This document shows, one piece after another, positions 1 through 64,000 of a DNA stretch of 64,000 nt. Below the pieces are notes generated by a model. That model was not told where the DNA came from. It worked only from the letters and a program-made list of their open reading frames with translations, and did no database searches. A program made the position numbers and the translations under genes. Each line of letters begins with the position of its first letter. Within the stretch, counting starts at the first letter, position 1. Source of the DNA: Ralstonia sp. SET104. Its GTDB lineage: Bacteria; Pseudomonadota; Gammaproteobacteria; Burkholderiales; Burkholderiaceae. Location of the stretch: contig NZ_BHVX01000006.1 of the NCBI RefSeq assembly GCF_003851545.1, forward strand, positions 62,001 through 126,000. The letters run 5' to 3'.

Positions 1-1063
1 CGGCAACCACCCAGCCCAGCAGCAGCGGCGACAGATGCGCATCGGTGGCGACAGCCACGATGGCCTTCGACACGCCCGAGTCACGCAGGATCTGGCCGAA
101 GCCGCCGCCCGCGCCCACCACCAGCGTGATCGTGGCGATCGGCGCCAGGCACTCGTTGGTGAACTTGAGGATGGTTTCGCGGTTAAAGCCGCGGGCCTTG
201 CCGAAGGTGTAGAAGCTGACGATGGCGGCAATCAGCAGCGCCATGACCGAGTTGCCGGCCAGCTTGAGGATGTCATTCGCCAGCGTCTTGGGTGCGGCGA
301 TCAGGTCAGCCCAACTGCCGATCAGCATCAGCACCACCGGCAGCAGGATCGTGAACAGCGTCACGCCAAAACCCGGCAGCTCGCGCTTCTGGTCGGCTTC
401 AACAAATTGCGCGGCCAGCGGGTTGTTCTCGTCCGGCTTGACGTAGCGCGAAACCAGCATCGCCCACAGCGGACCGGCCAGGATGGCGGTCGGCAGGCCA
501 ACGATCAGCGCATACATGATGGTCTTGCCGATGTCCGCCTGGTAAGCCGTCACGGCCAGCAGTGCAGCCGGGTGCGGCGGGATCAGCCCGTGCACCACCG
601 ACAGCCCTGCCACCATCGGCAGGCCGACCATCAGGATCGGCGTGCCCGTGCGCTTGGCTACGTTGAAGGCAATCGGGATCAGCAGCACGAAACCGACTTC
701 AAAGAACACCGGCAAGCCAATGATGAACGCCACCACCATCATGGCCCAGTGCGCGTTTTTCTCGCCAAAGGCACTGATGAGCGTTTTGGCGATGCGCTCG
801 GCACCGCCGGATTCCGCCATCATCTTGCCGAGCATCGTCCCTAAGCCCACCACCAGCGCAATGTGGCCGAGCGTGCCGCCCACACCGGTTTCAAACGCCT
901 TGACGATGTTGCCCATCGGCATGCCGACCACCACGCCCAGGGCGAGCGAGACGACGATCAGCGTGACGAACGGGTTCAGTTTCTGAACAGCAATCAGGTA
1001 AATCAGCGCGACTACCGCTAGCGCGGCGGTCAGCAATAGCGAGTTGCCTTGCATCGGGACCAT
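1..1063 (-). CDS. GntP-family organic acid / sugar-acid permease (3' end outside window)
   Basis: Inner-membrane proton symporter of the gluconate permease (GntP) family, read on the minus strand. The visible N-terminal ~354 residues are a run of hydrophobic helices with family-like segments such as GLPVFFEVGFVLLIPIAF and GLIPPHPAAL. The C-terminal part lies beyond the left edge, so the gene is partial because of the window and is not shown to be broken. The ATG at 1061-1063 follows a strong GAGGAGG ribosome site. It is last in a minus-strand unit after rpiR, a D-aminoacylase-type gene and ridA. Family members carry gluconate and related sugar acids. With the neighbours, an aminated or acetylated sugar acid such as glucosaminate is a plausible substrate, which is inference. 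Confidence 0.9.
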   Translation of the reverse strand, partial: MVPMQGNSLLLTAALAVVALIYLIAVQKLNPFVTLIVVSLALGVVVGMPMGNIVKAFETGVGGTLGHIALVVGLGTMLGKMMAESGGAERIAKTLISAFGEKNAHWAMMVVAFIIGLPVFFEVGFVLLIPIAFNVAKRTGTPILMVGLPMVAGLSVVHGLIPPHPAALLAVTAYQADIGKTIMYALIVGLPTAILAGPLWAMLVSRYVKPDENNPLAAQFVEADQKRELPGFGVTLFTILLPVVLMLIGSWADLIAAPKTLANDILKLAGNSVMALLIAAIVSFYTFGKARGFNRETILKFTNECLAPIATITLVVGAGGGFGQILRDSGVSKAIVAVATDAHLSPLLLGWVVA

Positions 1064-1157
1064 CGGGTTTCCTCCTCAGGGATATTCACGGCTCTTGTTG
1101 TCGTAGGCGCCCCGTTGTGCAGGGCGCCCGTTTTGAACTGCGCTGTTGTATTGCGAG

Positions 1158-1544
1158 TTACGGCTTCTTGTACGCTACGCAATCGACTTCAACCTTGCAG
1201 TCGATCACCATGCTCGACACCACGCAGGCACGCGCCGGCGGGTTGGCACCGAAGTACTCCTTGAACACCTTGTTGAACGACTGGAAGTCGCGCGGATCAT
1301 CCAGCCACACGCCGCAGCGCACGACGTGCTCAGGGCCGTAGCCGGCCTCGGCCAGAATGGCGAGCACGTTCTTGATGGTCTGGTGCGATTGCTCGACGAT
1401 GCCGTTGCCGACCACCTCGCCGTTCACCATGGGCGTCTGGCCAGAAACAAACAGCCAGCCGTCTGCGCCGGCGGCGCGGGCAAAGGGCAGGTGCTGGCCC
1501 CCGGTGCCGGTGCCGCCTTCAACGCCAATTCGGGTAATCGTCAT
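1158..1544 (-). CDS. ridA: RidA/YjgF-family enamine/imine deaminase
   Basis: A 128-residue RidA (YjgF/YER057c/UK114) protein of usual length. RidA proteins form trimers and hydrolyse the reactive enamine/imine intermediates released by PLP-dependent dehydratases. The C-terminal segment PPARACVVSSMVIDCKVEVD contains the Arg in the position of the substrate-carboxylate-binding Arg of active RidA. The ATG at 1544 is preceded by AAGGAA. It lies between the amidohydrolase and the permease in one minus-strand unit and close to a divergent PLP deaminase, so it probably clears the enamine made by that enzyme. The family call is secure and the specific partner is inference. Confidence 0.93.
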   Translation of the reverse strand: MTITRIGVEGGTGTGGQHLPFARAAGADGWLFVSGQTPMVNGEVVGNGIVEQSHQTIKNVLAILAEAGYGPEHVVRCGVWLDDPRDFQSFNKVFKEYFGANPPARACVVSSMVIDCKVEVDCVAYKKP

Positions 1545-1585
1545 CGCTACGTTCCTTCTTTCAAACTTTCAAACCAAACTCAGAT

Positions 1586-3082
1586 TCAGTGAACTTCAGC
1601 CGCGCCAAGTGTCTGGGCGCGCGGCCCGCGCTTAAGAAAGCGCCCCGCGCCGGATGTCTGTACAGCGGGCTGCACGGCGCCGCCCCGATACGACAGTTGG
1701 CCGTTGACCCACACCGCCGCAATGCCCGCCGCTGGTTGCTGTGGGTCGGTAAAGGTGGCGACATCGCGCACCGTTTCGGGGTCGAAGAGCACAAGGTCGG
1801 CCCAGTAGCCCTCGCGCACCAGGCCGCGTTCGGTCAGGCCGAAGCGTTCGGCGGACTGACCGGTCATCTTGCGAATGGCCGCCGACAGCGACAGCAGCTT
1901 GCGCTCGCGGCTGTAGTACCCGAGCACGCGCGGGAAAGCGCCCCACAGGCGCGGATGCGGTTTCGGGTCGTTCGGCAGGCCGTCAGAGCCGATGACGGTG
2001 GCGGGGTGCGTGATGATGCGATCCAGATCCTGCGCGGACATGTTGTGGTACACGGCGCCCGCCGGTTGCAGGCGGCGGGCGGCTTCCATCAGATCCGTGC
2101 CCCACGCGGCGGCAATCTCCTTGAGCGTCTGCCCCGCCATGCCCGGCTCGGGTTCCGACCACGTAATGAAGATGTCGAACTCGTCCGTCACTTGCTTCAA
2201 GTCCAGCGTGGATGAACTGGCGGTGTACGGATAGCAGTCGCAGCCAACCGGCTGATAGCGTTGTGCGTCCTCGATGGATTCCAGCACTTCGCCTGCGCGG
2301 CCCCAGTTGGCGGCGCCTGCGCACTTCAAATGCGAGATCACGATGGGCACGCGCGCATGTTTGCCGACGCGGTAGGCCTCATCCATCGCATCGAGGATCG
2401 CCGCAAACTCGGTGCGCAGGTGCGTGGTGTAGATGGCGCCGGCCTCGGCCAGCGGCTCGGCCAGGCCCATCACCTCTTCGGTGGTCGAGGCAAATGCGTT
2501 GGCATAAGCCAGCCCCGTGGACAGCCCCAGCGCGCCGTGGTCGAGCGCCTCGCGCAGTTGCGTGCGCATGCCCTCAACCTCATCGGCGGTGGCAGGGCGG
2601 TCGAGGCGGTCCAGATGGTTGTTGCGCAGCGCAGTGTGGCCGATCAGCGCGGCCACATTGACGACCGGCCGCGCACGTTCCACGGCTTGCACATACGAGG
2701 CGAAGGTCGGGTACGCAAACGCGCTGGCGGGGCCAAGCAGATTCATCGGGTCTGGCGGTTCACCCTTGAGCGTGACCGGCGATGCGCTGATCCCGCAATT
2801 GCCGACGATGACCGTGGTGATGCCCTGCGATACCTTGCACAGCATGTCGGGCGTGCGGATCACGTTGGTGTCGTCGTGCGTGTGCACGTCGATGAAGCCG
2901 GGGGCGAGCACGCGGCCAGCGCCTGCGATTTCCTCGTCGCCGAGCCACGCGGTGGAGTCCGACGTGGCGATGGCAGCGATGCGGCCGCCGGTGATGGCCA
3001 CGTCGAACAGCGTGGCCTCCGGTTCGTGGCCGCTGCCGTCCACAATGCGGACCTGACGGATGACGGTGTCGTACTGCTGCAT
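1586..3082 (-). CDS. N-acyl-D-amino-acid deacylase-type amidohydrolase
   Basis: A 498-residue amidohydrolase of the D-aminoacylase family, cytoplasmic, removing an acyl group from an N-acyl-D-amino acid. Visible family features are the metal-binding HTHDD around residues 67-71, the metal-bridging Cys in NCGISASP near 96, HLKCAGAANWG, a DCYPYTAS strand, and GSDGLPNDPKPHPR carrying the conserved catalytic Asp. The start ATG (3082) lies 2 bp after the rpiR stop, so the two are probably translationally coupled. The family is usually annotated as acting on D-amino acids. The adjacent KDG kinase and GntP-type permease suggest N-acetyl-D-glucosaminate as the real substrate, an inference from context. 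Confidence 0.92.
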   Translation of the reverse strand: MQQYDTVIRQVRIVDGSGHEPEATLFDVAITGGRIAAIATSDSTAWLGDEEIAGAGRVLAPGFIDVHTHDDTNVIRTPDMLCKVSQGITTVIVGNCGISASPVTLKGEPPDPMNLLGPASAFAYPTFASYVQAVERARPVVNVAALIGHTALRNNHLDRLDRPATADEVEGMRTQLREALDHGALGLSTGLAYANAFASTTEEVMGLAEPLAEAGAIYTTHLRTEFAAILDAMDEAYRVGKHARVPIVISHLKCAGAANWGRAGEVLESIEDAQRYQPVGCDCYPYTASSSTLDLKQVTDEFDIFITWSEPEPGMAGQTLKEIAAAWGTDLMEAARRLQPAGAVYHNMSAQDLDRIITHPATVIGSDGLPNDPKPHPRLWGAFPRVLGYYSRERKLLSLSAAIRKMTGQSAERFGLTERGLVREGYWADLVLFDPETVRDVATFTDPQQPAAGIAAVWVNGQLSYRGGAVQPAVQTSGAGRFLKRGPRAQTLGAAEVH

Positions 3083-3084
3083 GT

Positions 3085-3978
3085 TCAGTCCCCAAGCGGC
3101 TGGCGATTGCCGCCGCCGCGATGCGCATCGAGCACGTACTTGATGCGACGTAAGAGCTCCTTGCTGCGATCGGCCTGCTGCAGCGCGACCTCGGTGGCCA
3201 GCAGGTCAATCATCATCATCATGGCGTAGCGCGATGACGATGGCTTGAAGATGAAATCGGTTTCCATGGCCTGGATCGGCAGCAAGACATCGGCCAGCGC
3301 TGCCAGCGGCGAGCCGATGGCTGTGATGGCGACGATCCTGGCGCCGTATTCGCGCGCGATGGTCACGCTGTCGATCACCTCCGGCACGTGGCCGGTCACG
3401 GAGAACACGACCACGACATCGTCGGGGCTGAGCGTGGCCGCAACCATCCGCTGCAGCATCGAATCATGATAGGTGGTGACCGGCCGTCCGAGACGCGCAA
3501 GGCGGTAGCGCATTTCGTCGGCCATGGTGGTCGAGCCGCCGCCCATGCCAAACACGGTGACCATGCGCGCTGCGGCCAGGGCGATTGCCGCATTGCGGAA
3601 CGCCTCGGGCCGCACCAGCGCGCGGTTGGCCTCCAGCACGTTGCTGATGTCGGCCAGGATGCCGTCGGCGCTGGAGGGCGGGCGGTCGGCACCGCCATCT
3701 AGAAAGCGCTGGCCGACTGCGGCTGCCTGCGCTAGTTTGAGTTTGAGTTCACGTACATCACGGCAGCCCATCGCTTTGGCGAATCGGGTAACGCTGGCTT
3801 CGCTTACGCCTGCACGTTCGGCCAGCGTCTGGATGCTGCCTGCGGCGGCCTCGGCAATGTCGCTCAAGACGGTCTGCGCGACCTTCTGCTCGGCGGGGCG
3901 CAGCTCGGCGGCACGCTGAGAGATACGGGTCACGATGTCTATCGGTTCACGCATGGGGGCAGACGTAAATTCGCGCAT
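3085..3978 (-). CDS. RpiR/MurR-family transcriptional regulator with SIS domain
   Basis: A 297-residue regulator. An N-terminal RpiR helix-turn-helix covers about residues 12-85 (LAERAGVSEASVTRFAKAMGC), followed by a SIS sugar-phosphate-binding domain from about 130 to 260 (FGMGGGSTTMADEMRYRLARLG). Regulators of this type sense phosphosugars. The reading frame stays open to 4416, but the upstream part lies inside the divergent deaminase gene. I chose the ATG at 3978 because GGGAG precedes it; 3954 is an in-frame alternative. It heads the minus-strand unit and probably controls both this unit and the divergent deaminase-kinase pair through the inverted repeat at 4023-4138. Confidence 0.92.
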   Translation of the reverse strand: MREFTSAPMREPIDIVTRISQRAAELRPAEQKVAQTVLSDIAEAAAGSIQTLAERAGVSEASVTRFAKAMGCRDVRELKLKLAQAAAVGQRFLDGGADRPPSSADGILADISNVLEANRALVRPEAFRNAAIALAAARMVTVFGMGGGSTTMADEMRYRLARLGRPVTTYHDSMLQRMVAATLSPDDVVVVFSVTGHVPEVIDSVTIAREYGARIVAITAIGSPLAALADVLLPIQAMETDFIFKPSSSRYAMMMMIDLLATEVALQQADRSKELLRRIKYVLDAHRGGGNRQPLGD

Positions 3979-4022
3979 TCTGGGCTCCCGGTAGTTGTCC
4001 GGATAGCAGTTTGCTGAGGGTT

Positions 4023-4138
4023 TTGGTACTTTGTAACAGGCAGGTCGGGAGCATAATTTCGCCGCTATCATTGTGTCAACCCGATGTTTACCCCCACAGG
4101 AACGCGAGTCGATTTCCATGAGTGATACAAAGTACCAA
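4023..4138. promoter_or_regulatory. Perfect 13-bp inverted repeat across the divergent promoter, candidate RpiR operator pair
   Basis: TTGGTACTTTGTA at 4023-4035 is exactly inverted as TACAAAGTACCAA at 4126-4138. The arms are 90 bp apart, and their centres are about 103 bp apart, close to ten helical turns. One arm lies between the genes and the other lies in the first codons of the plus-strand deaminase gene. A local regulator (RpiR type) is encoded on one side. The identity of the repeat is read directly; operator function and looping are inference. Confidence 0.6.
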
Positions 4139-5416
4139 GGAGATGCCAACGCCGTCGTCAACCCATTCGACAAGGGTCTGGGTGCGTTGGAAACCGCTTG
4201 CCGGCCGGAGCAGATTGCTGCCCAGCGCTGGAACGTATTGAACGAAGATCTGAACCTGCCGGCGGCAGTGCTTTCGCAGTCGCGCATTGAGCACAACCTC
4301 GCCTGGATGCAGCGCTTTGTGGGCGAATATGGCGCCAAGCTCGCGCCGCACGGCAAGACGACGATGGCGCCGCGCCTGTTCCAGCGCCAACTGGCCGGCG
4401 GTGCATGGGGCATCACGTTGGCGACCGCGCATCAGACGCGCATTGCTTATGCGCACGGCGTACGCCGGGTGCTGATGGCGAACCAGTTGGTCGGCAAGCG
4501 CAACATGGCCATCTTGGCCGAACTGCTGGCCGATCCATCGTTCGAATTTTTCTGCCTGGTGGATGCGGCGGATCAGGTGGATCAGCTCGCTGCCTTTTTC
4601 GGCAAGGCTGGCCACCCGATCCAGGTGCTCATTGAGCTGGGCGTGCAGGGCGGCCGCACCGGCGTGCGCGATGACGCGCAACTGCAGTCGGTGCTCGATG
4701 CGCTCATGCGTGCCAATGGTGCTGTCAAGCTGGCCGGCGTGGAAGTTTACGAAGGCGTGATCAAGGAAGAGGCCGACATCCGCACGTTCCTGCAGCGCGC
4801 AGTGAAGACCATCGGCGATCTGGCCCGCGCCGGCCGCCTGCAACGCACGCCGGCCGTGCTGACCGGCGCAGGCTCCGCCTGGTACGACGTGGTGGCGGAA
4901 GAGTTCGCCAAGGCCGATATCGGCCAGCCGCTGGATGTGGTGCTGCGCCCGGGCTGCTACCTGACGCACGACGTGGGCATCTACCGTGCCGCGCAGGCCC
5001 GTATCGACGCCAACAACCCGATCGCGCACAAGATGCGCTCCAGCCTGCTGCCAGCGCTGCAGCTGTGGGCCTACGTGCAGTCGGTGCCAGAAGCCGAGCG
5101 CGCCATCATTGCGCTGGGCAAGCGCGACGCCGCATTCGATGCAGGCTTGCCGCTGCCGGTGCTGCATTTCCGCCCCGGCAGCAGTGACGCACGTGACGCA
5201 CCACGAACGCCGTCCGCCACGCCAGCGCACTGGGAGGTGACCGGCATGATGGATCAGCACGCCTACCTGAAGATCGCCCCCGGCGACGACATCAAGGTCG
5301 GTGACATGATCGCCTTCGACATTTCGCACCCGTGCCTGACGTTCGACAAGTGGCGCCAGATCTCCGTGGTTGACGATGCGTACAACGTCGTCGACGTGGT
5401 ACAGACGTATTTCTGA
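4118..5416 (+). CDS. DSD1-like PLP-dependent amino acid deaminase (possible D-glucosaminate deaminase)
   Basis: A 432-residue fold-III PLP enzyme with an alanine-racemase-like N-terminal barrel, of the eukaryotic-type D-serine dehydratase / D-threonine aldolase group. The PLP lysine is in LAPHGKTTMAP near residue 80. The C-terminal zinc pair typical of D-serine dehydratases is visible as DQH (about 381) and SHPC (about 404-406). These enzymes eliminate ammonia or water from D-amino acids. The ATG at 4118 was preferred to an upstream GTG at 4073 because the protein family begins near it. The KDG kinase starts 11 bp downstream and RidA is in the divergent unit, so conversion of D-glucosaminate to 2-keto-3-deoxygluconate is a good inference, not a demonstrated function. 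Confidence 0.88.
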   Translation: MSDTKYQGDANAVVNPFDKGLGALETACRPEQIAAQRWNVLNEDLNLPAAVLSQSRIEHNLAWMQRFVGEYGAKLAPHGKTTMAPRLFQRQLAGGAWGITLATAHQTRIAYAHGVRRVLMANQLVGKRNMAILAELLADPSFEFFCLVDAADQVDQLAAFFGKAGHPIQVLIELGVQGGRTGVRDDAQLQSVLDALMRANGAVKLAGVEVYEGVIKEEADIRTFLQRAVKTIGDLARAGRLQRTPAVLTGAGSAWYDVVAEEFAKADIGQPLDVVLRPGCYLTHDVGIYRAAQARIDANNPIAHKMRSSLLPALQLWAYVQSVPEAERAIIALGKRDAAFDAGLPLPVLHFRPGSSDARDAPRTPSATPAHWEVTGMMDQHAYLKIAPGDDIKVGDMIAFDISHPCLTFDKWRQISVVDDAYNVVDVVQTYF

Positions 5417-5427
5417 GCGAGGGCCCC

Positions 5428-6354
5428 ATGGCAGACATCCTCGCTTACGGCGAAGCGCTGATCGAGTTCAACCAGGCGGATTCCGGCAGCACGTCGTGGA
5501 ATTTCGGCTTCGGCGGCGATACGTCCAATTTCTGCATTGCCGCGGCACGGCAGGGCGCGCGCACCGGTTACATCAGTGCCGTGGGCGCAGACCGCTTTGG
5601 TCAGGCGCTGCGTGCACTGTGGCAGGACGAAGGTGTCGATCACACCTACGTGCATACCGATACGCAGGCGCCCACGGGCCTGTACTTCGTGTCGCACGAT
5701 GCGCGCGGCCATCATTTCGATTACCTGCGCGCGGGCTCGGCGGCCAGCCGTTTTCAGACGATGCAATTGCCGTTGCAGGCGATTGCGGCCGCCAAGGCAT
5801 TCCACCTGTCGGGTATCAGTCTGGCGATCAGCGAGGCAGCATGCGACGCGGGTTTGGCGGCGATGGCGCATGCACGGGCTGCGGGCGTGCTGGTGTCGTT
5901 CGATACCAACTTGCGTTTGCGCCTGTGGCCGCTGGCGCGTGCCCGTGCTGTCATGAAGGAAGCAATGCGTACGTGCGATCTCTGCCTGCCGAGTTGGGAT
6001 GATGTGACTGCACTGCTTGATTGCCATGACCGGGATGGCATTGTCGATACGCTGCTTGGTTGGGGTGTAAAGCTTGTGGCGCTGAAAATGGGCGCGGAAG
6101 GCTGCTACGTGGCTACGCCGGAGGCACGCACGCTGGTGCCGCGCCATACCGTGAATGCGATTGATGCGACCGGGGCGGGGGATTGCTTTGGCGGGTCGTT
6201 TGTTGCGCGCATTGTGGCGGGGGATTCTCCGGTGGCCGCGGCGCGTTATGCCAACGTGGCTGCGGCCATCTCGACCACCGGCTACAGCGCCGTTGCGCCG
6301 ATTCCGCGTGCTGGTGCTGTGCTTGCTGCGTTGGCTTCTGTGCGTGCTGCTTGA
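5428..6354 (+). CDS. kdgK: 2-keto-3-deoxygluconate kinase, PfkB family
   Basis: A 308-residue ribokinase/PfkB-family sugar kinase. The N-terminal substrate-side motif GGDTSN is at about residues 29-34, the KDG-kinase-like FDTNLRLRLW at about 158-167, and the PfkB signature DATGAGDCFGGSF at about 246-258 with the catalytic base Asp252. It phosphorylates KDG to KDPG for cleavage by KDPG aldolase in the Entner-Doudoroff route. It lies 11 bp after the deaminase stop in the same unit and is followed by the perfect hairpin at 6414-6449. A related 2-keto-sugar-acid kinase specificity cannot be excluded from sequence alone. Confidence 0.88.
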   Translation: MADILAYGEALIEFNQADSGSTSWNFGFGGDTSNFCIAAARQGARTGYISAVGADRFGQALRALWQDEGVDHTYVHTDTQAPTGLYFVSHDARGHHFDYLRAGSAASRFQTMQLPLQAIAAAKAFHLSGISLAISEAACDAGLAAMAHARAAGVLVSFDTNLRLRLWPLARARAVMKEAMRTCDLCLPSWDDVTALLDCHDRDGIVDTLLGWGVKLVALKMGAEGCYVATPEARTLVPRHTVNAIDATGAGDCFGGSFVARIVAGDSPVAAARYANVAAAISTTGYSAVAPIPRAGAVLAALASVRAA

Positions 6355-6413
6355 GTGGACGCTGTTGGTTGGCTGGGGTTTCCTCCCCTGCCGGGGCCGA
6401 CGCACTTCGAAAA

Positions 6414-6449
6414 GAAAACGCCACCGCGTTGTATAGCGGTGGCGTTTTC
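6414..6449. terminator. Bidirectional intrinsic terminator
   Basis: GAAAACGCCACCGC (6414-6427) and GCGGTGGCGTTTTC (6436-6449) form a perfect 14-bp stem around an 8-nt loop, with A-rich and T-rich ends. It sits between the converging kdgK and acylase genes and can serve both. Confidence 0.88.
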
Positions 6450-6460
6450 TCGTTGGCGCG

Positions 6461-8911
6461 TTACTTGGCGGGCACCAAATGCACACGTGATTCCGTGGCG
6501 GCCTCCACTGCCTTGCGCGAGTACAGCAGCGGGAAGTATTTGCCCTTGAGCCACAGTGGCGCGAGGTCGCGGTAGTGCGGGCTTTCCGGGTCGCCCGACT
6601 GGCCGGGCAGATTGACGGCGCGCGAGTTGTCCCAGTTGCCGACATCGACGACCGTGCGGAACGACGGGCCGTTGGTCTGCAGGAAATCGCTGGCTCGATA
6701 CGTCGACTGGTTGGGGGTGTACGGGCTGCCGCCTTCGGGTGTGGGGCCGACGTTGAGCTTGGCGCGCGTGGCCTCGTCGACGATGGCTGCGAACGGATGG
6801 GCGTTCAGGTTGTGGTGCAGCGCGCCCCAGTTCCAGGCCTGCGGGTTCTGGCCCTGGCGCTTGACCATGTCGGCCCAGGCGTCTTTCAGGCTGGCAAGCA
6901 GCACGGCGTCGCGCTTGGTGGCGGCCTGTAGCGGGTCTTCGCCAAACTTGCGCTCGCTGCCTTGTGGATGTTCCAACGTGTCGAGCATCACGGCGGTGTC
7001 CGGTGCGCCCATTGCATCGGCGGCGGCCTTGGGCAGCACGGCGTTCTTGAACGCACGGCCCAGGTGGTGCGTGAACCAGACCTCATGCAGTGCCGCCTGC
7101 GGAGAATCCGCCAGCATGGTCGCGTTCCATCCCTTGAACAGCGTGAGCGCGGCTTGTGTGTCCGCATCGTTGGACGACAGCGGCGCCAGCAGTGTCATCA
7201 GCCGCCGCGCCGGGATCGACACCATGTCGTTCTGCAAGCGCATCGAATCTTCAAGCGATACCTTGTCGAGTTTGGCCAGCACTTCGTCAATGCGTGCGTG
7301 GCGTGAGCCGTTGGTCCACTCGAAGCCGAGCTTGCGCTCGCGGTAAGGATAATCGGCCGGCAGGTTCATCTCGTTGGATGAGGTGAAGTAGCCCGACTTC
7401 GGGTTGTAGGTGCTGGGCAACTGATCGCCGTGCCAGAAGCCGGCCCATTCGTAGCGGCCATCACCGGGCACGGGCAGCAGGCCGTCCCAGTTGGGGCGGA
7501 TGGGCGCGAGACCGCCCGGCACCCAGCCAATGTTGCCCTTCGTATCCGCATAGACCTGGTTTTCGGTGGGTGCGCCCCAGTTCATCATCGCTTGCTTGAA
7601 CTGCGCGAAGGTGTGCGCTCGCATGTAGCCGACCGAACCGAAATACGGCGACATGCCCGGCGACAGCCATGCCGATCGCACGGCATACGCGCGGTGCTTT
7701 TCGGCATCGATATAGATGACGGGGCCATGGCGTGTGAAGGTCAGGTCCACCGGGCGGGATTCACCGCCGCGCACCTTCACGGTTTCGTGCAGCACCTTGA
7801 AAGGCTCCCAGCCGTCCTGGTAGCGGTACTCGCTGTTGTTGGCAGGGTTCAGCGCGTAGACGTAGAGGTCTTCCTGGTCGATGTTGAAGATGGTCAGGCC
7901 GAATGCCACATGCCCGTTGTGGCCGATCGACACGGCCGGCAGCGATGGTTCGCCCGCACCGATGATGTCGAGCGTGGGCGTGCTTACGTGGGCGATGTAG
8001 CGCAGGCTCGGGGCGGAGTAGGCGCGGTGCGGGTCGTTGGCCATGACGGCGCGGCCGGTGGTGGACTTGCCCGGCGCGATCACCCAGTTGTTGCTGCCCT
8101 CCATGGTTTCTTCGAGGTTGGCGAGGTGGCTTGCCGCAGCCACGTGCGTGCTGTCGATGTCGACGCCCTTGAGCGATTCAGGCGTGACACGCACGCCTTG
8201 CGTCGCCAGCGTAAAGACCTTCAGCAGATCCTTCGGCAGGCATGGGTCGAGGCCCTCGGGCAACTGGGTTTGCCAGGCGGGCTGCAGGCCAAAGCGGATG
8301 GTGTCGTCGGCCAGGCTCGCCTTGCAGGCCACGTTGGCGCGCGCCACTTCCGACTGCAGATTGCGTGTCAGGCCGTGGCTGCGGATGCGCACCACGTCTT
8401 CCGGCGCCCAGTGCGCGGGCGTGTAGTTGAGCTTGCGGAACTCGAGCGGCATGTGTTCCGGGTGCGTGGCCAGCCAATCGACGTACGCATTGATGCCGGC
8501 AACAAAGCGCGTGGCAATGCGCTGGGCATCGGTGCTGTAGTGGTTCCACTCAACCTGCATGTCACCGCGGTAGAGGAACAACCGCGTGGCGCGATCCTGT
8601 TCCACATAGGCGGGGCCGAACACTTCTGAAAGTTGCCCCAGGCCGCGGCGGCGCCACAGGTCAATCTGAAACAGGCGGTCGCGCGCGGCGTTGAAGCCTT
8701 GCGCAAAAAAGCCGTCGTCTTCGCTCTTGGCGTAGATGTGCGGGACGCCCCAGCGGTCGATCAGGATGTCGGCGGGTTTCGACAGGCCGGGTACGGCAAT
8801 GGTCTGCGTGGCAGCGGCGTTGACCGGTTTGGGCGCGTCTTTGGCAACGGCCTGGGCGGACATGCTGAGCGCAATGGCGGACAACACGGCGCGAAGCGAA
8901 CGGATGGGCAT
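6461..8911 (-). CDS. Exported penicillin acylase / acyl-homoserine-lactone acylase-family Ntn hydrolase
   Basis: An 816-residue precursor of the penicillin amidase family of N-terminal-nucleophile hydrolases, which release an acyl chain from an amide and act in the periplasm after self-cleavage into two subunits. A signal peptide covers about residues 1-23 (VLSAIALSMSAQAVAKD). The N-terminal subunit has DRWGVPHIYA. The autocleavage site is visible as MEGSNNWVIAPG, giving Ser273 as the expected nucleophile of the large subunit. The frame is open upstream to 9118, but I chose 8911 for its signal peptide and GAGAGGAGAC ribosome site. The substrate (beta-lactam, AHL or another N-acyl compound) cannot be told from sequence. 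It appears monocistronic. Confidence 0.9.
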   Translation of the reverse strand: MPIRSLRAVLSAIALSMSAQAVAKDAPKPVNAAATQTIAVPGLSKPADILIDRWGVPHIYAKSEDDGFFAQGFNAARDRLFQIDLWRRRGLGQLSEVFGPAYVEQDRATRLFLYRGDMQVEWNHYSTDAQRIATRFVAGINAYVDWLATHPEHMPLEFRKLNYTPAHWAPEDVVRIRSHGLTRNLQSEVARANVACKASLADDTIRFGLQPAWQTQLPEGLDPCLPKDLLKVFTLATQGVRVTPESLKGVDIDSTHVAAASHLANLEETMEGSNNWVIAPGKSTTGRAVMANDPHRAYSAPSLRYIAHVSTPTLDIIGAGEPSLPAVSIGHNGHVAFGLTIFNIDQEDLYVYALNPANNSEYRYQDGWEPFKVLHETVKVRGGESRPVDLTFTRHGPVIYIDAEKHRAYAVRSAWLSPGMSPYFGSVGYMRAHTFAQFKQAMMNWGAPTENQVYADTKGNIGWVPGGLAPIRPNWDGLLPVPGDGRYEWAGFWHGDQLPSTYNPKSGYFTSSNEMNLPADYPYRERKLGFEWTNGSRHARIDEVLAKLDKVSLEDSMRLQNDMVSIPARRLMTLLAPLSSNDADTQAALTLFKGWNATMLADSPQAALHEVWFTHHLGRAFKNAVLPKAAADAMGAPDTAVMLDTLEHPQGSERKFGEDPLQAATKRDAVLLASLKDAWADMVKRQGQNPQAWNWGALHHNLNAHPFAAIVDEATRAKLNVGPTPEGGSPYTPNQSTYRASDFLQTNGPSFRTVVDVGNWDNSRAVNLPGQSGDPESPHYRDLAPLWLKGKYFPLLYSRKAVEAATESRVHLVPAK

Positions 8912-9180
8912 GGCGATGCAGTCTCCTCTCTGAGCCCGGAATGCCGGCGCCGCCCAAGGCGGGCGGCTGGATTCAGGCGTTCTTATGGATACAGCAGACA
9001 ACCGCGAGCGCGGCTGATGGGACGGGCAAGCTGGCCGATCGGGTGAGCGGGTGCTGGCTACTGCAAGGGGAGAGATGCCCACCGATCGGCACAGACCAAC
9101 GAGTATGCGGATGCGCAACCACCCGCGCCAATGACTTTTGTTCGGTCAACCATTCCGTCAAGGCATGGCTGACCGGTGTG

Positions 9181-11241
9181 TCACGCCGGCGTTTCAGGCC
9201 CCGTCTTGCGGTGCACATTGGCGGCCAGCACGTGGCCCAGCTCACCGGGGAAGATCGGTTTGGTGATGACGGATTGGTAGCCCGCGTCCTTGGCCGCCTT
9301 CAGGCGGATCGGGTCGGCAAATGCGGTGACGGCGATGGCCGGCAGGTCGGTCAAGCCACGTTCGCGTACGGCCCGCACTAGCTGCATGCCGTCCATACCG
9401 GGCATGGCCAGGTCACTGACCAGCGCGTCAAACGGATGCGCATTGGTGGCTGCGTGTTCCAGCGCATCGAGCGCGGCCGCGCCGCTGGATACGGTAATAA
9501 CCTCAGCGCCGTAGCGCTCCAGCATCAGCGCAATCACGCCGAGCGACTCGGGGTTGTCATCCACTGCCAGCACGCGGAGGCCGTCCAGTGCCGGCATGCC
9601 CGTCCCGCCGACCAGGCCCGGCGTGCGGTTGGCCTGTTCGCCCGGTTGCGCGGCATGCAGCGGCAACGACACGGCCATGGTGGTGCCACGGTCCGCGCCG
9701 CTGCTGGCCGCGGTGATGCGGCCGTGGTGCAGCTCCACCAATTGCTTGGCAATCGCCAGCCCCAGCCCAAGCCCGCCGTGGCGGCGCGTGCTCGACAAAT
9801 CCGCCTGCTGGAAGCGGTCAAAAATATGCGGCAGGAAGGCCGGCTCGATGCCGATGCCGGTGTCACGCACGGTGGCCACCACGCCTTCAGGCGCGGCATG
9901 CACGGAGAGCCGGATGTGCCCACCCTCGGGTGTGAACTTGACGGCGTTGGCCAGGAGGTTCCAGAACACCTGTTTCAGGCGCCCCGCATCGCCTTGCAGT
10001 ATCGGCACCTGCAGGAATTCGGTATCGACGGTGATGTTCTTCAGGCGCGCCATCGGCTCGATCGTCTCGCGCGCGCGTTCCAGTACATCGGCCAGATCCA
10101 CGGGGCCGATTTCCAGCGGCACCTTGCCCGAGAGGATGGCCGACATGTCGAGCAAGTCGTCGATCAGGTGGACCTGCGTGCGGGCACTGCGCTCGATGGC
10201 TTCAATGCCGCGCTTGAACAGCGCTTCGTCGTAAGCGCGCATGTTCAGCAATTGCGCCCAGCCCAGCACCGCGTTGAGCGGCGTGCGCAGTTCGTGGCTG
10301 ACGGTCGCCAGGAAGTCGTCTTTCAGGCGGCTGGCCCGCTCGGCTTCTTCGCGCGCGCGGGATTCGGCTTCAAGCAACTGCGTGCGGCGTGCCTCGGCCT
10401 GGCGGCGTTCGCTGATGTCGATGACGGCGTTGGTCAGGCCGATGATCTGGCCGCCGTTTTCACTGCTGTCGCGCAGCGGCATGACCACCACGTCGTAGAC
10501 CACGCGCTGCGTATGGCGCCGGCGGAAGGCGAACTCCACTCGCGTGGGCGTGCCGGAAGCAATGACGCGCTGGCCCGCTTCGGTCAGGCGCGATGCGGCG
10601 CGGCGGCCGAACACTTCACGCACCGTTCGTCCCAGCAGTTCATCGGGCTGCAGCCCGAACACGGGGTTGTGGACCCACGTGAAATGCATCGTGTTATCGA
10701 CGTCGTAGAGCGAAATGGGCGAAGCCTGCAGCGCTGCCAGCAGACGTTGCTGAGACAGGCGTTGCTGGGCTTCCGCCAGCGCGCGGCGTTCGGCCCCGGC
10801 GCGGGCGCGGCGCAATTGCTCGCACAAGCCGCAGATGAGCAGCGCACCCACCCCAAACACCGTCATCTGGACGGGCGTGAGCGGCACTGCGGCCGGCCAG
10901 CTTTGCAGCGCGGCCAGCGCCATGAAAAGCCCTGCATAGGAAGCGATGGCCAGCATGCCCGGCCAGAAGCCGCCGTACCAGGCGGCAATCGTCACCACCG
11001 GAAAGGCCAGATAGAACGGCAGATGGATGCCCATCGCCGATTCGAGTAGCGTCCGCCCGATGGTGCCAACGGCGGCCGCGCCGATCGCCACCAGCCATGC
11101 CGATGGGCGGATGGCCGGCGCAACGTTGAACCCGCTGGCGCTGAATGGCCCAGGGTCCGCCAGCCGGGCAGGGCCGGCAGCGCGTGTGCCCCGTGGGCGG
11201 GGCGAAGAGGGCGGAATGGACGTCACAGTCGGGCGCAGCAA
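9181..11241 (-). CDS. Hybrid sensor histidine kinase with receiver domain
   Basis: About 686 residues. The order is an N-terminal DUF4118-type membrane sensor with roughly four helices (about residues 47-140), a short coiled coil, a PAS domain (about 170-285), a HisKA dimerisation domain with phospho-acceptor His in [16 protein letters not shown] (about 315-330), an ATPase domain with DTGIGIEPAFLPHIFDRF and GGLGLGLAI, and a C-terminal receiver with acceptor Asp in VSDLAMPGMDGM. The signal is unknown and no partner regulator lies beside it. The start is uncertain: TTG at 11241 and GTG at 11226 are possible and neither has a clear ribosome site. The domain boundaries are secure. Confidence 0.9.
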   Translation of the reverse strand: MLRPTVTSIPPSSPRPRGTRAAGPARLADPGPFSASGFNVAPAIRPSAWLVAIGAAAVGTIGRTLLESAMGIHLPFYLAFPVVTIAAWYGGFWPGMLAIASYAGLFMALAALQSWPAAVPLTPVQMTVFGVGALLICGLCEQLRRARAGAERRALAEAQQRLSQQRLLAALQASPISLYDVDNTMHFTWVHNPVFGLQPDELLGRTVREVFGRRAASRLTEAGQRVIASGTPTRVEFAFRRRHTQRVVYDVVVMPLRDSSENGGQIIGLTNAVIDISERRQAEARRTQLLEAESRAREEAERASRLKDDFLATVSHELRTPLNAVLGWAQLLNMRAYDEALFKRGIEAIERSARTQVHLIDDLLDMSAILSGKVPLEIGPVDLADVLERARETIEPMARLKNITVDTEFLQVPILQGDAGRLKQVFWNLLANAVKFTPEGGHIRLSVHAAPEGVVATVRDTGIGIEPAFLPHIFDRFQQADLSSTRRHGGLGLGLAIAKQLVELHHGRITAASSGADRGTTMAVSLPLHAAQPGEQANRTPGLVGGTGMPALDGLRVLAVDDNPESLGVIALMLERYGAEVITVSSGAAALDALEHAATNAHPFDALVSDLAMPGMDGMQLVRAVRERGLTDLPAIAVTAFADPIRLKAAKDAGYQSVITKPIFPGELGHVLAANVHRKTGPETPA

Positions 11242-11380
11242 TACCGGGCGTAAAACAAAGCGGGCGAGGGTGAGTCAGGATACGAAGTGACCGTCGCCGA
11301 TGCCATCGGGGTTTCGCTGACACGCCTGCAAGACAGCGCCAGATTGTTGCTCAGGCCAGCAGCGGCGCGGGTTCGGGGGC

Positions 11381-12676
<1,296 letters not shown>

Positions 12677-12828
12677 GTTGAATGCATGCCGGAGGCCGGC
12701 GGTAAATGAAGGGGGCGGAAAAGCGGGGTGAAGCGCTCGTCATCGTAACGGAAGTCCGCCCGCTGTAACCGCCCGCGCGGGTACGCGGCTTGCGAAATTG
12801 CTGATACCTCATTACAGGAGATTTCATC

Positions 12829-13173
12829 ATGGCAACGTCCCATGCCAAGTCGAAACCGGGCCCGGCCAAGTCGAAGGGCCGTCGCTGGTCGCACCATGTG
12901 ATGGAGACAAGCGACGCGCTGGATATCGAACCCGACATCTTCAAGTCGCGCAGCGCTGCGCGTATTGCGGCCTCGCTCAAGGCATCGGCCGAACACAGCC
13001 GGCGGCGCAAGGGGGCGGCATTCCAGTCGGCCATGTCAATGCTGACGTTCTATATCAATCGGGCGGGGCGCAACCTCAGCGCTGGCCGGCGCCAGATCCT
13101 GGAGCGAGCCAAGGACGCCTTGCGTGCCGAGTTTGGCCGCCCCGCGCACAGCACGGCAAAAGCCCGGCATTGA
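12829..13173 (+). CDS. DUF3175 family protein
   Basis: A 114-residue basic protein matching the DUF3175 family: a Lys/Ser-rich start, the core GRRWSHHVMETSDALDIEPDIF, then SARRIAxSLKxSAEHSRRRK-like sequence and SAMSMLTFYINRAGRNL. The function of this family is unknown. The ATG is preceded by ACAGGAGA, a good ribosome site. It is flanked by genes on the opposite strand and appears to be a single-gene unit. The high Lys/Arg content would suit nucleic-acid contact, but that is only a composition-based thought. Confidence 0.85.
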   Translation: MATSHAKSKPGPAKSKGRRWSHHVMETSDALDIEPDIFKSRSAARIAASLKASAEHSRRRKGAAFQSAMSMLTFYINRAGRNLSAGRRQILERAKDALRAEFGRPAHSTAKARH

Positions 13174-13193
13174 CGGAGAAAGGGAGCAGCCGG

Positions 13194-13475
13194 TCAGATG
13201 GTCAGCATGACGGTGAGTAGTTGGCGCGCGACCGCCTTGTAGTCGGCCATGTCGCCCTGCGGCGAATACGTCGACAGCGTTTTGCCCCGGTATTTGACCG
13301 TCACGATGCCGTTGCGGGCCGAGTAGGTGGCCTCGATATTCAGGCCACCACGCTCAAGATTGAAGGGGATGGTTTCAGCCACCAGGCGTGCGGTTTCCGG
13401 CGTGGCAGGTGGCGCCGGCGGCACCGCTGACAGCGGCGAATATGAGGCGGGTGCTTGTTGTTCGGGGTGGCGCAT
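13194..13475 (-). CDS. Hypothetical small protein
   Basis: A 93-residue product, not recognised. The first ~35 residues are Ala/Pro-rich (SAVPPAPPATPE); the rest looks like a small beta-rich fold (NLERGGLNIEATYSARNGIVTVKYRGKTLSTYSPQGDM). No signal peptide or membrane helix is visible. A strong AAGAGGAGG site before the ATG at 13475 supports this start over the longer open frame reaching 13811. It converges with the DUF3175 gene, with 20 bp between the stops. Confidence 0.65.
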   Translation of the reverse strand: MRHPEQQAPASYSPLSAVPPAPPATPETARLVAETIPFNLERGGLNIEATYSARNGIVTVKYRGKTLSTYSPQGDMADYKAVARQLLTVMLTI

Positions 13476-13828
13476 GGCGCCTCCTCTTGGGGGAAACGGG
13501 TGCGCACCCCAATGCAGGTTTCGTACCAGCCCGGTTTGGCGGGCTGCGCTGAGCATCCGCCCGAAAAGTGGCACATCAACTGCGGCCCGGTCATGAATGC
13601 ATGCGTGGGTTTGACGTCGCGCGTCGATGGGCTGACGAGATTTGTCAGATTTGTAAACGCAATTAACCGCCAAGCGCTTCTGCCGCATGCAAATTCGGGC
13701 TATCAGGGCGCGCGGACAGGTGCCATTCTGGTAAGTGCCATGGTGCGCGCACCGCATGCTCACCCCATGCTCAGCGCGTGCAGGCAGACACCCTGCCAAC
13801 GTTCCAACCATGCCAACAAGGAGGCGAT
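13476..13828. other. Intergenic region, divergent promoters
   Basis: About 350 bp between a minus-strand hypothetical gene and dodecin on the plus strand. Open frames across it have no ribosome site and look like shadows. It must hold both promoters, but I see no convincing -35/-10 pair and no repeat. Confidence 0.5.
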
Positions 13829-14077
13829 ATGGGTTCCCATACTTACAAGATGATCGAGCTGGTCGGTTCTTCTCCCGACTCCAGTGACGCGGCTATCCGC
13901 AACGCCGTCGGGCGAGCGGGCGAGACGCTCAAACACCTCGACTGGTTTGAAGTGCTGGAAACGCGCGGGCACCTGGTCGACGGCAAGATCGCGCACTGGC
14001 AGGTGACGATCAAGGTGGGGATGCGGCTAGAGACGCTGGAGAGCGAAAAGCCCACCGGTAAGAAGAAGGGCAAATAG
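13829..14077 (+). CDS. Dodecin family flavin-binding protein
   Basis: An 82-residue dodecin. These small proteins assemble into hollow dodecamers that store or buffer flavins. The sequence has the family start HTYKMIELVGSSPDSSDAAIRNAV, the helix GRAGETLKHLDWFEVLETRGHL with the Trp that stacks on the flavin, and the final strand HWQVTIKVGMRLE. The ATG at 13829 follows AAGGAGG, so it is preferred to an upstream in-frame start. It is a little longer than usual because of a basic tail, SEKPTGKKKGK. It is a single-gene unit ending at the hairpin at 14094-14123. Confidence 0.93.
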   Translation: MGSHTYKMIELVGSSPDSSDAAIRNAVGRAGETLKHLDWFEVLETRGHLVDGKIAHWQVTIKVGMRLETLESEKPTGKKKGK

Positions 14078-14093
14078 CGGGCAAAGAAAAAGA

Positions 14094-14123
14094 CGGCCAG
14101 GATTGCTCCGGGCCGCCTTTTTT
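14094..14123 (+). terminator. Intrinsic terminator after dodecin
   Basis: CGGCC (14094-14098) pairs with GGCCG (14111-14115), extended inward by GGA/TCC across one mismatch, then a run of T at 14118-14123. Confidence 0.7.
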
Positions 14124-14143
14124 GTGAGGACTGCGCTGCTGCG

Positions 14144-16276
14144 TTATTGCATCTGCGAGAAGTCCAGCGCGTTGGTCAGGTCACCCATCGGCTTGTTGCC
14201 GTTGTTGACCAGGGCACGGTCGCGCTCCTTCAGGCCCGCCAGTTGCGGCAGGGCAAAGCGGTGCGTGATCAGGCGCAGGATCGAGGCCGTGTCGTACTGC
14301 GTATGGTCGACGAAGCCCTTCTTGGCGAACGGCGAGACGATGATCGCCGGGATACGCGTGCCCGGGCCCCAGCGGTCGGCCTTCGGCACTGCGGCGTGGT
14401 CGTAGAAGCCGCCGTTTTCGTCATACGTCACCACGATCACCATGTTCTTCCACTGCGGGCTCTTCTGCAGTTGGGCGATCACGTTGGCGATATGGGCGTC
14501 ACCGTCAGCCACGCTGGCGTAACCCGGGTGCTGGTTCAGGTTGCCCTGCGGCTTGTAGAAGGCCACGGGCGGCAGCTTGCCGGCAGCAGCGTCCTGCAGG
14601 AACGAGGCGTCGTAGTCCTTCAGGTGAGCGGCACGCTCGGCTGCGCCGGTGGTGGTGGTCGGATCGAAGCGGGTGAAGTAGTTGAACGCCTGGTGATGCG
14701 GCTGGAACTGCGTCGTACCGCCGTAGATGACGGTGCGGTCCGTCTGGGCGGTACTCCAGGCGCCAGCGTACCAGGCCCAATCGATATGACGGGCGCTCAG
14801 CAGGTCACCGACGGTGGTCTGCGACTGCGCCGGCATGGTCGAGGGCTTGGACGCATCGGCAAGGGTGGCGTTGCCGCCGGTGGCAGCCGTGTTGCCGCTC
14901 GGCTGGTACGGCGGCTGCATCGTGTTGACGGCGTAGAACATGCCCGATGCATCCTTCGGCGTGATGGCGCCGTCGTTCAGGTACGTGGCGGGGCCGTTCA
15001 GCGCCGAGCTCGGGCTGGTGGCGGCCGGCGTCAGACGGACGAAGTTGCCGTTGGCATCGGTATCGATGGCCGCGATCTTGCCCTTGGCGACCGAAGTGTC
15101 AGCATTCGGGTACTTCGGAACGCAGGCGCAGACCAGGTACTGGTGGTTCAGGAACGAACCCCCGAACGCGCCCATGTAGAAGTTGTCAGCCAGCACGTAT
15201 TGCTTGGCGATGTTCCACATGGACATCTTGCTGCCGTCGTAGTAGCCCATCGACAGGCCGCCGGCATCCGAGTAGGCGGGGAACTTGTCGTTCTTGCCGC
15301 CGTTGATCTGCATCTGGTTGTTGTAGAAGCGGTGCACCAGGTCGGTGGTGATCACGCTTTGCGGCACGACCACGCCGGTGCCGTTGACGCCCTTCGGATC
15401 GTCAATCTGGAACGGCTTGTTGGGCCAGTTGGCCGTCTGTGCCTGCGTGACGGTCACGCTCTGGCCGGGGGCGGTCAGGCCGCCCCAGGTCTGCGGCAGC
15501 ACCGGCAGCACGGAGCCATCGAAGTCCTTCTGCGCAACGGCGGTGCCCGTGGAGGTCGGGTTCACGCCCGGCACGCCGTTAGCGCCCGGGAACAGGCCGT
15601 ACAGGTTGTCGAAGCCGCGGTTTTCCGCGTAGATCACAACAATGTTCTTGACGTTCTTGGCCAGCAGTTGGTGGTTCCTGACGCGCTCGCGGAGCCCCTT
15701 GTTGAAATCGGCGTCATTGGCCTTCGCATCGGCGATCAGCTCGATGACATGGTCGATTTCCGACTTCAGTACATCCTTGACGGCCGGGTCGGTTTCCTTG
15801 TTGTGGTCGGCCAGCAGCTTGTCTTCAGCCACGTCCAGGCGCTGAGCGAGCGCGGTCTTGGCGGCCTTGAGGTCGCCGCCGTTATCGTCCATCAGGGTGG
15901 CCAGCTCGGTCGAGATGGCGCTGACGACGGCGTTGGCGCTGGCCGGTGCGCGGAACACCAGCGGCTGCGTGATGGCGTCGTGCGCGCCCGTGTCCGGATC
16001 GTTGCGGAAGGCATCGGTGCCGACTTCCACCACGACGTTACCCTGGCCGGTCAGCGAATAATTGCCCTTAGCATCGGTGTACGTGGCGGCTTCATTGGCG
16101 TCGCACTTGCCGTTGCTGTTGGCATCGATACAGACTTTGGCATGCTCGAAGTAGCTGCCGGTCACGACACCCGAGGTGGACCCGGTCGAGGCACTGTTGG
16201 AATCGCTGCCACCGCAGGCAGACACACTGGCCGCGACCAGCGCGGTCAGGGGCAAAAGACGGAAAACTCGGCTCAT
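14144..16276 (-). CDS. AcpA-like phosphoesterase lipoprotein (acid phosphatase / phospholipase C superfamily)
   Basis: A 710-residue exported protein. A lipoprotein signal ends at ALVAASVSAC, followed by GGSDSNS. The N-terminal ~150 residues include a repeat-like motif, CIDANSNGKCDANEAATYTDAKGNYSL, typical of a small surface domain. The rest is the phosphoesterase fold of the AcpA/phospholipase C group, with NIVVIYAENRGFDNLYGLFPGANG, NHQYLVCACVP and VTYDENGGFYDHA. Such enzymes hydrolyse phosphomonoesters or phospholipids outside the cytoplasm. The ATG at 16276 follows AGGGAA and supplies the signal peptide. It is divergent from a cytochrome c peroxidase gene. The exact substrate is not determined. 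Confidence 0.88.
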   Translation of the reverse strand: MSRVFRLLPLTALVAASVSACGGSDSNSASTGSTSGVVTGSYFEHAKVCIDANSNGKCDANEAATYTDAKGNYSLTGQGNVVVEVGTDAFRNDPDTGAHDAITQPLVFRAPASANAVVSAISTELATLMDDNGGDLKAAKTALAQRLDVAEDKLLADHNKETDPAVKDVLKSEIDHVIELIADAKANDADFNKGLRERVRNHQLLAKNVKNIVVIYAENRGFDNLYGLFPGANGVPGVNPTSTGTAVAQKDFDGSVLPVLPQTWGGLTAPGQSVTVTQAQTANWPNKPFQIDDPKGVNGTGVVVPQSVITTDLVHRFYNNQMQINGGKNDKFPAYSDAGGLSMGYYDGSKMSMWNIAKQYVLADNFYMGAFGGSFLNHQYLVCACVPKYPNADTSVAKGKIAAIDTDANGNFVRLTPAATSPSSALNGPATYLNDGAITPKDASGMFYAVNTMQPPYQPSGNTAATGGNATLADASKPSTMPAQSQTTVGDLLSARHIDWAWYAGAWSTAQTDRTVIYGGTTQFQPHHQAFNYFTRFDPTTTTGAAERAAHLKDYDASFLQDAAAGKLPPVAFYKPQGNLNQHPGYASVADGDAHIANVIAQLQKSPQWKNMVIVVTYDENGGFYDHAAVPKADRWGPGTRIPAIIVSPFAKKGFVDHTQYDTASILRLITHRFALPQLAGLKERDRALVNNGNKPMGDLTNALDFSQMQ

Positions 16277-16540
16277 GATTTCCCTGGGTTGTTGTGTTGG
16301 GGACGAAAGCGAACCGGAGTCTGGACGTTTTGTATGACAAATCGGTGATGAAGCGTCACATGGGGCACCAATGCCGGCGTAAACCGCATCGATGGCCGCG
16401 GTCAGGGCAAGGGGCGGTGTGACCGAGCGTCTGAAGCCATGGGACAACATCGGGCACGCGCATGACAGCGGCTTGACGACATGAAAATGTCATGGTCGAC
16501 GTGCTAGGTTCTGCAACCCTCATGGTTCCGTCCGTCTTCA

Positions 16541-17923
16541 ATGCGTCATCGTCTCCTGCCCGTCGCCGCTGTCCGCGTAGTTGCCGTTTCGGTGCTCGCC
16601 CTTGCCGGGCTGGCCGCGTGCGGGCGAGGCGAACCGTTGGAGGCGCAGGCCGCGGCACCAGAGCCCGCAGCAGCGGCTGCGGCCAAGTCGCAGGCAGCCG
16701 CTGCGCCGGCCTACGAGAAGGCTTTCTACGCAATGCTGATGACGCGCCGGCCCGCAGTACCGGCCATGGCGGCGCTCGGCAAGGCACTGTTTCTGGATCC
16801 CGCGCTGTCAGCCTCCGGCAAGCTGGCTTGCGCGAGCTGCCACAGCCCGACGCACGCGTATGGCCCGTCCAACGACCTGGCTGTGCAGGTCGGTGGCCCC
16901 GGGATGGACAAGACTGGCGTACGCGCGGCACCGTCGCTGCGCTATCTCCAGAAGATGCCCCCGTTCACCGAGCACTTCTACGACAACGACGGCAACGACT
17001 CCGAAGACCAGGGCCCCACCGGCGGCTACACCTGGGACGGCCGCGTGTCCTCCACCCACGATCAGGCGCGCATTCCGTTGCTGTCTGGGCATGAGATGGC
17101 CAACGGCACGCCAGCCAGTGTGGTGGCCAAGCTGCGGACCGTACATGGGGGCCGCCACGCGCAGGCCTTCCGCCAGGTGTTCGGCGCCGACATTCTCGAC
17201 AACGAAGACACGGCGTTCCGCGCTGCGCTCATGGCGTTGGAAGTCTTCCAGCAAACGCCGTCGGAGTTCTATCCGTACGACAGCAAGTACGACGCGTTTT
17301 TGCGCAAGCAGGTCAAGCTGTCGGCGCAGGAGATGCGCGGTCTTCAGGCGTTTGCCGATCCGGCCAAGGGCAACTGCGCTTCGTGCCATGTCAGCGCCAT
17401 CAAGCAGGACGGCGCCTTCCCGGCCTTTACCGATTTCGGCCACATTGCAGTGGGCATTCCTCGTAATCGCGCGCTGGCCGGCAATGCAGACCCGAAGTTC
17501 TTCGATCTGGGCCTGTGCGGCCCCGACCGGACCGACCTGAAGGATCGTGCCGAGTATTGCGGCCGGTTCCGTACGCCATCACTGCGCAATGTGGCGCTGC
17601 GCAAGACCTTCTTCCACAACGGCGCCATCCACTCGCTGGAAGACGCGGTGCGCTTCTACGCCCAGCGCGATACGCAACCGCAAAAGTGGTATCCGCGCAA
17701 GGCGGACGGCACGGTCGACAAGTTTGACGACCTGCCGCCCCAGTACCGCGCCAACGTCAATATGGAGCCCCCGTTTGGCGGCAAGCCCGGTGACAAGCCC
17801 GTGCTGTCCGAGGCTGACGTGCGCGACATCGTTGCCTTCCTCAACACATTGACTGACGGCTACCGCCCTGCGCGGGCAGCATCGTCCGGCGCCAAAAACG
17901 GCAATCGGGTTGCGCAGCGCTGA
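16541..17923 (+). CDS. Di-haem cytochrome c peroxidase / MauG family lipoprotein
   Basis: A 460-residue protein of the bacterial cytochrome c peroxidase/MauG family, working in the periplasm. A lipoprotein-type signal ends at ALAGLAAC (Cys27), then an Ala-rich linker. The two haem c sites are CASCH at about residues 97-101 and 279-283. Further family features are GGPGMDKTGVRAAPSLRYL, TWDGR, and RTPSLRNVALRKTFFHNG. Members reduce hydrogen peroxide or oxidise a partner protein. It faces the AcpA-like gene across a 264-bp divergent region. Whether it is a true peroxidase or a MauG-like modifying enzyme is not resolved. Confidence 0.92.
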   Translation: MRHRLLPVAAVRVVAVSVLALAGLAACGRGEPLEAQAAAPEPAAAAAAKSQAAAAPAYEKAFYAMLMTRRPAVPAMAALGKALFLDPALSASGKLACASCHSPTHAYGPSNDLAVQVGGPGMDKTGVRAAPSLRYLQKMPPFTEHFYDNDGNDSEDQGPTGGYTWDGRVSSTHDQARIPLLSGHEMANGTPASVVAKLRTVHGGRHAQAFRQVFGADILDNEDTAFRAALMALEVFQQTPSEFYPYDSKYDAFLRKQVKLSAQEMRGLQAFADPAKGNCASCHVSAIKQDGAFPAFTDFGHIAVGIPRNRALAGNADPKFFDLGLCGPDRTDLKDRAEYCGRFRTPSLRNVALRKTFFHNGAIHSLEDAVRFYAQRDTQPQKWYPRKADGTVDKFDDLPPQYRANVNMEPPFGGKPGDKPVLSEADVRDIVAFLNTLTDGYRPARAASSGAKNGNRVAQR

Positions 17924-17959
17924 ACAGGCAGCCGAACCCGGCGGCCCGTTTGTTGCAAC

Positions 17960-17984
17960 GCCTTACGCGGGATTCGCGTAAGGC
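17960..17984. terminator. Stem-loop after the peroxidase gene
   Basis: GCCTTACGCG (17960-17969) and CGCGTAAGGC (17975-17984) form a perfect 10-bp stem with a 5-nt loop, 36 bp after the peroxidase stop. There is no T-run, so termination is likely but not certain. Confidence 0.5.
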
Positions 17985-18044
17985 CGTGGGTGTGCTGCGG
18001 TTATCATCGGCGGATTGCGTTTCTGCTGTCTTCTACTTCCCGCT

Positions 18045-19625
18045 ATGACCTGGCTTGCTGACCCGTCCATCTGGATCGGCCTGTTCACCCTGGTGGTGCT
18101 CGAGATTGTTCTCGGCATCGACAACCTCGTTTTCATCGCCATCCTGGTCAACAAGCTGCCGCCGGCGCTGCGCGATCGCGCCCGGATGATCGGGCTGGGC
18201 CTGGCCTTGCTGATGCGCATGGTGCTGCTGGCGGCCATGTCGTGGCTGATCGGGCTTACCAAGCCGCTGCTCACACTGGGGCCGGTCGATCTGTCAGGCC
18301 GCTCCATCATCCTGCTGCTGGGTGGTTTCTTCCTGCTGTTCAAGGCCACGTCCGAACTGCATGAGCGCCTGGATGGTGAACCGCAGGACGAAAGCCATGG
18401 CACCGGCCACGGCAAGTTCTGGAATGTGATCGTGCAGGTGGTCATTCTGGATGCGGTGTTCTCCCTCGACTCTGTGATCACCGCGGTTGGCATGGTCAAC
18501 GATCTGCCGGTGATGATGACGGCCGTGGTGATTGCCATGGGCGCCATGCTGTTTGCCTCGCGTCCGTTGACGGACTTTGTCAATGCGCATCGCACGGTGG
18601 TGGTGCTGTGCCTGAGCTTCCTGTTGATGATCGGCTTCTCGCTCGTTGCAGAGGGGCTGGGCTTTCATATTCCGAAGGGCTATTTGTATGCAGCCATCGG
18701 TTTCTCGATTCTGATCGAGTTCTTCAACCAGGTTGCGCAGCGCAATACCGTGCGCTACGAGCGCCGCCGCCCGCTGCGCGAGCGCACCGCCGATGCCGTG
18801 CTGAGCCTGCTGGGCGAGCGCCGTGGCGCGCCGGCAGATGCCGAATCGCATGAGGCGGCGTCGCACGAGGCTGGCCAGCCCGTGTCCGAAACCGTGTTCC
18901 GCCCCGAAGAGCGCAGCATGGTCAGCGGCGTGCTGGACCTGGCCGAGCGCTCTGTGCGCTCGATCATGACCCCGCGCCACGATATCTCGTGGGTGGATCT
19001 GGACGCTGATGTGGCCGTCACGCGCCAACTTCTGCTGGCCGTGCCGCACAACCAGTTTCCGGTGTGCCGAGGCGGGCTGGACGACCTGGTGGGCGTGGCG
19101 CGCGCCAAGGACTTGATGGGCGATCTCGACACGCGTGGCGCCATCGATGTGGAGCGCAGCGTGAAGCCCGCGCTCAAGGTGTCTGACAGCATCGGCATCC
19201 TGCGCCTGATGGATCAGCTCAAGCGTGCGCGGGGGCGCATGCTGGTGGTGACGGATCCGCTGGACGTGGTGCAGGGCGTGGTGACGCCCATCGACGTGCT
19301 CGAAGCCATTGCGGGTGAATTTCCCGATGAAGACGAGCGTCTGGGCGTGGTCGAAGTCAGCGATGGCTGTTGGGAAGTGGCCGGCGAGGCCGACCTGCGC
19401 CAGCTCGAAGACGTGCTGCACGTGGACTGGCTGCTGGACGAAGGCGGAGGCGCCACGAGCCTGGGCGGCTATCTCTTCAACCAATGGGATCGCCTCCCTG
19501 AAGTGGGCGACACGCTGGTGCGCCACGACCTGCGTTTTTTGATCCTCGAAGCCGCCAGCCGCCGCATCGTGCGGGTGCGCATCGAGCGCATGGAAGAGGT
19601 AACGGCGCCCGAGGCGGAAGCCTAA
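18045..19625 (+). CDS. TerC-family membrane protein with CBS and CorC_HlyC domains
   Basis: A 526-residue inner-membrane protein of the YegH/YoaE architecture. A TerC domain with about seven helices fills residues 1-235 ([40 protein letters not shown] with the conserved acidic residues). A cytoplasmic CBS pair follows (about 285-410, [15 protein letters not shown]), then a CorC_HlyC transporter-associated domain (about 435-515). TerC-related proteins are linked to metal ion export and metal loading of exported enzymes. The frame opens at a TTG at 18015, but the ATG at 18045 fits the family start. Its stop overlaps that of the converging EamA gene by 4 bp. Confidence 0.9.
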
Positions 19626-20527
19626 GACGCCGTTGACGCGGGTGTCGGCGTGCGCGCCAAGCCGAGGCTCAACACGGCGGCCAGCACGCACGCAATGCCG
19701 CCCACCTGGCGCGTGGTGATGGCCTCGCCGAGCAGCGCTGCCGCAAACACCACCGCTGCCACCGGCGCCAGCGCGGTGAAGAGCGATGCCTCTGCGCCGC
19801 TCACGCGCGCGGCCCCGGCATACCAGAGCACAAAACCACCGACTGTCGGCACGATGGCGTAGTACGCCACTGCGGCCAGCGCGTGCGTTGTCTGCGCAGA
19901 GGCATGCAACTGCCATGGCGCTTCCCACAGCGCGGGCAGCAGCGCCGTCATCAAGCCGAATGCGCTCATCAATGCCGACAGCGCCAGCGGCGGCACCGGC
20001 GTGCGTAGCCGCTTGTTGAGCAGGATGAACAGGCCCTCGCACAGCACCGCACCCATCACCAGCAGATTGCCCAACAACGCATGCGCTGCGTTGCCGCCCG
20101 GCTGGAACGCAATCGCCAGCACGCCCGCCGTGGCCAGCGCAATCGCGCCCAGCACCGCGCGCCCAGGCCGCTCACCCAGCAGCACGATGGCAATGAGCGC
20201 CGACACCACCGGCAGCGTCCCGATGATCACGCCCGCATTGGCCGCCGAGGTATGCCGCAACCCCGAAATCAGTAGCGTCGTGTAGCCCACGCTGCCGGCC
20301 GCCGCTTGCAGGAACAGCAACCCCCATGCGCCGGGTGAGAGCACCGGCCAGCGCGCGCCCGTTATGCGCATCGCGATGAGGAACAGGGGCAGCGCCAGTG
20401 CAAAGCGCAGCGCCGTCGCTGTGAATGGCGGCAAGCCTGCCGCGATGATCTTGCTGGCCGCTACTGTGCTGCCCACCAGCACCATCGCCAGGGCAAGGTA
20501 GAGACAACCTTCGCGTCGTTTGGACAT
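19622..20527 (-). CDS. EamA/DMT-superfamily transporter
   Basis: A 301-residue inner-membrane protein with ten hydrophobic segments and two EamA repeats ([36 protein letters not shown] early, and [26 protein letters not shown] late). Members export amino acids or other metabolites. The ATG at 20527 is preceded by AGGAT. The AraC-type gene at 20612-21394 lies upstream in the same direction (84-bp gap) and is the natural candidate regulator. The substrate is unknown. Confidence 0.87.
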
Positions 20528-20611
20528 ATCGCATCCTGCATGTGTGGAAACCGCAGGATGGGCGCACACGGTGCGCGCGTCTTGAACGAAATTGCAGCGA
20601 GTGCGGTTTAG

Positions 20612-21394
20612 CTAGCGCGCCGCCGCCACCATGCCCGGCGATACGCCGTACTTGCGTACGAACTGGCGCGTCATGTGGCTCTGGTCGGCAAAGCCGCACG
20701 CGGCCGCCACTTCCGCCAACGGCTGGCCCTGCACGATCAGCCTGCGTGCAAGGGCCACGCGCCGTTGCACCTGATAAGCGTGCGGGGTGAGGCCGGTTGC
20801 GCGGGCAAAACCGCGCAACACCTGGAAGCGGCTCAAGCCGGTTTCGTGCGCGAGGTCGAGCAGGGAGATGGTGGCAGCCGGGTCGTCGTCGATGCGGGTG
20901 CGGGCGTGCCGGATGGCATCGGGGGCCTCGTCTGCGCGGTGGTTGGCGGCGTGCAGCGCGTCTGCCAGCACGCAGAGCAGCAGTTGCTCGCGCAGCAGCG
21001 CATCGCTTTGGGCGGCGGGCGCCGTCATCTGCGCAAACAGCAGGCGGACGCTGCGAGCGAGGTTCGCGTGGTGGATGACGGGATGGTCAAATTCGGCGTT
21101 GCCGTGGTGGCGCGGGCGCAAGTCCCTCGCCAAGCCGGCGACCACGCCGGGGTCGAGGTAAAGCATGCGCCACGCGCGGCCGGCATCGCCGATTGGTGTG
21201 CCATCGTGCACTTCAAGCGGGTTGACCGTGATGACGTCGCCCGCGCTGGCTTGCACCATGCCCCGTCCGCTGAATGACTTCTGCGCGCCGCGATCCACGA
21301 TGCCAATGCCGAATTGCCCGTGTGTATGGCGGGGGAACGTGCGGCCGGAATCTGCGGCAACGGCCTGCACGCCGCCCATGGCACAGCGATGCAT
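20612..21394 (-). CDS. AraC-family transcriptional regulator
   Basis: About 260 residues. The N-terminal cupin-like sensing domain has HTHGQFGIGIVDRGAQKSF and GDVITVNPLEVHDG; the C-terminal ~100 residues hold the double helix-turn-helix (DLAHETGLSRFQVLRGFARATGLTPHAYQ, then AAACGFADQSHMTRQFVRKYGVSPG). It belongs to the group often found beside EamA or LysE exporters and probably controls the exporter downstream. No convincing ribosome site precedes the ATG at 21394; the frame is open to 21592, so the N-terminus is uncertain. Confidence 0.87.
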   Translation of the reverse strand: MHRCAMGGVQAVAADSGRTFPRHTHGQFGIGIVDRGAQKSFSGRGMVQASAGDVITVNPLEVHDGTPIGDAGRAWRMLYLDPGVVAGLARDLRPRHHGNAEFDHPVIHHANLARSVRLLFAQMTAPAAQSDALLREQLLLCVLADALHAANHRADEAPDAIRHARTRIDDDPAATISLLDLAHETGLSRFQVLRGFARATGLTPHAYQVQRRVALARRLIVQGQPLAEVAAACGFADQSHMTRQFVRKYGVSPGMVAAAR

Positions 21395-21630
21395 TGAGAA
21401 CGCGGGCCGGCGGGGCAAGGGCGGCTCCTTGTGAGGGCGGAATGCGAGATGAGCGGGTGTGCGGCGTGGCAGCAGCATACGCCTTCTTCGCATTTCGCTC
21501 ATTTTTCGCGCGCAAGCGGTTGGTATGCTGGCGTTTTTTCGGCAGCACGCCCGGTAAGATGAGGCCGCGCCTGCCTCGGGCAGTGCGAGCATCGCTCCCG
21601 CCGGCGGCGCCAGGCCGTCCTGACTGATCC

Positions 21631-23199
21631 ATGCGCCCGTCTTTCGGTATCACCTCCAAGCTGTTCGTTGCGTTGTTCATGCTGAGCATCGTCGTTGCGC
21701 TCGCTATGGGCGCGGCGGTGCGCTGGCGCTTTGACGCCAACTTTCTCGACTACGTGAACGCGCGCGAAGCCGAGCGCATGGCTGCGCTCGCGCAGGGGGT
21801 CGAGGCGGCCTACGCGCAGCACGGCAACTGGGATTTCCTGCGCAACGATCGCGGGGCGTGGTTCCGCCTGTTGCGCCGCGAGAGCGCGCATGCCCGCGCC
21901 AACGGCATGGGGGGCGACCGCCCCGAGCCGCAAGCGGGCCGCCGCTTTGGCCCGTTCCCGCCCGGCATGGACCATGACATGCCAGCGCCATCCGGTCCGC
22001 CATCCGGTCCGCCACCGGGTCCGCCACCCGCTGGCACCCTGCCGCCGCATCCGCCCGGCGAGCCGCCGATGCCGCATTCGCCGATCTGGCTGCTCGATGC
22101 CGGGCGCAACGTCATCATCGGAGAGGGCCCGCCGCTCGGGCCCAACGCGCAGTGGCACGAACTGCACCATAACGGCCAGACCGTCGGCTGGCTGGCCATG
22201 CCGCCGCGCATGCGCGTGCCCGAAGGCGCAGACCAGGCCTTCCAGGCGCAGCAATTGCGCGCCACGTGGATCATTGCCGGGCTGTCGGTCCTGCTGGCGG
22301 CGTTGGTGGCCGTGCTGCTCGCGCGCGGTCTGCTGGCCCCGATGCGCCGGTTGACCGAGGCCGCGCGCCGCATGGCCGACGGCGACTACGCCACCCGCGT
22401 CGACGTGCATTCGCGCGACGAACTCGGTGGCCTCGCGGCCGACTTCAACCACCTCGCCACCTCGCTGGAAGCCAACCAGAAGATGCGCCGTCAGCTCACG
22501 GCGGACATCTCGCACGAGCTGCGCACGCCCCTGGCCGTGCTGCGTGGCGAGCTGGAGGCGCTGGAAGATGGCGTGCGGCCGCTGAGCGCCACCTCGCTTG
22601 CCTCCTTGCAGGCGGAGGTGGCGACGCTCAGCAAGCTCATCGATGATTTATACGAACTCTCGCTGGCTGACGTGGGCGCGCTCGCCTTTCACATGGAGCC
22701 GCTGGATCTGGCCGATACCGTATGCAGCGCTGTGCAGGGCTTTACACCGCGCCTGATGGAAAAGCGCATCGCGCTGCAACTGGATGTGCCGGCAGCGCCA
22801 TCGCACGCAACGCTGATCAGTGGGGATCCGCAGCGCCTGCGCCAGGTCATGCAGAACCTGCTGGAGAACACGCTGCGCTATACCGACGCCGGCGGCACGC
22901 TGCGTGTGCACATCCACCAGGACGGTGACTGGCAGCAGATCGACGTGCAGGACAGCGCGCCGGGCGTGCCCGAGGCGATGCTCCCGCGCATCTTCGACCG
23001 CCTGTTCCGTGTCGATGCCTCGCGCAGCCGTGCGCAGGGCGGGGCTGGCCTGGGCCTGAGCCTGTGCCAGACCATCGTCGCCGCGCACGGCGGCACCATT
23101 GAAGCCAAACCTTCGCCGCTGGGCGGGCTTTGGATTGCTATCCGCCTGCCCATTCTTGATGTGCTTGACCCGCTAGCCGACCATGATTCTGATCATTGA
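21631..23199 (+). CDS. baeS: BaeS-type sensor histidine kinase
   Basis: A 522-residue membrane histidine kinase. Helices lie at about residues 9-30 and 210-232, framing a periplasmic sensor. Then come HAMP ([26 protein letters not shown]), HisKA with [24 protein letters not shown], and an ATPase domain ([39 protein letters not shown]). The kinase core closely resembles BaeS of envelope stress. The sensor is unusual: about residues 107-155 are Pro/Gly/His/Met-rich with short repeats ([15 protein letters not shown]). The gene overlaps the response regulator by 17 bp and precedes a Spy-like gene. The signal is probably an envelope or metal stress, which is inference. Confidence 0.92.
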
Positions 23200-23842
23200 A
23201 GACGAACCCAAGCTGGCCGCGTTGATGACTGACTATCTGCGCGCCGCTCACTACGAGACCGAGTGCCTGGCCGATGGCACGCACGCCGCGCAGCGCATTC
23301 GAGAGACCATGCCCGAACTCGTGCTGCTCGACCTGATGCTGCCCGGCAAGGACGGCCTGGAAATCTGCCGCGAGGTGCGCGCATTCAGCGAGGTGCCCAT
23401 CGTCATGGTGACGGCGCGCGTGGAAGAGATCGACCGCCTGCTCGGCCTTGAGCTTGGCGCCGACGACTACGTCTGCAAGCCCTTCAGCCCGCGCGAACTG
23501 GTGGCGCGCATCAAGACCATCCTGCGCCGTGTGCAGCGCGCCGGCGGTTTGCCGGAAAGCGCCTTGCAGATTGACGGCGCTGCCTATGCCGCCACGCTGC
23601 GCGGCCAGCGCCTCGACCTCACGCCAGTGGAGTTTCGCCTGCTGGCCGCGCTGGCGGGGGCGCCGGGGCGGATTCTGTCGCGCTCGAACCTGCTTGAGCA
23701 GATCTACGACGACCACCGCATCGTGACCGATCGCACGATCGATACGCACATCAAGAACCTGCGCCGCAAGATGGAGCAGGTGAGCGCGGGCACCGACATG
23801 ATCCACTCCGTCTACGGCGTGGGTTATCGACTCGACGCCTGA
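23183..23842 (+). CDS. baeR: BaeR-type OmpR-family response regulator
   Basis: A 219-residue response regulator. The receiver has the acidic pair in [14 protein letters not shown], the phospho-acceptor Asp in [13 protein letters not shown] and Lys in [12 protein letters not shown]. The C-terminal winged helix has [24 protein letters not shown] and [16 protein letters not shown]. It starts inside the 3' end of the kinase gene, so the two are co-translated. The Spy-like gene 105 bp downstream is a likely target, as in the Bae system. Confidence 0.94.
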
Positions 23843-23947
23843 GGTTCAAGAAAACTCCTCTGTTTGCCCACCGTTGGTGCAGCGTCGATGGCTACAGTGG
23901 GCGTATGGCTGGTACGTCCGGTCGACGATCTCATCAGGAGCCTCATC

Positions 23948-24547
23948 ATGATTGCTGTGACTTCTCGCCGCCTGGCTGGCGTTGCTGCCGGGCTTTTGCT
24001 TTCGTGCGCCGCACTGGCGCAGACTGCCGCGCCCGGTGCGGTGCCGCTATCACCCATGCCGCCCACGTCACCACACGGTCCGGGCATGATGGGCTGTGGC
24101 CCCGGCCCCGGTTTTGGCCCCGCTGGCCCCGGCGGCCCAAATGGACCCGCTGGCCCCGGTGGCCCGCGTGGCATGGGGCCGCATCATGGCGGCGCGTTCT
24201 TCCTGCACGGTCTGAAGCTGAGCGAAGCGCAACGCGACAAAGTGTTCGCCATTGAATATGCGCAGATGCCCGAAGCGCGCGAGCAGCACAAGGCCATCGA
24301 GCATGCCCGTCGCGATCTGCATCTGATGGTGGTGTCTGGCCAGTATGACGAGGCGCGTGCGCGCGCCTTGACTGAATCACTGGGCCGCGCCGTGGCCCGC
24401 GAAGCGCAATTGCGTGCGCAGGCCAGCGCCAGGATCATGCAGGTGCTCACGCCGGAACAGCGCAAGCAGGTCGGCGAGCGAGAAGCCCAGCGCGTGGCCG
24501 AACTTGAGCCCGGCGAAAGCGGGCTCGAACCGGTGCCGACGATGTAA
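23948..24547 (+). CDS. Spy/CpxP-like periplasmic protein with LTxxQ motifs
   Basis: A 199-residue exported protein. A signal peptide ends near ALAQTAAPG. A Gly/Pro/Met/His-rich segment follows (about residues 40-80, FGPAGPGGPNGPAGPGGPRG), then a helical domain with two LTxxQ-type motifs, KLSEAQRDKVF and VLTPEQRKQVG, as in Spy and CpxP. These are periplasmic chaperones or stress sensors induced by Bae or Cpx systems. The ATG at 23948 follows CAGGAG and starts the signal peptide; upstream in-frame codons lack one. It lies directly after baeSR and is likely under their control. The collagen-like Gly-Pro tract is unusual for this family. Confidence 0.85.
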   Translation: MIAVTSRRLAGVAAGLLLSCAALAQTAAPGAVPLSPMPPTSPHGPGMMGCGPGPGFGPAGPGGPNGPAGPGGPRGMGPHHGGAFFLHGLKLSEAQRDKVFAIEYAQMPEAREQHKAIEHARRDLHLMVVSGQYDEARARALTESLGRAVAREAQLRAQASARIMQVLTPEQRKQVGEREAQRVAELEPGESGLEPVPTM

Positions 24548-24564
24548 GCAGCGGTCTGCCGCAC

Positions 24565-25005
24565 CTAGCGGTAGACCACCACCGGCACGTGCGCGTAGGT
24601 CAGCACCTTGCGCGTCTCGTTGCCGATCAGCAGTCGCCCCATCAGGCTGCGGTGCCCGTGCGATGCCATGAAAATGACATCGCATGCGTGCCGCTTCGCC
24701 GCATCCAGGATGCCCAGATAGGGCTCGGGAAATTGCGATACATCGCTGTCGAACTGCACGCCTTCTTCCTGGGCACGCTCCGCGATGTGCTCGATACAGT
24801 CCTTCGCGTAGCCCTGCACCGTTTCCATGTAGTGCGCATGCGGACACTCGCCCACACCGGCCGAATAGGCCAGGTTGGGGAATTCTTCGATGCAGGTGTA
24901 GGCGGTCAGGCGGCAACCGGTGGCACGCGCCAGCTTGAGTGCGCCTTCGATGGACTTGCGGCACTGTTCGGAGCCATCGGTCGGCAAGAGGATATGGGTA
25001 AACAT
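24565..25005 (-). CDS. Universal stress protein, UspA family
   Basis: A 146-residue single-domain Usp protein (MFTHILLPTDGSEQCRKSIEGAL start, VIFMASHGHRSLMGRLLIGNETRKVLTYAHVPVVVYR end). The G-2x-G-9x-G-(S/T/N) type ATP-binding segment is visible as GRLLIGNETRKV, with partial agreement. A good GGAGA precedes the ATG at 25005; a second in-frame ATG at 25017 is possible. It converges with the Spy-like gene and follows an AraC regulator on the same strand. The role is general stress survival by family. Confidence 0.9.
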   Translation of the reverse strand: MFTHILLPTDGSEQCRKSIEGALKLARATGCRLTAYTCIEEFPNLAYSAGVGECPHAHYMETVQGYAKDCIEHIAERAQEEGVQFDSDVSQFPEPYLGILDAAKRHACDVIFMASHGHRSLMGRLLIGNETRKVLTYAHVPVVVYR

Positions 25006-25155
25006 GGCAGTCTCCATGGGGAACCCAACTCCACGTTACTGCGCGCGCCAATGCACCTCTATCGTGGAAAACGCTAGTCCGGCGCAGCTTGCCGGCCGAT
25101 TGGGGGTGATCGCGCGATGTACGGTCGTTCGGTTATTGACGTGGCAGATTGCGGC

Positions 25156-26079
25156 TTACGCGCGTTGCCAAGCCTGCCGGTAACGAGATGGCGACGCGCC
25201 CAGTTGCATGCCGAAGCGCCGGCTGAAATGGCTCGCGCTGGCAAAGCCGCAGCGCTCGGCAATCGTCGCCAGCGGCAGGGTGGTTGTGCGCAGCAGCGTT
25301 TGCGCACGCGCCATGCGCTGCTGCATTACCCACTCATGCGGCGCCACGCCGAACGACGCACGAAACATCCGCGCGAAATGGAATTCCGACAGGTTCGCTT
25401 CGGCCGCCAACTGTCCGAGCGATAGCGATAGCGGCAGATGCAGCTCGGCATCGATGCGGGCGGCAATGCGTCGGCACACATGCGGCGCGAGCCCGCCGCG
25501 CACGGCCAGCGCACGCGTGCGGCCCTGTGTCTGCACGAGATACGACAGCGTGTCGTTTGCCAGCGCGTTGGCGCGCATGCGGTCGTCCGGGTCGCTCCAT
25601 TCGAGCTGGGCGATGTTCGCGCAGGCCTGTGCGAGATGTACGTCTTCGATGAAGGTGCGGTCGTGCAGCGTGAACAGGCGGGGCTCTGCATCGAGCAGGC
25701 GCACGGCGTGCCCGGCCAGCGCGTCGGGCGCGAAATACAGATGAACGAAGCGCATCGGCTGCTCGATGACCCAGCTCGATTGATGCTCGGCCGGCAGCAT
25801 GCACACGCGCCCTGGCGCGCCGAACAGGTTGGGCAGATCCTGCCGGTGCGTGGTGTAACCGCCCTGCAGATAGACCGACAGCGTGTGGTGCCCAGGCTGG
25901 GTATAGCGCGCCTCGTCGTGTTCGTTGCGCCAGATGGCGGCCGTGACGCCGTCGCCCAGATTCGCAACGCGCTCGAGCGACGCGCGCGAGCCGCGTGCGA
26001 GCGTGCCGAAGACGCTTGCGTCTGCGGTGACGCGAGGGTCAGCAGCTTGAGACGAGGGAGAAGTGGGGGCGCGGCGCAC
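25156..26079 (-). CDS. AraC-family transcriptional regulator
   Basis: A 307-residue regulator with a ~190-residue N-terminal sensing region (YTQPGHHTLSVYLQGGYTTHR) and a C-terminal AraC DNA-binding domain (LGQLAAEANLSEFHFARMFRASFGVAPHEWVMQQRM, then TIAERCGFASASHFSRRFGMQLGASPSRYRQ). The annotated start is a GTG at 26079 without a clear ribosome site, so the first residues are uncertain. There is no obvious target operon; its neighbours are a universal stress gene downstream and two small exported proteins upstream. Confidence 0.87.
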   Translation of the reverse strand: MRRAPTSPSSQAADPRVTADASVFGTLARGSRASLERVANLGDGVTAAIWRNEHDEARYTQPGHHTLSVYLQGGYTTHRQDLPNLFGAPGRVCMLPAEHQSSWVIEQPMRFVHLYFAPDALAGHAVRLLDAEPRLFTLHDRTFIEDVHLAQACANIAQLEWSDPDDRMRANALANDTLSYLVQTQGRTRALAVRGGLAPHVCRRIAARIDAELHLPLSLSLGQLAAEANLSEFHFARMFRASFGVAPHEWVMQQRMARAQTLLRTTTLPLATIAERCGFASASHFSRRFGMQLGASPSRYRQAWQRA

Positions 26080-26137
26080 GCGTCGATGTTACCAACGATG
26101 GCAGCGTGATGCGCGCGCAAAGGGTGGGGCAGAAACG

Positions 26138-26578
26138 CTATCCGCCGCAGAGCTGACGTGCAACTTCATTCGCTAGGCCGACGCTGTCCACGCGTTGCCA
26201 GCCGGCATCGTTGGCGTGCTGCTTTTCGCTGACGGTCAGCGCACCCTGATACAGCTTGGCTCGCGAGACCGAGAACTGCCGGGTGCGGCAGTCGACGGTA
26301 TACAGAAAGTCGGCCATGTCGCCGCGAAATGCGCCGAACATGCGCTGCAATGAACGCATGCCCGCGCGGTTGGACGCTTCCACGCGCACCCAGGCGCTCA
26401 CCGGGCCGCTGGGCATGCGCTGGATGCTGCCCACATCGAGCGAGGTATAGCTGTCTGGTTGGTCGGGGAGTGTGATCCAGCGTTCCGCGCCCGTGGCCTG
26501 AATGGACAACACAGGCAGTATCGCCGCCGCTGCCAGCATGCCGGCCATGACACGGCGGGCGAAGACGAAAAGCGTCAT
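26138..26578 (-). CDS. Small exported protein, surface-adhesin-E-like
   Basis: A 146-residue protein with an N-terminal signal (VMAGMLAAAAILPVLSIQATGAE). The mature part resembles the surface-adhesin protein E family: WITLPDQPDSYTSLD, a central WVRVEASNRAG strand, a DCRTRQFSV segment and a C-terminal LANEVARQLCGG with a paired Cys. The role is unknown. The ATG overlaps the stop of the upstream gene in an ATGA, so the two are translationally coupled. The resemblance is read by eye and is moderate. Confidence 0.7.
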   Translation of the reverse strand: MTLFVFARRVMAGMLAAAAILPVLSIQATGAERWITLPDQPDSYTSLDVGSIQRMPSGPVSAWVRVEASNRAGMRSLQRMFGAFRGDMADFLYTVDCRTRQFSVSRAKLYQGALTVSEKQHANDAGWQRVDSVGLANEVARQLCGG

Positions 26579-26970
26579 CGGGGCTTGCCACCCGGTACGG
26601 GGATGGCAATCGAGTCGGAATGGCTGCACGCCATCATTACGCCCGCTTTGTCGACGTCGATCATCACGGTGCCGGGCTTGTCGGCGGTGCTGGGCGTACC
26701 GGCCAGGCTGCCAGACAGACGCCGCATGATTGCCTGACAGGTCGGGGCGTTGGAGGCAACAGTCGTGGCCTTGGTGTTTTTGGGGGACGGAACCGGGGCG
26801 GGCGCGGCAACAGGCGCTCGGCCAGGAGCAGGCGCGGCGGCGGGCGGCGTGGAAGCCCTCGCACGCGGTAACGCAACCAGCGCAACCAGCGCGGCCAGCG
26901 CGCTCACGGCAATCAGCAACCGGGTGGTGCCCCGCCAGAGCGATCGATCGGGGGAAGACAGAGACGGCAT
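26575..26970 (-). CDS. Hypothetical membrane-anchored or exported protein
   Basis: A 131-residue protein, not recognised. It has one hydrophobic segment (about residues 15-40, RLLIAVSALAALVALVALP), an Ala/Pro linker (APAPGRAPVAAPAPVPSP) and a small C-terminal domain with two Cys (APTCQAIMRRL and MMACSHSDS). It could be a signal peptide or a single anchor. It is coupled to the adhesin-E-like gene by a 4-bp overlap. An in-frame ATG at 26994 is an alternative start; neither site has a strong ribosome site. Confidence 0.6.
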   Translation of the reverse strand: MPSLSSPDRSLWRGTTRLLIAVSALAALVALVALPRARASTPPAAAPAPGRAPVAAPAPVPSPKNTKATTVASNAPTCQAIMRRLSGSLAGTPSTADKPGTVMIDVDKAGVMMACSHSDSIAIPVPGGKPR

Positions 26971-27300
26971 GACAGTCCAGATACGGGCATCCAAATTGCG
27001 CCTGCAACGTCACGGGGCAGGCGCGCTCTTTCGAGCAATAACGGCACGCCACGCCCGAACTTGACGCGGCAATCTGCCTCATCAGTCACCCCGCGCGTGA
27101 TTTTGTCTGCGCTAAATGTTTCATGTGATCGACATAATCGGGCGGCGGAACATTTTAATCAATGTGGCGACCAACCAATATGCCGGGGGGATTTTCTTAT
27201 GACACCGTCGGCATCGTGAAACAGGCTGCATACAAGGCTCGTACGCGCGGATGGGACAAGTCGCAGTGGGGTTCGTGCAGTGCTAAAACAAATGGGTCGG

Positions 27301-27339
27301 CGGAAAATAAAAATAGGGGGAAAACCCCTGTCTTTTCCG
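27301..27339. repeat. Inverted repeat
   Basis: CGGAAAA (27301-27307) pairs with TTTTCCG (27333-27339), and inside it AGGGG pairs with CCCCT. It ends exactly where the -35 of the adjacent promoter begins. It could be an operator or the terminator of an unseen transcript. Confidence 0.45.
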
Positions 27340-27369
27340 TTGTTTGTTTCTTCGAGGGGCCACTATGAT
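27340..27369 (+). promoter_or_regulatory. Sigma-70-type promoter for the RNA candidate
   Basis: TTGTTT at 27340-27345 and TATGAT at 27364-27369 with an 18-bp spacer. A transcript would begin near 27376. Confidence 0.5.
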
Positions 27370-27375
27370 TTACAC

Positions 27376-27500
27376 CATGGAAGCGATGCAACGTAACACC
27401 GCATCCATTCGCTTATGAGTCGGTTCTCCTCTCTGGAACAGATCGACACGGTCCAGAGATTTCAACCCGCGCCTCGTCAACTGAGCGCGGGTTTTTTCTT
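27376..27500 (+). ncRNA. Candidate small structured RNA
   Basis: About 120 nt from a likely start near 27376 to a T-run at 27492-27497. Three stems are visible: AAGCG+ATGC with GCAT+CGCTT (27381-27414, 5-nt bulge), CTCTGGA with TCCAGAG (27431-27458), and AACCCGCGC with GCGCGGGTT (27464-27493), the last being an intrinsic terminator. No open frame with a ribosome site fits it. It may be a free-standing small RNA or a terminated leader of the GGDEF-EAL gene that begins 160 bp later. I do not recognise the family. Confidence 0.5.
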
Positions 27501-27656
27501 GCGCCATGCGCCCGTCGCGGATATTGCGCAGCGCCCTTCAGTTTTCTGCTGGCGCGCCGTTGTGGTTAGGATCGTGACGCGTGTAGTCTCGCATCACGCT
27601 TTCTCATCGCAGTCGCAGTCGCAGTTGCCGTTATCGCTCACGCTATCGCATTGCTC

Positions 27657-30407
27657 ATGACCCAGTCTCTTCCGGCCCCGGCCGGAGCCTCTCCTGCAGA
27701 CGTTGCGCCGGGCCCCCAGGCCGCGCCACGTCCGGCGGCGGCCACGGTTTGGGCGACGACAGGAGCGCGCGGTACCGATTTCGACGCGCTGTCGCGGCTC
27801 TCGTCCGACGCTGTCCTGCTGACGGTCGACGGGCGCGTGGTGCGAGCCAACCCGGCTGCCGCGCGCTTGTTGGGTGCCCAAAGTCCGGCGCAACTGACTG
27901 GGCTGCAACTCGCCGGTCTGATCCATCCCGATGACGTTACTCAGGTAGTCCCGCGCCTGGCCGGCATGGTGAGCAGTGGCGCCTCCGTTCAGCCGGTCGA
28001 ACATCGGCTGGTGCGTGCTGACTACACCCACGTGCTGGTGGCCAGCGAAGCTGCCGCGTGCGAGCACGAAGGCCAGCCTGCCGTCATGCTTGTGCTGCGC
28101 GAGGCCGTATCGCGCCATTCGCTGGAGCGCCACGCCGTACAGGCCCGCGCCGAAGCCTTGCATGCGCGCCGCCTGCTTGCTTCGGAGAACGCCGTGCTTG
28201 CGCAACTCGCCTCCAACGCGACGCTGTCGACCGTGCTGCGCCACCTGTGCCTGTACGTCGAGCAGGTCTATCCGAATGCCATGTCGGCGTTGTTGTTGCT
28301 GGATACCGACTCCCAGACCCTGCGTGTGGCCGCCGCGCCCACGCTGCCAGCAGCCTATGCCGCCACGCTGGAAAACACACCCGTCGGCCCCGATGCCGGC
28401 GCATGCGGTTGCGCCGTCTACCTGGGCGACACCGTCCTCATCGACAACATTGCGACCGACCCGCGCTGGCAGCACGAGCGCACGGCGGCACTGGGTGCGG
28501 GCTTTGCTTCCGCATGGGCGTTGCCGATCCGCTCGTCGCGCGGGGACAAGCTTGGTGTGCTGGCGCTGTTTTATCGACAGCCGAGCATGCCCGTGGAAGA
28601 AGAGCAGCATTTCCTCGACGACGTTACGCATCTGGCAGGCGTCGCCATCCAGAAGGATTCCATCGAACGTGGTCTGGCCGAAAGCGAAGAGCGCTACCGG
28701 CTGGCTATTTCTCATTTGCATGAAGGCGTGCTGATCCAGTCGCTGGATGGCATGGTGCTGGCGGCCAATGCCAGCGCCGAGCGCATCCTGCGCGTACGGC
28801 CTGGCCGACTGGTCGGCGGCAACCGGCTGGACCCGCTGCAACGCGTGGTTGACGAAAACGGTGACGAGGTGCCGCTGAGCGCGCTGCCGTCATACACCGC
28901 GCAGCGCAGCGGCGAGCCGATTCTCGGCCGCATCTACGGCTTGCTGCTCAAGACCGGCGAACTGGTGTGGGTACGGCTGAACATCATTCCGATCCGTCGG
29001 CATACCGATCCGGTGGCGAGCAGCGTGATGCTGTCGTTTGCCGATATCACCGACATCAAACGCGCCGAGCAGCGCCTGCGCCATCTGGCCGCGCACGATG
29101 CGCTCACGGGGCTGACCAACCGCAGCTTCTTCATCGAGCATCTGGAAAGCGCCATTGAAAATGCGCGCGACGAGAGCCGCGAACTGGCGCTCTTCTTCCT
29201 CGACCTCGACCGCTTCAAGAGCGTGAACGATACCGCCGGCCATGCCTGCGGCGACACACTGCTGCAAAGCGCCGCCGCGCGCCTGACCGATAGCATCGGC
29301 CCCGGCGACGTGATCGCCCGCCTGGGCGGCGACGAATTCGTCATCCTGATCGACCAGCGCGTCGAGGGCAAACGCATTGCGCTGTTGGCTGAGCGGTTGC
29401 TTCAGGCCATGCGGGAGCCGTTTGATACCGTCAACGGCCGCTATTACCTGGGCGTGTCGATTGGCGTGGCGCTGTATCCGCATGACGGTATTTCGGGTTC
29501 CGACCTGCTGCGCTCGGCTGACGCCGCCATGTATCGCGCCAAGCAGAACGGCCGCAACCGCGCGCAGTTCTATACGGCTGAACTGAACGCCCGCCTGCAA
29601 CGCCGCTACACGCTGGAAAATGCGCTGCGTGATGCGCGTGATAACAACGAGTTGCAACTCGTCTATCAGCCCAAGTACGACCTGGCCAGCCATCGGATCG
29701 TCGGTGCCGAGGCGCTGCTGCGCTGGAACAGCGCCAAGCTCGGCGCGATTTCGCCGGTGGAGTTCATCCCTGTGGCGGAAGAGACCGGCTTGATCGTGCC
29801 GATTGGCGCTTGGGTGTTGCGCCGCGCGTGTGAACAGGCTGTGACGTGGTACGAAGCGCTCGGCTACGACTTCCGCATGGCGGTCAACCTGTCGGCGCGC
29901 CAATTCCAGGCCGGCGATGTGGTGCCGATGATTGAGCAGACGCTGGCCGACACCGGCCTGCCGCCCACCGCGCTGGAGGTTGAAATTACCGAAAGCCTGC
30001 TGATGGGCGGGGCGGATGAAATCCGCCCGATGTTCGACGCGCTCACCGCGCGCGGCATTCGCATCTCCATCGACGACTTCGGTACGGGGTATTCATCGCT
30101 GTCGTATCTGCAGCGCTTCCCGATCAGCAACGTGAAGATCGACCGTTCGTTCATCACCGGCATACCGGGCGATCCGGATTCCGTGGCGCTGACCGAGGCC
30201 ATCGTCGCCATGGCGCGTGCCCTGGGCATGACCGTTACCGCCGAAGGTGTGGAAGACGCTGATCAGGTGGAATTCCTGGCCAAGGCGGGTTGCCAGGAAA
30301 TCCAGGGCTACTACATCGGCAAGCCCGTGACGGCCGAAGGGTTCGACCGCTTGCTGCGGGCGCATCTCTCGGTGGTGGATGCCGGCGTGCGCGCTGCACT
30401 CGGCTGA
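27657..30407 (+). CDS. PAS-GAF-PAS-GGDEF-EAL cyclic-di-GMP signalling protein
   Basis: A 916-residue soluble signalling protein. The order is a PAS domain (about 35-145), a GAF domain (about 180-335), a second PAS (about 345-465), GGDEF (about 475-640) and EAL (about 650-900). Both catalytic signatures are intact: [10 protein letters not shown] in the cyclase domain, and [10 protein letters not shown] plus [16 protein letters not shown] in the phosphodiesterase domain. It may make or break c-di-GMP depending on its PAS/GAF input. There is no membrane helix. The ATG at 27657 was chosen over a TTG at 27651; the ribosome site is weak. A terminator-like RNA element lies upstream and may limit expression. 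Confidence 0.92.
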
Positions 30408-30519
30408 CTGCGTGGGCTGACCGGGCGGTTCACGCCGGCGTTTCTGCCATTCGTCGCAATCCGCTCCCGCGTGCGGGGGCCGGCACCTAAGCTGGCGTCA
30501 TTCCAACAGGGAGACCGCC

Positions 30520-31023
30520 ATGCTCGAATCGATTACCTCCATCGTGTCGCATACGCCCGCCTGGGTATTCGTGGTGTTTGCCGTGCTGATTGCTATCGGC
30601 GCGCGCCAGATGCAGCCCCGCATCGTGTCGCGCCGCCGTTTGATCGTGCTGCCGCTGGTGGTGGCCGCGTACTCGCTCTACGGCGTGTTGATGGCAAGCC
30701 ATGGCAGCCCGCTGGCGTTCACGATGTGGCTGGTTGCCGGTTTGGTGGCGTTCCTGTTGACGTATATGTCTGCGCCCAGCGGCGCCGTGCCGGAGACGGC
30801 CAGCACCGTGCGCGTGCCCGGCAGTTGGGTGCCGATGGTGGTGATCGTGGGCCTGTTCACCGCGCGTTATGCCTACAACGTGATGTTGGTGATGCATCCG
30901 GAAGTCTCGCACTCCGCCAGCTTCATGACGCTGTTCAGTGCGCTGTTCGGCTTCCTGGGCGGGTTGCTGCTCTCGCGCTCGGTGTTGCTGCATGTGCGTA
31001 CGCCACGCTTGATGACGGCTTGA
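30520..31023 (+). CDS. Small integral membrane protein, DUF6622-like
   Basis: A 167-residue protein with five likely transmembrane segments (VFVVFAVLIAIGA; LIVLPLVVAAYSLYGVL; FTMWLVAGLVAFLLTYM; WVPMVVIVGLFTARY; LFSALFGFLGGLLL). It resembles the DUF6622 group; no function is known. The ATG follows a clear AGGGAGA. It sits 112 bp after the GGDEF-EAL gene and 76 bp before modE, in the same direction, so it may be in a unit with either. Confidence 0.7.
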   Translation: MLESITSIVSHTPAWVFVVFAVLIAIGARQMQPRIVSRRRLIVLPLVVAAYSLYGVLMASHGSPLAFTMWLVAGLVAFLLTYMSAPSGAVPETASTVRVPGSWVPMVVIVGLFTARYAYNVMLVMHPEVSHSASFMTLFSALFGFLGGLLLSRSVLLHVRTPRLMTA

Positions 31024-31099
31024 GTGCGTATCGGCCACGATTGCATCCCGATCAGCGTTAACATCCGCATGTTGCAATCTCCATCCAAAACGAGACGAC

Positions 31100-31912
31100 A
31101 TGCTGGAACTCGACGGCACCATCTGGCTGCGCGCCGGTGAAGACAACTGGGGTGGCCGCGGCCGGATCGAACTGCTGGCTGCCATCGGGAAGACCGGCTC
31201 CATCACCGCTGGCGCCAAGGCCGTGGGCTTGTCCTACAAAGCCGCGTGGGACGCCATCGACACCATGAATAACTTGGCCGGCGAGCCCCTGGTGGTACGT
31301 ACCACGGGCGGCAGAGGCGGTGGCGGCAGCGTGCTGACGCCGCGCGCGCAACGGTTGATCGAGAGCTTTCGCGTGCTGGAAGCCGAGCACCGCCGCTTTG
31401 TCGAGCGCCTGGATGCCGCTGCACAAGCCGCCAGCGAAGACGTCAACCTGCTGCGCCGCCTGATGCTGCGCACGAGCGCGCGCAATACGCTGTTCGGCAC
31501 GGTGGAATCCGTAGCATCAGGCGCCGTCACCGATGTGGTGACGTTGCGCTTGCCCGGCGGCCAGGCTGTTGCCGCCACCATCACGCAGGAAAGCACGCAC
31601 GCCCTGGAGTTGGCGCCCGGCGTGCAGGCTGTGGCGCTCATCAAGGCGCCAGCCGTGATGCTGATGCGCGGGGACGGCGGATGGCGTGTCTCTGCAGAAA
31701 ATCAGTTGCAGTGCGTGGTGACGGATATCCGCGTTGGCGCGGTGCAGGCAGAAGTCCGGCTGCGCCTGCTCGATACGAATGCCCCGCCGGCTGCGGAAAC
31801 CGTGCTGGTGGCCATGCTCTCGCGCACGGCTGTGCAGACGCTGGCGCTGGCTGAAGGCGTGGAAGCCGTGGCCGTGTTCGAGGCGTCGAGCGTGATTCTG
31901 GGCTTGGCCTAA
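31100..31912 (+). CDS. modE: ModE-type molybdate-responsive regulator
   Basis: A 270-residue regulator with the two-part ModE plan. The N-terminal winged helix (about 20-110) has IGKTGSITAGAKAVGLSYKAAWDAIDTMN and GGRGGGGSVLTPRAQRLIESF. The C-terminal half contains two TOBE/molbindin repeats (SARNTLFGTVESVASGAVTDVVTLRL and SAENQLQCVVTDIRVGAVQAEVRLRL) that bind molybdate. By family it represses molybdate uptake genes when molybdate is plentiful. modC and modB lie just beyond, convergent with it. No canonical ModE operator could be picked out in the modB upstream region. Confidence 0.93.
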   Translation: MLELDGTIWLRAGEDNWGGRGRIELLAAIGKTGSITAGAKAVGLSYKAAWDAIDTMNNLAGEPLVVRTTGGRGGGGSVLTPRAQRLIESFRVLEAEHRRFVERLDAAAQAASEDVNLLRRLMLRTSARNTLFGTVESVASGAVTDVVTLRLPGGQAVAATITQESTHALELAPGVQAVALIKAPAVMLMRGDGGWRVSAENQLQCVVTDIRVGAVQAEVRLRLLDTNAPPAAETVLVAMLSRTAVQTLALAEGVEAVAVFEASSVILGLA

Positions 31913-31919
31913 GCTTCCA

Positions 31920-32417
31920 ATGACGCCCAAGACTCTGCTGATCGTCTATCACTCGATGACGGGCGGCACGCGCCAGATGGCCGAAGCCGCGAAGTCGGGC
32001 GCCGCTGAGGAGGGTGGCGTTACGGTGCGCTTGCTGCATGCGGCGCAAGCCGGCCCCGACGACGTGCTTGCGGCGGACGGCTACATCTTCGCCACGCCAG
32101 AAAACCTCGCGGCCATCAGCGGTCAGCTCAAGGATTTTTTTGACCGCTGCTATTACCCGGCACTCGACCGTATCAATGGCCGCCCATACGCGTGCCTGAT
32201 CTGCGCGGGCAGTGACGGCCAGAACGCGGTGCGTCAGCTTGAACGCATTGCCACTGGCTGGCGGCTCAAGCCTGTGGCCGAGCCGATCATCGTCTGCACG
32301 CAGGCGCAAACGCCCGCGGCCATTCTGGCCCCCAAGCAGATCGGCGCAGACGATCTGGAATGCTGCCGGGCGCTCGGGCAGGCGATGGCGACAGGGCTTG
32401 CCTTGGGCGTGTTCTAG
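31920..32417 (+). CDS. Flavodoxin-like NAD(P)H/FMN protein
   Basis: A 165-residue flavodoxin-fold protein. The N-terminal FMN-phosphate loop is LIVYHSMTGGTRQMAEAA, and the second FMN loop is YIFATPENLAAISGQLKDFFDR. It lacks the acidic surface expected of a classical electron-transfer flavodoxin and is closer to the NADPH:FMN reductase-like group. It starts 7 bp after modE, so it is probably co-transcribed with it, and its stop overlaps that of modC by 4 bp. A link to molybdenum enzymes is suggested by place only. Confidence 0.8.
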   Translation: MTPKTLLIVYHSMTGGTRQMAEAAKSGAAEEGGVTVRLLHAAQAGPDDVLAADGYIFATPENLAAISGQLKDFFDRCYYPALDRINGRPYACLICAGSDGQNAVRQLERIATGWRLKPVAEPIIVCTQAQTPAAILAPKQIGADDLECCRALGQAMATGLALGVF

Positions 32418-33157
32418 CGGTTCGCCACTGCCGTCAAATGCGAATATGGCGACAGTAGCGGCGCATCGGACGAGCGCACTGCATCGGCCACGACACGGCC
32501 ATCGCGCAACTCAAATACGTGGTCACCGAAGATCTCTACATCAGCCGGGTCGTGCGTGATCATCAGCATCGGCACTTGCAGCCGCGCTTGCAGCGCAGAC
32601 AGCTCCGAACGCATGCGCGTGCGCAGCGCCGGGTCGAGCGCGGCAAAAGGTTCATCGAGCAGCAGCATCGAAGGCGCGGCGATGAGCGCGCGGGCCAGGG
32701 CGACGCGCTGACGCTGGCCACCGGAAATCTGTACCGGGTAATTGGCGGCCACGGCGCCCAGCTCGAACATGTCGATCCACTGCTGTACGCGCGGGTCATG
32801 TGTACGGCGCGGTGGGTTGAACCACCCGCGCTTGAGCCCGAACGCGATGTTCTGCGCCACTGTCAGGTGGTTGAACAGCGCGTAGTCCTGAAAGAGATAG
32901 CCGACGCGGCGTTCCTGCACGTTGAGGTTGATGCCCTCGGCGTGGTCGAACAGCGTGCGGCCATTGAGCACGATGCGGCCACGCTCGGGCGTCATCAGGC
33001 CGGCGATGGCGCGCAGCGTGAGGCTTTTGCCGGCGCCGGACGGCCCGTACAGCACCACGCGATGACTCTCCGAACGTACGGCAATGTCGAGAGAGAACAC
33101 GCGTGCCGCGCTCGTCAGCGTTTTCTGTACGACGAGATCAACCATGGCTGCGCTCAT
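32414..33157 (-). CDS. modC: Molybdate ABC transporter ATP-binding protein
   Basis: A 247-residue ABC ATPase. Walker A is YGPSGAGKSLTLRAIAGL, the Q-loop is YLFQDYALFNHL, the signature is ISGGQRQRVALARAL, and Walker B is SMLLLDEPFAALDP. E. coli ModC is longer because of a C-terminal TOBE domain; that domain is missing here. The start overlaps the modB stop by 4 bp (ATGA), so the two are coupled. Assignment to molybdate rather than sulfate or tungstate rests on the adjacent modB and modE. Confidence 0.9.
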   Translation of the reverse strand: MSAAMVDLVVQKTLTSAARVFSLDIAVRSESHRVVLYGPSGAGKSLTLRAIAGLMTPERGRIVLNGRTLFDHAEGINLNVQERRVGYLFQDYALFNHLTVAQNIAFGLKRGWFNPPRRTHDPRVQQWIDMFELGAVAANYPVQISGGQRQRVALARALIAAPSMLLLDEPFAALDPALRTRMRSELSALQARLQVPMLMITHDPADVEIFGDHVFELRDGRVVADAVRSSDAPLLSPYSHLTAVANR

Positions 33158-33840
33158 GCTGGCTGCTCCTGCAGGCTCGGCGCGTGCCCTTGCAGCAAGC
33201 GGCTGGCCACCACCAGCACGACGATGCAGGTGAGCGAGGTGATCAGCACGAGCGTATTGGCCGTGGCATCGTCGCCGGCTTGCACGGCTTCGTAGATGGC
33301 GACGGAGAGCGTCTGTGTGCGGCCGGGCAGGTTGCCGGCAATCATGAGCGTGGCACCGAATTCGCCCAGCGCACGCGCGAACGCCAGCAGCACACCCGCA
33401 GCGATGCCGCGTGCGGCCAGCGGCAGCGTGACGCGAAAGAACACCGCAGCTTCGGGCAGGCCAAGCACACGCGCTGCGTTTTCCAGTTGGTGATCCACAC
33501 CTTCAAAGGCCGCGCGTGCCGATTTCATGACCAGCGGAAACGCCACCACGGTGGAGGCAATCACTGCCCCTTGCCATGTAAAGACGAGCTGGATGCCGAT
33601 GCTGTCGAGCCACCCGCCGATCGTGCCGCGCCGGCCCAGCAGCACCAGCAGGTAATAGCCGAGCACCGTGGGTGGCAGCACCAGGGGCAGCGTCAAGATT
33701 GAATCGATGACGTCGCGCGCGCGGCTGCGCATGCGCGCCAGCGCGTAGGCGGCGGCCACGCCCAGAACGAGGTTGAGGGCGGTCGCCCAGCCCGCCACCT
33801 TGAGGGAGAGCAGCAGGGGCGTCCAGATGGAATCGGTCAT
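33154..33840 (-). CDS. modB: Molybdate ABC transporter permease
   Basis: A 228-residue inner-membrane permease with about five helices. It has the ModB-like start PLLLSLKVAGWATALNLVLGVAAAYALAR, the helix LTLPLVLPPTVLGYYLL, and the EAA-type loop ENAARVLGLPEAAVFFRVTLPLAARGIAAG that docks the ATPase. It is coupled to modC. The usual first gene, modA for the periplasmic binding protein, is absent between here and the outer-membrane efflux gene. Confidence 0.93.
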   Translation of the reverse strand: MTDSIWTPLLLSLKVAGWATALNLVLGVAAAYALARMRSRARDVIDSILTLPLVLPPTVLGYYLLVLLGRRGTIGGWLDSIGIQLVFTWQGAVIASTVVAFPLVMKSARAAFEGVDHQLENAARVLGLPEAAVFFRVTLPLAARGIAAGVLLAFARALGEFGATLMIAGNLPGRTQTLSVAIYEAVQAGDDATANTLVLITSLTCIVVLVVASRLLQGHAPSLQEQPA

Positions 33841-33883
33841 GCGGATCGGTTGTGTGCCGGAGGCATCCCGCGGGCGGGCCGGC

Positions 33884-33904
33884 GTCAGGAGTCAGGAGTC
33901 AGGA
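33884..33904. repeat. Three tandem copies of GTCAGGA
   Basis: Three exact 7-bp units at 33884-33890, 33891-33897 and 33898-33904, about 44 bp upstream of the modB start. A short array such as this can arise by slippage. It lies in the place where modA would be expected. Confidence 0.8.
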
Positions 33905-34048
33905 CATGTGCCTTTAGCGCAATATAGGGTGGGTGATAACGGGTGGTCAATGTGTTGCGCTTGATGCCGCACATCGCGTGCGGGAAATGCTTGGCCATCC
34001 GATGCTTTGGGTGGCCAATCGGTGCCGGACTGGTGTGGGAATACAGCG

Positions 34049-34075
34049 AAAAAAAGGCGCAGCCGAAGCCGCGCC
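34049..34075 (-). terminator. Intrinsic terminator of the RND efflux operon
   Basis: On the minus strand GGCGCGGC, loop TTCG, GCTGCGCC forms a near-perfect stem (34056-34075), followed by seven T (34055 down to 34049), 45 bp after the outer-membrane gene's stop. Confidence 0.88.
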
Positions 34076-34119
34076 GAGTCTCGCTTTCCAGAGAGAGATG
34101 GGGAGAGAAATCCTTCCGC

Positions 34120-35667
34120 CTACTGCCGCGCCACTGTGGCCGGCTTCGTCTGTTCTGCTGCCGGCAGGTCACCCCAGCCACCGCCCAGTGCCTTGATGAG
34201 CCCCACCGTGGAGTTCACGCGGCTGCCTGCCAGTTGCACGCCGATGCGCTCGGCGGAGAGCATGTTGCGCTCGGCATCGATCACATCCAGGTAGTTGACT
34301 GAACCCGCGTTGTAGCGCGTGCGCGAGAGCTGTGCAGCACGCGTGGAAGCACGCACGGCATCGTCCTGTGCCTTGGATTGATCCGCCAGCAGGCGCAGCT
34401 CCGACAGGTTGTCTTCCACCTCGCGGAAGGCGACCAGCACGCTTTCACGGTAGTTGGCGACGTTTTCTTCGTAGGCGGCACGGGCTTGCTTCACACCCGC
34501 GCTGCGCGCGCCACCGTCAAAGATCGGCAGTGACAGCGCGGTGCCAACCAGCGGGCCGAGAATCCACGTGCGGCTGCCCCACTTGAGCAGATCGCCAATG
34601 TCGTGCGACTCAAAGCCGAAGCCGCCGGTGAGCTGCAGTTGCGGGAAGAACGCCGCGCGTGCCACGCCGATGCGCGCGTTGGCCGCAGCCATGGAGCGTT
34701 CGGCAGCGGCCACATCCGGGCGGCGCTCCAGCAAGGCGGACGGCAAGCCCGCCGGCACGCGCACTTCAGCAGACTGCAGTGGGTCTGTGCCCATCGTGAA
34801 ATCAGCCGGTGCCTTGCCCAGCAGCGTTGCCAATGCGTGCTCCAGAACGGCGCGACGGCGCTGCACGCCGATGCGGTCGGAGCGTGCCGTGGCCAGTTCA
34901 GCGTCTGCACGGGCAACATCCAGCTCGCCAATGTCACCGGTGTTGAAGCGACGTTGCACGAGCTTGAGCGCCTCTTCGCGGCCGACCAGCGTGCGGGCCA
35001 GCAGCGCCTCTTCTGCATCAAGCGTGCGCAGGCTGAAATACGTCTGCGCCACGTCAGCCTGCAACGACAGCCGGGCGGCACGGTACAGCGCTTCCACGCG
35101 CTCGGCATCTGCGCCGGCAGCGTCGATGTTGTTGCGCACGCGCCCGAACAGGTCAACTTCATACGCGACGGTGGACTGTGCACGCCAGTACGTCTGCGGC
35201 TGCACGGGCGCGCCGACCGGCAAGCCGGCCGATGCCGCAGAACCCCGCTGGCGCGTCGGGCCGAAGCCTGCATCCAGCTCCGGGAATAGCGAAGCACGGT
35301 TGGCTTGCACAAAGGCGCGTGCCTGGTTCACGCGGGCGGCGGCGGCGGCCAGCGTGGGGCTGGCTTCAGCGGCCTGCGTTTCGAGCTTGTCGAGCGCCGG
35401 GTCGTTGAAGATTTTCCACCAAGCGCCGTCAGCGGGCAGAGACGGTTCGGCCGTCTTCCACTTGCCTTGTTCACCGGCGGCCAGCGGCGCATCTGCGGGC
35501 GCTGAAGCCTCCTTGAAGGCATTGGGCGTGCCCACGTCCGGCTTCTCGTAGGTTGGTGCCAGCGAGCAGGCCGCGAGGAACAGCACGGCGGCCAGCGCCA
35601 GCGGTGTCCAGCGGCCAGGCCTGATCGCCTGGTCGGCCGAACCGGTTTGTTGTTTGAACACGTTCAT
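34120..35667 (-). CDS. oprC: RND efflux outer-membrane factor, OprC/OpcM type
   Basis: A 515-residue outer-membrane lipoprotein of the NodT/OprM family, the exit duct of a tripartite pump. The lipobox is ALAAVLFLAACS, followed by LAPTYEKPDV, the usual start of the family. The body carries the two outer-membrane-efflux repeats (PALDKLETQAAEASPTLAAAAARVNQARA; AYEENVANYRESVLVAFREVEDNLSELR). The ATG at 35667 has AGGA upstream. It is last in the operon after the pump gene (13-bp gap). Orthology to OprC/OpcM is inferred from the whole gene order with llpE. Confidence 0.9.
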   Translation of the reverse strand: MNVFKQQTGSADQAIRPGRWTPLALAAVLFLAACSLAPTYEKPDVGTPNAFKEASAPADAPLAAGEQGKWKTAEPSLPADGAWWKIFNDPALDKLETQAAEASPTLAAAAARVNQARAFVQANRASLFPELDAGFGPTRQRGSAASAGLPVGAPVQPQTYWRAQSTVAYEVDLFGRVRNNIDAAGADAERVEALYRAARLSLQADVAQTYFSLRTLDAEEALLARTLVGREEALKLVQRRFNTGDIGELDVARADAELATARSDRIGVQRRRAVLEHALATLLGKAPADFTMGTDPLQSAEVRVPAGLPSALLERRPDVAAAERSMAAANARIGVARAAFFPQLQLTGGFGFESHDIGDLLKWGSRTWILGPLVGTALSLPIFDGGARSAGVKQARAAYEENVANYRESVLVAFREVEDNLSELRLLADQSKAQDDAVRASTRAAQLSRTRYNAGSVNYLDVIDAERNMLSAERIGVQLAGSRVNSTVGLIKALGGGWGDLPAAEQTKPATVARQ

Positions 35668-35680
35668 AGCGATGTCCTGA

Positions 35681-38600
35681 TTAATGTTGGGCCGACGGCA
35701 CAGGCAGCGCGCCATCCAGGTCCAGATCGCCGGGGTTACGGTCGGGTGCATCTTCCGAGCGCTGGCCGCGGCGTGCCGCCAGCGTGCGCAGCAGCACGTA
35801 GAACACCGGCGTGAGGAACAGGCCGAACAGCGTCACGCCCAGCATCCCCGCGAACACGGCCACGCCCATGGCATGGCGCATTTCCGCGCCGGCACCGGTC
35901 GACATCACCAGGGGCACCACACCCATGATGAAGGCGATCGACGTCATCAGGATCGGGCGCAGACGCAGGCGGCACGCCTCGACGGCGGCTTCCACGATGG
36001 TGCGTCCTTGCAGTTCGAGCTCGCGCGCAAACTCCACGATCAGGATCGCGTTCTTGCACGCCAGCCCCACCAGCACCACCAGGCCGATCTGCGTGAAGAT
36101 GTTGTTGTCTCCGTGCGAGGCCCATACGCCCAGCATGGCGGCAAACAGGCTCATCGGCACGATCAGGATCACCGCCAGCGGCAGCGTCAGGCTCTCGTAC
36201 TGTGCGGCCAGCACCAGGAACACCAGCAACACGCAGATCGGGAAGATCCACACCGCAGAGTTGCCGGCCAGAATCTGCTGATACGTCAGGTCGGTCCACT
36301 CGAAGCGCACGCCCTTGGGCAGCGTTTCATGCGCAATGCGTTCGACAGCCGCCTGTGCCTGGCCCGACGAGAAGCCCGGCGCCGGACCACCGTTGATGTC
36401 CGCCGCGGTGTAGCCGTTGTAGCGCACCACCATATCCGGCCCAAAGCCTTGCGACACGCGCAGCAGAGACGAAAGCGGCACCATCTCGCCCGCCGTGTTG
36501 CGCGTCTTCAGCTGCAGGATGTCTTCTGCATGGGCGCGGAACGGCGCGTCTGCCTGCACCTTTACCTGATACGTGCGGCCGAAGCGGTTGAAGTCGTTCA
36601 CGTACAGCGAGCCCAGATACACCTGCATGGTGTCGAACACGTCCGTGACGGGCACGCCAAGCTGCTTGGCCTTCACGCGGTCCAGATCGGCATTCAACTG
36701 CGGCACGTTGATCTGGTAGCTCGAGAACGACGGACCCAGCTCCGGCGTCTTGCGTGCCTTCGCCATGAACGCCTGCGTGGCGGCAAAGAGCTGTTCGTAA
36801 CCGACCGAACCACGGTCTTCCAGTTGCAGCTTGAAACCGCCCACCGTGCCGAGACCTTGCACCGGCGGCGGCGGGAACACGGCAATGAACGCGTCCTTGA
36901 TGGCGCTGTATTGCTGGTTCAGTTGCCCCGCAATCGCACCGCCCGAGAGGTTGGCTGTCTTGCGCTGGTCAAACGGCTTGAGCGTGACGAACACAATGCC
37001 GGCGCTCGGGCTGTTGGTAAAGCCGTTGATCGACAGACCCGGGAACGCCACGGCGCTTTCCACGCCGGGGTGCTTGAGTGCGATGTCCGACATGCGGCGG
37101 ATCACGTCTTCGGTGCGGTCGAGCGAGGCGCCGTCGGGCAACTGCGCGAAGCTCACGAGATACTGCTTGTCCTGCATCGGCACAAAGCCGCCCGGCACCT
37201 TGTTGAACAGCAGCGCGGTGGCCCCGATCAGTGCCAGATAAATGCCCAGCATGACGGCCTTGCGACCGATCACGCGTGATGTGCTGCGGCCATACGACTC
37301 CGACGCGGCACCGAACACACGGTTGAACGGGCGGAAGATCCAGCCCAAGCCCTTGTCCATTGCACGGGCCAGCCAATCCTTGGGCGCGTCGTGGCTCTTG
37401 AGCAGCAGCGCAGCCAGCGCAGGCGACAACGTGAGCGAGTTGAAGGCCGAGATGACGGTCGAGATCGAGATCGTCAGCGCGAACTGCTTGTAGAACTGGC
37501 CGGTCAGGCCCGTCATGAAAGCCAGCGGCACGAACACGGCAATCAGCGTGAGAGCAATGGCGATGATCGGGCCGCTCACTTCACGCATGGCCTTGTATGT
37601 CGCCTCGCGCGGCGATAAGCCTTCGGCGATGTTCCGCTCGACGTTCTCCACCACCACAATCGCATCGTCCACCACGATCCCGATCGCCAGCACCAGCCCG
37701 AAGAGCGACAGCGCGTTGATCGAGAAGCCGAATATCAGCATCAGCCCAAACGTACCGATGATCGACACCGGCACCGCCAGCAGCGGAATGATCGACGCGC
37801 GCCACGTCTGCAGGAACAGGATCACCACCAGCACCACAAGCGCCACTGCTTCCAGCAGCGTATGCGTGACGGCTTCGATACTCGATCTGACGAACTGCGT
37901 CGGGTCATAGACGATGCGGTAATCCACGCCTTCGGGAAAATCTTCCTTCAGCTCGGCCATCGTCTTGCGCACGTCATCCGAAATCTGCAGCGCGTTGGAG
38001 CCCGGCGCCTGGAAGATCGGAATGGCCACCGCCTGCTTGTTGTCGAGCAGCGAGCGCAGGCCGTATTCCGATGCGGCCAGCTCAATGCGGGCCACGTCGC
38101 GCAGCGTGGTTACCGCGCCGTTGGGCGAGCTTTTCAGGATGATGTCGCCAAATTCCTGTTCGGTCTTCAGGCGGCCCTGCGCGTTGACGGACAGTTGCAG
38201 GTCCGTACCCGGCACCGACGGCGAACCGCCGATCACGCCCGCCGCCACCTGCACGTTCTGGTCACGGATGGCGCGCACGACTTCGTTGGCGGTCAGGCCG
38301 CGCTCGGCGACCTTGTTCGGGTCGAGCCACACGCGCATCGAGTAGTCACCCGAGCCGAACAATTGCACCTGGCCCACGCCGCTGATGCGCGCCAACCGAT
38401 CCTTGACGTTGAGCACGGCATAGTTGCGCAGGTACGTCATGTCGTAGCGATCGTTGGGCGACAGCAAGTGCACCACCATCGTCAGGTCGGGGCTGCTCTT
38501 GACAGTGGTCACACCCAGGCGCTGCACCACGTCGGGCAGGCGCGGCAGCGCTTGCGAGACGCGGTTCTGCACGAGCTGCTGTGCCTTGTCCGGGTCGGTG

Positions 38601-38896
38601 CCCAGCTTGAACGTGACTGTCGTGGTCAGGTTGCCGTCGCTGTTGGCCTGTGACTGCATGTACAGCATGTTCTCGACGCCGTTGATCTGCTCTTCGAGCG
38701 GCGAGGCGACGGTCTCGGCAATCACCTTCGGGTTGGCGCCCGGAAACTGCGCGCGCACCACCACTGAAGGCGGCACGACCTCGGGGTATTCCGAGATCGG
38801 CAATCGCCAGATCGAGATGATCCCGATCAACAGGATCAGCGTGGAGAGCACGCCCGCAAAGATTGGGCGGTCCACGAAAAATTTAGAGAAGTTCAT
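35681..38896 (-). CDS. bpeF: RND multidrug efflux pump, BpeF/CeoB (MexF) type
   Basis: A 1071-residue inner-membrane proton-driven pump of the HAE1 RND family. It has the N-terminal MNFSKFFVDRPIFAGVLSTLILLIG, twelve expected helices, two large periplasmic loops, and in helix 4 GIVVDDAIVVVENVERN with the proton-relay Asp pair. The MexF-like segments VVPPSVVVRAQFPGANPKVIAETV and YDMTYLRNYAVLNVKDRL place it in the MexF/BpeF/CeoB branch. By family it exports chloramphenicol, trimethoprim, fluoroquinolones and aromatic acids. It is second-last in the llpE-adaptor-pump-outer membrane operon. Confidence 0.94.
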   Translation of the reverse strand: MNFSKFFVDRPIFAGVLSTLILLIGIISIWRLPISEYPEVVPPSVVVRAQFPGANPKVIAETVASPLEEQINGVENMLYMQSQANSDGNLTTTVTFKLGTDPDKAQQLVQNRVSQALPRLPDVVQRLGVTTVKSSPDLTMVVHLLSPNDRYDMTYLRNYAVLNVKDRLARISGVGQVQLFGSGDYSMRVWLDPNKVAERGLTANEVVRAIRDQNVQVAAGVIGGSPSVPGTDLQLSVNAQGRLKTEQEFGDIILKSSPNGAVTTLRDVARIELAASEYGLRSLLDNKQAVAIPIFQAPGSNALQISDDVRKTMAELKEDFPEGVDYRIVYDPTQFVRSSIEAVTHTLLEAVALVVLVVILFLQTWRASIIPLLAVPVSIIGTFGLMLIFGFSINALSLFGLVLAIGIVVDDAIVVVENVERNIAEGLSPREATYKAMREVSGPIIAIALTLIAVFVPLAFMTGLTGQFYKQFALTISISTVISAFNSLTLSPALAALLLKSHDAPKDWLARAMDKGLGWIFRPFNRVFGAASESYGRSTSRVIGRKAVMLGIYLALIGATALLFNKVPGGFVPMQDKQYLVSFAQLPDGASLDRTEDVIRRMSDIALKHPGVESAVAFPGLSINGFTNSPSAGIVFVTLKPFDQRKTANLSGGAIAGQLNQQYSAIKDAFIAVFPPPPVQGLGTVGGFKLQLEDRGSVGYEQLFAATQAFMAKARKTPELGPSFSSYQINVPQLNADLDRVKAKQLGVPVTDVFDTMQVYLGSLYVNDFNRFGRTYQVKVQADAPFRAHAEDILQLKTRNTAGEMVPLSSLLRVSQGFGPDMVVRYNGYTAADINGGPAPGFSSGQAQAAVERIAHETLPKGVRFEWTDLTYQQILAGNSAVWIFPICVLLVFLVLAAQYESLTLPLAVILIVPMSLFAAMLGVWASHGDNNIFTQIGLVVLVGLACKNAILIVEFARELELQGRTIVEAAVEACRLRLRPILMTSIAFIMGVVPLVMSTGAGAEMRHAMGVAVFAGMLGVTLFGLFLTPVFYVLLRTLAARRGQRSEDAPDRNPGDLDLDGALPVPSAQH

Positions 38897-38955
38897 GGCC
38901 GAGTTTATGTATTTGGGCGATGAGGTTCAGTCGCAATCAGGCGCACTCAGTGCAC

Positions 38956-40281
38956 TCAGGCGCGATCTGCCGGCAGGCGTTGTGCGTTGGCCGCGGTCTT
39001 GGCATCTGCGGGCTTTGCTTCGGCCTTCGCGGCCGGAGCGGTTGCGGGCGTTGATGCCGAGGCTTCGGCAGGCGTGGCGGGGGCTTCAGTGGGGGTTTCC
39101 GGTCGGGCACCCGGCAGCACCACGCGCTTGGTGACCAGGCTATCCATCGTCACCGCGTTGGGTGCCACGGCGTCGCCCGGGCGCACGCGCTGGATGCCGT
39201 TGACGACGATGCGGTCACCGGCCTTCAGGCCCGATTTCACCACGCGCAGGCCGTCGATGGAGGCGCCCAGCACAACCGGGCGGTAGCTCGTCTTGTTGCC
39301 GGCATCCACCACCAGGACGAACTTCTTGTCCTGGTCCGTACCGATGGCCTTGTCGCTGATGAGGATGGCATCGTGCGGGGCACCGGTGCTCATCCGCACG
39401 CGGGCGTAGAGGCCCGGCGTGAGGCGGCCGTCGGCGTTGTCCAGCGTGGCGCGCACGCGGATGGTGCCCGAGCGCACATCGAGCCGGTTGTCGACGGACT
39501 GGATCACGCCTTCGCGCGTGTAGCCCTCTTCATTGGCCAGCCCGATGTAGACCGGCGTCTTGGTACCTTGGGCCGCCTTGGCGGAGTAGCGCAGGTAGCT
39601 TTGCTCATCCGCATCGAACGCCACGTACATCGGCGATACGGACACTAGCGTCGTCAGCACCGGCGCAGCACCACCGGCAGACACCACGTTGCCCACGGTA
39701 ATTTCTGCGCGCGACACGCGGCCCGCAACGGGCGCCACGATGTGTGTGTACTCCAGGTTCAGCCTGGCGGCATCCAGTGCGGCGGCGGCGCCTTGCAGGT
39801 TGGCTTGGGCCTCGCGTGCGGCGTTTTCCTTCTCTTCAAACTCGCGGCGCGCGATGGCGTTGTCGGCCACCAGTTTCTGGGCGCGATCGAGTTCTGACGT
39901 GGTGTAGGCCACGCGCGATTTGGCGGCCGTCAGCACGGCTTGCGTGCGTGCGACTTCTGCCGCGTAGGGGCGCGGGTCGATGGTGAACAGTGCGTCGCCC
40001 TTCTTGACGATGCTGCCGTCCTTGAAGTGGACCGCAGTGACGGTGCCGCTCACCAGTGGGCGGACTTCAACGCGTTGAACGGCTTCGATGCGGCCAGAAA
40101 ACTCATCCCATTCCGCCACGTTGCGTGCGACGACGGGCGCCACATCCACCGGTGTCGCTGCGGGCGCGGCGGCCGGCTGCTGCGATGCGCCGGCGCTGGA
40201 AACAAGACCGTATGTGCCCACGGCTGCAACGCCGAGCACGGCGGCAACCGAAATGGCGATGGTGCGTTTGGACAGGCTCAT
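38956..40281 (-). CDS. bpeE: RND efflux periplasmic adaptor, BpeE/CeoA (MexE) type
   Basis: A 441-residue membrane-fusion protein. An N-terminal anchor/signal covers about residues 7-28. Then come a lipoyl half (EWDEFSGRIEAVQRVEVRPLVSGTVTAVHFKDGSIVKKGDALFTIDPRPYAAEV), an alpha-hairpin (about 100-170), the second lipoyl half (LEYTHIVAPVAGRVSRAEITVGNVV) and beta-barrel domains. The C-terminal tail is unusually Ala/Pro/Glu-rich, with PAEASASTPATAPAAKAEAK, and is likely disordered. The ATG at 40281 follows GAGAG. It links the pump to the outer-membrane factor. Confidence 0.93.
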   Translation of the reverse strand: MSLSKRTIAISVAAVLGVAAVGTYGLVSSAGASQQPAAAPAATPVDVAPVVARNVAEWDEFSGRIEAVQRVEVRPLVSGTVTAVHFKDGSIVKKGDALFTIDPRPYAAEVARTQAVLTAAKSRVAYTTSELDRAQKLVADNAIARREFEEKENAAREAQANLQGAAAALDAARLNLEYTHIVAPVAGRVSRAEITVGNVVSAGGAAPVLTTLVSVSPMYVAFDADEQSYLRYSAKAAQGTKTPVYIGLANEEGYTREGVIQSVDNRLDVRSGTIRVRATLDNADGRLTPGLYARVRMSTGAPHDAILISDKAIGTDQDKKFVLVVDAGNKTSYRPVVLGASIDGLRVVKSGLKAGDRIVVNGIQRVRPGDAVAPNAVTMDSLVTKRVVLPGARPETPTEAPATPAEASASTPATAPAAKAEAKPADAKTAANAQRLPADRA

Positions 40282-40406
40282 GATGACTCTCGATTTCTGT
40301 TGGGTAAGCAAAGAGAAAAGACGCTGTAAAGCTCCGGAAGAGCACTTGGGCCGCAGCGTAGAAACACGCGCGCGGCCTCGCACTCCGTTTCTTGTGGTGT
40401 TGGGTC

Positions 40407-41504
40407 TCAGCCGGGCGTTTCTCCGGTCGCATCAGTGGAGGGGGGCGTCCGGTCCTTGCGGTCTGCACGTGCGCGGCGCTTGGCGCGAGCGGTTGCCTGC
40501 CGTGTCATGCCAAGGTGCCAGCGCAGGAAGCACGTCATCTCGTCTTGTGCGACCGCGCTCATGGCAATCGAGTCATGGCAGGCCTCGTTCACGCGCACGA
40601 CTTGCGTAGCCACACCCGCTTCAATAAGGCATGCGGCGTAGCGTTCGGCTTCGGTGCGCAGCAGGTCTTGCGGCGCGGTGAGCAGCAGGGCGGGTGGCAA
40701 GCCTTGCAGGCGGCGGGATTCCACCGGCGCGGCGTAGGGGTGGACGCGCTCGGTTGGGCGGGGCAGGTACTGGCGGTAGCAATCTGCGCAGACTTCGGCC
40801 GAGTTGTCGGCATTGGCCAGATGATCGGGGCGCATGCGGGCCATGGTCGGGTCGAGCATGGGCGCGATCAGCACCTGCGCACGCAGGTTGGGGCCGCCAC
40901 GGTCGCGCGCGATCATCGTCAATGCGGCGGACAGGTTGCCGCCCGCGTCATGCCCGGCCACTGCGATGCGGCGACGATCAATGCCCCAGGAGGCAGCATG
41001 GTCTGCAATACAGCACAGCGCGGCGTACACATCTTCGGGCGCGGCGGGAAAGGGCGCAGCGGGCGCCAGCGAATAGCCAACCGTCACCACCACGGCAGGC
41101 AGCGTGGCGGCCAGATGGCGTGCGGGCGCATTGGCATCGTCAATCGAGCCGCGCACAAAACCACCGCCATGCAGATACAGCACGCCGCAATGGCGCAGCG
41201 GCGCGGCAGCATCGTCGGCATGCATTTCGGGGCGGAACACACGCAGGCGGATGCGGCTGGCGTAGCCCTGCGTCCAATAATCCTCGGCAGTCACCTCGCG
41301 CGGCAGTGTTGCCGTGTCAGCCGTTTCCTTGCATGAAGAAGATTGCTCAGGCAGTTTGAATGCTGCGTCGCGCAAATTGTTATTCAGTGCAACATTTGTA
41401 GCGGCGGGCGTTGGGTACGGTCGCGCCGGACGAACAGCGGCTGATGCTGCATCGCTGGTGGGCGTGCGGTCCGAAATAACCAAGCGCGGTGGGGAAGAAC
41501 CCAT
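40407..41504 (-). CDS. llpE: LlpE-like alpha/beta-hydrolase with substituted nucleophile
   Basis: A 365-residue protein of the hormone-sensitive-lipase alpha/beta-hydrolase group, first in the RND operon. The oxyanion motif LHGGGF is at about 111-116, an acid in LTAPQDLLRTEAERYA (Asp280) and a His in EACHDSIA (His310). The nucleophile elbow reads AGHDAGGN, so residue 186 is Asp where the family has Ser (GDSAGG). In Burkholderia the equivalent genes (ceo and bpeEF operons) also begin with llpE, whose role is not known. The first ~65 residues are low-complexity and the start has no clear ribosome site. It is probably not a normal esterase unless Asp serves as nucleophile. Confidence 0.83.
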   Translation of the reverse strand: MGSSPPRLVISDRTPTSDAASAAVRPARPYPTPAATNVALNNNLRDAAFKLPEQSSSCKETADTATLPREVTAEDYWTQGYASRIRLRVFRPEMHADDAAAPLRHCGVLYLHGGGFVRGSIDDANAPARHLAATLPAVVVTVGYSLAPAAPFPAAPEDVYAALCCIADHAASWGIDRRRIAVAGHDAGGNLSAALTMIARDRGGPNLRAQVLIAPMLDPTMARMRPDHLANADNSAEVCADCYRQYLPRPTERVHPYAAPVESRRLQGLPPALLLTAPQDLLRTEAERYAACLIEAGVATQVVRVNEACHDSIAMSAVAQDEMTCFLRWHLGMTRQATARAKRRARADRKDRTPPSTDATGETPG

Positions 41505-41817
41505 GATGTCAGGCGGGGCTTACCTTTGCGGATAACCCGGATATCGATGGGCTGAATGATGGTGATTAGACGAACGCGGATAAATGCCTATAATCAGACA
41601 TCACTATTAGTTGCAACCGAACAATCAAAATTTACGGTTGTGCTACAAAGTGTCATTGCTCGAGGCCGATCTTGTTGCACTGCGAAAATTCGTAGTCCGC
41701 CGCCTTCCTGATCGCGCCAACCGGGTGCACCCCTTCAGATTTCACTTGTCTTGCGCATTGCCGTTTTGATCTCGGCAGTGCGCATGCTCCGTGGAGTCCG
41801 ACCCTCAGGAGCCGCAG
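41505..41817. promoter_or_regulatory. Divergent promoter region between llpE and the LysR gene
   Basis: A 313-bp AT-rich region. A TATAAT on the plus strand at 41589-41594 with a weak -35 (TTAGAC, 41566-41571, 17-bp spacer) may serve the LysR gene. CAACCG (41614-41619) is inverted as CGGTTG (41635-41640) across 15 bp. LysR proteins usually bind such divergent regions, but I cannot define the operator from this alone. Confidence 0.5.
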
Positions 41818-42762
41818 ATGGATCGATTGCAGGCCATGCAGGTTTTCACACGTGTCGTGGAAGCCAGCAGTTTCACCAAGGCTGCCGACAGCCTTCAGTT
41901 ACCCCGCGCCACAGTGACAAACCTGGTGCAAAGCCTTGAGGCGCATCTCGGCGTGCGCCTGCTCCATCGAACCACGCGCCGCGTGAATGTCACCGCAGAT
42001 GGCGCTGCGTATTACGAACGCTGCGTGCGCTTGCTTGGTGATCTGGAAGAGACCGAGGCCGCTTTCTCGCAAAGTGCGTCGGGCGCACGTGGCACCCTGC
42101 GCATTGACGTGCCTGCCTCGATTGGCAAACGGTTGCTTGTGCCGCGCATCCGCGATTTTCATGATGCGTACCCCGATCTTCAGCTTGAGATCGGCATGAG
42201 CGACCGCACCGTCGATCTCGTGCAGGAAGGGGTGGATTGCGCCGTGCGCGTGGGCGAGCTGCAGGATTCCAGCCTCGTTGCGCGCCGCATCGGGCAGTTG
42301 TCGATGGTGAACTGCGCCGCCCCCGAGTATCTGGCGCGACACGGCACGCCCACGTCATTGGAGGATCTGCAGGATCACACGGCAGTGAATTACTTTTCGC
42401 CGCGCAACGGCCGCCGCATGGATTGGGATTTCGTCATCGACGGGCAAAAGCAGATTCACAAGGTGCGCGGCATGGTGTCCGTCAACGATGCGGAATCCGC
42501 CGTGGCGTGCGGGCTGCACGGCCTGGGCCTGATGCAGACTTCGCGCTTTCTCGTGTACGAGCATCTGATGGCGGGCACGCTGGTCGAGATCCTGCCGGAC
42601 TACATCTCCGAGCCATTGCCGGTGTCGGTCATCTATCCGCACAACCGTCATCTGTCGCCCAAGGTGCGGGTGTTTGTGGATTGGGTGGCGACGCTGTTTG
42701 CTGACCATCCGTGCCTGCAACTGAAGGAAAATCCGCGACTGCACATTGTTAGTGCGGCCTGA
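41818..42762 (+). CDS. bpeT: LysR-family regulator, BpeT/CeoR-like
   Basis: A 314-residue LysR-type regulator. The N-terminal helix-turn-helix is MDRLQAMQVFTRVVEASSFTKAADSLQLPRATVTNLVQSLEAHLGVRLLHRTTRRV; the effector-binding domain begins near residue 90 with RGTLRIDVPASIGKRLLVPRI. The ATG at 41818 follows CAGGAGCC, better than an upstream in-frame start at 41791. It is divergent from llpE-bpeE-bpeF-oprC, the place held by bpeT/ceoR in Burkholderia, so activation of the efflux operon by an aromatic effector is the likely role. This is inference from synteny. Confidence 0.88.
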   Translation: MDRLQAMQVFTRVVEASSFTKAADSLQLPRATVTNLVQSLEAHLGVRLLHRTTRRVNVTADGAAYYERCVRLLGDLEETEAAFSQSASGARGTLRIDVPASIGKRLLVPRIRDFHDAYPDLQLEIGMSDRTVDLVQEGVDCAVRVGELQDSSLVARRIGQLSMVNCAAPEYLARHGTPTSLEDLQDHTAVNYFSPRNGRRMDWDFVIDGQKQIHKVRGMVSVNDAESAVACGLHGLGLMQTSRFLVYEHLMAGTLVEILPDYISEPLPVSVIYPHNRHLSPKVRVFVDWVATLFADHPCLQLKENPRLHIVSAA

Positions 42763-42859
42763 ACAGTTATTTCTTCAAAGCTGCATTTATCAGACGGGAG
42801 TAACGATTTATTCTGCCTTCCAAGCGCAACAACGAGCGCAATCGAACAAGGAACTGATC

Positions 42860-43117
42860 ATGAACTCCCGTCTCTTCACCACTTTCTCCCGCCGTAACGT
42901 ACTGGCCCTGGTGGCTTTGGTTTCGGCTTCTGCCGCACTGCTGTCGCAGCCGGCGGCCGCTTCCATCCAACCCAACTTTGACGCCCCGGCCGCTACGCAG
43001 GCTGGCCGCTTCGACCCGTACACGCAAGGCGCCGATCGCCAGGCCGATACGTATGGCTACCTGTCGTGGAACGGCGATGCGAGCTATCCGAAAGGCGGCG
43101 CTGCATCGCGCGCATAA
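42860..43117 (+). CDS. Small exported protein of unknown function
   Basis: An 85-residue product, not recognised. A signal peptide with a typical cleavage site is visible (RRNVLALVALVSASAALLSQPAAAS). The mature peptide is only about 50 residues, rich in Gly, Asp, Tyr and Gln (GRFDPYTQGADRQADTYGYLSWNGD). AAGGAAC precedes the ATG at 42860. It follows the LysR gene by 97 bp and has its own strong terminator, so it may be a separate, well-expressed transcript. Confidence 0.72.
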   Translation: MNSRLFTTFSRRNVLALVALVSASAALLSQPAAASIQPNFDAPAATQAGRFDPYTQGADRQADTYGYLSWNGDASYPKGGAASRA

Positions 43118-43153
43118 ATCGCGCACGGACTGAATTTCTCCTCCTCCGTATTT

Positions 43154-43185
43154 GCGGCGTGACTCTACCGGTCACGCCGCTTTTT
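43154..43185 (+). terminator. Intrinsic terminator
   Basis: GCGGCGTGAC (43154-43163) and GTCACGCCGC (43171-43180) form a perfect 10-bp stem with a 7-nt loop, then TTTTT. It ends the small exported protein gene. Confidence 0.9.
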
Positions 43186-43307
43186 ATTGGCGCGAGAGCC
43201 TGAGTTCGCGGGCCGGGGCGCTGGAAAGACGCGCGCAGCGCTTTGAGTGAGGGCACGAGAACTGCGTGTCAGGGCGCCGATGTTGGGTTGGGAGTATCGT
43301 GGCAGGC

Positions 43308-44096
43308 ATGCAGACCGTTGTCTTCACGTTCGATTCCAGTCTGACGCCGCTGATTCCACTGGCGTTGCGCGGGCACCCTGTTGTGCGCGCCTGGGCAGAT
43401 GGCGCCACGCTCAAGCACGCCATCGAGGCGCTGGGCGTGCCGCACACCGAGGTGGGGCAAGTCCTTGTGAATGACGCGCCCACCCCAATGGAAGCCATGG
43501 TGCCGGCCAGTGGTCACATCGCGGTTTCATGCGCGCAGCCCGCCTTGCCCGTCGCGCCGCTGCACTTTCTGTGCGACGCGCACCTGGGCGCCACGGCGCG
43601 CCTGCTGCGCATGGCCGGCTTCAATACCGCCTATGACAACAATTACGCCGACGCCGCCATCGAAGCGTTGGCTCAGGCCGAAGATTGGATCGTGCTCTCG
43701 CGCGATCGTGAACTGCTCAAGCGGCGCGGCATCCTTCGTGGCGCGTTTATTCGCGCGCGTGAGCCGCAGGCGCAGATGCGCGAAATCGTGTCGCGGTTCA
43801 GGCTGGTCGATATGGCCAAGCCGTTCTCACGCTGCCTGGAATGCAACGTGCCGCTGCGCATGCTGAGCCCGGAAGAGGCTGGCGCCAGCGTGCCGCCCCG
43901 CGTGCGCGAGCGCCAACACCTGTTCAGCACCTGCGACGTTTGCAGACGTATCTACTGGCCCGGCTCGCACTGGGCGCGCATGAATGCCGTGTTGGCCGAT
44001 ATGTTGTCACCCCAGGCCCGTGCGGACGCATCCACAGACACAGACACAGCAGACCCGGCCGAACGCATCTTGCGCAGCGGCAGCGCAGGCGCTTGA
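43308..44096 (+). CDS. Mut7-C family RNase-like protein with N-terminal ubiquitin-like domain
   Basis: About 262 residues. The N-terminal ~85 residues match the Mut7-C-associated ubiquitin-like domain (VVFTFDSSLTPLIPLALRG, ALGVPHTEVGQVLVNDAP). A PIN-like Mut7-C nuclease domain follows, with acidic residues in FLCDAHLGATARLLRMAGFNTAYDNNYAD and WIVLSRDRELLKRRG. The C-terminus has a zinc ribbon, CLECNVPLR and CDVCRRIYWPGSHW. The family is predicted to be an RNase; its bacterial role is undefined. The ATG at 43308 is used; a GTG at 43299 is nearer the GGAG at 43291 and is possible. Confidence 0.85.
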   Translation: MQTVVFTFDSSLTPLIPLALRGHPVVRAWADGATLKHAIEALGVPHTEVGQVLVNDAPTPMEAMVPASGHIAVSCAQPALPVAPLHFLCDAHLGATARLLRMAGFNTAYDNNYADAAIEALAQAEDWIVLSRDRELLKRRGILRGAFIRAREPQAQMREIVSRFRLVDMAKPFSRCLECNVPLRMLSPEEAGASVPPRVRERQHLFSTCDVCRRIYWPGSHWARMNAVLADMLSPQARADASTDTDTADPAERILRSGSAGA

Positions 44097-44106
44097 CTGC
44101 CTTCAA

Positions 44107-45537
44107 CTACTGCGACGGCGCATTGCGCAAGTCGGCCACAAACCGCTCGCGCCAGATGGTGAGGTTGGCCGCGCGCAGCCGATCCATCATGTGGGCGTAA
44201 CGCGCCTTGCGTTCTTCCAGCGGCATCGTCAACGCGCGGTTCAGTGCCTCGGCCATGCCGCGTGTGTCATATGGGTTGACGATGAGCGCGGCATCCAGCT
44301 CGCGCGCCGCGCCGGCAAAGCGCGAGAGCACCAGCACCCCTGGGTTTTCAGGGTCTTGCGCGGCCACGTATTCCTTGGCCACGAGGTTCATCCCATCGCG
44401 CAACGGCGTCACATAGCCGATTTGCGAGCTGCGGAACAGCGCCATCAGCACGCGCCGTTCGTACTGCTTGTTGATGTAGCGGATGGGCGTCCAGTCCAAC
44501 TCCGAATGCTTGCCGTTGATGCGGCCCGACTCCGCTTCGAGCCGCTGGCGTATCTGCTGATAACTCTGCACGTCCTGACGCGACGTCGGCGCGATCTGGA
44601 TGAAGGTCACGTGCCGGCGGTGGTCCGGAAAATCGTCCAGCAGTTGCTCGAACGCGCGGAAGCGCTCGGGCAGGCCTTTGGAATAGTCGAGCCGGTCCAC
44701 GCTCATGATGAGCCGCGTCGGCTGCTGGCCTTGCCCCTGACCCTGACCGATGGCGCGCTCGCCGCGCGGGTTCGCATGCCGCGTGAACGGATTGCGCCGC
44801 GCCAGCGACGACTTTGCCTGCTGCGCGATCTCGTCCGGATGCACGCCGATCGGGTAGACCTCCGCGCGCAGCGTGTGGCCATAGGCGTGTACGGGGCCGT
44901 TCTGTTCTTTCTGTTCAATGTAGCCGCGTGCCTCGCGCTCGATGTAGTCGTAGAAGGCCACGCGGTCGGTCTCGGTCTGGAAACCGACCAGGTCATACGC
45001 ACACAGCGCACGCATCAGGTCTTCATGCGGCGGAATCGTCGTCAGGATTTCCGGCGACGGAAACGGAATGTGCAGGAAGAACCCAATGCGGTTGGTCAGC
45101 CCCAGCGCGCGGCACTCCGCTGCAAACGGGATCAGGTGATAGTCATGCACCCACAGGATGTCGTCCGGCTGCACCAGCGCCTTGAGCTGATGCGCAAACT
45201 GCGCATTGACACGCCGGTAGCCGTGGTACTCCTGGCGCTCGTAGCGCGAGAGATCAACACGGTAATGGAAGATCGGCCATAACGTTGCGTTGGCAAAGCC
45301 GCGGTAGTACTGGTCGTAGTCTTTGCGGTTCAGGCCGACAGTGGCGTACGTGATGTTGCCCTTGGTGACGATGTTGGGCTCGTGCGCAACGGTGGCGGCG
45401 CTCTCGCCGCTCCAGCCGAACCAGATGCCGCCGGTTTCACGCAGGGCATCGAATACACCCACGGCCAGGCCGCCCGCCGTCCCCTGGCCTTCGGCAACGG
45501 GCGCAACGCGATTGGAAACAACGATGAGCCGGCTCAT
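44107..45537 (-). CDS. otsA: Trehalose-6-phosphate synthase
   Basis: A 476-residue GT20 glycosyltransferase that joins UDP-glucose and glucose-6-phosphate into trehalose-6-phosphate. Visible signatures are [14 protein letters not shown] and [13 protein letters not shown] at the start, the acceptor-site HDYHLIPFA, and [23 protein letters not shown] with the nucleotide-sugar contacts. The ATG (45537) overlaps the otsB stop by 4 bp (ATGA), so the two are coupled. With otsB it makes trehalose, an osmoprotectant. Confidence 0.96.
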
Positions 45538-46331
45538 GCGGCACCTCGCTTGGCGGCCGTGAGCGCCGCCAGCCATTCGCGCAGTGCCGCCGGGTCTTGC
45601 ACGCGCCAGTGCGCCTGACTCGGGCCCGCGCCCACCTTGATCGACCAGCCATCGAACGCGTTGACAGCATCGAAGGCGCTTTCATCGGTCAAGTCATCGC
45701 CCGCAAACAGCACGGTGCGGCCCGTAAAGGGCGGCTCGGTCATCAGCGTGCGCACCATGTCGCCCTTGCTGGCACCGCGCGGCTTGAGTTCGACAACCAT
45801 CTTGCCGGCCTGCAGCCGCACGTGGTCGGCATAGCGGCGCGCAAGGCGGTCGGCCACATTCAGCACCGCGTTTTCGGCTTCAGGTGCATGGCGGTAGTGC
45901 AGCGCGAACGCGATGCCTTTGCTCTCCAGCACCACGCCGGAAAACTGCGTCGACAACTGCGTGAGTTCAGCGCGCAACTCGCGCTCCAGCCGCGCGAGTG
46001 CGTTGCTGTCGGCATTCAGGCGGACGAGGCCGCCGTCCGCATTGCGGCGCTCGGCCCCATGCACGCCCGCAATGACGAGCCCGGGCAGAGACAGGCGAGA
46101 TTCCACGTCGTGCACCGTGCGGCCGCTGATGATGGCCAATGCGCCACCGCTTGCGGTGTGCAGCGCGGCCAGCGTTTCGCGCAGCGGTGCAGAGACATGC
46201 ACGGCATCGGGTTGCGGCGCGATATCGACGAGCGTGCCGTCAAAGTCGAGCAGAAAGGCTGTTCGACCAAGGTCGAGCGAGGGCATGGGCGCCGCGTTGG
46301 CAGAAGACTTGGGAGAAACGTTTTTGGACAA
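45534..46331 (-). CDS. otsB: Trehalose-6-phosphate phosphatase
   Basis: A 265-residue HAD-family phosphatase that removes the phosphate made by OtsA. HAD motif I is FLLDFDGTLVDIAP, motif II is in LAIISGRTV, and motif IV is LFAGDDLTDESAFDAV. It is first in the otsB-otsA unit. The call uses a TTG start at 46331 with AAGAG five bases upstream; an ATG at 46286 would give a shorter N-terminus but lacks a ribosome site. Confidence 0.94.
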   Translation of the reverse strand: MSKNVSPKSSANAAPMPSLDLGRTAFLLDFDGTLVDIAPQPDAVHVSAPLRETLAALHTASGGALAIISGRTVHDVESRLSLPGLVIAGVHGAERRNADGGLVRLNADSNALARLERELRAELTQLSTQFSGVVLESKGIAFALHYRHAPEAENAVLNVADRLARRYADHVRLQAGKMVVELKPRGASKGDMVRTLMTEPPFTGRTVLFAGDDLTDESAFDAVNAFDGWSIKVGAGPSQAHWRVQDPAALREWLAALTAAKRGAA

Positions 46332-46491
46332 ACCGGCTCTTGTGAATGTGCTTGATACGCCTGTTCACGCAAGAACCGGGCCGACCGCGCCAGCCATTGT
46401 CATTTCGGCATTCGCGGCGGGTCGGGGAGGGGATGGGCTTGTAAAAACGGGCGCGTGGTGCAAAACCTTCACAGCACGCGTGCCTGAAGCG

Positions 46492-48651
<2,160 letters not shown>

Positions 48652-48858
48652 TCAGGATTTTCCCGACTTCTTCGGCTCGCCTTCTGCTGGCTTGCCGAGC
48701 AGCGCCTTCAGCAGCTTGTTCTGTGGAATTGCCTTGCCGCTGCCCTGGCCAGGCTTGCCGGTGCGCTGGGTGTCGCGTTTGAGGTTGTTGGCAATCTTGA
48801 GGCCCTTGAGTTTTTCGAGGTCGGTTTTCTTCACGATGGGGTCCGCAATGGGATACAT
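48652..48858 (-). CDS. Small basic hypothetical protein
   Basis: A 68-residue Lys-rich product, not recognised: MYPIADPIVKKTDLEKLKGLKIANNLKRD, then a basic tail with KPGQGSGKAIPQNKLLKALLGKP and EPKKSGKS. It has no signal peptide or membrane helix. Codon pattern favours this strand over the opposite open frame. An in-frame ATG at 48933 with AGGG upstream would give 93 residues and would then abut the divergent recombinase-like gene. Confidence 0.55.
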   Translation of the reverse strand: MYPIADPIVKKTDLEKLKGLKIANNLKRDTQRTGKPGQGSGKAIPQNKLLKALLGKPAEGEPKKSGKS

Positions 48859-48943
48859 GAGCTGCGTGTTACGCTCGGCAGGATACGCGAAACGTTCGCC
48901 CACGCCCGTTTTTCTGCATTTCCGCTGCCGCATTGACCCTGCA

Positions 48944-49924
48944 TTGACCTTGTTTACGCCGCCCGCCACGCCTGTTCCTGATCTGTTTCAGCCCAGCCTG
49001 CAAGACTGGGCGGAGCGGCCTGCGCAAGCCTTCGAGCATTGGCTGGCCGCACGCGGCTATCGTGAATCATCGGCGACGGTGTATCGCGCGATGTGGCGCA
49101 AATGGCTGCGCTGGGCCGAATCGCACCAGCGCGCATTGGCTGATTGGAGCGCCGGTGATATCGCCGCCTTCCTTGACGATTCGGGCCTGACCAAGCTGCA
49201 TCGCTACCGCTATGCGCGCCTGATCGAGCGCGTCTTTCATCAGATCGATCAACAACGTACTGGTACGCACAACCCTGCAAGCTCGGCTGTGCAGCAGAAG
49301 CTGGCCGAAGGCGAGAACGATCCGACCACATTCCTTTCATTGGCGGAGCGTGCGGCGATCGAGGCTTCGTTGGCGGTGGGCGCGCAGGCCAGCGAGGCTG
49401 CCGCCAACGCCAGCGCGTTCAAGCTCGCGCGCGACCGTGCACTCGTCGCGGTCTGCCATGGTGCGGGGCTGAAGGTCGCGCAGGTGCAATCGCTGCAGCT
49501 CCGTCAGGTGGATGAGGCCCTGCAGGCCATTACCGTCGAGCGGTCTCGCGGCCCGTCGTATCAGGCGCCCATGCTTGAAGCCGCGCGCCCCGCGCTGGCC
49601 GCCTGGCTGGCGGTGCGCGCCCATGCTGAGGTGCCCGGCGAGCGCGTGTTCGTGGCCGATGCTGGCGGGCGTGTCATGCATGCTGCCTCGGTGTACCGCC
49701 GGGTGGAGGCCTGGCTCACCGAGCTGCCGGCATTGCTGCACCGCAGCGAACGGTTGTCGCCGCAGACGCTGCGCAACGGATATACCGCCGCGCTGTTCGA
49801 CGCAGGCGCAGACCCTGCTGAAGTGGGGTATGCGCTGGGCCTGCGCGATGCGACCTCGGCATGGCGGCTGCGCGCGGCCTATGCGCAGTGGCAGGCCGCC
49901 GCCCACCCCGATGGCCGGTCATAG
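48944..49924 (+). CDS. Tyrosine-recombinase-like protein with degenerate active site
   Basis: About 326 residues. An N-terminal SAM-like core-binding domain (FEHWLAARGYRESSATVYRAMWRKWLRWAESHQRALADW) is followed by a phage-integrase-like C-terminal domain. Catalytic positions appear changed: the first Arg region reads GAGLKVAQVQSL, the HxxR box reads SPQTLRNGY (His to Gln, Arg kept), the LGH box reads LGLRDA, and no Tyr sits at the usual distance. It is probably not an active recombinase. The start is uncertain; a TTG at 48944 is used because the upstream frame overlaps a minus-strand gene. No attachment site or other mobile gene is nearby. Confidence 0.72.
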   Translation: MTLFTPPATPVPDLFQPSLQDWAERPAQAFEHWLAARGYRESSATVYRAMWRKWLRWAESHQRALADWSAGDIAAFLDDSGLTKLHRYRYARLIERVFHQIDQQRTGTHNPASSAVQQKLAEGENDPTTFLSLAERAAIEASLAVGAQASEAAANASAFKLARDRALVAVCHGAGLKVAQVQSLQLRQVDEALQAITVERSRGPSYQAPMLEAARPALAAWLAVRAHAEVPGERVFVADAGGRVMHAASVYRRVEAWLTELPALLHRSERLSPQTLRNGYTAALFDAGADPAEVGYALGLRDATSAWRLRAAYAQWQAAAHPDGRS

Positions 49925-50091
49925 TGCTGCTTTTGGCACTACACGGCCTGAAACCGCCCGCAAACCGTTGACGGGCTTTGCTATGATCGCGCTGTTTTAC
50001 GCGCTGCCGAGCAAGTCGACGCGGCGCAAAACGACGATGCCGCGCTCAAACCGGCACGCTGACGCTCTCCTTCCTCGATACCTCGCACCCA

Positions 50092-51117
50092 ATGACAGAA
50101 ACCATTCTGCTGACCGGCGCTACCGGCTACATCGCCTCGCACACCTGGGTTGAACTGCTGGATGCGGGCTATCAGGTGATCGGCCTGGACAACCTCTGCA
50201 ACAGCAGCTCGATGGTGCTCGCGCGCATCGAGCAGATCACCGCCAAGACGCCGAAGTTCGTGCAGGGCGATGTGCGTGACCGCCGCCTGCTCGATGATCT
50301 CTTTGCCAGCACCCGGATCTCGGGGGTCATCCACTTCGCGGCGCTCAAATCGGTGGGGGAATCGGTGCAGAAGCCGCTGGCCTATTACGACAACAACATG
50401 GGCGGGCTGGTGACGCTGTGCACGGCCATGGCGCATGCGAATGTGCGCCAGCTCGTGTTCAGCTCGTCGGCAACGGTGTATGGCAATCCGCATACGGTAC
50501 CGATTACCGAGTCGTTTCCGCTGTCGTCCACCAACCCGTATGGTCAAACCAAGCTGATGGGCGAGCAGGTGCTGCGCGACCTGGAAATTTCCAGCGCCGC
50601 CTGGCAGATCGCCTACCTGCGCTACTTCAACCCGGTGGGCGCGCACCACAGCGGCCTGATTGGCGAAGACCCGCGCGGCATTCCCAACAACCTGATGCCG
50701 TACGTTGCCCAGGTAGCAGTAGGCAAGCGCGAGAAGCTCTCCGTGTATGGCGGTGACTGGCCCACGCCCGACGGCACTGGCGTACGCGATTACATCCACG
50801 TGGTGGATCTGGCGCGCGGGCATTTGTCGGCGCTCGACACGCTGCGCCGTGATCGCCGCGGGTTCACCGTCAACCTCGGTACGGGCCGTGGGTATTCGGT
50901 GCTGGAAGTTGTTGAGGCCTACAAGCGCGCCAGCGGTAAGCCGGTGCCGTATCAGATTGTGGACCGCCGCCCCGGCGACATTGCTGCATGCTATGCCGAT
51001 CCGGCACTGGCCGCGTCGCTGTTGGGCTGGCGCGCGCAATACGGCATCGAGCGCATGTGCGAAGACTCGTGGCGTTGGCAGAGCATGAATCCGGATGGCT
51101 TCCAGACGCGTGGGTGA
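50092..51117 (+). CDS. galE: UDP-glucose 4-epimerase
   Basis: A 341-residue short-chain-dehydrogenase-type epimerase interconverting UDP-glucose and UDP-galactose. The NAD-binding loop is GATGYIASHTW (the third Gly of the usual GxxGxxG is Ala here), LDNLCNSS follows, and the catalytic YxxxK is in NPYGQTKLMGEQ with the upstream SSSATVYG. The C-terminal GLIGEDPRGIPNNLMPYVAQVAVG and GTGRGYSVLE segments are typical. It supplies nucleotide sugars for surface polysaccharide. It appears to stand alone. Confidence 0.95.
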   Translation: MTETILLTGATGYIASHTWVELLDAGYQVIGLDNLCNSSSMVLARIEQITAKTPKFVQGDVRDRRLLDDLFASTRISGVIHFAALKSVGESVQKPLAYYDNNMGGLVTLCTAMAHANVRQLVFSSSATVYGNPHTVPITESFPLSSTNPYGQTKLMGEQVLRDLEISSAAWQIAYLRYFNPVGAHHSGLIGEDPRGIPNNLMPYVAQVAVGKREKLSVYGGDWPTPDGTGVRDYIHVVDLARGHLSALDTLRRDRRGFTVNLGTGRGYSVLEVVEAYKRASGKPVPYQIVDRRPGDIAACYADPALAASLLGWRAQYGIERMCEDSWRWQSMNPDGFQTRG

Positions 51118-51176
51118 TTTGCCAGATATCGCCAGACGTTCATTGAGCAGCGCGAACCAACAGGAGATGCTCGGTC

Positions 51177-52595
51177 GTGGATGACGCGTTTATCGCTCAC
51201 CTGATTGGCACGCTTGCGCGTGCGTTGTTGCCTGCGTTGCTGCCCTTTGTTGTGGCATGCGGTGCGGGCAGTTTGCTGCTGCGTTTGCTCGATGACTTGC
51301 GCAGCGCCACGGCTTCGCGCACGCGTCTGCCGCTCGTCATGATGGCACTGTTCGCGGCCATTGCATTGTGGACGGTGCCGCTGCTGCCGTTGCTTGTGCA
51401 TTGGCCGCTGCGTGAGGACACGGCAGTGCTTGTGATGACGCTGGCTTCGTTCTGCTGGAGCCTTGCGGTGGCTGCGCTGTGGTGCGTGCTCGGTGGGCGT
51501 GCGGGTGTGCTGCGCGCCATCTTGCTCGGCGTGTTGCTGAGCGTGAGTGGGCCGGTGGCGGTATTGCTGCTGGCGGGGGTGACGAGCTTTAGTGCCACCG
51601 CCTGGGAAGACGCCGGGCTGCTTGGCATCGTCATGGTGTTGTCGGCGGCCGCATGTGCGGCCGCACTGCAATTTGCGCTCTCGGCGCGGTCGGGCGCCAC
51701 CGGGGTGGCGGTCCGTCGTCCGGGCGTGAGCTTGTTTGTGAGCGTGCTGTTCGGCACCGCCTTGACGGTGGATGCGGTGTACACGGCATCGTTGGCAGGT
51801 TCGTTTTCGACGCTTTCCACCGTGCCCGGCAACGCGCCGGCAGGGCTGCGGTTGTTGCCTGGGGTGGGCGCGGTCGCGACGGTGCTCGCCGCTTTTCTGC
51901 TGGGCTATCGGGATCGCGCTATGGGCGACACCGCAGCCGCCGTTGCCAGCCGCGAAATCCGTTTGCGTAAGGAAACCGTGCAGGCGCTCAACGACCTGGA
52001 GCAGAGTTACCGCAGCCGCGAGGCCGAACTGGTTGCGCGCCATCAACTGCTGCTCGACGGCGCGGACGTCGGCCTGTGGGAGTTCGATCTGATCACGCGC
52101 GCTGCGCAGTTTTCTACGCGTTTTGCCGCCATGCTCGGTTACACGCTCAAGGAGATCGGGCCGAGTACCAGCGAGTATCTGCGCCTCGTGTATCCGGACG
52201 ATTTGCCGATGGTGCTCAATCGCATCCAGGCGCACGTTGATGGCAACACGCCGGCCTACGTGGCGGAGTTCCGCATGCGGCACAAGGATGGCAGCTATCG
52301 CCAGATTGCCGCGCACGGTGTGGCAGTGCGCGACGCTGGTGGCCATGCCGTGCGCATGGCAGGGTCGCATATCGAGGTGATCGCAAAGATGGCCCAGGCA
52401 GAGGTTGCGGTGTTGGACACGTCAATCGCTGCTGAAACACCCGAAACGCTGCGCCGCCATGGCTTGTGGGAGTCCTGGACGCCCACCGATCATCCGGCGG
52501 CAGAGGCCGTTGCACCTCAACCCGCATCGACAACCGCTGCCGCGCCCGCAGGCAGCGGCACGCTTCCGAGCATCAATCCCGACGCGTTGCGTTGA
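51177..52595 (+). CDS. Membrane protein with PAS domain and no output domain
   Basis: A 472-residue protein. About seven hydrophobic helices cover residues 8-245 with a MHYT-like look (LLRLLDDLRSA, then six further helices). A coiled-coil linker follows (VASREIRLRKETVQALNDLEQSYRSREAEL), then a PAS/PAC unit (about 292-400, GADVGLWEFDLITRAAQFSTRFAAMLGYTLKEIG and RMRHKDGSYRQIAAHG). The C-terminus is a disordered Ala/Pro tail; there is no kinase, GGDEF or EAL domain. The start is a GTG at 51177 with AGGAG ten bases upstream. It precedes a chemoreceptor gene by 176 bp. Confidence 0.85.
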   Translation: MDDAFIAHLIGTLARALLPALLPFVVACGAGSLLLRLLDDLRSATASRTRLPLVMMALFAAIALWTVPLLPLLVHWPLREDTAVLVMTLASFCWSLAVAALWCVLGGRAGVLRAILLGVLLSVSGPVAVLLLAGVTSFSATAWEDAGLLGIVMVLSAAACAAALQFALSARSGATGVAVRRPGVSLFVSVLFGTALTVDAVYTASLAGSFSTLSTVPGNAPAGLRLLPGVGAVATVLAAFLLGYRDRAMGDTAAAVASREIRLRKETVQALNDLEQSYRSREAELVARHQLLLDGADVGLWEFDLITRAAQFSTRFAAMLGYTLKEIGPSTSEYLRLVYPDDLPMVLNRIQAHVDGNTPAYVAEFRMRHKDGSYRQIAAHGVAVRDAGGHAVRMAGSHIEVIAKMAQAEVAVLDTSIAAETPETLRRHGLWESWTPTDHPAAEAVAPQPASTTAAAPAGSGTLPSINPDALR

Positions 52596-52628
52596 GGTTT
52601 TTCTTCCTTTTTCCGCCGACGGGCAGGT

Positions 52629-52653
52629 ACTTGAGTATTTGCCCTACTCAAGT
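52629..52653. repeat. Perfect 9-bp inverted repeat upstream of the chemoreceptor
   Basis: ACTTGAGTA (52629-52637) and TACTCAAGT (52645-52653) flank a 7-bp spacer, followed by TTT. It lies 34 bp after the PAS-protein stop and 119 bp before the chemoreceptor start. It may be a weak terminator or a regulator site; its right part, CCCTACTCAAGT, resembles CCCTACTTGAGT at 62392. Confidence 0.55.
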
Positions 52654-52771
52654 TTTCCCTGTGTGCGTTCGATAGCTCAGACAGAGCGCGTGTAATCGCG
52701 CCAGGGGAGCGCCGCGAACAGCACTTGTGCCATGTTCGCGGACAAAAAGAAACGCTTGGAGGGATGGAAAG

Positions 52772-54313
52772 ATGAACCGACTCACGCTTCGTCAGAAGCT
52801 GTGGCTGCCGCTCGTCCTGAGTTGGCTGTGTCTGCTGTTGATCACGCTGTGGAGCACCTGGGAGACCCGCACCCTGCGCCTGGAAGAGCGCCAGCGCGAT
52901 TTGCGGAACATCAGTGAATCCGTATTCAGCCTGATCAAGGATTATGGGCAGATGGCGCAAGACGGCAAGCTCACCGCCGACGAAGCACGCGCCCAGGCGC
53001 TCGCACGCATCAAGACAGTCCGCTACGGCAAAGACGGCTACTTCAGCATCAACCAGACCAACTCGGTCATGGTGATGCATCCGATCAAACCCGAAATGAA
53101 CGGTAAAGACATGTCGGGCTTTACGGATCCGGCGGGGAATCACCTATTCGAGGAAATCTCTCGCACAGGCAAGAGCGGCGGCGGCTTCGTCGATTATCTG
53201 TGGCCCAAACCCGGCGCCGACGCGCCGCAGCCCAAGAAGAGCTACGTGTTGTATTACCAGCCGTGGGATTGGTGCCTGGTCACGGGCACGTATATGGATG
53301 ACATCGAGACCGCATTCCATGCGTCGCTCGTCAAGGCGCTGGGGCTGTTGTTCACCATTGGTTTGTTGATGACGGTCGTGGTCGTGGCTGTCACACGCAG
53401 CCTGCAGCGCCAGTTGGGTGGCGAGCCGGCCTATGCCGCCAGCATTGCCGGGCGTATCGCCGCCGGTGACTTGGCCGTAAAGGTTGAAACCCGCTCGGGC
53501 GACCGCGACAGCATGCTCTACGCCATGGCGCAAATGCAGCGCGAGCTGACGGGCACGATCGGCAACATCAAGAACTCGGCCGATTCCATTGCCAGTGCCA
53601 CCAAGCAGATCGCCGCCGGCAATGCTGATCTGTCGCAGCGTACGGAGCAGCAGGCATCATCGCTGGAGGAAACGGCATCGAGCATGGAAGAGTTGACGTC
53701 GATCGTGAAGCAGAACGCCGACAACGCGCGTCAGGCCAGCACCTTGGCCATTAACGCCTCGGATATTGCCGTCAAGGGCGGCGAGGTGGTCGGACGTGTG
53801 GTCCAGACCATGTCGGGCATCAACGACAGCAGCAAGAAGATTGCCGACATCATCGGCGTGATCGAGGGCATTGCTTTTCAGACCAACATCCTGGCGCTGA
53901 ATGCTGCCGTAGAAGCCGCCCGTGCAGGCGAGCAGGGCCGCGGCTTTGCCGTGGTGGCCGGCGAGGTGCGCAGCCTTGCGCAGCGCTCAGCCAGCGCAGC
54001 CAAGGAGATCAAGGAGCTGATCGGCGATTCGGTGGGGCGCGTGCAGAACGGCTCGGCGTTGGTGGAAGAGGCCGGTGTGGTGATCCAGGACGTGGTGACT
54101 GCCGTGAAACGCGTGACAGACATCATGGGCGAGATTTCTGCGGCATCCGACGAGCAGAGTTCCGGCATCGAGCAGGTAAATCAGGCCGTCAACCAGATGG
54201 ATGAAGTGACGCAGCAGAATGCCGCGCTCGTGGAGCAGGCGGCTGCGGCGGCGCTGTCGCTGGAAGAGCAGGCGCAATTACTGCGGACGGCGGTGGGGCG
54301 CTTCCAGGTGTAA
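52772..54313 (+). CDS. Methyl-accepting chemotaxis protein with Cache sensor
   Basis: A 513-residue chemoreceptor. Helices at about residues 11-30 and 188-210 frame a single-Cache periplasmic domain ([40 protein letters not shown]). HAMP follows, then the signalling domain with the hairpin tip [39 protein letters not shown]. It lacks the C-terminal pentapeptide that recruits CheR in some receptors. The ATG at 52772 follows GGAGGG. Single-Cache domains of this type often bind small carboxylates; the ligand is unknown here. Confidence 0.94.
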
Positions 54314-54343
54314 CTGCCCCGCGTATTTGCGGGCAGGAATGCA

Positions 54344-54369
54344 AAAGGCCGGCAAATTCGCCGGCCTTT
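54344..54369. terminator. Intrinsic terminator, usable from both sides
   Basis: AAAGGCCGGC (54344-54353) and GCCGGCCTTT (54360-54369) form a perfect 10-bp stem with loop AAATTC. It sits between the chemoreceptor and the converging H-NS gene. Confidence 0.88.
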
Positions 54370-54423
54370 CTCTTTTGTGGTCTCCGGCGCGCCTCTTTGT
54401 GCAGGCTCGGAATACTGCGCAGG

Positions 54424-54732
54424 TCAGGCGACCAGAAAATCCTCCATCTTCCGGCCCGACGACAGCTCCTTGACCAGCCAGCCCGGACGCTTGCCACGGC
54501 CCGTCCAGGTATTGCCGCTGTTGTCGCGGTAACGCACCGGGACCTTGCGGCCGGCCTTCTTCGAGGCCATGGCACCCTTGGCGCCAAAACCGAGGTCATC
54601 GGCGGTCAGGCCGTATTCCTCGATCTTGTGCTTGATTTCAGCGATTACCGTCGCTTGTTCATTTGCCCGGAGTTCATCGGCTTGGCGCTGCAGTTCAGAG
54701 ATCTTCTGAACGATTTCTTTGTAAGTCGGCAT
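54424..54732 (-). CDS. hns: H-NS-family nucleoid protein
   Basis: A 102-residue H-NS-type protein. The N-terminal ~50 residues form a dimerisation coiled coil (EIVQKISELQRQADELRANEQATVIAEIKHKIEEYGL); a basic linker follows (KGAMASKKAGRKVPVRYRD); the C-terminal DNA-binding motif is GNTWTGRGKRPGWLVKEL, as in H-NS/BprA proteins. Such proteins silence AT-rich, often acquired DNA. GAGGAA precedes the ATG. Several AT-rich intergenic regions in this window are natural targets, an inference. Confidence 0.94.
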   Translation of the reverse strand: MPTYKEIVQKISELQRQADELRANEQATVIAEIKHKIEEYGLTADDLGFGAKGAMASKKAGRKVPVRYRDNSGNTWTGRGKRPGWLVKELSSGRKMEDFLVA

Positions 54733-55145
54733 TATGGATTCCTCAACTTTGCAATTGAAACAAGGGCACGCTCCCCGTAGCCCAGCGCATTATAACGACT
54801 TTGCAGGTGAGAAATGAATTTCGTTAAGACATCGTGTCAATCGCGTGGATTTTCTGCCGCACTGCGCGTTGGGAAAACGAGCATGGGAAGGACGTTTGCA
54901 CGATGTGCTGAAGTCGTAAACATATGAACTAATGCAGAGCCATTGGGCTGTATTGCACTCGATGGAGTGAACGCGCTCCGCAATTCGTGCACAATTCTTT
55001 TCTTATGTGACCGCTTCATTGCTTCGGCAATCGCCTTGGGCCTTCATCCAATATTCCTGAATATGAGGTGAAAGGTCCTTGAAAGGTTGTGTTGAATGCA
55101 TGCAAATAGCGCATTCTATGTGCCGTCTTATTCAATATCACGCGT
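54733..55145. promoter_or_regulatory. AT-rich intergenic region with the hns promoter
   Basis: 413 bp with no credible gene; a 60-codon minus-strand frame at 54837-55019 has no ribosome site. On the minus strand TATAAT (54794-54789) with a poor -35 (TTCATT, 54818-54813, 18-bp spacer) is a likely hns promoter. The rest is AT-rich and contains no clear terminator for the GGDEF-EAL gene, which ends at 55146. Confidence 0.5.
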
Positions 55146-57233
55146 TCAGGCGTACTGGACTCCAAGGAGACCTTGAAAATCCTTGGCTGGCAGCGGGCGT
55201 GCCAGCAGATAGCCCTGTACCTGATCGCATTGCAGATTTACCAGGGCCTGCATTTGCGCTTCGGTTTCTACGCCTTCGGCCACCACGGTCATGTCCAGCG
55301 AGTGCGCCATCGCGCAGATGGCGCGAATGATGGCGGCGGCCTCGGGCGGGTTGTCGTCGAGCGCAGAGACGAACGCGCGATCGATCTTGATCTGCTGGAC
55401 GCGAAAACGCTGCAGATAACTCAGGCTGGAATAGCCGGTGCCAAAATCGTCGATGGCCACTTCAAAGCCGAGCGACTGGATCTGGCGGATCACCGCGGTG
55501 CTCTGGTCAGCATCGCGCATGGCCGCCGTCTCGGTAATCTCAAACATCAACCGATGCGCGGCCACCTGATAGCGATGCAGTATCTGTGACAGGCGCTGCA
55601 CGAGATCGGGTTGCTGGAACTGTCGTGGTGAAAGATTAACGGCGATGCGTTGGGGCGGCATGCCCATGGCATCCCAATGCATGATCTGGCGACAGACCTC
55701 TTCGACCACCCAATCGCCCAGTTCGACGATGGTGCCGGTGCGCTCGGCCAGCGGGATGAACTCCGCAGGTGATACGGCGCCCAGTTCCGGATGATTCCAG
55801 CGCAGCAGCGCCTCGGCGCCGGTCATGGCCTGCGTGCGCGCATCGTACTTCGGCTGGTAGTGCACGGAGAGCTGTCCGTTGAGCGCCGCGTGCGAGAGCG
55901 CACGTTGAATCTGCAGCACGCGGTGCGCCGTGGTGTTCAGGCGTGGTTCAAAGAAACGGTAAGCGTTGCCGGTGGATTGCTTGCAGTCGAACATCGCCGT
56001 GTCGGCATGCTCAAGCAGCGTATCGGCCGTCGCACCGTTGTGCGGGTGGACGACCACGCCAATGCTCGCAGTAGCACGCAGGCGCCGGCCTTCCACCTCC
56101 ACCGATTCGCGCAGGCGGAACAGCAGCTTGTCGCCGATGGTGGCGGCGGCCTCGGGCAGGGCCAATCCTTCAACCAGAATGCCGAATTCGTCGCCCCCCA
56201 GGCGGGCCACGGTGTCTTCGCCGCGAATGGTCTGGCGCAGGCGTTCGGCAATGATTTGCAGCACGCGGTCGCCGGCGTTGCGGCCGTATTGGTCGTTGAT
56301 CTGGCCGAAGTTGTCGAGATCCAGATAGAAAAGGGCGAACGGACGTCCGCGTCGCGTGGACGACAGGATCGCCGCCTCCAGCGCTTCACGCAGATGCGGG
56401 CGGTTCGGCAGACCCGTGAGCGTGTCGTGGAACTGGGGCAGAGGCGTTTGGTTTGCCACGCGCGCCAGCGATGCTTCCAGATGCGCCTGTGCAGAGTCGA
56501 CGCGGGTTTCGAGCATCATCAACACAGCATGCAGGCCCAGCGCGATCAGCACGCCGCCGGCGCTGAGCATGATGACCGGCACGATATGCATCGTCGACTC
56601 GTCGGCCGGCCATGGGGCCGTAGATGGCCACAGCGCGAGCGACAGCACAGCAGTTGTTGCCAGCACCGCTGCGGCGCGCGCGCGCAAGCCCACGACCGCG
56701 CGCCGTTGCGCCGGCGGCGTGTGAAATGCCATGGACATCGCCAGGCCTACGCCTGCGCCAAGAACGAGCATGCCGCCACCCCAGCCGAGCAAGGCGCGGC
56801 GCAGCGACAAGGCATCGTCATGCACCCAGGGGCGTGTCAGATACAGCTCCATCGTCAACAGCCCGATGCCAAGCGCTACGGCGCCCATTGCGATGGTGCG
56901 CCGTTGCGGGGCTTGGGCGCCGTTGGCGAGCGAGGTGTCCGGCAACACGATGGAGAAAGCTGCCAACGCCGCAGCCAGCGCTGTCATGAGTGTTGCCGCG
57001 ATGGGCGCAGATATGAGTGTGCCGACCTGCCGATGCAGACCAAGCTGGCCAAGCCACAGCCCTGACCAAAGCCCAATGCCAAGAATGGCCGCGCAGGCCA
57101 TGCGCCAGTTGCGGCGTTTTGCGACCGTCGAGCCCCCCGGCAGACGTGTCGCAGCGTCCAGTGCGGCAAACGTGGTCAGCCCAGTGCTGGCCCACGCAAA
57201 CAGCAGCAGCGCAATATGGAAATCGTTATGCAT
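55146..57233 (-). CDS. Membrane GGDEF-EAL cyclic-di-GMP protein
   Basis: A 695-residue protein. Seven hydrophobic helices occupy about residues 5-245, MHYT-like in arrangement (MHNDFHIALLLFAWASTGLTTFAALDAATRL) though the MHYT residues themselves are not preserved. GGDEF follows (about 275-430, RLGGDEFGILVEGL intact), then EAL (about 445-690, [15 protein letters not shown] and [16 protein letters not shown] intact). It may act as a cyclase or a phosphodiesterase. The ATG at 57233 starts at the first helix; the frame runs open upstream to 57278. Confidence 0.92.
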   Translation of the reverse strand: MHNDFHIALLLFAWASTGLTTFAALDAATRLPGGSTVAKRRNWRMACAAILGIGLWSGLWLGQLGLHRQVGTLISAPIAATLMTALAAALAAFSIVLPDTSLANGAQAPQRRTIAMGAVALGIGLLTMELYLTRPWVHDDALSLRRALLGWGGGMLVLGAGVGLAMSMAFHTPPAQRRAVVGLRARAAAVLATTAVLSLALWPSTAPWPADESTMHIVPVIMLSAGGVLIALGLHAVLMMLETRVDSAQAHLEASLARVANQTPLPQFHDTLTGLPNRPHLREALEAAILSSTRRGRPFALFYLDLDNFGQINDQYGRNAGDRVLQIIAERLRQTIRGEDTVARLGGDEFGILVEGLALPEAAATIGDKLLFRLRESVEVEGRRLRATASIGVVVHPHNGATADTLLEHADTAMFDCKQSTGNAYRFFEPRLNTTAHRVLQIQRALSHAALNGQLSVHYQPKYDARTQAMTGAEALLRWNHPELGAVSPAEFIPLAERTGTIVELGDWVVEEVCRQIMHWDAMGMPPQRIAVNLSPRQFQQPDLVQRLSQILHRYQVAAHRLMFEITETAAMRDADQSTAVIRQIQSLGFEVAIDDFGTGYSSLSYLQRFRVQQIKIDRAFVSALDDNPPEAAAIIRAICAMAHSLDMTVVAEGVETEAQMQALVNLQCDQVQGYLLARPLPAKDFQGLLGVQYA

Positions 57234-57530
57234 GCGAGCGCATCCGGCGCGGGCCCCCCGATCTACGACCAGCGCCAAGTCTGTGTTTTGCGGCGAGGAT
57301 AGCGCAAAAAGCTGTCGCTTCAGGCCGTGAAAAGGCGTGTTTGTTGCGCGCTATTCACAGAATGCGTCGGGATCATTCACCGCTATTGCACGGTATCAAA
57401 CGAATATGACAGCGCCACGCCTGTCTTGATGCATCGGCATAAACCGCCGAAACGTGACCCGGGTATACGCGGATGGCTCGACGCCCGCTATTGGGCGTCG
57501 CAAATCAAACGAAGTCAGATGAGGTGTCAG

Positions 57531-58637
57531 TCAGGCATTCAGGCGGCCGCGCCGACGCGAAGCCGGGGTGGCGGCGCCAGCACGTTCCAGATCGACGCTG
57601 GGCAGAAGGTGCAGTAAGCGCACGAGTTCGGACTGGCGATGCGTGCCGGTCTTGCGCAGGATGTCGCGGATATGCACCCGCACCGTGTGCAGCGAGAGGA
57701 ATTCGCGCTCGGCGATCTCCTGTAGCGTTTCGCCGGCAGCCAGCCGCGCAGCGACAATGCATTCCTTGTTGGTCAGCCCGAACAGCGATGCGAGCACGCC
57801 GGCGTCCATGACCGAGCGGGCTTCGGAGTTGCCGACCAGCACCAGCGCCAGCGGCGAAGCCCAGGCCGAGCGCATCGCATCGGAGGGTGCGAGCGGCGTC
57901 GCAATGAAGGGCACCGGACGGCCATCGCGCGCAAGATACATCCACGAACCGGCCGCGCCTTGCACACCGAGTGAGCCGGCGGCGTGTTCGATAAGGTTGC
58001 GCAGTGCTGCGTTGTGCGTGTGGTCTGCCGAATGCAGCCTGCCGCCATCGAGCGACAGGCGGTCATCTTCTGCTGTCATCGTGCGGGCCCAGGCGTTGGC
58101 GTACTTCACGCGCATGGTGCGCTCGATGACCATCACGCCGAAGTCCAGCGTATCCAGCCCGGCCATGCCGAGCGCAGCGAGTTCGTTGAGCTCCAGATTG
58201 CGCTGCTGCATGCGCGCGGCGCGCTGCAGATGCGGCAGCACGCGCTGCAGGCGGGTTTCGCGCTCCGAAGCACTGACTTCCGATGCATCGTCGTCGCGCG
58301 TGCGCAGGCGCATCGTGACGCACATGTCAGGCGTATCGATCAGGGTCATGGCCGCCGAAGGCATCTCTTCGGATACCTTGGCGCTGAACAATTGCGGGTC
58401 TTGGCAGAAGGCGTTGCAGTGGCCTGGCTGCGGGCAGTGCTGGCACCAGCCCGACGAGACGCCATGGCGCGGCGTTTCGGTGTGCTTGTCCCAGACGAAA
58501 TAGTGGGCGCTTTCGGCGCCAGCGTAGACAGAGAGCAGTGCCAGGGCGATCGGCATCTGCGCAGGCTCAAGTACCGCCTCGTAGATGGTATCGACGAGTC
58601 GATGAAACTCTGCGTCATCCGATAGACGTTGCAGCAT
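57531..58637 (-). CDS. LuxR-type (GerE helix-turn-helix) transcriptional regulator
   Basis: About 368 residues. The first ~290 residues are an undefined sensor with a Cys/His cluster (SGWCQHCPQPGHCNAFCQDP, about 68-87) that could bind a metal or haem, and a PAS-like region (LDTLDFGVMVIERTMRVKYANAWA). The C-terminal ~65 residues are a GerE DNA-binding domain (LFGLTNKECIVAARLAAGETLQEIAEREFLSLHTVRVHIRDILRKTG). There is no receiver or AHL-binding domain. The frame is open to an ATG at 58784, giving 417 residues; 58637 was preferred because the extension is low-complexity and GGGGG precedes it. It likely governs the surface genes that follow. Confidence 0.85.
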   Translation of the reverse strand: MLQRLSDDAEFHRLVDTIYEAVLEPAQMPIALALLSVYAGAESAHYFVWDKHTETPRHGVSSGWCQHCPQPGHCNAFCQDPQLFSAKVSEEMPSAAMTLIDTPDMCVTMRLRTRDDDASEVSASERETRLQRVLPHLQRAARMQQRNLELNELAALGMAGLDTLDFGVMVIERTMRVKYANAWARTMTAEDDRLSLDGGRLHSADHTHNAALRNLIEHAAGSLGVQGAAGSWMYLARDGRPVPFIATPLAPSDAMRSAWASPLALVLVGNSEARSVMDAGVLASLFGLTNKECIVAARLAAGETLQEIAEREFLSLHTVRVHIRDILRKTGTHRQSELVRLLHLLPSVDLERAGAATPASRRRGRLNA

Positions 58638-58826
58638 GATGGCCCCCGGTGCGTATTGCGACGGCTGAGGGTGCAGTCCCTTGCTGTCGGCGTGGCGCGG
58701 CGTGATGCCGCCGTCGCTGTGAGGATTGTTGTTTTTCTGCGCGACTTCAGTGGTAATCGGCAACTCTTTGGAAAAACTTAACATTCCGCTTCTGATGCTC
58801 CCAAATTCCGACGGTACTGTATCCCC

Positions 58827-58851
58827 CCCCTAAGAGGGGAGTATGGGCGAC
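58827..58851. promoter_or_regulatory. GC-rich palindrome upstream of the LuxR-type gene
   Basis: CCCCT (58827-58831), AAG, AGGGG (58835-58839) form a short palindrome; ATGGGCGAC follows at 58843-58851. The reverse complement of that 9-mer, GTCGCCCAT, also follows the palindrome at 62392-62407. It lies just upstream of the longer possible LuxR start and may be an operator. Confidence 0.4.
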
Positions 58852-58880
58852 TTTCAGCGCTGAAAAAATAAAAAATATAA

Positions 58881-58917
58881 AAAACTCCTACACATGTTCA
58901 CGATACAGGGCATGTGT
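58881..58917 (-). terminator. Intrinsic terminator of the tpsB-like gene
   Basis: On the minus strand ACACATG (58917-58911) pairs with CATGTGT (58896-58890), followed by AGGAG and a T-rich tract. The stem begins within the stop codon. Confidence 0.65.
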
Positions 58918-60602
58918 CAGTTGAACCGGTACGTATATGCTGCGTTGAATCGCAGGCTGCGTGAGCTTGAATTGATCGGTTTGTCGCCCACAGGGCGCGC
59001 GATGGCGAGGTCCAGCGTGTAGTACTTCCGATCAGAGAAGCGCACGCCCAGCGCGATCGAGCCAAGCTGGTCATGCACCAGCGTGCCCGCATTCGAATAC
59101 ACCTTGGCCGTGTCATACAAGACGTAGGGCTGCACGGTTTTCAGGTAGTTCATTGACACCGGGAAAGCGCGATTGAGTTCAACCGACGCGCCCCAGCCCC
59201 GGTCGCCCGCCACTTCACCAGCCGGATAGGCGAGGCCGAAGAAGCGTCCGCCAAAGCTGATCTGCTCAGACGAGGGCAGCACGGCGCCGCTGTACTGCGC
59301 AGCTCCGGACACCACTACGCCAAAGCCCAGCGGCAAGTCGTGTGCTTCGCTGGCGGTGATGCGCGTGCGCAGGAAGCCCAGATCGACATTGTTGTTGGCA
59401 TTGGCAGAGGCTGCTTTGCTGGCTCCCAGGCTATTGATCCCCTGGTACACGCCGAGCGATGCGCGGCGTGTCTCGCCCGGATTGACCTCCGTATAGAGGA
59501 CCTCGGCGCCGGCGACGCGCACCTTGGTATCCAGCTCCGTTTGCGCCAGTGCAACGTCCTGAGGCGTGTAGCGTTGCTTGTCGTCGTTGCCATAGACGGT
59601 GCCCGTCACCGTCAGGTTGCGCGTGTTCGAGAGCAGCACCGGGTAGCTCAATGACAACCCGAGCCGCTGCGTATCCGTCAGGTAACGCGATTGATAGCCC
59701 AGTTGCTCCAGCGGCAGATTCTCGGGCATGCCGCGATAGTGCGACCACGTGAGCTTGGCCAACAGCCCATCCGTGCCGATCGGCTGCGCCCACGTGGCGG
59801 AGTAAAACGTTTCGTGATCTCGCCCGCGCGGTTGCAATGTCGACACGCTGATCTGTTCGCCCAGCGGCGTCAGGCTGTTGAGCGTGCCCGTGATGACCGC
59901 CCGCACCCCCGGCGATCGATATTCGACGCCCGCGCCGATCGTATACGGCTGGCGCTTGACGTTGAGCACCAGTTCACTCGCGCCATCGGTGGTCGTGGGC
60001 GGTTGCACGGTCGCGGTGATCTGCACGCCCGGCTGCTGCGCGAGCACGCCGGTCACGCGCTCAAAGGTCTCGCGGCGCAAGGGCTTTTCATTCATCAGGC
60101 GTTGCGAGATTTCACGCAGGCGGCCCTCCAGCGGGCCGGGTGTGCCTTCGATGCGCATGCGCGCCACGTAGCCTTCCACCACGGTGACGCGCACCACGCC
60201 GCCTTCGAACGTTTGTGCCGGCACAAAAGCAAACGAGAGCGGGAAGCCGCGATCGGCATACAGCTTGGTCACGTCGTTCGCGGCCTGCAGCAGTTGCGCG
60301 ACGGTGATGTCGCGCCCCGCCAGCGGCGCGAAGTGCGCAGCGATCTCGGGAAACGGCAGTGTCTTCACGCCTTCGATCTGGAACTTGGTGGGCGTGAGGT
60401 GTGTGGCGAGCAGGTTTTCCAGCGCGGGGTTCGGCCGCTGCACTTCCACCTGAATCTTCTGCTGGGGCGGGCGGGAAGTATCGACGCGGGGCAGTGTGTC
60501 GATCGGGTTGCCTTGGGTCGGGCTGCTCTGGGCCCAGCTCAGTGCCGGGCCGGTCAGTGCTACGCCTGTGGCCAGGGCCAACCGCATGGTGGTGGTCCGC
60601 AC
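58917..60602 (-). CDS. ShlB/FhaC/HecB-type outer-membrane transporter (TpsB)
   Basis: A 561-residue two-partner-secretion transporter. A signal peptide ends near GPALSWAQ. A POTRA_2 domain follows (about 75-160, FQIEGVKTLPFPEIAAHFAPLAGRDITVAQLLQAANDVTKLYADRGFPLSFAF), then a ShlB-type beta-barrel to the C-terminal YRFN. The barrel has the loop-6 type VRGY/FGGRFFG motif as SFGGRFFGLAYPAGEVAGDRG. GGAGG precedes the GTG at 60602. No gene with a TPS/filamentous haemagglutinin N-terminal domain is near; the next genes encode glycine-rich lipoproteins. The cargo is therefore unknown. Confidence 0.88.
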   Translation of the reverse strand: MRTTTMRLALATGVALTGPALSWAQSSPTQGNPIDTLPRVDTSRPPQQKIQVEVQRPNPALENLLATHLTPTKFQIEGVKTLPFPEIAAHFAPLAGRDITVAQLLQAANDVTKLYADRGFPLSFAFVPAQTFEGGVVRVTVVEGYVARMRIEGTPGPLEGRLREISQRLMNEKPLRRETFERVTGVLAQQPGVQITATVQPPTTTDGASELVLNVKRQPYTIGAGVEYRSPGVRAVITGTLNSLTPLGEQISVSTLQPRGRDHETFYSATWAQPIGTDGLLAKLTWSHYRGMPENLPLEQLGYQSRYLTDTQRLGLSLSYPVLLSNTRNLTVTGTVYGNDDKQRYTPQDVALAQTELDTKVRVAGAEVLYTEVNPGETRRASLGVYQGINSLGASKAASANANNNVDLGFLRTRITASEAHDLPLGFGVVVSGAAQYSGAVLPSSEQISFGGRFFGLAYPAGEVAGDRGWGASVELNRAFPVSMNYLKTVQPYVLYDTAKVYSNAGTLVHDQLGSIALGVRFSDRKYYTLDLAIARPVGDKPINSSSRSLRFNAAYTYRFN

Positions 60603-60781
60603 GCGTGTCTCCTCCGTGGTTTTCGTTTGTGGTGCCGCGAGGCCGTGCAGCCGCGCGTTGCGTCAAACGATAACCGCGAGACATGGTGCTTTACAACAAG
60701 ACACATAGAGGGAACGTTCACGCGACGCAACGGCTCAGGTAGATACCGATGGTGCCTAGCCGCGTGCCAGCAAGCCCAATG

Positions 60782-60806
60782 GTGATGCCGCATTGCGCGG
60801 CATCAC
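60782..60806. repeat. Perfect 10-bp stem-loop
   Basis: GTGATGCCGC (60782-60791) and GCGGCATCAC (60797-60806) with loop ATTGC. It lies after the minus-strand glycine-rich gene and is likely its terminator or a transcript-stabilising hairpin, although no T-run follows. Confidence 0.5.
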
Positions 60807-60871
60807 TGCGTTTGAAACGCGACATCGGCGCACGGGCGTGATAGCCGGCCCGCCGATGCGTGGATCGCCAA

Positions 60872-62194
60872 TCAGTGGTGCGCGCCGCTCAGTGCGCCGC
60901 CCACCGTGCCCAGCAGGCCGCCCACCGCGCCCGTGACTGGCGACAGTGGTGTTGCCCCGCCTGCCGAGGTCAGGCCGGTACCCACCCTGGTGACTACGCC
61001 GCCAACCGGAGCCGTGATCGCGCTGACCGGGCCCAGCGGGTTGCTGGTGCCGCCGGTTGCAGCGCCCAGGCTGCCGGGTGCGCCGGTGATTGGGGCGAGC
61101 GGGTTGCTGGCGCCCGTCGCGCCACCCAGGCTGCCCAGGGCACCGGTGAGCGCGCCCAACGGACTGCCGCCCGCGCCGCCGCTCAACCCGCCGAGTGCGC
61201 CGGTGATCGGTGCCAGCGGATTACCCGCCGCTGCCGTCGGCGAATACGCCACGCCTCCCAGCGCGGCAACGGTGTTGCCCGTGGCTGTCACCACACCGCC
61301 CAACCCGCTGACAACCGGAACATTGGCCGCAGTGAGCGTATTGCCGCCGTTGGCCACGGCACCGCCAATCGTGCCCAGCAGCGTGTTAGCCGGCGAACCC
61401 AGGCCTGAGGCTGCGCCCAGCGTTTGCGTGGCGCTGGTGAGTTGCGAAGTCAGCGGCACGATGGCCGTGCTCAGTTGCTGCGTGAGTTGTTCCACCGGAC
61501 CGGTCGACAGGGCCGAGCCCAACGTGCCGCCGCCGTTGGCTACGGCTTGACCGGCTTGCGTGACCGCGCCTGCCAGCGGTGTCGTCACTGGAGCCAGCGG
61601 CGCCAGTGGGCCGGTGCCCAGGTTGTTGACCAGCGTGCCAGTGCTCGTGACCGTGTTACCGGCGCCCGTCACTACGTTACCGAGGCTGGCGACCGTGGTG
61701 CCAACCGGATTGCCGTTGCGGCCGATGCTGCCCAACCCGTCCTGCACGCCCGTGCCCAGCGCCGAAACCGTCGCGCCAGCGTTTCCAACCATACCGCCGA
61801 GGCCGCTTTGTGCACCACTCAACTGCGAGGGCAGCGGCGCGGTGGCGATGGTCTTGCCGAGGCCGCTCACAGTCGAACCAGCCGTTGTGACAATGCCGCC
61901 TGCGTTGTTAAGAACAGCGCCAGCCGGCGTCAGCGGCGCTGGTGCCGGAGCCGGGCTGGGAGACGGGGAGGGCGATGGCGACGGCGACGGGGAGGGCGAT
62001 GGGGAAGGTGCGGGCGAAGGCGTCGGCGTTGAACCGCTGCCGTTGTTAGTCGCGCCGCCACCGTTGCTGGTCGACCCACCGCCGTTTGAACCGCCCAACG
62101 AGCCGCCGAGATCGCCGGAGCCTGAGCTTGCGCAACCGCCCAATACCAGCAGGCTTGCCATGGTGGCGGCCAGGCACTTGATGTTCTTATTCAT
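60872..62194 (-). CDS. Glycine-rich 'collagen-like' repeat lipoprotein A
   Basis: A 440-residue surface lipoprotein. The lipobox is LLVLGGCAS (Ala at +2, outer-membrane type). A Gly/Ser/Asn-rich start and a Ser-Pro tract, (SP)n ending in APAPAP (about residues 55-85), act as a stalk. About 130-330 is a domain shared with lipoprotein B (GMVGNAGATVSALGTGVQDGLG, NPVGTTVASLGNVV, QLTQQLSTAIVPLTSQLTSATQT). The C-terminal ~120 residues repeat NPLAPITGALG-type units. Such proteins are often annotated as collagen-like but lack regular Gly-X-Y. GGGAG precedes the ATG. The function is unknown. Confidence 0.82.
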   Translation of the reverse strand: MNKNIKCLAATMASLLVLGGCASSGSGDLGGSLGGSNGGGSTSNGGGATNNGSGSTPTPSPAPSPSPSPSPSPSPSPSPSPAPAPAPLTPAGAVLNNAGGIVTTAGSTVSGLGKTIATAPLPSQLSGAQSGLGGMVGNAGATVSALGTGVQDGLGSIGRNGNPVGTTVASLGNVVTGAGNTVTSTGTLVNNLGTGPLAPLAPVTTPLAGAVTQAGQAVANGGGTLGSALSTGPVEQLTQQLSTAIVPLTSQLTSATQTLGAASGLGSPANTLLGTIGGAVANGGNTLTAANVPVVSGLGGVVTATGNTVAALGGVAYSPTAAAGNPLAPITGALGGLSGGAGGSPLGALTGALGSLGGATGASNPLAPITGAPGSLGAATGGTSNPLGPVSAITAPVGGVVTRVGTGLTSAGGATPLSPVTGAVGGLLGTVGGALSGAHH

Positions 62195-62681
62195 GATGGA
62201 TCTCCCGTTTTAAAAGTCCGCTTTAGTAAGCTGGAAAATGTCCCACTGTCGATGTGGGTGGCCGGACTCTGCAAACGGTGTGCCATGCCGCCATCATTAC
62301 GCAATCCGTAATGAGATATCTTGATTTGCGTGGTTTGGTCCTTAGAAAATGGATGGATTGTGAAAATTAACCAGAATAAGGGATTTACTCACCCTACTTG
62401 AGTAGGGGTCGCCCATCCGTTTGCGGGGTTATGTTGGTGATGAATATGTTCCGTGTCACGTTACGTTGTAACGTCCGGAACGCGAACTTCGCAGGGGTAA
62501 CGCGCTATCTTTGTATTGGGGTAACACCTGAGGCGTGGCCCGCAGAGTCAATATCTACGCTGTCCCTTGAAAACCGAGCACTGTTTCTAACGCGCTGGCA
62601 TGCCATTTGCAAAATGTGGCCCGCAGTCCGCAGTACCGAGCTCAGACATCAAGACACATCATTCCAAGAAGGGGACGGACC
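62195..62681. promoter_or_regulatory. Divergent AT-rich region with palindromes between the two lipoprotein genes
   Basis: 487 bp without a gene. Three separate palindromes are visible: TCATTACG/CGTAATGA (62294-62301, 62307-62314), CCCTACT-TG-AGTAGGG (62392-62407) and ACGTTAC-GTT-GTAACGT (62458-62474). A plus-strand frame at 62398-62685 crosses the region but has no ribosome site. The palindromes suggest control of both lipoprotein genes by one or more dimeric regulators; the LuxR-type protein encoded at 57531 is the closest candidate. Confidence 0.6.
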
Positions 62682-63749
62682 ATGACTCACATTCGACACT
62701 CCATGCGCGTTGCACCATTGGCCTGCGCTGTTGCCGCGCTCATGCTGGCGGCTTGTTCTTCGGGAGGCTCGGGCTCGGGAAGCTCGCCTACCGCGAATCC
62801 GAACGATGTGACGGGCGTGACGCCCGTTGGCAAGGTGGCCAACGGCGGCGGCAACACGGTGGTCGCTACGGGGCAGGCGGTCAGCAGCCTGGGTGCGACG
62901 CTGCAGAACGCCAATATTCCGGGCTTGTCTGACCAGTCCAAGGCCGGCCTTGGCGGCACGGTTGGCAATGCAGGCAAGGCCGTCAGCGACCTCGGCCTGG
63001 GTGTGCAGACCGGTCTTGGCAAGATGGGCCAGAACCCGAACCCGGTCGGTACGACGGTGGCCAGCACCGGCAACGTGGTGACCGATGTTGGTCAGGCTAC
63101 GGTGAGCGCCGGTTCGCTCGTGCAAGGTCTGGGCCAAGGTTCGGGCGCACCGCTTGCGCCGGTCACCCAGCCGGTCGGCGGTGGCGTGCAGCAGGTCGGC
63201 CAGGCAGTGATTGGTGGCGGCACGATGCTGGGAAGCGCGCTGTCTTCGGGCGCGGTTCAGCAGGTGACGCAGCAACTCAGCACGGCCATCGTGCCGGTCA
63301 CGACGCAACTGACCAGTGCCACGCAAACCGGCGGCGACGCAACCGGCCTGGGTGGCCCATTTAATTCGTTGCTGGGCACCGTTGGCGGTGGCGTGGCTGG
63401 CGCCGGCAACACCATCACCGGGACAGGTGTGCCGGTGGTGTCGAACCTGGGGCCCGTGGTCACCTCCGTCGGGGCGACTGTGGCGGCGATCGGCGGTGTT
63501 GCAACGGCTGGCGGCGCATCGGGCAGCAACCCCCTCAGCGGCCTGCCGGGCGGCGTTGGCGGTAGCGGTGGCAACCCGCTGGCGCCCCTGACCGGTCTCC
63601 TGGGCGGCGCGGCAGGCAGTTCCAACCCGCTGGCGCCCGTCACCGGCCTGCTGGGCGGCGCGACCGGCGCGGCCGGCGGCACATCAGGCAGCAGCCCTCT
63701 GGCTCCTGTCACCAACTTGCTGGGCGGCGTTGGCAGCCTGGCGCACTGA
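62682..63749 (+). CDS. Glycine-rich 'collagen-like' repeat lipoprotein B
   Basis: A 355-residue paralogue of lipoprotein A on the opposite strand. The signal ends with the lipobox AALMLAACS (Ser at +2, outer-membrane type). The shared domain covers about residues 85-265 (GGTVGNAGKAVSDLGLGVQTGLG, NPVGTTVASTGNVV, QVTQQLSTAIVPVTTQLTSATQT). The C-terminal ~85 residues hold NPLAPLTGLLGG-type repeats. It lacks the Ser-Pro stalk of A. AAGGGGAC precedes the ATG at 62682. A terminator follows at 63774-63814. The function is unknown; surface exposure, possibly with the nearby TpsB-like transporter, is inference. Confidence 0.82.
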   Translation: MTHIRHSMRVAPLACAVAALMLAACSSGGSGSGSSPTANPNDVTGVTPVGKVANGGGNTVVATGQAVSSLGATLQNANIPGLSDQSKAGLGGTVGNAGKAVSDLGLGVQTGLGKMGQNPNPVGTTVASTGNVVTDVGQATVSAGSLVQGLGQGSGAPLAPVTQPVGGGVQQVGQAVIGGGTMLGSALSSGAVQQVTQQLSTAIVPVTTQLTSATQTGGDATGLGGPFNSLLGTVGGGVAGAGNTITGTGVPVVSNLGPVVTSVGATVAAIGGVATAGGASGSNPLSGLPGGVGGSGGNPLAPLTGLLGGAAGSSNPLAPVTGLLGGATGAAGGTSGSSPLAPVTNLLGGVGSLAH

Positions 63750-63773
63750 GCAGTACCTGTCTGTGCTCTTGAA

Positions 63774-63814
63774 GGTGCGCGGGCGTGTTCCCGTCGCTCG
63801 CGCATCCTTTTTTT
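63774..63814 (+). terminator. Intrinsic terminator of lipoprotein B gene
   Basis: GGTGCGCG (63774-63781) pairs with CGCGCATCC (63799-63807, one bulged base), then seven T at 63808-63814. Confidence 0.75.
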
Positions 63815-64000
63815 GCCTAGACAGAAAATGGGGAGCGTTTGGACCAGCCCCGGGATTAATGGAAAACCCGCTCTTATAATGGATGCAACGTCCACGGAAT
63901 TAAGGGATTTCCATTAGTTTTCAGGGGTCTGGCGAGTTTTTAATAAAAATTAATAGAGAGTTGACTCTAAATCTGGTCAAGTACCTAAATTGGGTTATTT
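63815..64000. other. AT-rich end of window
   Basis: About 185 bp without a gene. TTGACT at 63961-63966 with CTAAAT at 63985-63990 (18-bp spacer) is a possible promoter for a gene beyond the window. Confidence 0.35.

Follow-up and report, generated by a model that had tools for sequence, protein, structure and literature searches.

A TpsB-family barrel associated with Collagen_mid lipoproteins beside Tad pilus genes suggests a possibly new secretion route in Ralstonia and many relatives

Introduction

In Slam/type XI secretion, lipoproteins are brought to the cell surface with an outer-membrane barrel. The two-partner (type Vb) systems, with the transporters FhaC and CdiB, offer a second comparison; this transporter family is best known for the export of very large filamentous proteins. 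The VRGY/F motif is reported to be essential in TpsB transporters (PMC5422565, available in part). Lipoproteins with the Pfam domain Collagen_mid, the Bcc-CLPs, have already been discussed as a class of adhesins in Burkholderia (PMC10224339, in part). One of these CLPs, BCAL1524, was found in outer-membrane vesicles and has a role in auto-aggregation (PMC10303873, in part). BCAL1520, BCAL1523 and BCAL1524 are induced together with flp genes by contact with host-derived vesicles; the available portion of that source does not name BCAL1522 beside them (PMC7970998). BCAL1522 is described as an outer-membrane protein related to heme utilisation and possibly part of a shared operon, and the available portion of the paper proposes no export role for it (PMC10224339).

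We analysed a window of 64,000 nucleotides, the whole stretch of DNA under study, from Ralstonia sp. SET104. Its TpsB-family protein, here TpsB*, lies with two Collagen_mid lipoproteins (CLPs), ClpA and ClpB. This locus differs from those of FhaC and CdiB in that no TpsA or TPS domain was detected, in that TpsB* is partnered by small lipoproteins whose domain is predicted to be helical, and in that the L6 Arg of VRGY/F is lost from TpsB* in Burkholderiales. The CLPs resemble BCAL1523 and BCAL1524 in Pfam domain, in being lipoproteins and in carrying low-complexity repeats, and BCAL1522-1524, beside the flp cluster, looks like the same type of locus (PMC10224339, in part), with BCAL1522 as the TpsB* counterpart. 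As in Slam/type XI secretion, TpsB* would do the job of bringing lipoproteins to the surface; with Pfam alone, the window TpsB had no match to Slam-type domains up to E 1. Among the matches listed in a search of the open-licence literature, no paper linked TpsB with Collagen_mid export.

Genes in the window

The locus comprises the following features:
57531..58784, minus strand: LuxR/NarL-type regulator (GerE PF00196, E 1.5e-10), with a Cys-rich stretch
58917..60602, minus strand: TpsB*, TpsB/FhaC-fold outer-membrane transporter without TpsA (POTRA_2, E 2.1e-19; ShlB, E 1.9e-12)
59214..59255, minus strand: L6-loop motif FGGRFFGLAYPAGE of TpsB*, with Leu in place of the Arg of VRGY/F
60872..62194, minus strand: ClpA, Collagen_mid lipoprotein, lying upstream of TpsB* in the same orientation (PF15984, E 3.1e-65; lipobox LGGC)
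61250..61831, minus strand: Collagen_mid domain of ClpA, predicted Gly-rich helices
60875..60880, minus strand: basic C-terminal tip of ClpA (His-His)
62459..62473, no strand: palindrome CGTTAC-N3-GTAACG, candidate operator between the divergent lipoprotein genes
62682..63749, plus strand: ClpB, second Collagen_mid lipoprotein, divergent and pointing to the Tad/Flp cluster (PF15984, E 1.3e-60; lipobox LAAC)
62916..63506, plus strand: Collagen_mid domain of ClpB
63741..63746, plus strand: C-terminal tip of ClpB (Ala-His)

All four ORFs (LuxR-type, TpsB and two lipoproteins) are present and intact, as the first-pass annotation had described them. The start of ClpB is most likely the ATG at 62682, giving 355 aa with the lipobox LAAC, and not the TTG at 62607.

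Collagen_mid lipoproteins

The domain that had been noticed as common to the twin lipoproteins is Collagen_mid in both. The suggestion that they were new does not hold, given the Bcc-CLPs, whereas the NPLAP-type repeats were correctly recognised and number five in one and three in the other by pattern count. Both carry lipobox signal peptides without Asp at +2 (LGGC-AS and LAAC-SS, read by eye), and lipidation is predicted. True collagen was rejected: the longest in-phase Gly-X-Y run is four in ClpA and ClpB alike, neither has extended Gly-X-Y repeats from which a triple helix could form, and the AF2 model of ClpA shows helices (residues 90-118, 123-152, 163-192, 198-231, 234-263, 266-289 and 293-315). 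A Gly-rich helical, non-collagen structure of the CLPs, as modelled, is apparently a new description; a fold search with the CLP model gave no match at E ≤ 0.001 (best 0.31), which does not prove a new fold.

The CLPs have a conserved basic tip. The last residue is K, R or H in 140 of 152 distinct CLP frames, a count that mixes related sequences, as against 204 of 628 background frames, these being the eight longest per locus and including CLP, TpsB and antisense frames. In a cleaner comparison over 33 representative loci, 22 of 24 CLP ORFs ended in K, R or H, compared with 68 of 350 other ORFs. To judge from the sequences, this feature of the CLPs is apparently new.

Distribution and gene order

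CLP and TpsB* are inherited jointly. Among 120 family genomes, CLP occurs in 58 and TpsB* in 59, and the two sets are identical save for one genome, Pandoraea horticolens (G123, locus L118), in which TpsB* has an in-frame TAA and CLP is missing; none of the 120 has CLP without TpsB*. In 50 of the 59, CLP is followed by TpsB* on one strand, the order of ClpA and TpsB* in the window. The other nine, all Pandoraea, have no CLP within the examined flanks of TpsB* (7 to 10 kb per side), and eight of them carry CLPs elsewhere in the genome. Two strains of Cupriavidus necator have the locus (L086 and L087). Six genera that hold the pair also include genomes lacking both genes, at least 13 in all. The co-occurrence stems mostly from a single island of physically linked genes, so part of it is accounted for by gain and loss of the whole island.

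Single loci depart from the pattern in various ways: the locus of Herbaspirillum autotrophicum (L122) has TpsB* next to Tad genes but lacks a CLP; in G145, whose contig stops just upstream, TpsB* was found and PF15984 gave no match; and G079 keeps its CLPs with a TpsB* broken into two frames. A class survey of 369 genomes found PF15984 over the cut-off in three and the TpsB* model at 1e-60 in four. Two of these organisms outside Burkholderiales, distant gammaproteobacteria, have CLP and TpsB* adjacent on the same strand. The co-occurrence, the gene order and the unlinked and distant cases together strongly support the proposal, already made in the first-pass annotation, that this TpsB barrel is associated with repeat lipoproteins instead of a TpsA.

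Fold of TpsB* and loss of the L6 arginine

TpsB* has the traits of the TpsB family (Omp85 superfamily), namely two POTRA domains and a 16-strand barrel predicted from Pfam (POTRA_2, ShlB) and the AF2 model. CdiB and FhaC were its best matches in fold comparison, and POTRA_2 and ShlB are the sole Pfam matches of the window TpsB above cut-off. When the N-terminal H1 plug helix was checked, residues 1-28 and 42-60 had pLDDT below 50.

When the VRGY of FhaC is aligned to the window TpsB*, which reads algY, the L6 Arg is replaced by Leu. This Arg is missing from 107 of 108 distinct Burkholderiales TpsB* sequences, a set obtained from 116 distinct matches after removal of three gapped at the column, two canonical TpsBs (from the same loci as TpsB* in L075 and L078) and three from outside Burkholderiales. 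The last three have Leu (L139) or Arg (L140 and L141), and the two with Arg are the CLP-linked gammaproteobacterial sequences. As controls, 15 further barrels of POTRA_2 type from the same genus were examined, and all have the Arg. Of 113 aligned sequences, the three gammaproteobacterial and the two canonical ones among them, 111 retain the Asp of the F/GxDxG strand motif; the last Gly of that motif is mostly Ala or Ser in TpsB*. TpsB* also keeps many invariant positions. In a quick tree built from 36 selected TpsB* sequences and 14 controls, TpsB* forms one clade separate from the canonical TpsBs of the genus (SH-aLRT 97-98), with a flag by the tool for long branches that meet; the L057 control, a larger barrel of 768 aa and probably BamA, was excluded. 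Loss of the L6 Arg from this clade is, as far as the alignments go, apparently new. Arg loss was discarded as a prerequisite for pairing with CLPs because L140 and L141 retain it.

Tad pilus neighbourhood

The CLP-TpsB* pair stands at the edge of a Tad cluster. About 0.6 kb past ClpB, just beyond the window end, begin the Flp pilin gene and the rest of the cluster (prepilin peptidase, TadE, RcpC, secretin, TadZ and TadA), and the earlier description of the set as separated from unrelated genes was thus misleading. Tad genes lie within the flanks of TpsB* in 59 of 80 named loci. RcpC is found in all 59 family genomes with TpsB*, and none of the 45 RcpC-negative genomes has TpsB* or CLP. Both are also absent from 16 of 75 RcpC-positive genomes, and neither a TpsB nor a Collagen_mid lipoprotein is known to define a Tad cluster. 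Pandoraea has its TpsB* at a distance from Tad genes, whereas the two CLP loci examined (L030 and L058) adjoin them. The examined flanks of the two gammaproteobacterial pairs hold no Tad genes and their CLPs lack the basic tip; therefore neither is needed for the pairing of CLP and TpsB*.

Interpretation and alternatives

We favour, with a probability of roughly 0.6, the reading that TpsB* forms a TpsB-family branch devoted to Collagen_mid lipoproteins, which exports these Tad-associated lipoproteins to the surface. CLPs would be made with a lipobox signal peptide and then lipidated, after which TpsB* would move the Gly-rich helical mid domain and the repeat tail through or along the outer membrane. 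Once on the cell surface, the CLPs would contribute to adhesion and aggregation jointly with the Flp/Tad pilus encoded next door, and the C-terminal tip may be a signal for recognition or retention. Against this reading count the linkage in one island, the exceptional loci (L122, G145 and G079) and the gammaproteobacterial pairs described above. Moreover, the barrel could, with its L6 Arg lost, no longer translocate, and BCAL1522 goes unnamed among the induced genes.

A bolder version, which we hold only tentatively and consider somewhat unlikely, makes TpsB* the founder of a lipoprotein-exporting TpsB branch with alpha-helical Gly-rich cargo, several CLPs in trans and a changed gate that works with the basic tip. 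TpsB* would then serve the several CLPs of a genome in trans, instead of beta-helical TpsAs; the barrel Asp would remain although the L6 Arg with which it pairs elsewhere has gone, and the basic tip of the CLP would take over from that Arg in opening or seating the channel. The two distant pairs with Arg retained have CLPs without the basic tip, as this idea predicts, in two cases only.

The Tad linkage also fits a different account, in which TpsB* and CLPs are accessories of the Tad island, TpsB* helping to assemble an outer-membrane pilus part such as the secretin and the CLPs reaching the surface independently. The invariable presence of RcpC, the L122 locus with TpsB* and Tad genes alone, and the disappearance of the Arg of translocating TpsBs speak for this account. 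However, the RcpC-positive genomes without both genes mean that Tad pili as such need neither, TpsB* and Tad genes are apart in Pandoraea, and Tad genes are missing from the examined flanks of the gammaproteobacterial pairs; we regard it as unlikely, though to be taken seriously. Improbable, in our judgement, is mere co-regulation or hitch-hiking, with CLP and TpsB* sharing a surface island and not working together. The linkage in 50 of 59 genomes would suit it, as would the finding that quorum-sensing mutations affect several genes in the putative operons BCAL1524-1520 and BCAL1525-1537 (PMC2753556, in part), but both genes persist when unlinked in Pandoraea, the sole CLP-less genome has an interrupted TpsB*, and the pairing recurs outside Burkholderiales.

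The remaining alternatives concern the barrel itself. The loss of the L6 Arg, with the partner-strand Asp kept, would fit TpsB* as a degenerate or repurposed surface receptor or anchor for CLPs, rather than a channel; the retained POTRAs, 16-strand barrel and invariant positions, and the two distant pairs that keep Arg, speak against this, and we hold it very improbable. There is scarcely any chance that the locus is a conventional two-partner system with its TpsA encoded elsewhere, even though there are TpsBs that export two or more TpsAs or seem promiscuous (PMC5422565, in part) and 49 of the 59 genomes with TpsB* have at least one TPS domain. A tblastn search with one TPS-domain query found none in the examined TpsB* loci, and at the sensitivity of PF05860 none occurs in 10 of the 59 genomes, which rejects a distant TpsA as general partner; conversely, 37 genomes have TPS domains without TpsB*. 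The single TPS domain of the window genome is on contig C3, where another POTRA_2 protein follows it after about 11 kb, in keeping with the initial view that the locus has no recognisable TpsA.

The association of TpsB* with CLPs thus suggests a secretion route, in Ralstonia and many relatives, that may be new. If the export reading is true, the two-partner family is not confined to large beta-helical exoproteins, and Gram-negatives possess a further pathway dedicated to surface lipoproteins, one that goes with Tad pili across a large group of soil-dwelling and opportunistic bacteria. Export by TpsB* would also give a function to the outer-membrane protein beside adhesin and vaccine candidates such as BCAL1524, and a natural test of the role of the L6 Arg in Omp85 proteins.

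Regulator gene and palindromes

The first-pass annotation had counted the LuxR-type regulator as a member of a compact set of four genes. The CLP and TpsB* part of that proposal stood; the regulator part was not supported, as, of the named loci, 11 of the 12 Ralstonia-type ones and none of the 68 others had a LuxR homologue next to CLP and TpsB* (E 1e-40, examined flanks). We rejected it as a core part, and the gene is probably a local regulator. GerE was over the Pfam cut-off, and no autoinducer-binding domain was listed up to E 1. When the window and the Ralstonia-type loci were aligned, 11 of the 12 sequences had the Cys-rich stretch that had been noted, as CxxCPQxGxCxxxC; the one from L065, where the homologue is in two pieces, was unreadable in that frame.

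The palindromes reported between the lipoprotein genes were also found, three short ones with perfect arms. Of 10 aligned Ralstonia sequences, the window among them, 9 have CGTTAC-N3-GTAACG unchanged, and a two-mismatch variant lies before the Flp pilin gene, variants with up to two mismatches being expected about once per window by chance.

Gene content of the locus

The four open reading frames proposed by the first-pass annotation are all present in the window (G000:C6:62001-126000, in a 4.8 Mb genome). Pfam identifies POTRA_2 and ShlB domains in the transporter, called here, with its relatives, the window-type TpsB, and Collagen_mid (PF15984) in both lipoproteins, which with their relatives are called CLPs. 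The window ends 251 bases past ClpB, and a Flp/Tad pilus cluster begins on the ClpB strand ∼0.6 kb past that gene.

57531..58784, minus strand: LuxR-type gene (GerE helix-turn-helix and Cys-rich stretch)
58917..60602, minus strand: window-type TpsB
60872..62194, minus strand: ClpA
62682..63749, plus strand: ClpB
64313 onward, plus strand, beyond the window: Flp/Tad pilus cluster (L052:12314-18653)

Genes matched in the Flp/Tad cluster past ClpB
Flp pilin: PF04964, 1e-16
Prepilin peptidase
TadE
RcpC/CpaB: 9e-29
Secretin: 2e-45
TadZ: match under its curated cut-off
TadA ATPase: 7e-63

Genome-wide, there are three POTRA_2 matches and five Collagen_mid stretches, two of them in the window, one alone on contig C1 and two together on C27. 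A second RcpC match of this genome lies on C5.

A conserved transporter–lipoprotein module linked to Tad pili

The window-type TpsB and the CLPs form a real, conserved module that is linked to Tad pili in Burkholderiales. Both were found in 16 out of 16 genomes of the window's genus, including G004, whose TpsB is split between two contigs. The first-pass annotation had raised co-occurrence of all four genes across genomes, and the CLP and TpsB part of this holds: among 120 family genomes, which are non-independent points, CLPs occur in 58 and the window-type TpsB in 59 (E 1e-30), with no genome encoding CLPs without TpsB. The sole TpsB-positive, CLP-negative genome, G123, carries an in-frame stop that interrupts its TpsB. 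The pair is absent altogether from at least 13 genomes of six genera whose other members hold both. The LuxR-type gene does not follow this pattern, as 11 of the 12 Ralstonia-type named loci have a homologue (E 1e-40) beside TpsB (the contig of the twelfth ends inside TpsB) and none of the 68 other named loci has one.

In 50 of the 59 genomes, as counted from match coordinates and, for G030 and G065, from fetched loci, a CLP gene immediately precedes TpsB on its strand; the remaining nine are Pandoraea, in which the sequence fetched on either side of TpsB (7 to 10 kb) showed no CLP. Most genomes have one window-type TpsB per one to five CLPs, and G066 and G073 each have two TpsB loci. The order CLP then TpsB on one strand was also seen in 61 of 80 named loci. 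Of the other 19, 16 are of the Pandoraea type and two are contig ends; the last, in Herbaspirillum autotrophicum, has TpsB accompanied by Tad genes and no CLP within the locus. In a class-wide survey of 369 genomes, PF15984 exceeded its cut-off in three (two further matches reached only 7e-4) and the TpsB model was matched at 1e-60 in four. Two of these, the distant gammaproteobacterial loci L140 and L141 from outside Burkholderiales, present a CLP followed by TpsB on one strand; in the remaining case, L139, the contig breaks off within the locus.

Of the 80 named loci, 59 have two or more Tad genes in the flanks of TpsB; the exceptions are the 16 TpsB loci of the Pandoraea type and five loci on short contigs. 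In Pandoraea, Tad genes adjoin the two CLP loci fetched (L030 and L058), and TpsB is located elsewhere, beside other genes.

Physical linkage explains part of the co-occurrence, and does not explain the unlinked Pandoraea case, the interrupted gene of G123 or the two distant pairs. The single RcpC match of G123 (L118/L033) scores 114.9 bits versus ∼85 to 86 for the listed matches on CLP contigs of the CLP-keeping congeners G045, G074 and G116, and therefore the CLP-type Tad cluster may have been lost there too.

Relation to two-partner secretion

The view that this TpsB has no recognisable TpsA was borne out: the only TPS domain of the genome is on C3, ∼11 kb before another POTRA_2 protein of the same contig, so the window TpsB lacks an evident TpsA partner. 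Of the 120 family genomes, 86 have TPS domains, and 37 of these lack the window-type TpsB; 10 of the 59 TpsB-positive genomes have no TPS domain. Used as the single query in tblastn, the TPS domain of this genome gave no match in the window-type loci and did recover L150 and L151, the canonical loci that served as controls; the sensitivity of such a one-query search is low. Because the TpsA feature of two-partner systems was looked for and not found, the pair is not to be classed as such a system, although it may still work like one. In the excerpts available of PMC4104836, TpsBs are translocases with characteristically haemagglutinin-like partners, divided into FhaC and Hmw1B types with none further found. 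Export of CLPs by the window-type TpsB is proposed here as the best explanation of the module; the literature searched yielded no such proposal for Collagen_mid lipoproteins. In two Cupriavidus loci (L075 and L078), a second, canonical TpsB (VRGF) lies close to the window-type gene.

Features of the lipoproteins

Both window CLPs have a lipobox, as do most relatives under a loose pattern; it is absent from 7 of 104 listed reading frames, several of which are cut or have an unclear start. The longest in-phase Gly-X-Y run is four in both. AlphaFold2 (32 sequences) predicted seven helices within the stretch from residue 90 to 315 and largely disordered tails; block pLDDT was 79 to 91 (residues 81 to 230), 54 to 67 (231 to 270) and 76 to 80 (271 to 310). 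A fold search with this model gave no match among solved folds.

Of 152 distinct CLP frames, 140 end in Lys, Arg or His; across 33 representative loci, 22 of 24 CLP reading frames do so versus 68 of 350 others. This basic tip is also present in the three CLPs of the window genome far from TpsB (L050 and L051), and is missing from those of L140 and L141. Downstream of TpsB, L140:6442-7419 encodes a repeat protein that seems to have a signal peptide, lacks a lipobox and matches no Pfam family; its repeats resemble those of the adjacent CLP.

Published background and novelty

The CLPs and their position beside Flp genes are already known in Burkholderia. As far as the excerpts available extend, PMC10224339 describes B. 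cepacia complex Collagen_mid lipoproteins as a new adhesin class distinct from known collagen-like proteins, places BCAL1523, BCAL1524, BCAL1522 and BCAL1520 possibly in one operon adjoining the flp cluster, and enters BCAL1522 as heme-utilisation-related. It already shows AlphaFold models, and the helical prediction may for that reason not be new. Excerpts of PMC2753556 assign BCAL1524-1520 to the flp pilus cluster, several genes of which are altered in quorum-sensing mutants. Contact with host-derived vesicles induces BCAL1520, 1523, 1524 and flp genes, BCAL1522 being unnamed in the part of PMC7970998 available, and BCAL1524, which is present in outer-membrane vesicles, plays a part in auto-aggregation and Galleria infection (PMC10303873, in excerpt). 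As far as literature searches show, the new findings are the systematic TpsB link, the loss of the L6 Arg of VRGY/F, the basic C-terminal tip and the wide reach of the Tad linkage.

Regulation and neighbouring genes

A palindrome at 62459-62473 is exact in 9 of 10 Ralstonia sequences, and a weaker copy precedes the Flp pilin gene; it may be an operator of the LuxR-type or another regulator. In the LuxR-type protein (window:57531-58784), CxxCPQxGxCxxxC, possibly a metal or redox site, is kept in 11 of 12 aligned sequences. Downstream of TpsB, families F6 (15 of 33 representative loci) and F7 (14 of 33) hold a fixed place before other conserved genes; BCAL1520 and BCAL1519 occupy similar places, which suggests that the two families are a small protein, apparently exported, and a gene of transposase type.
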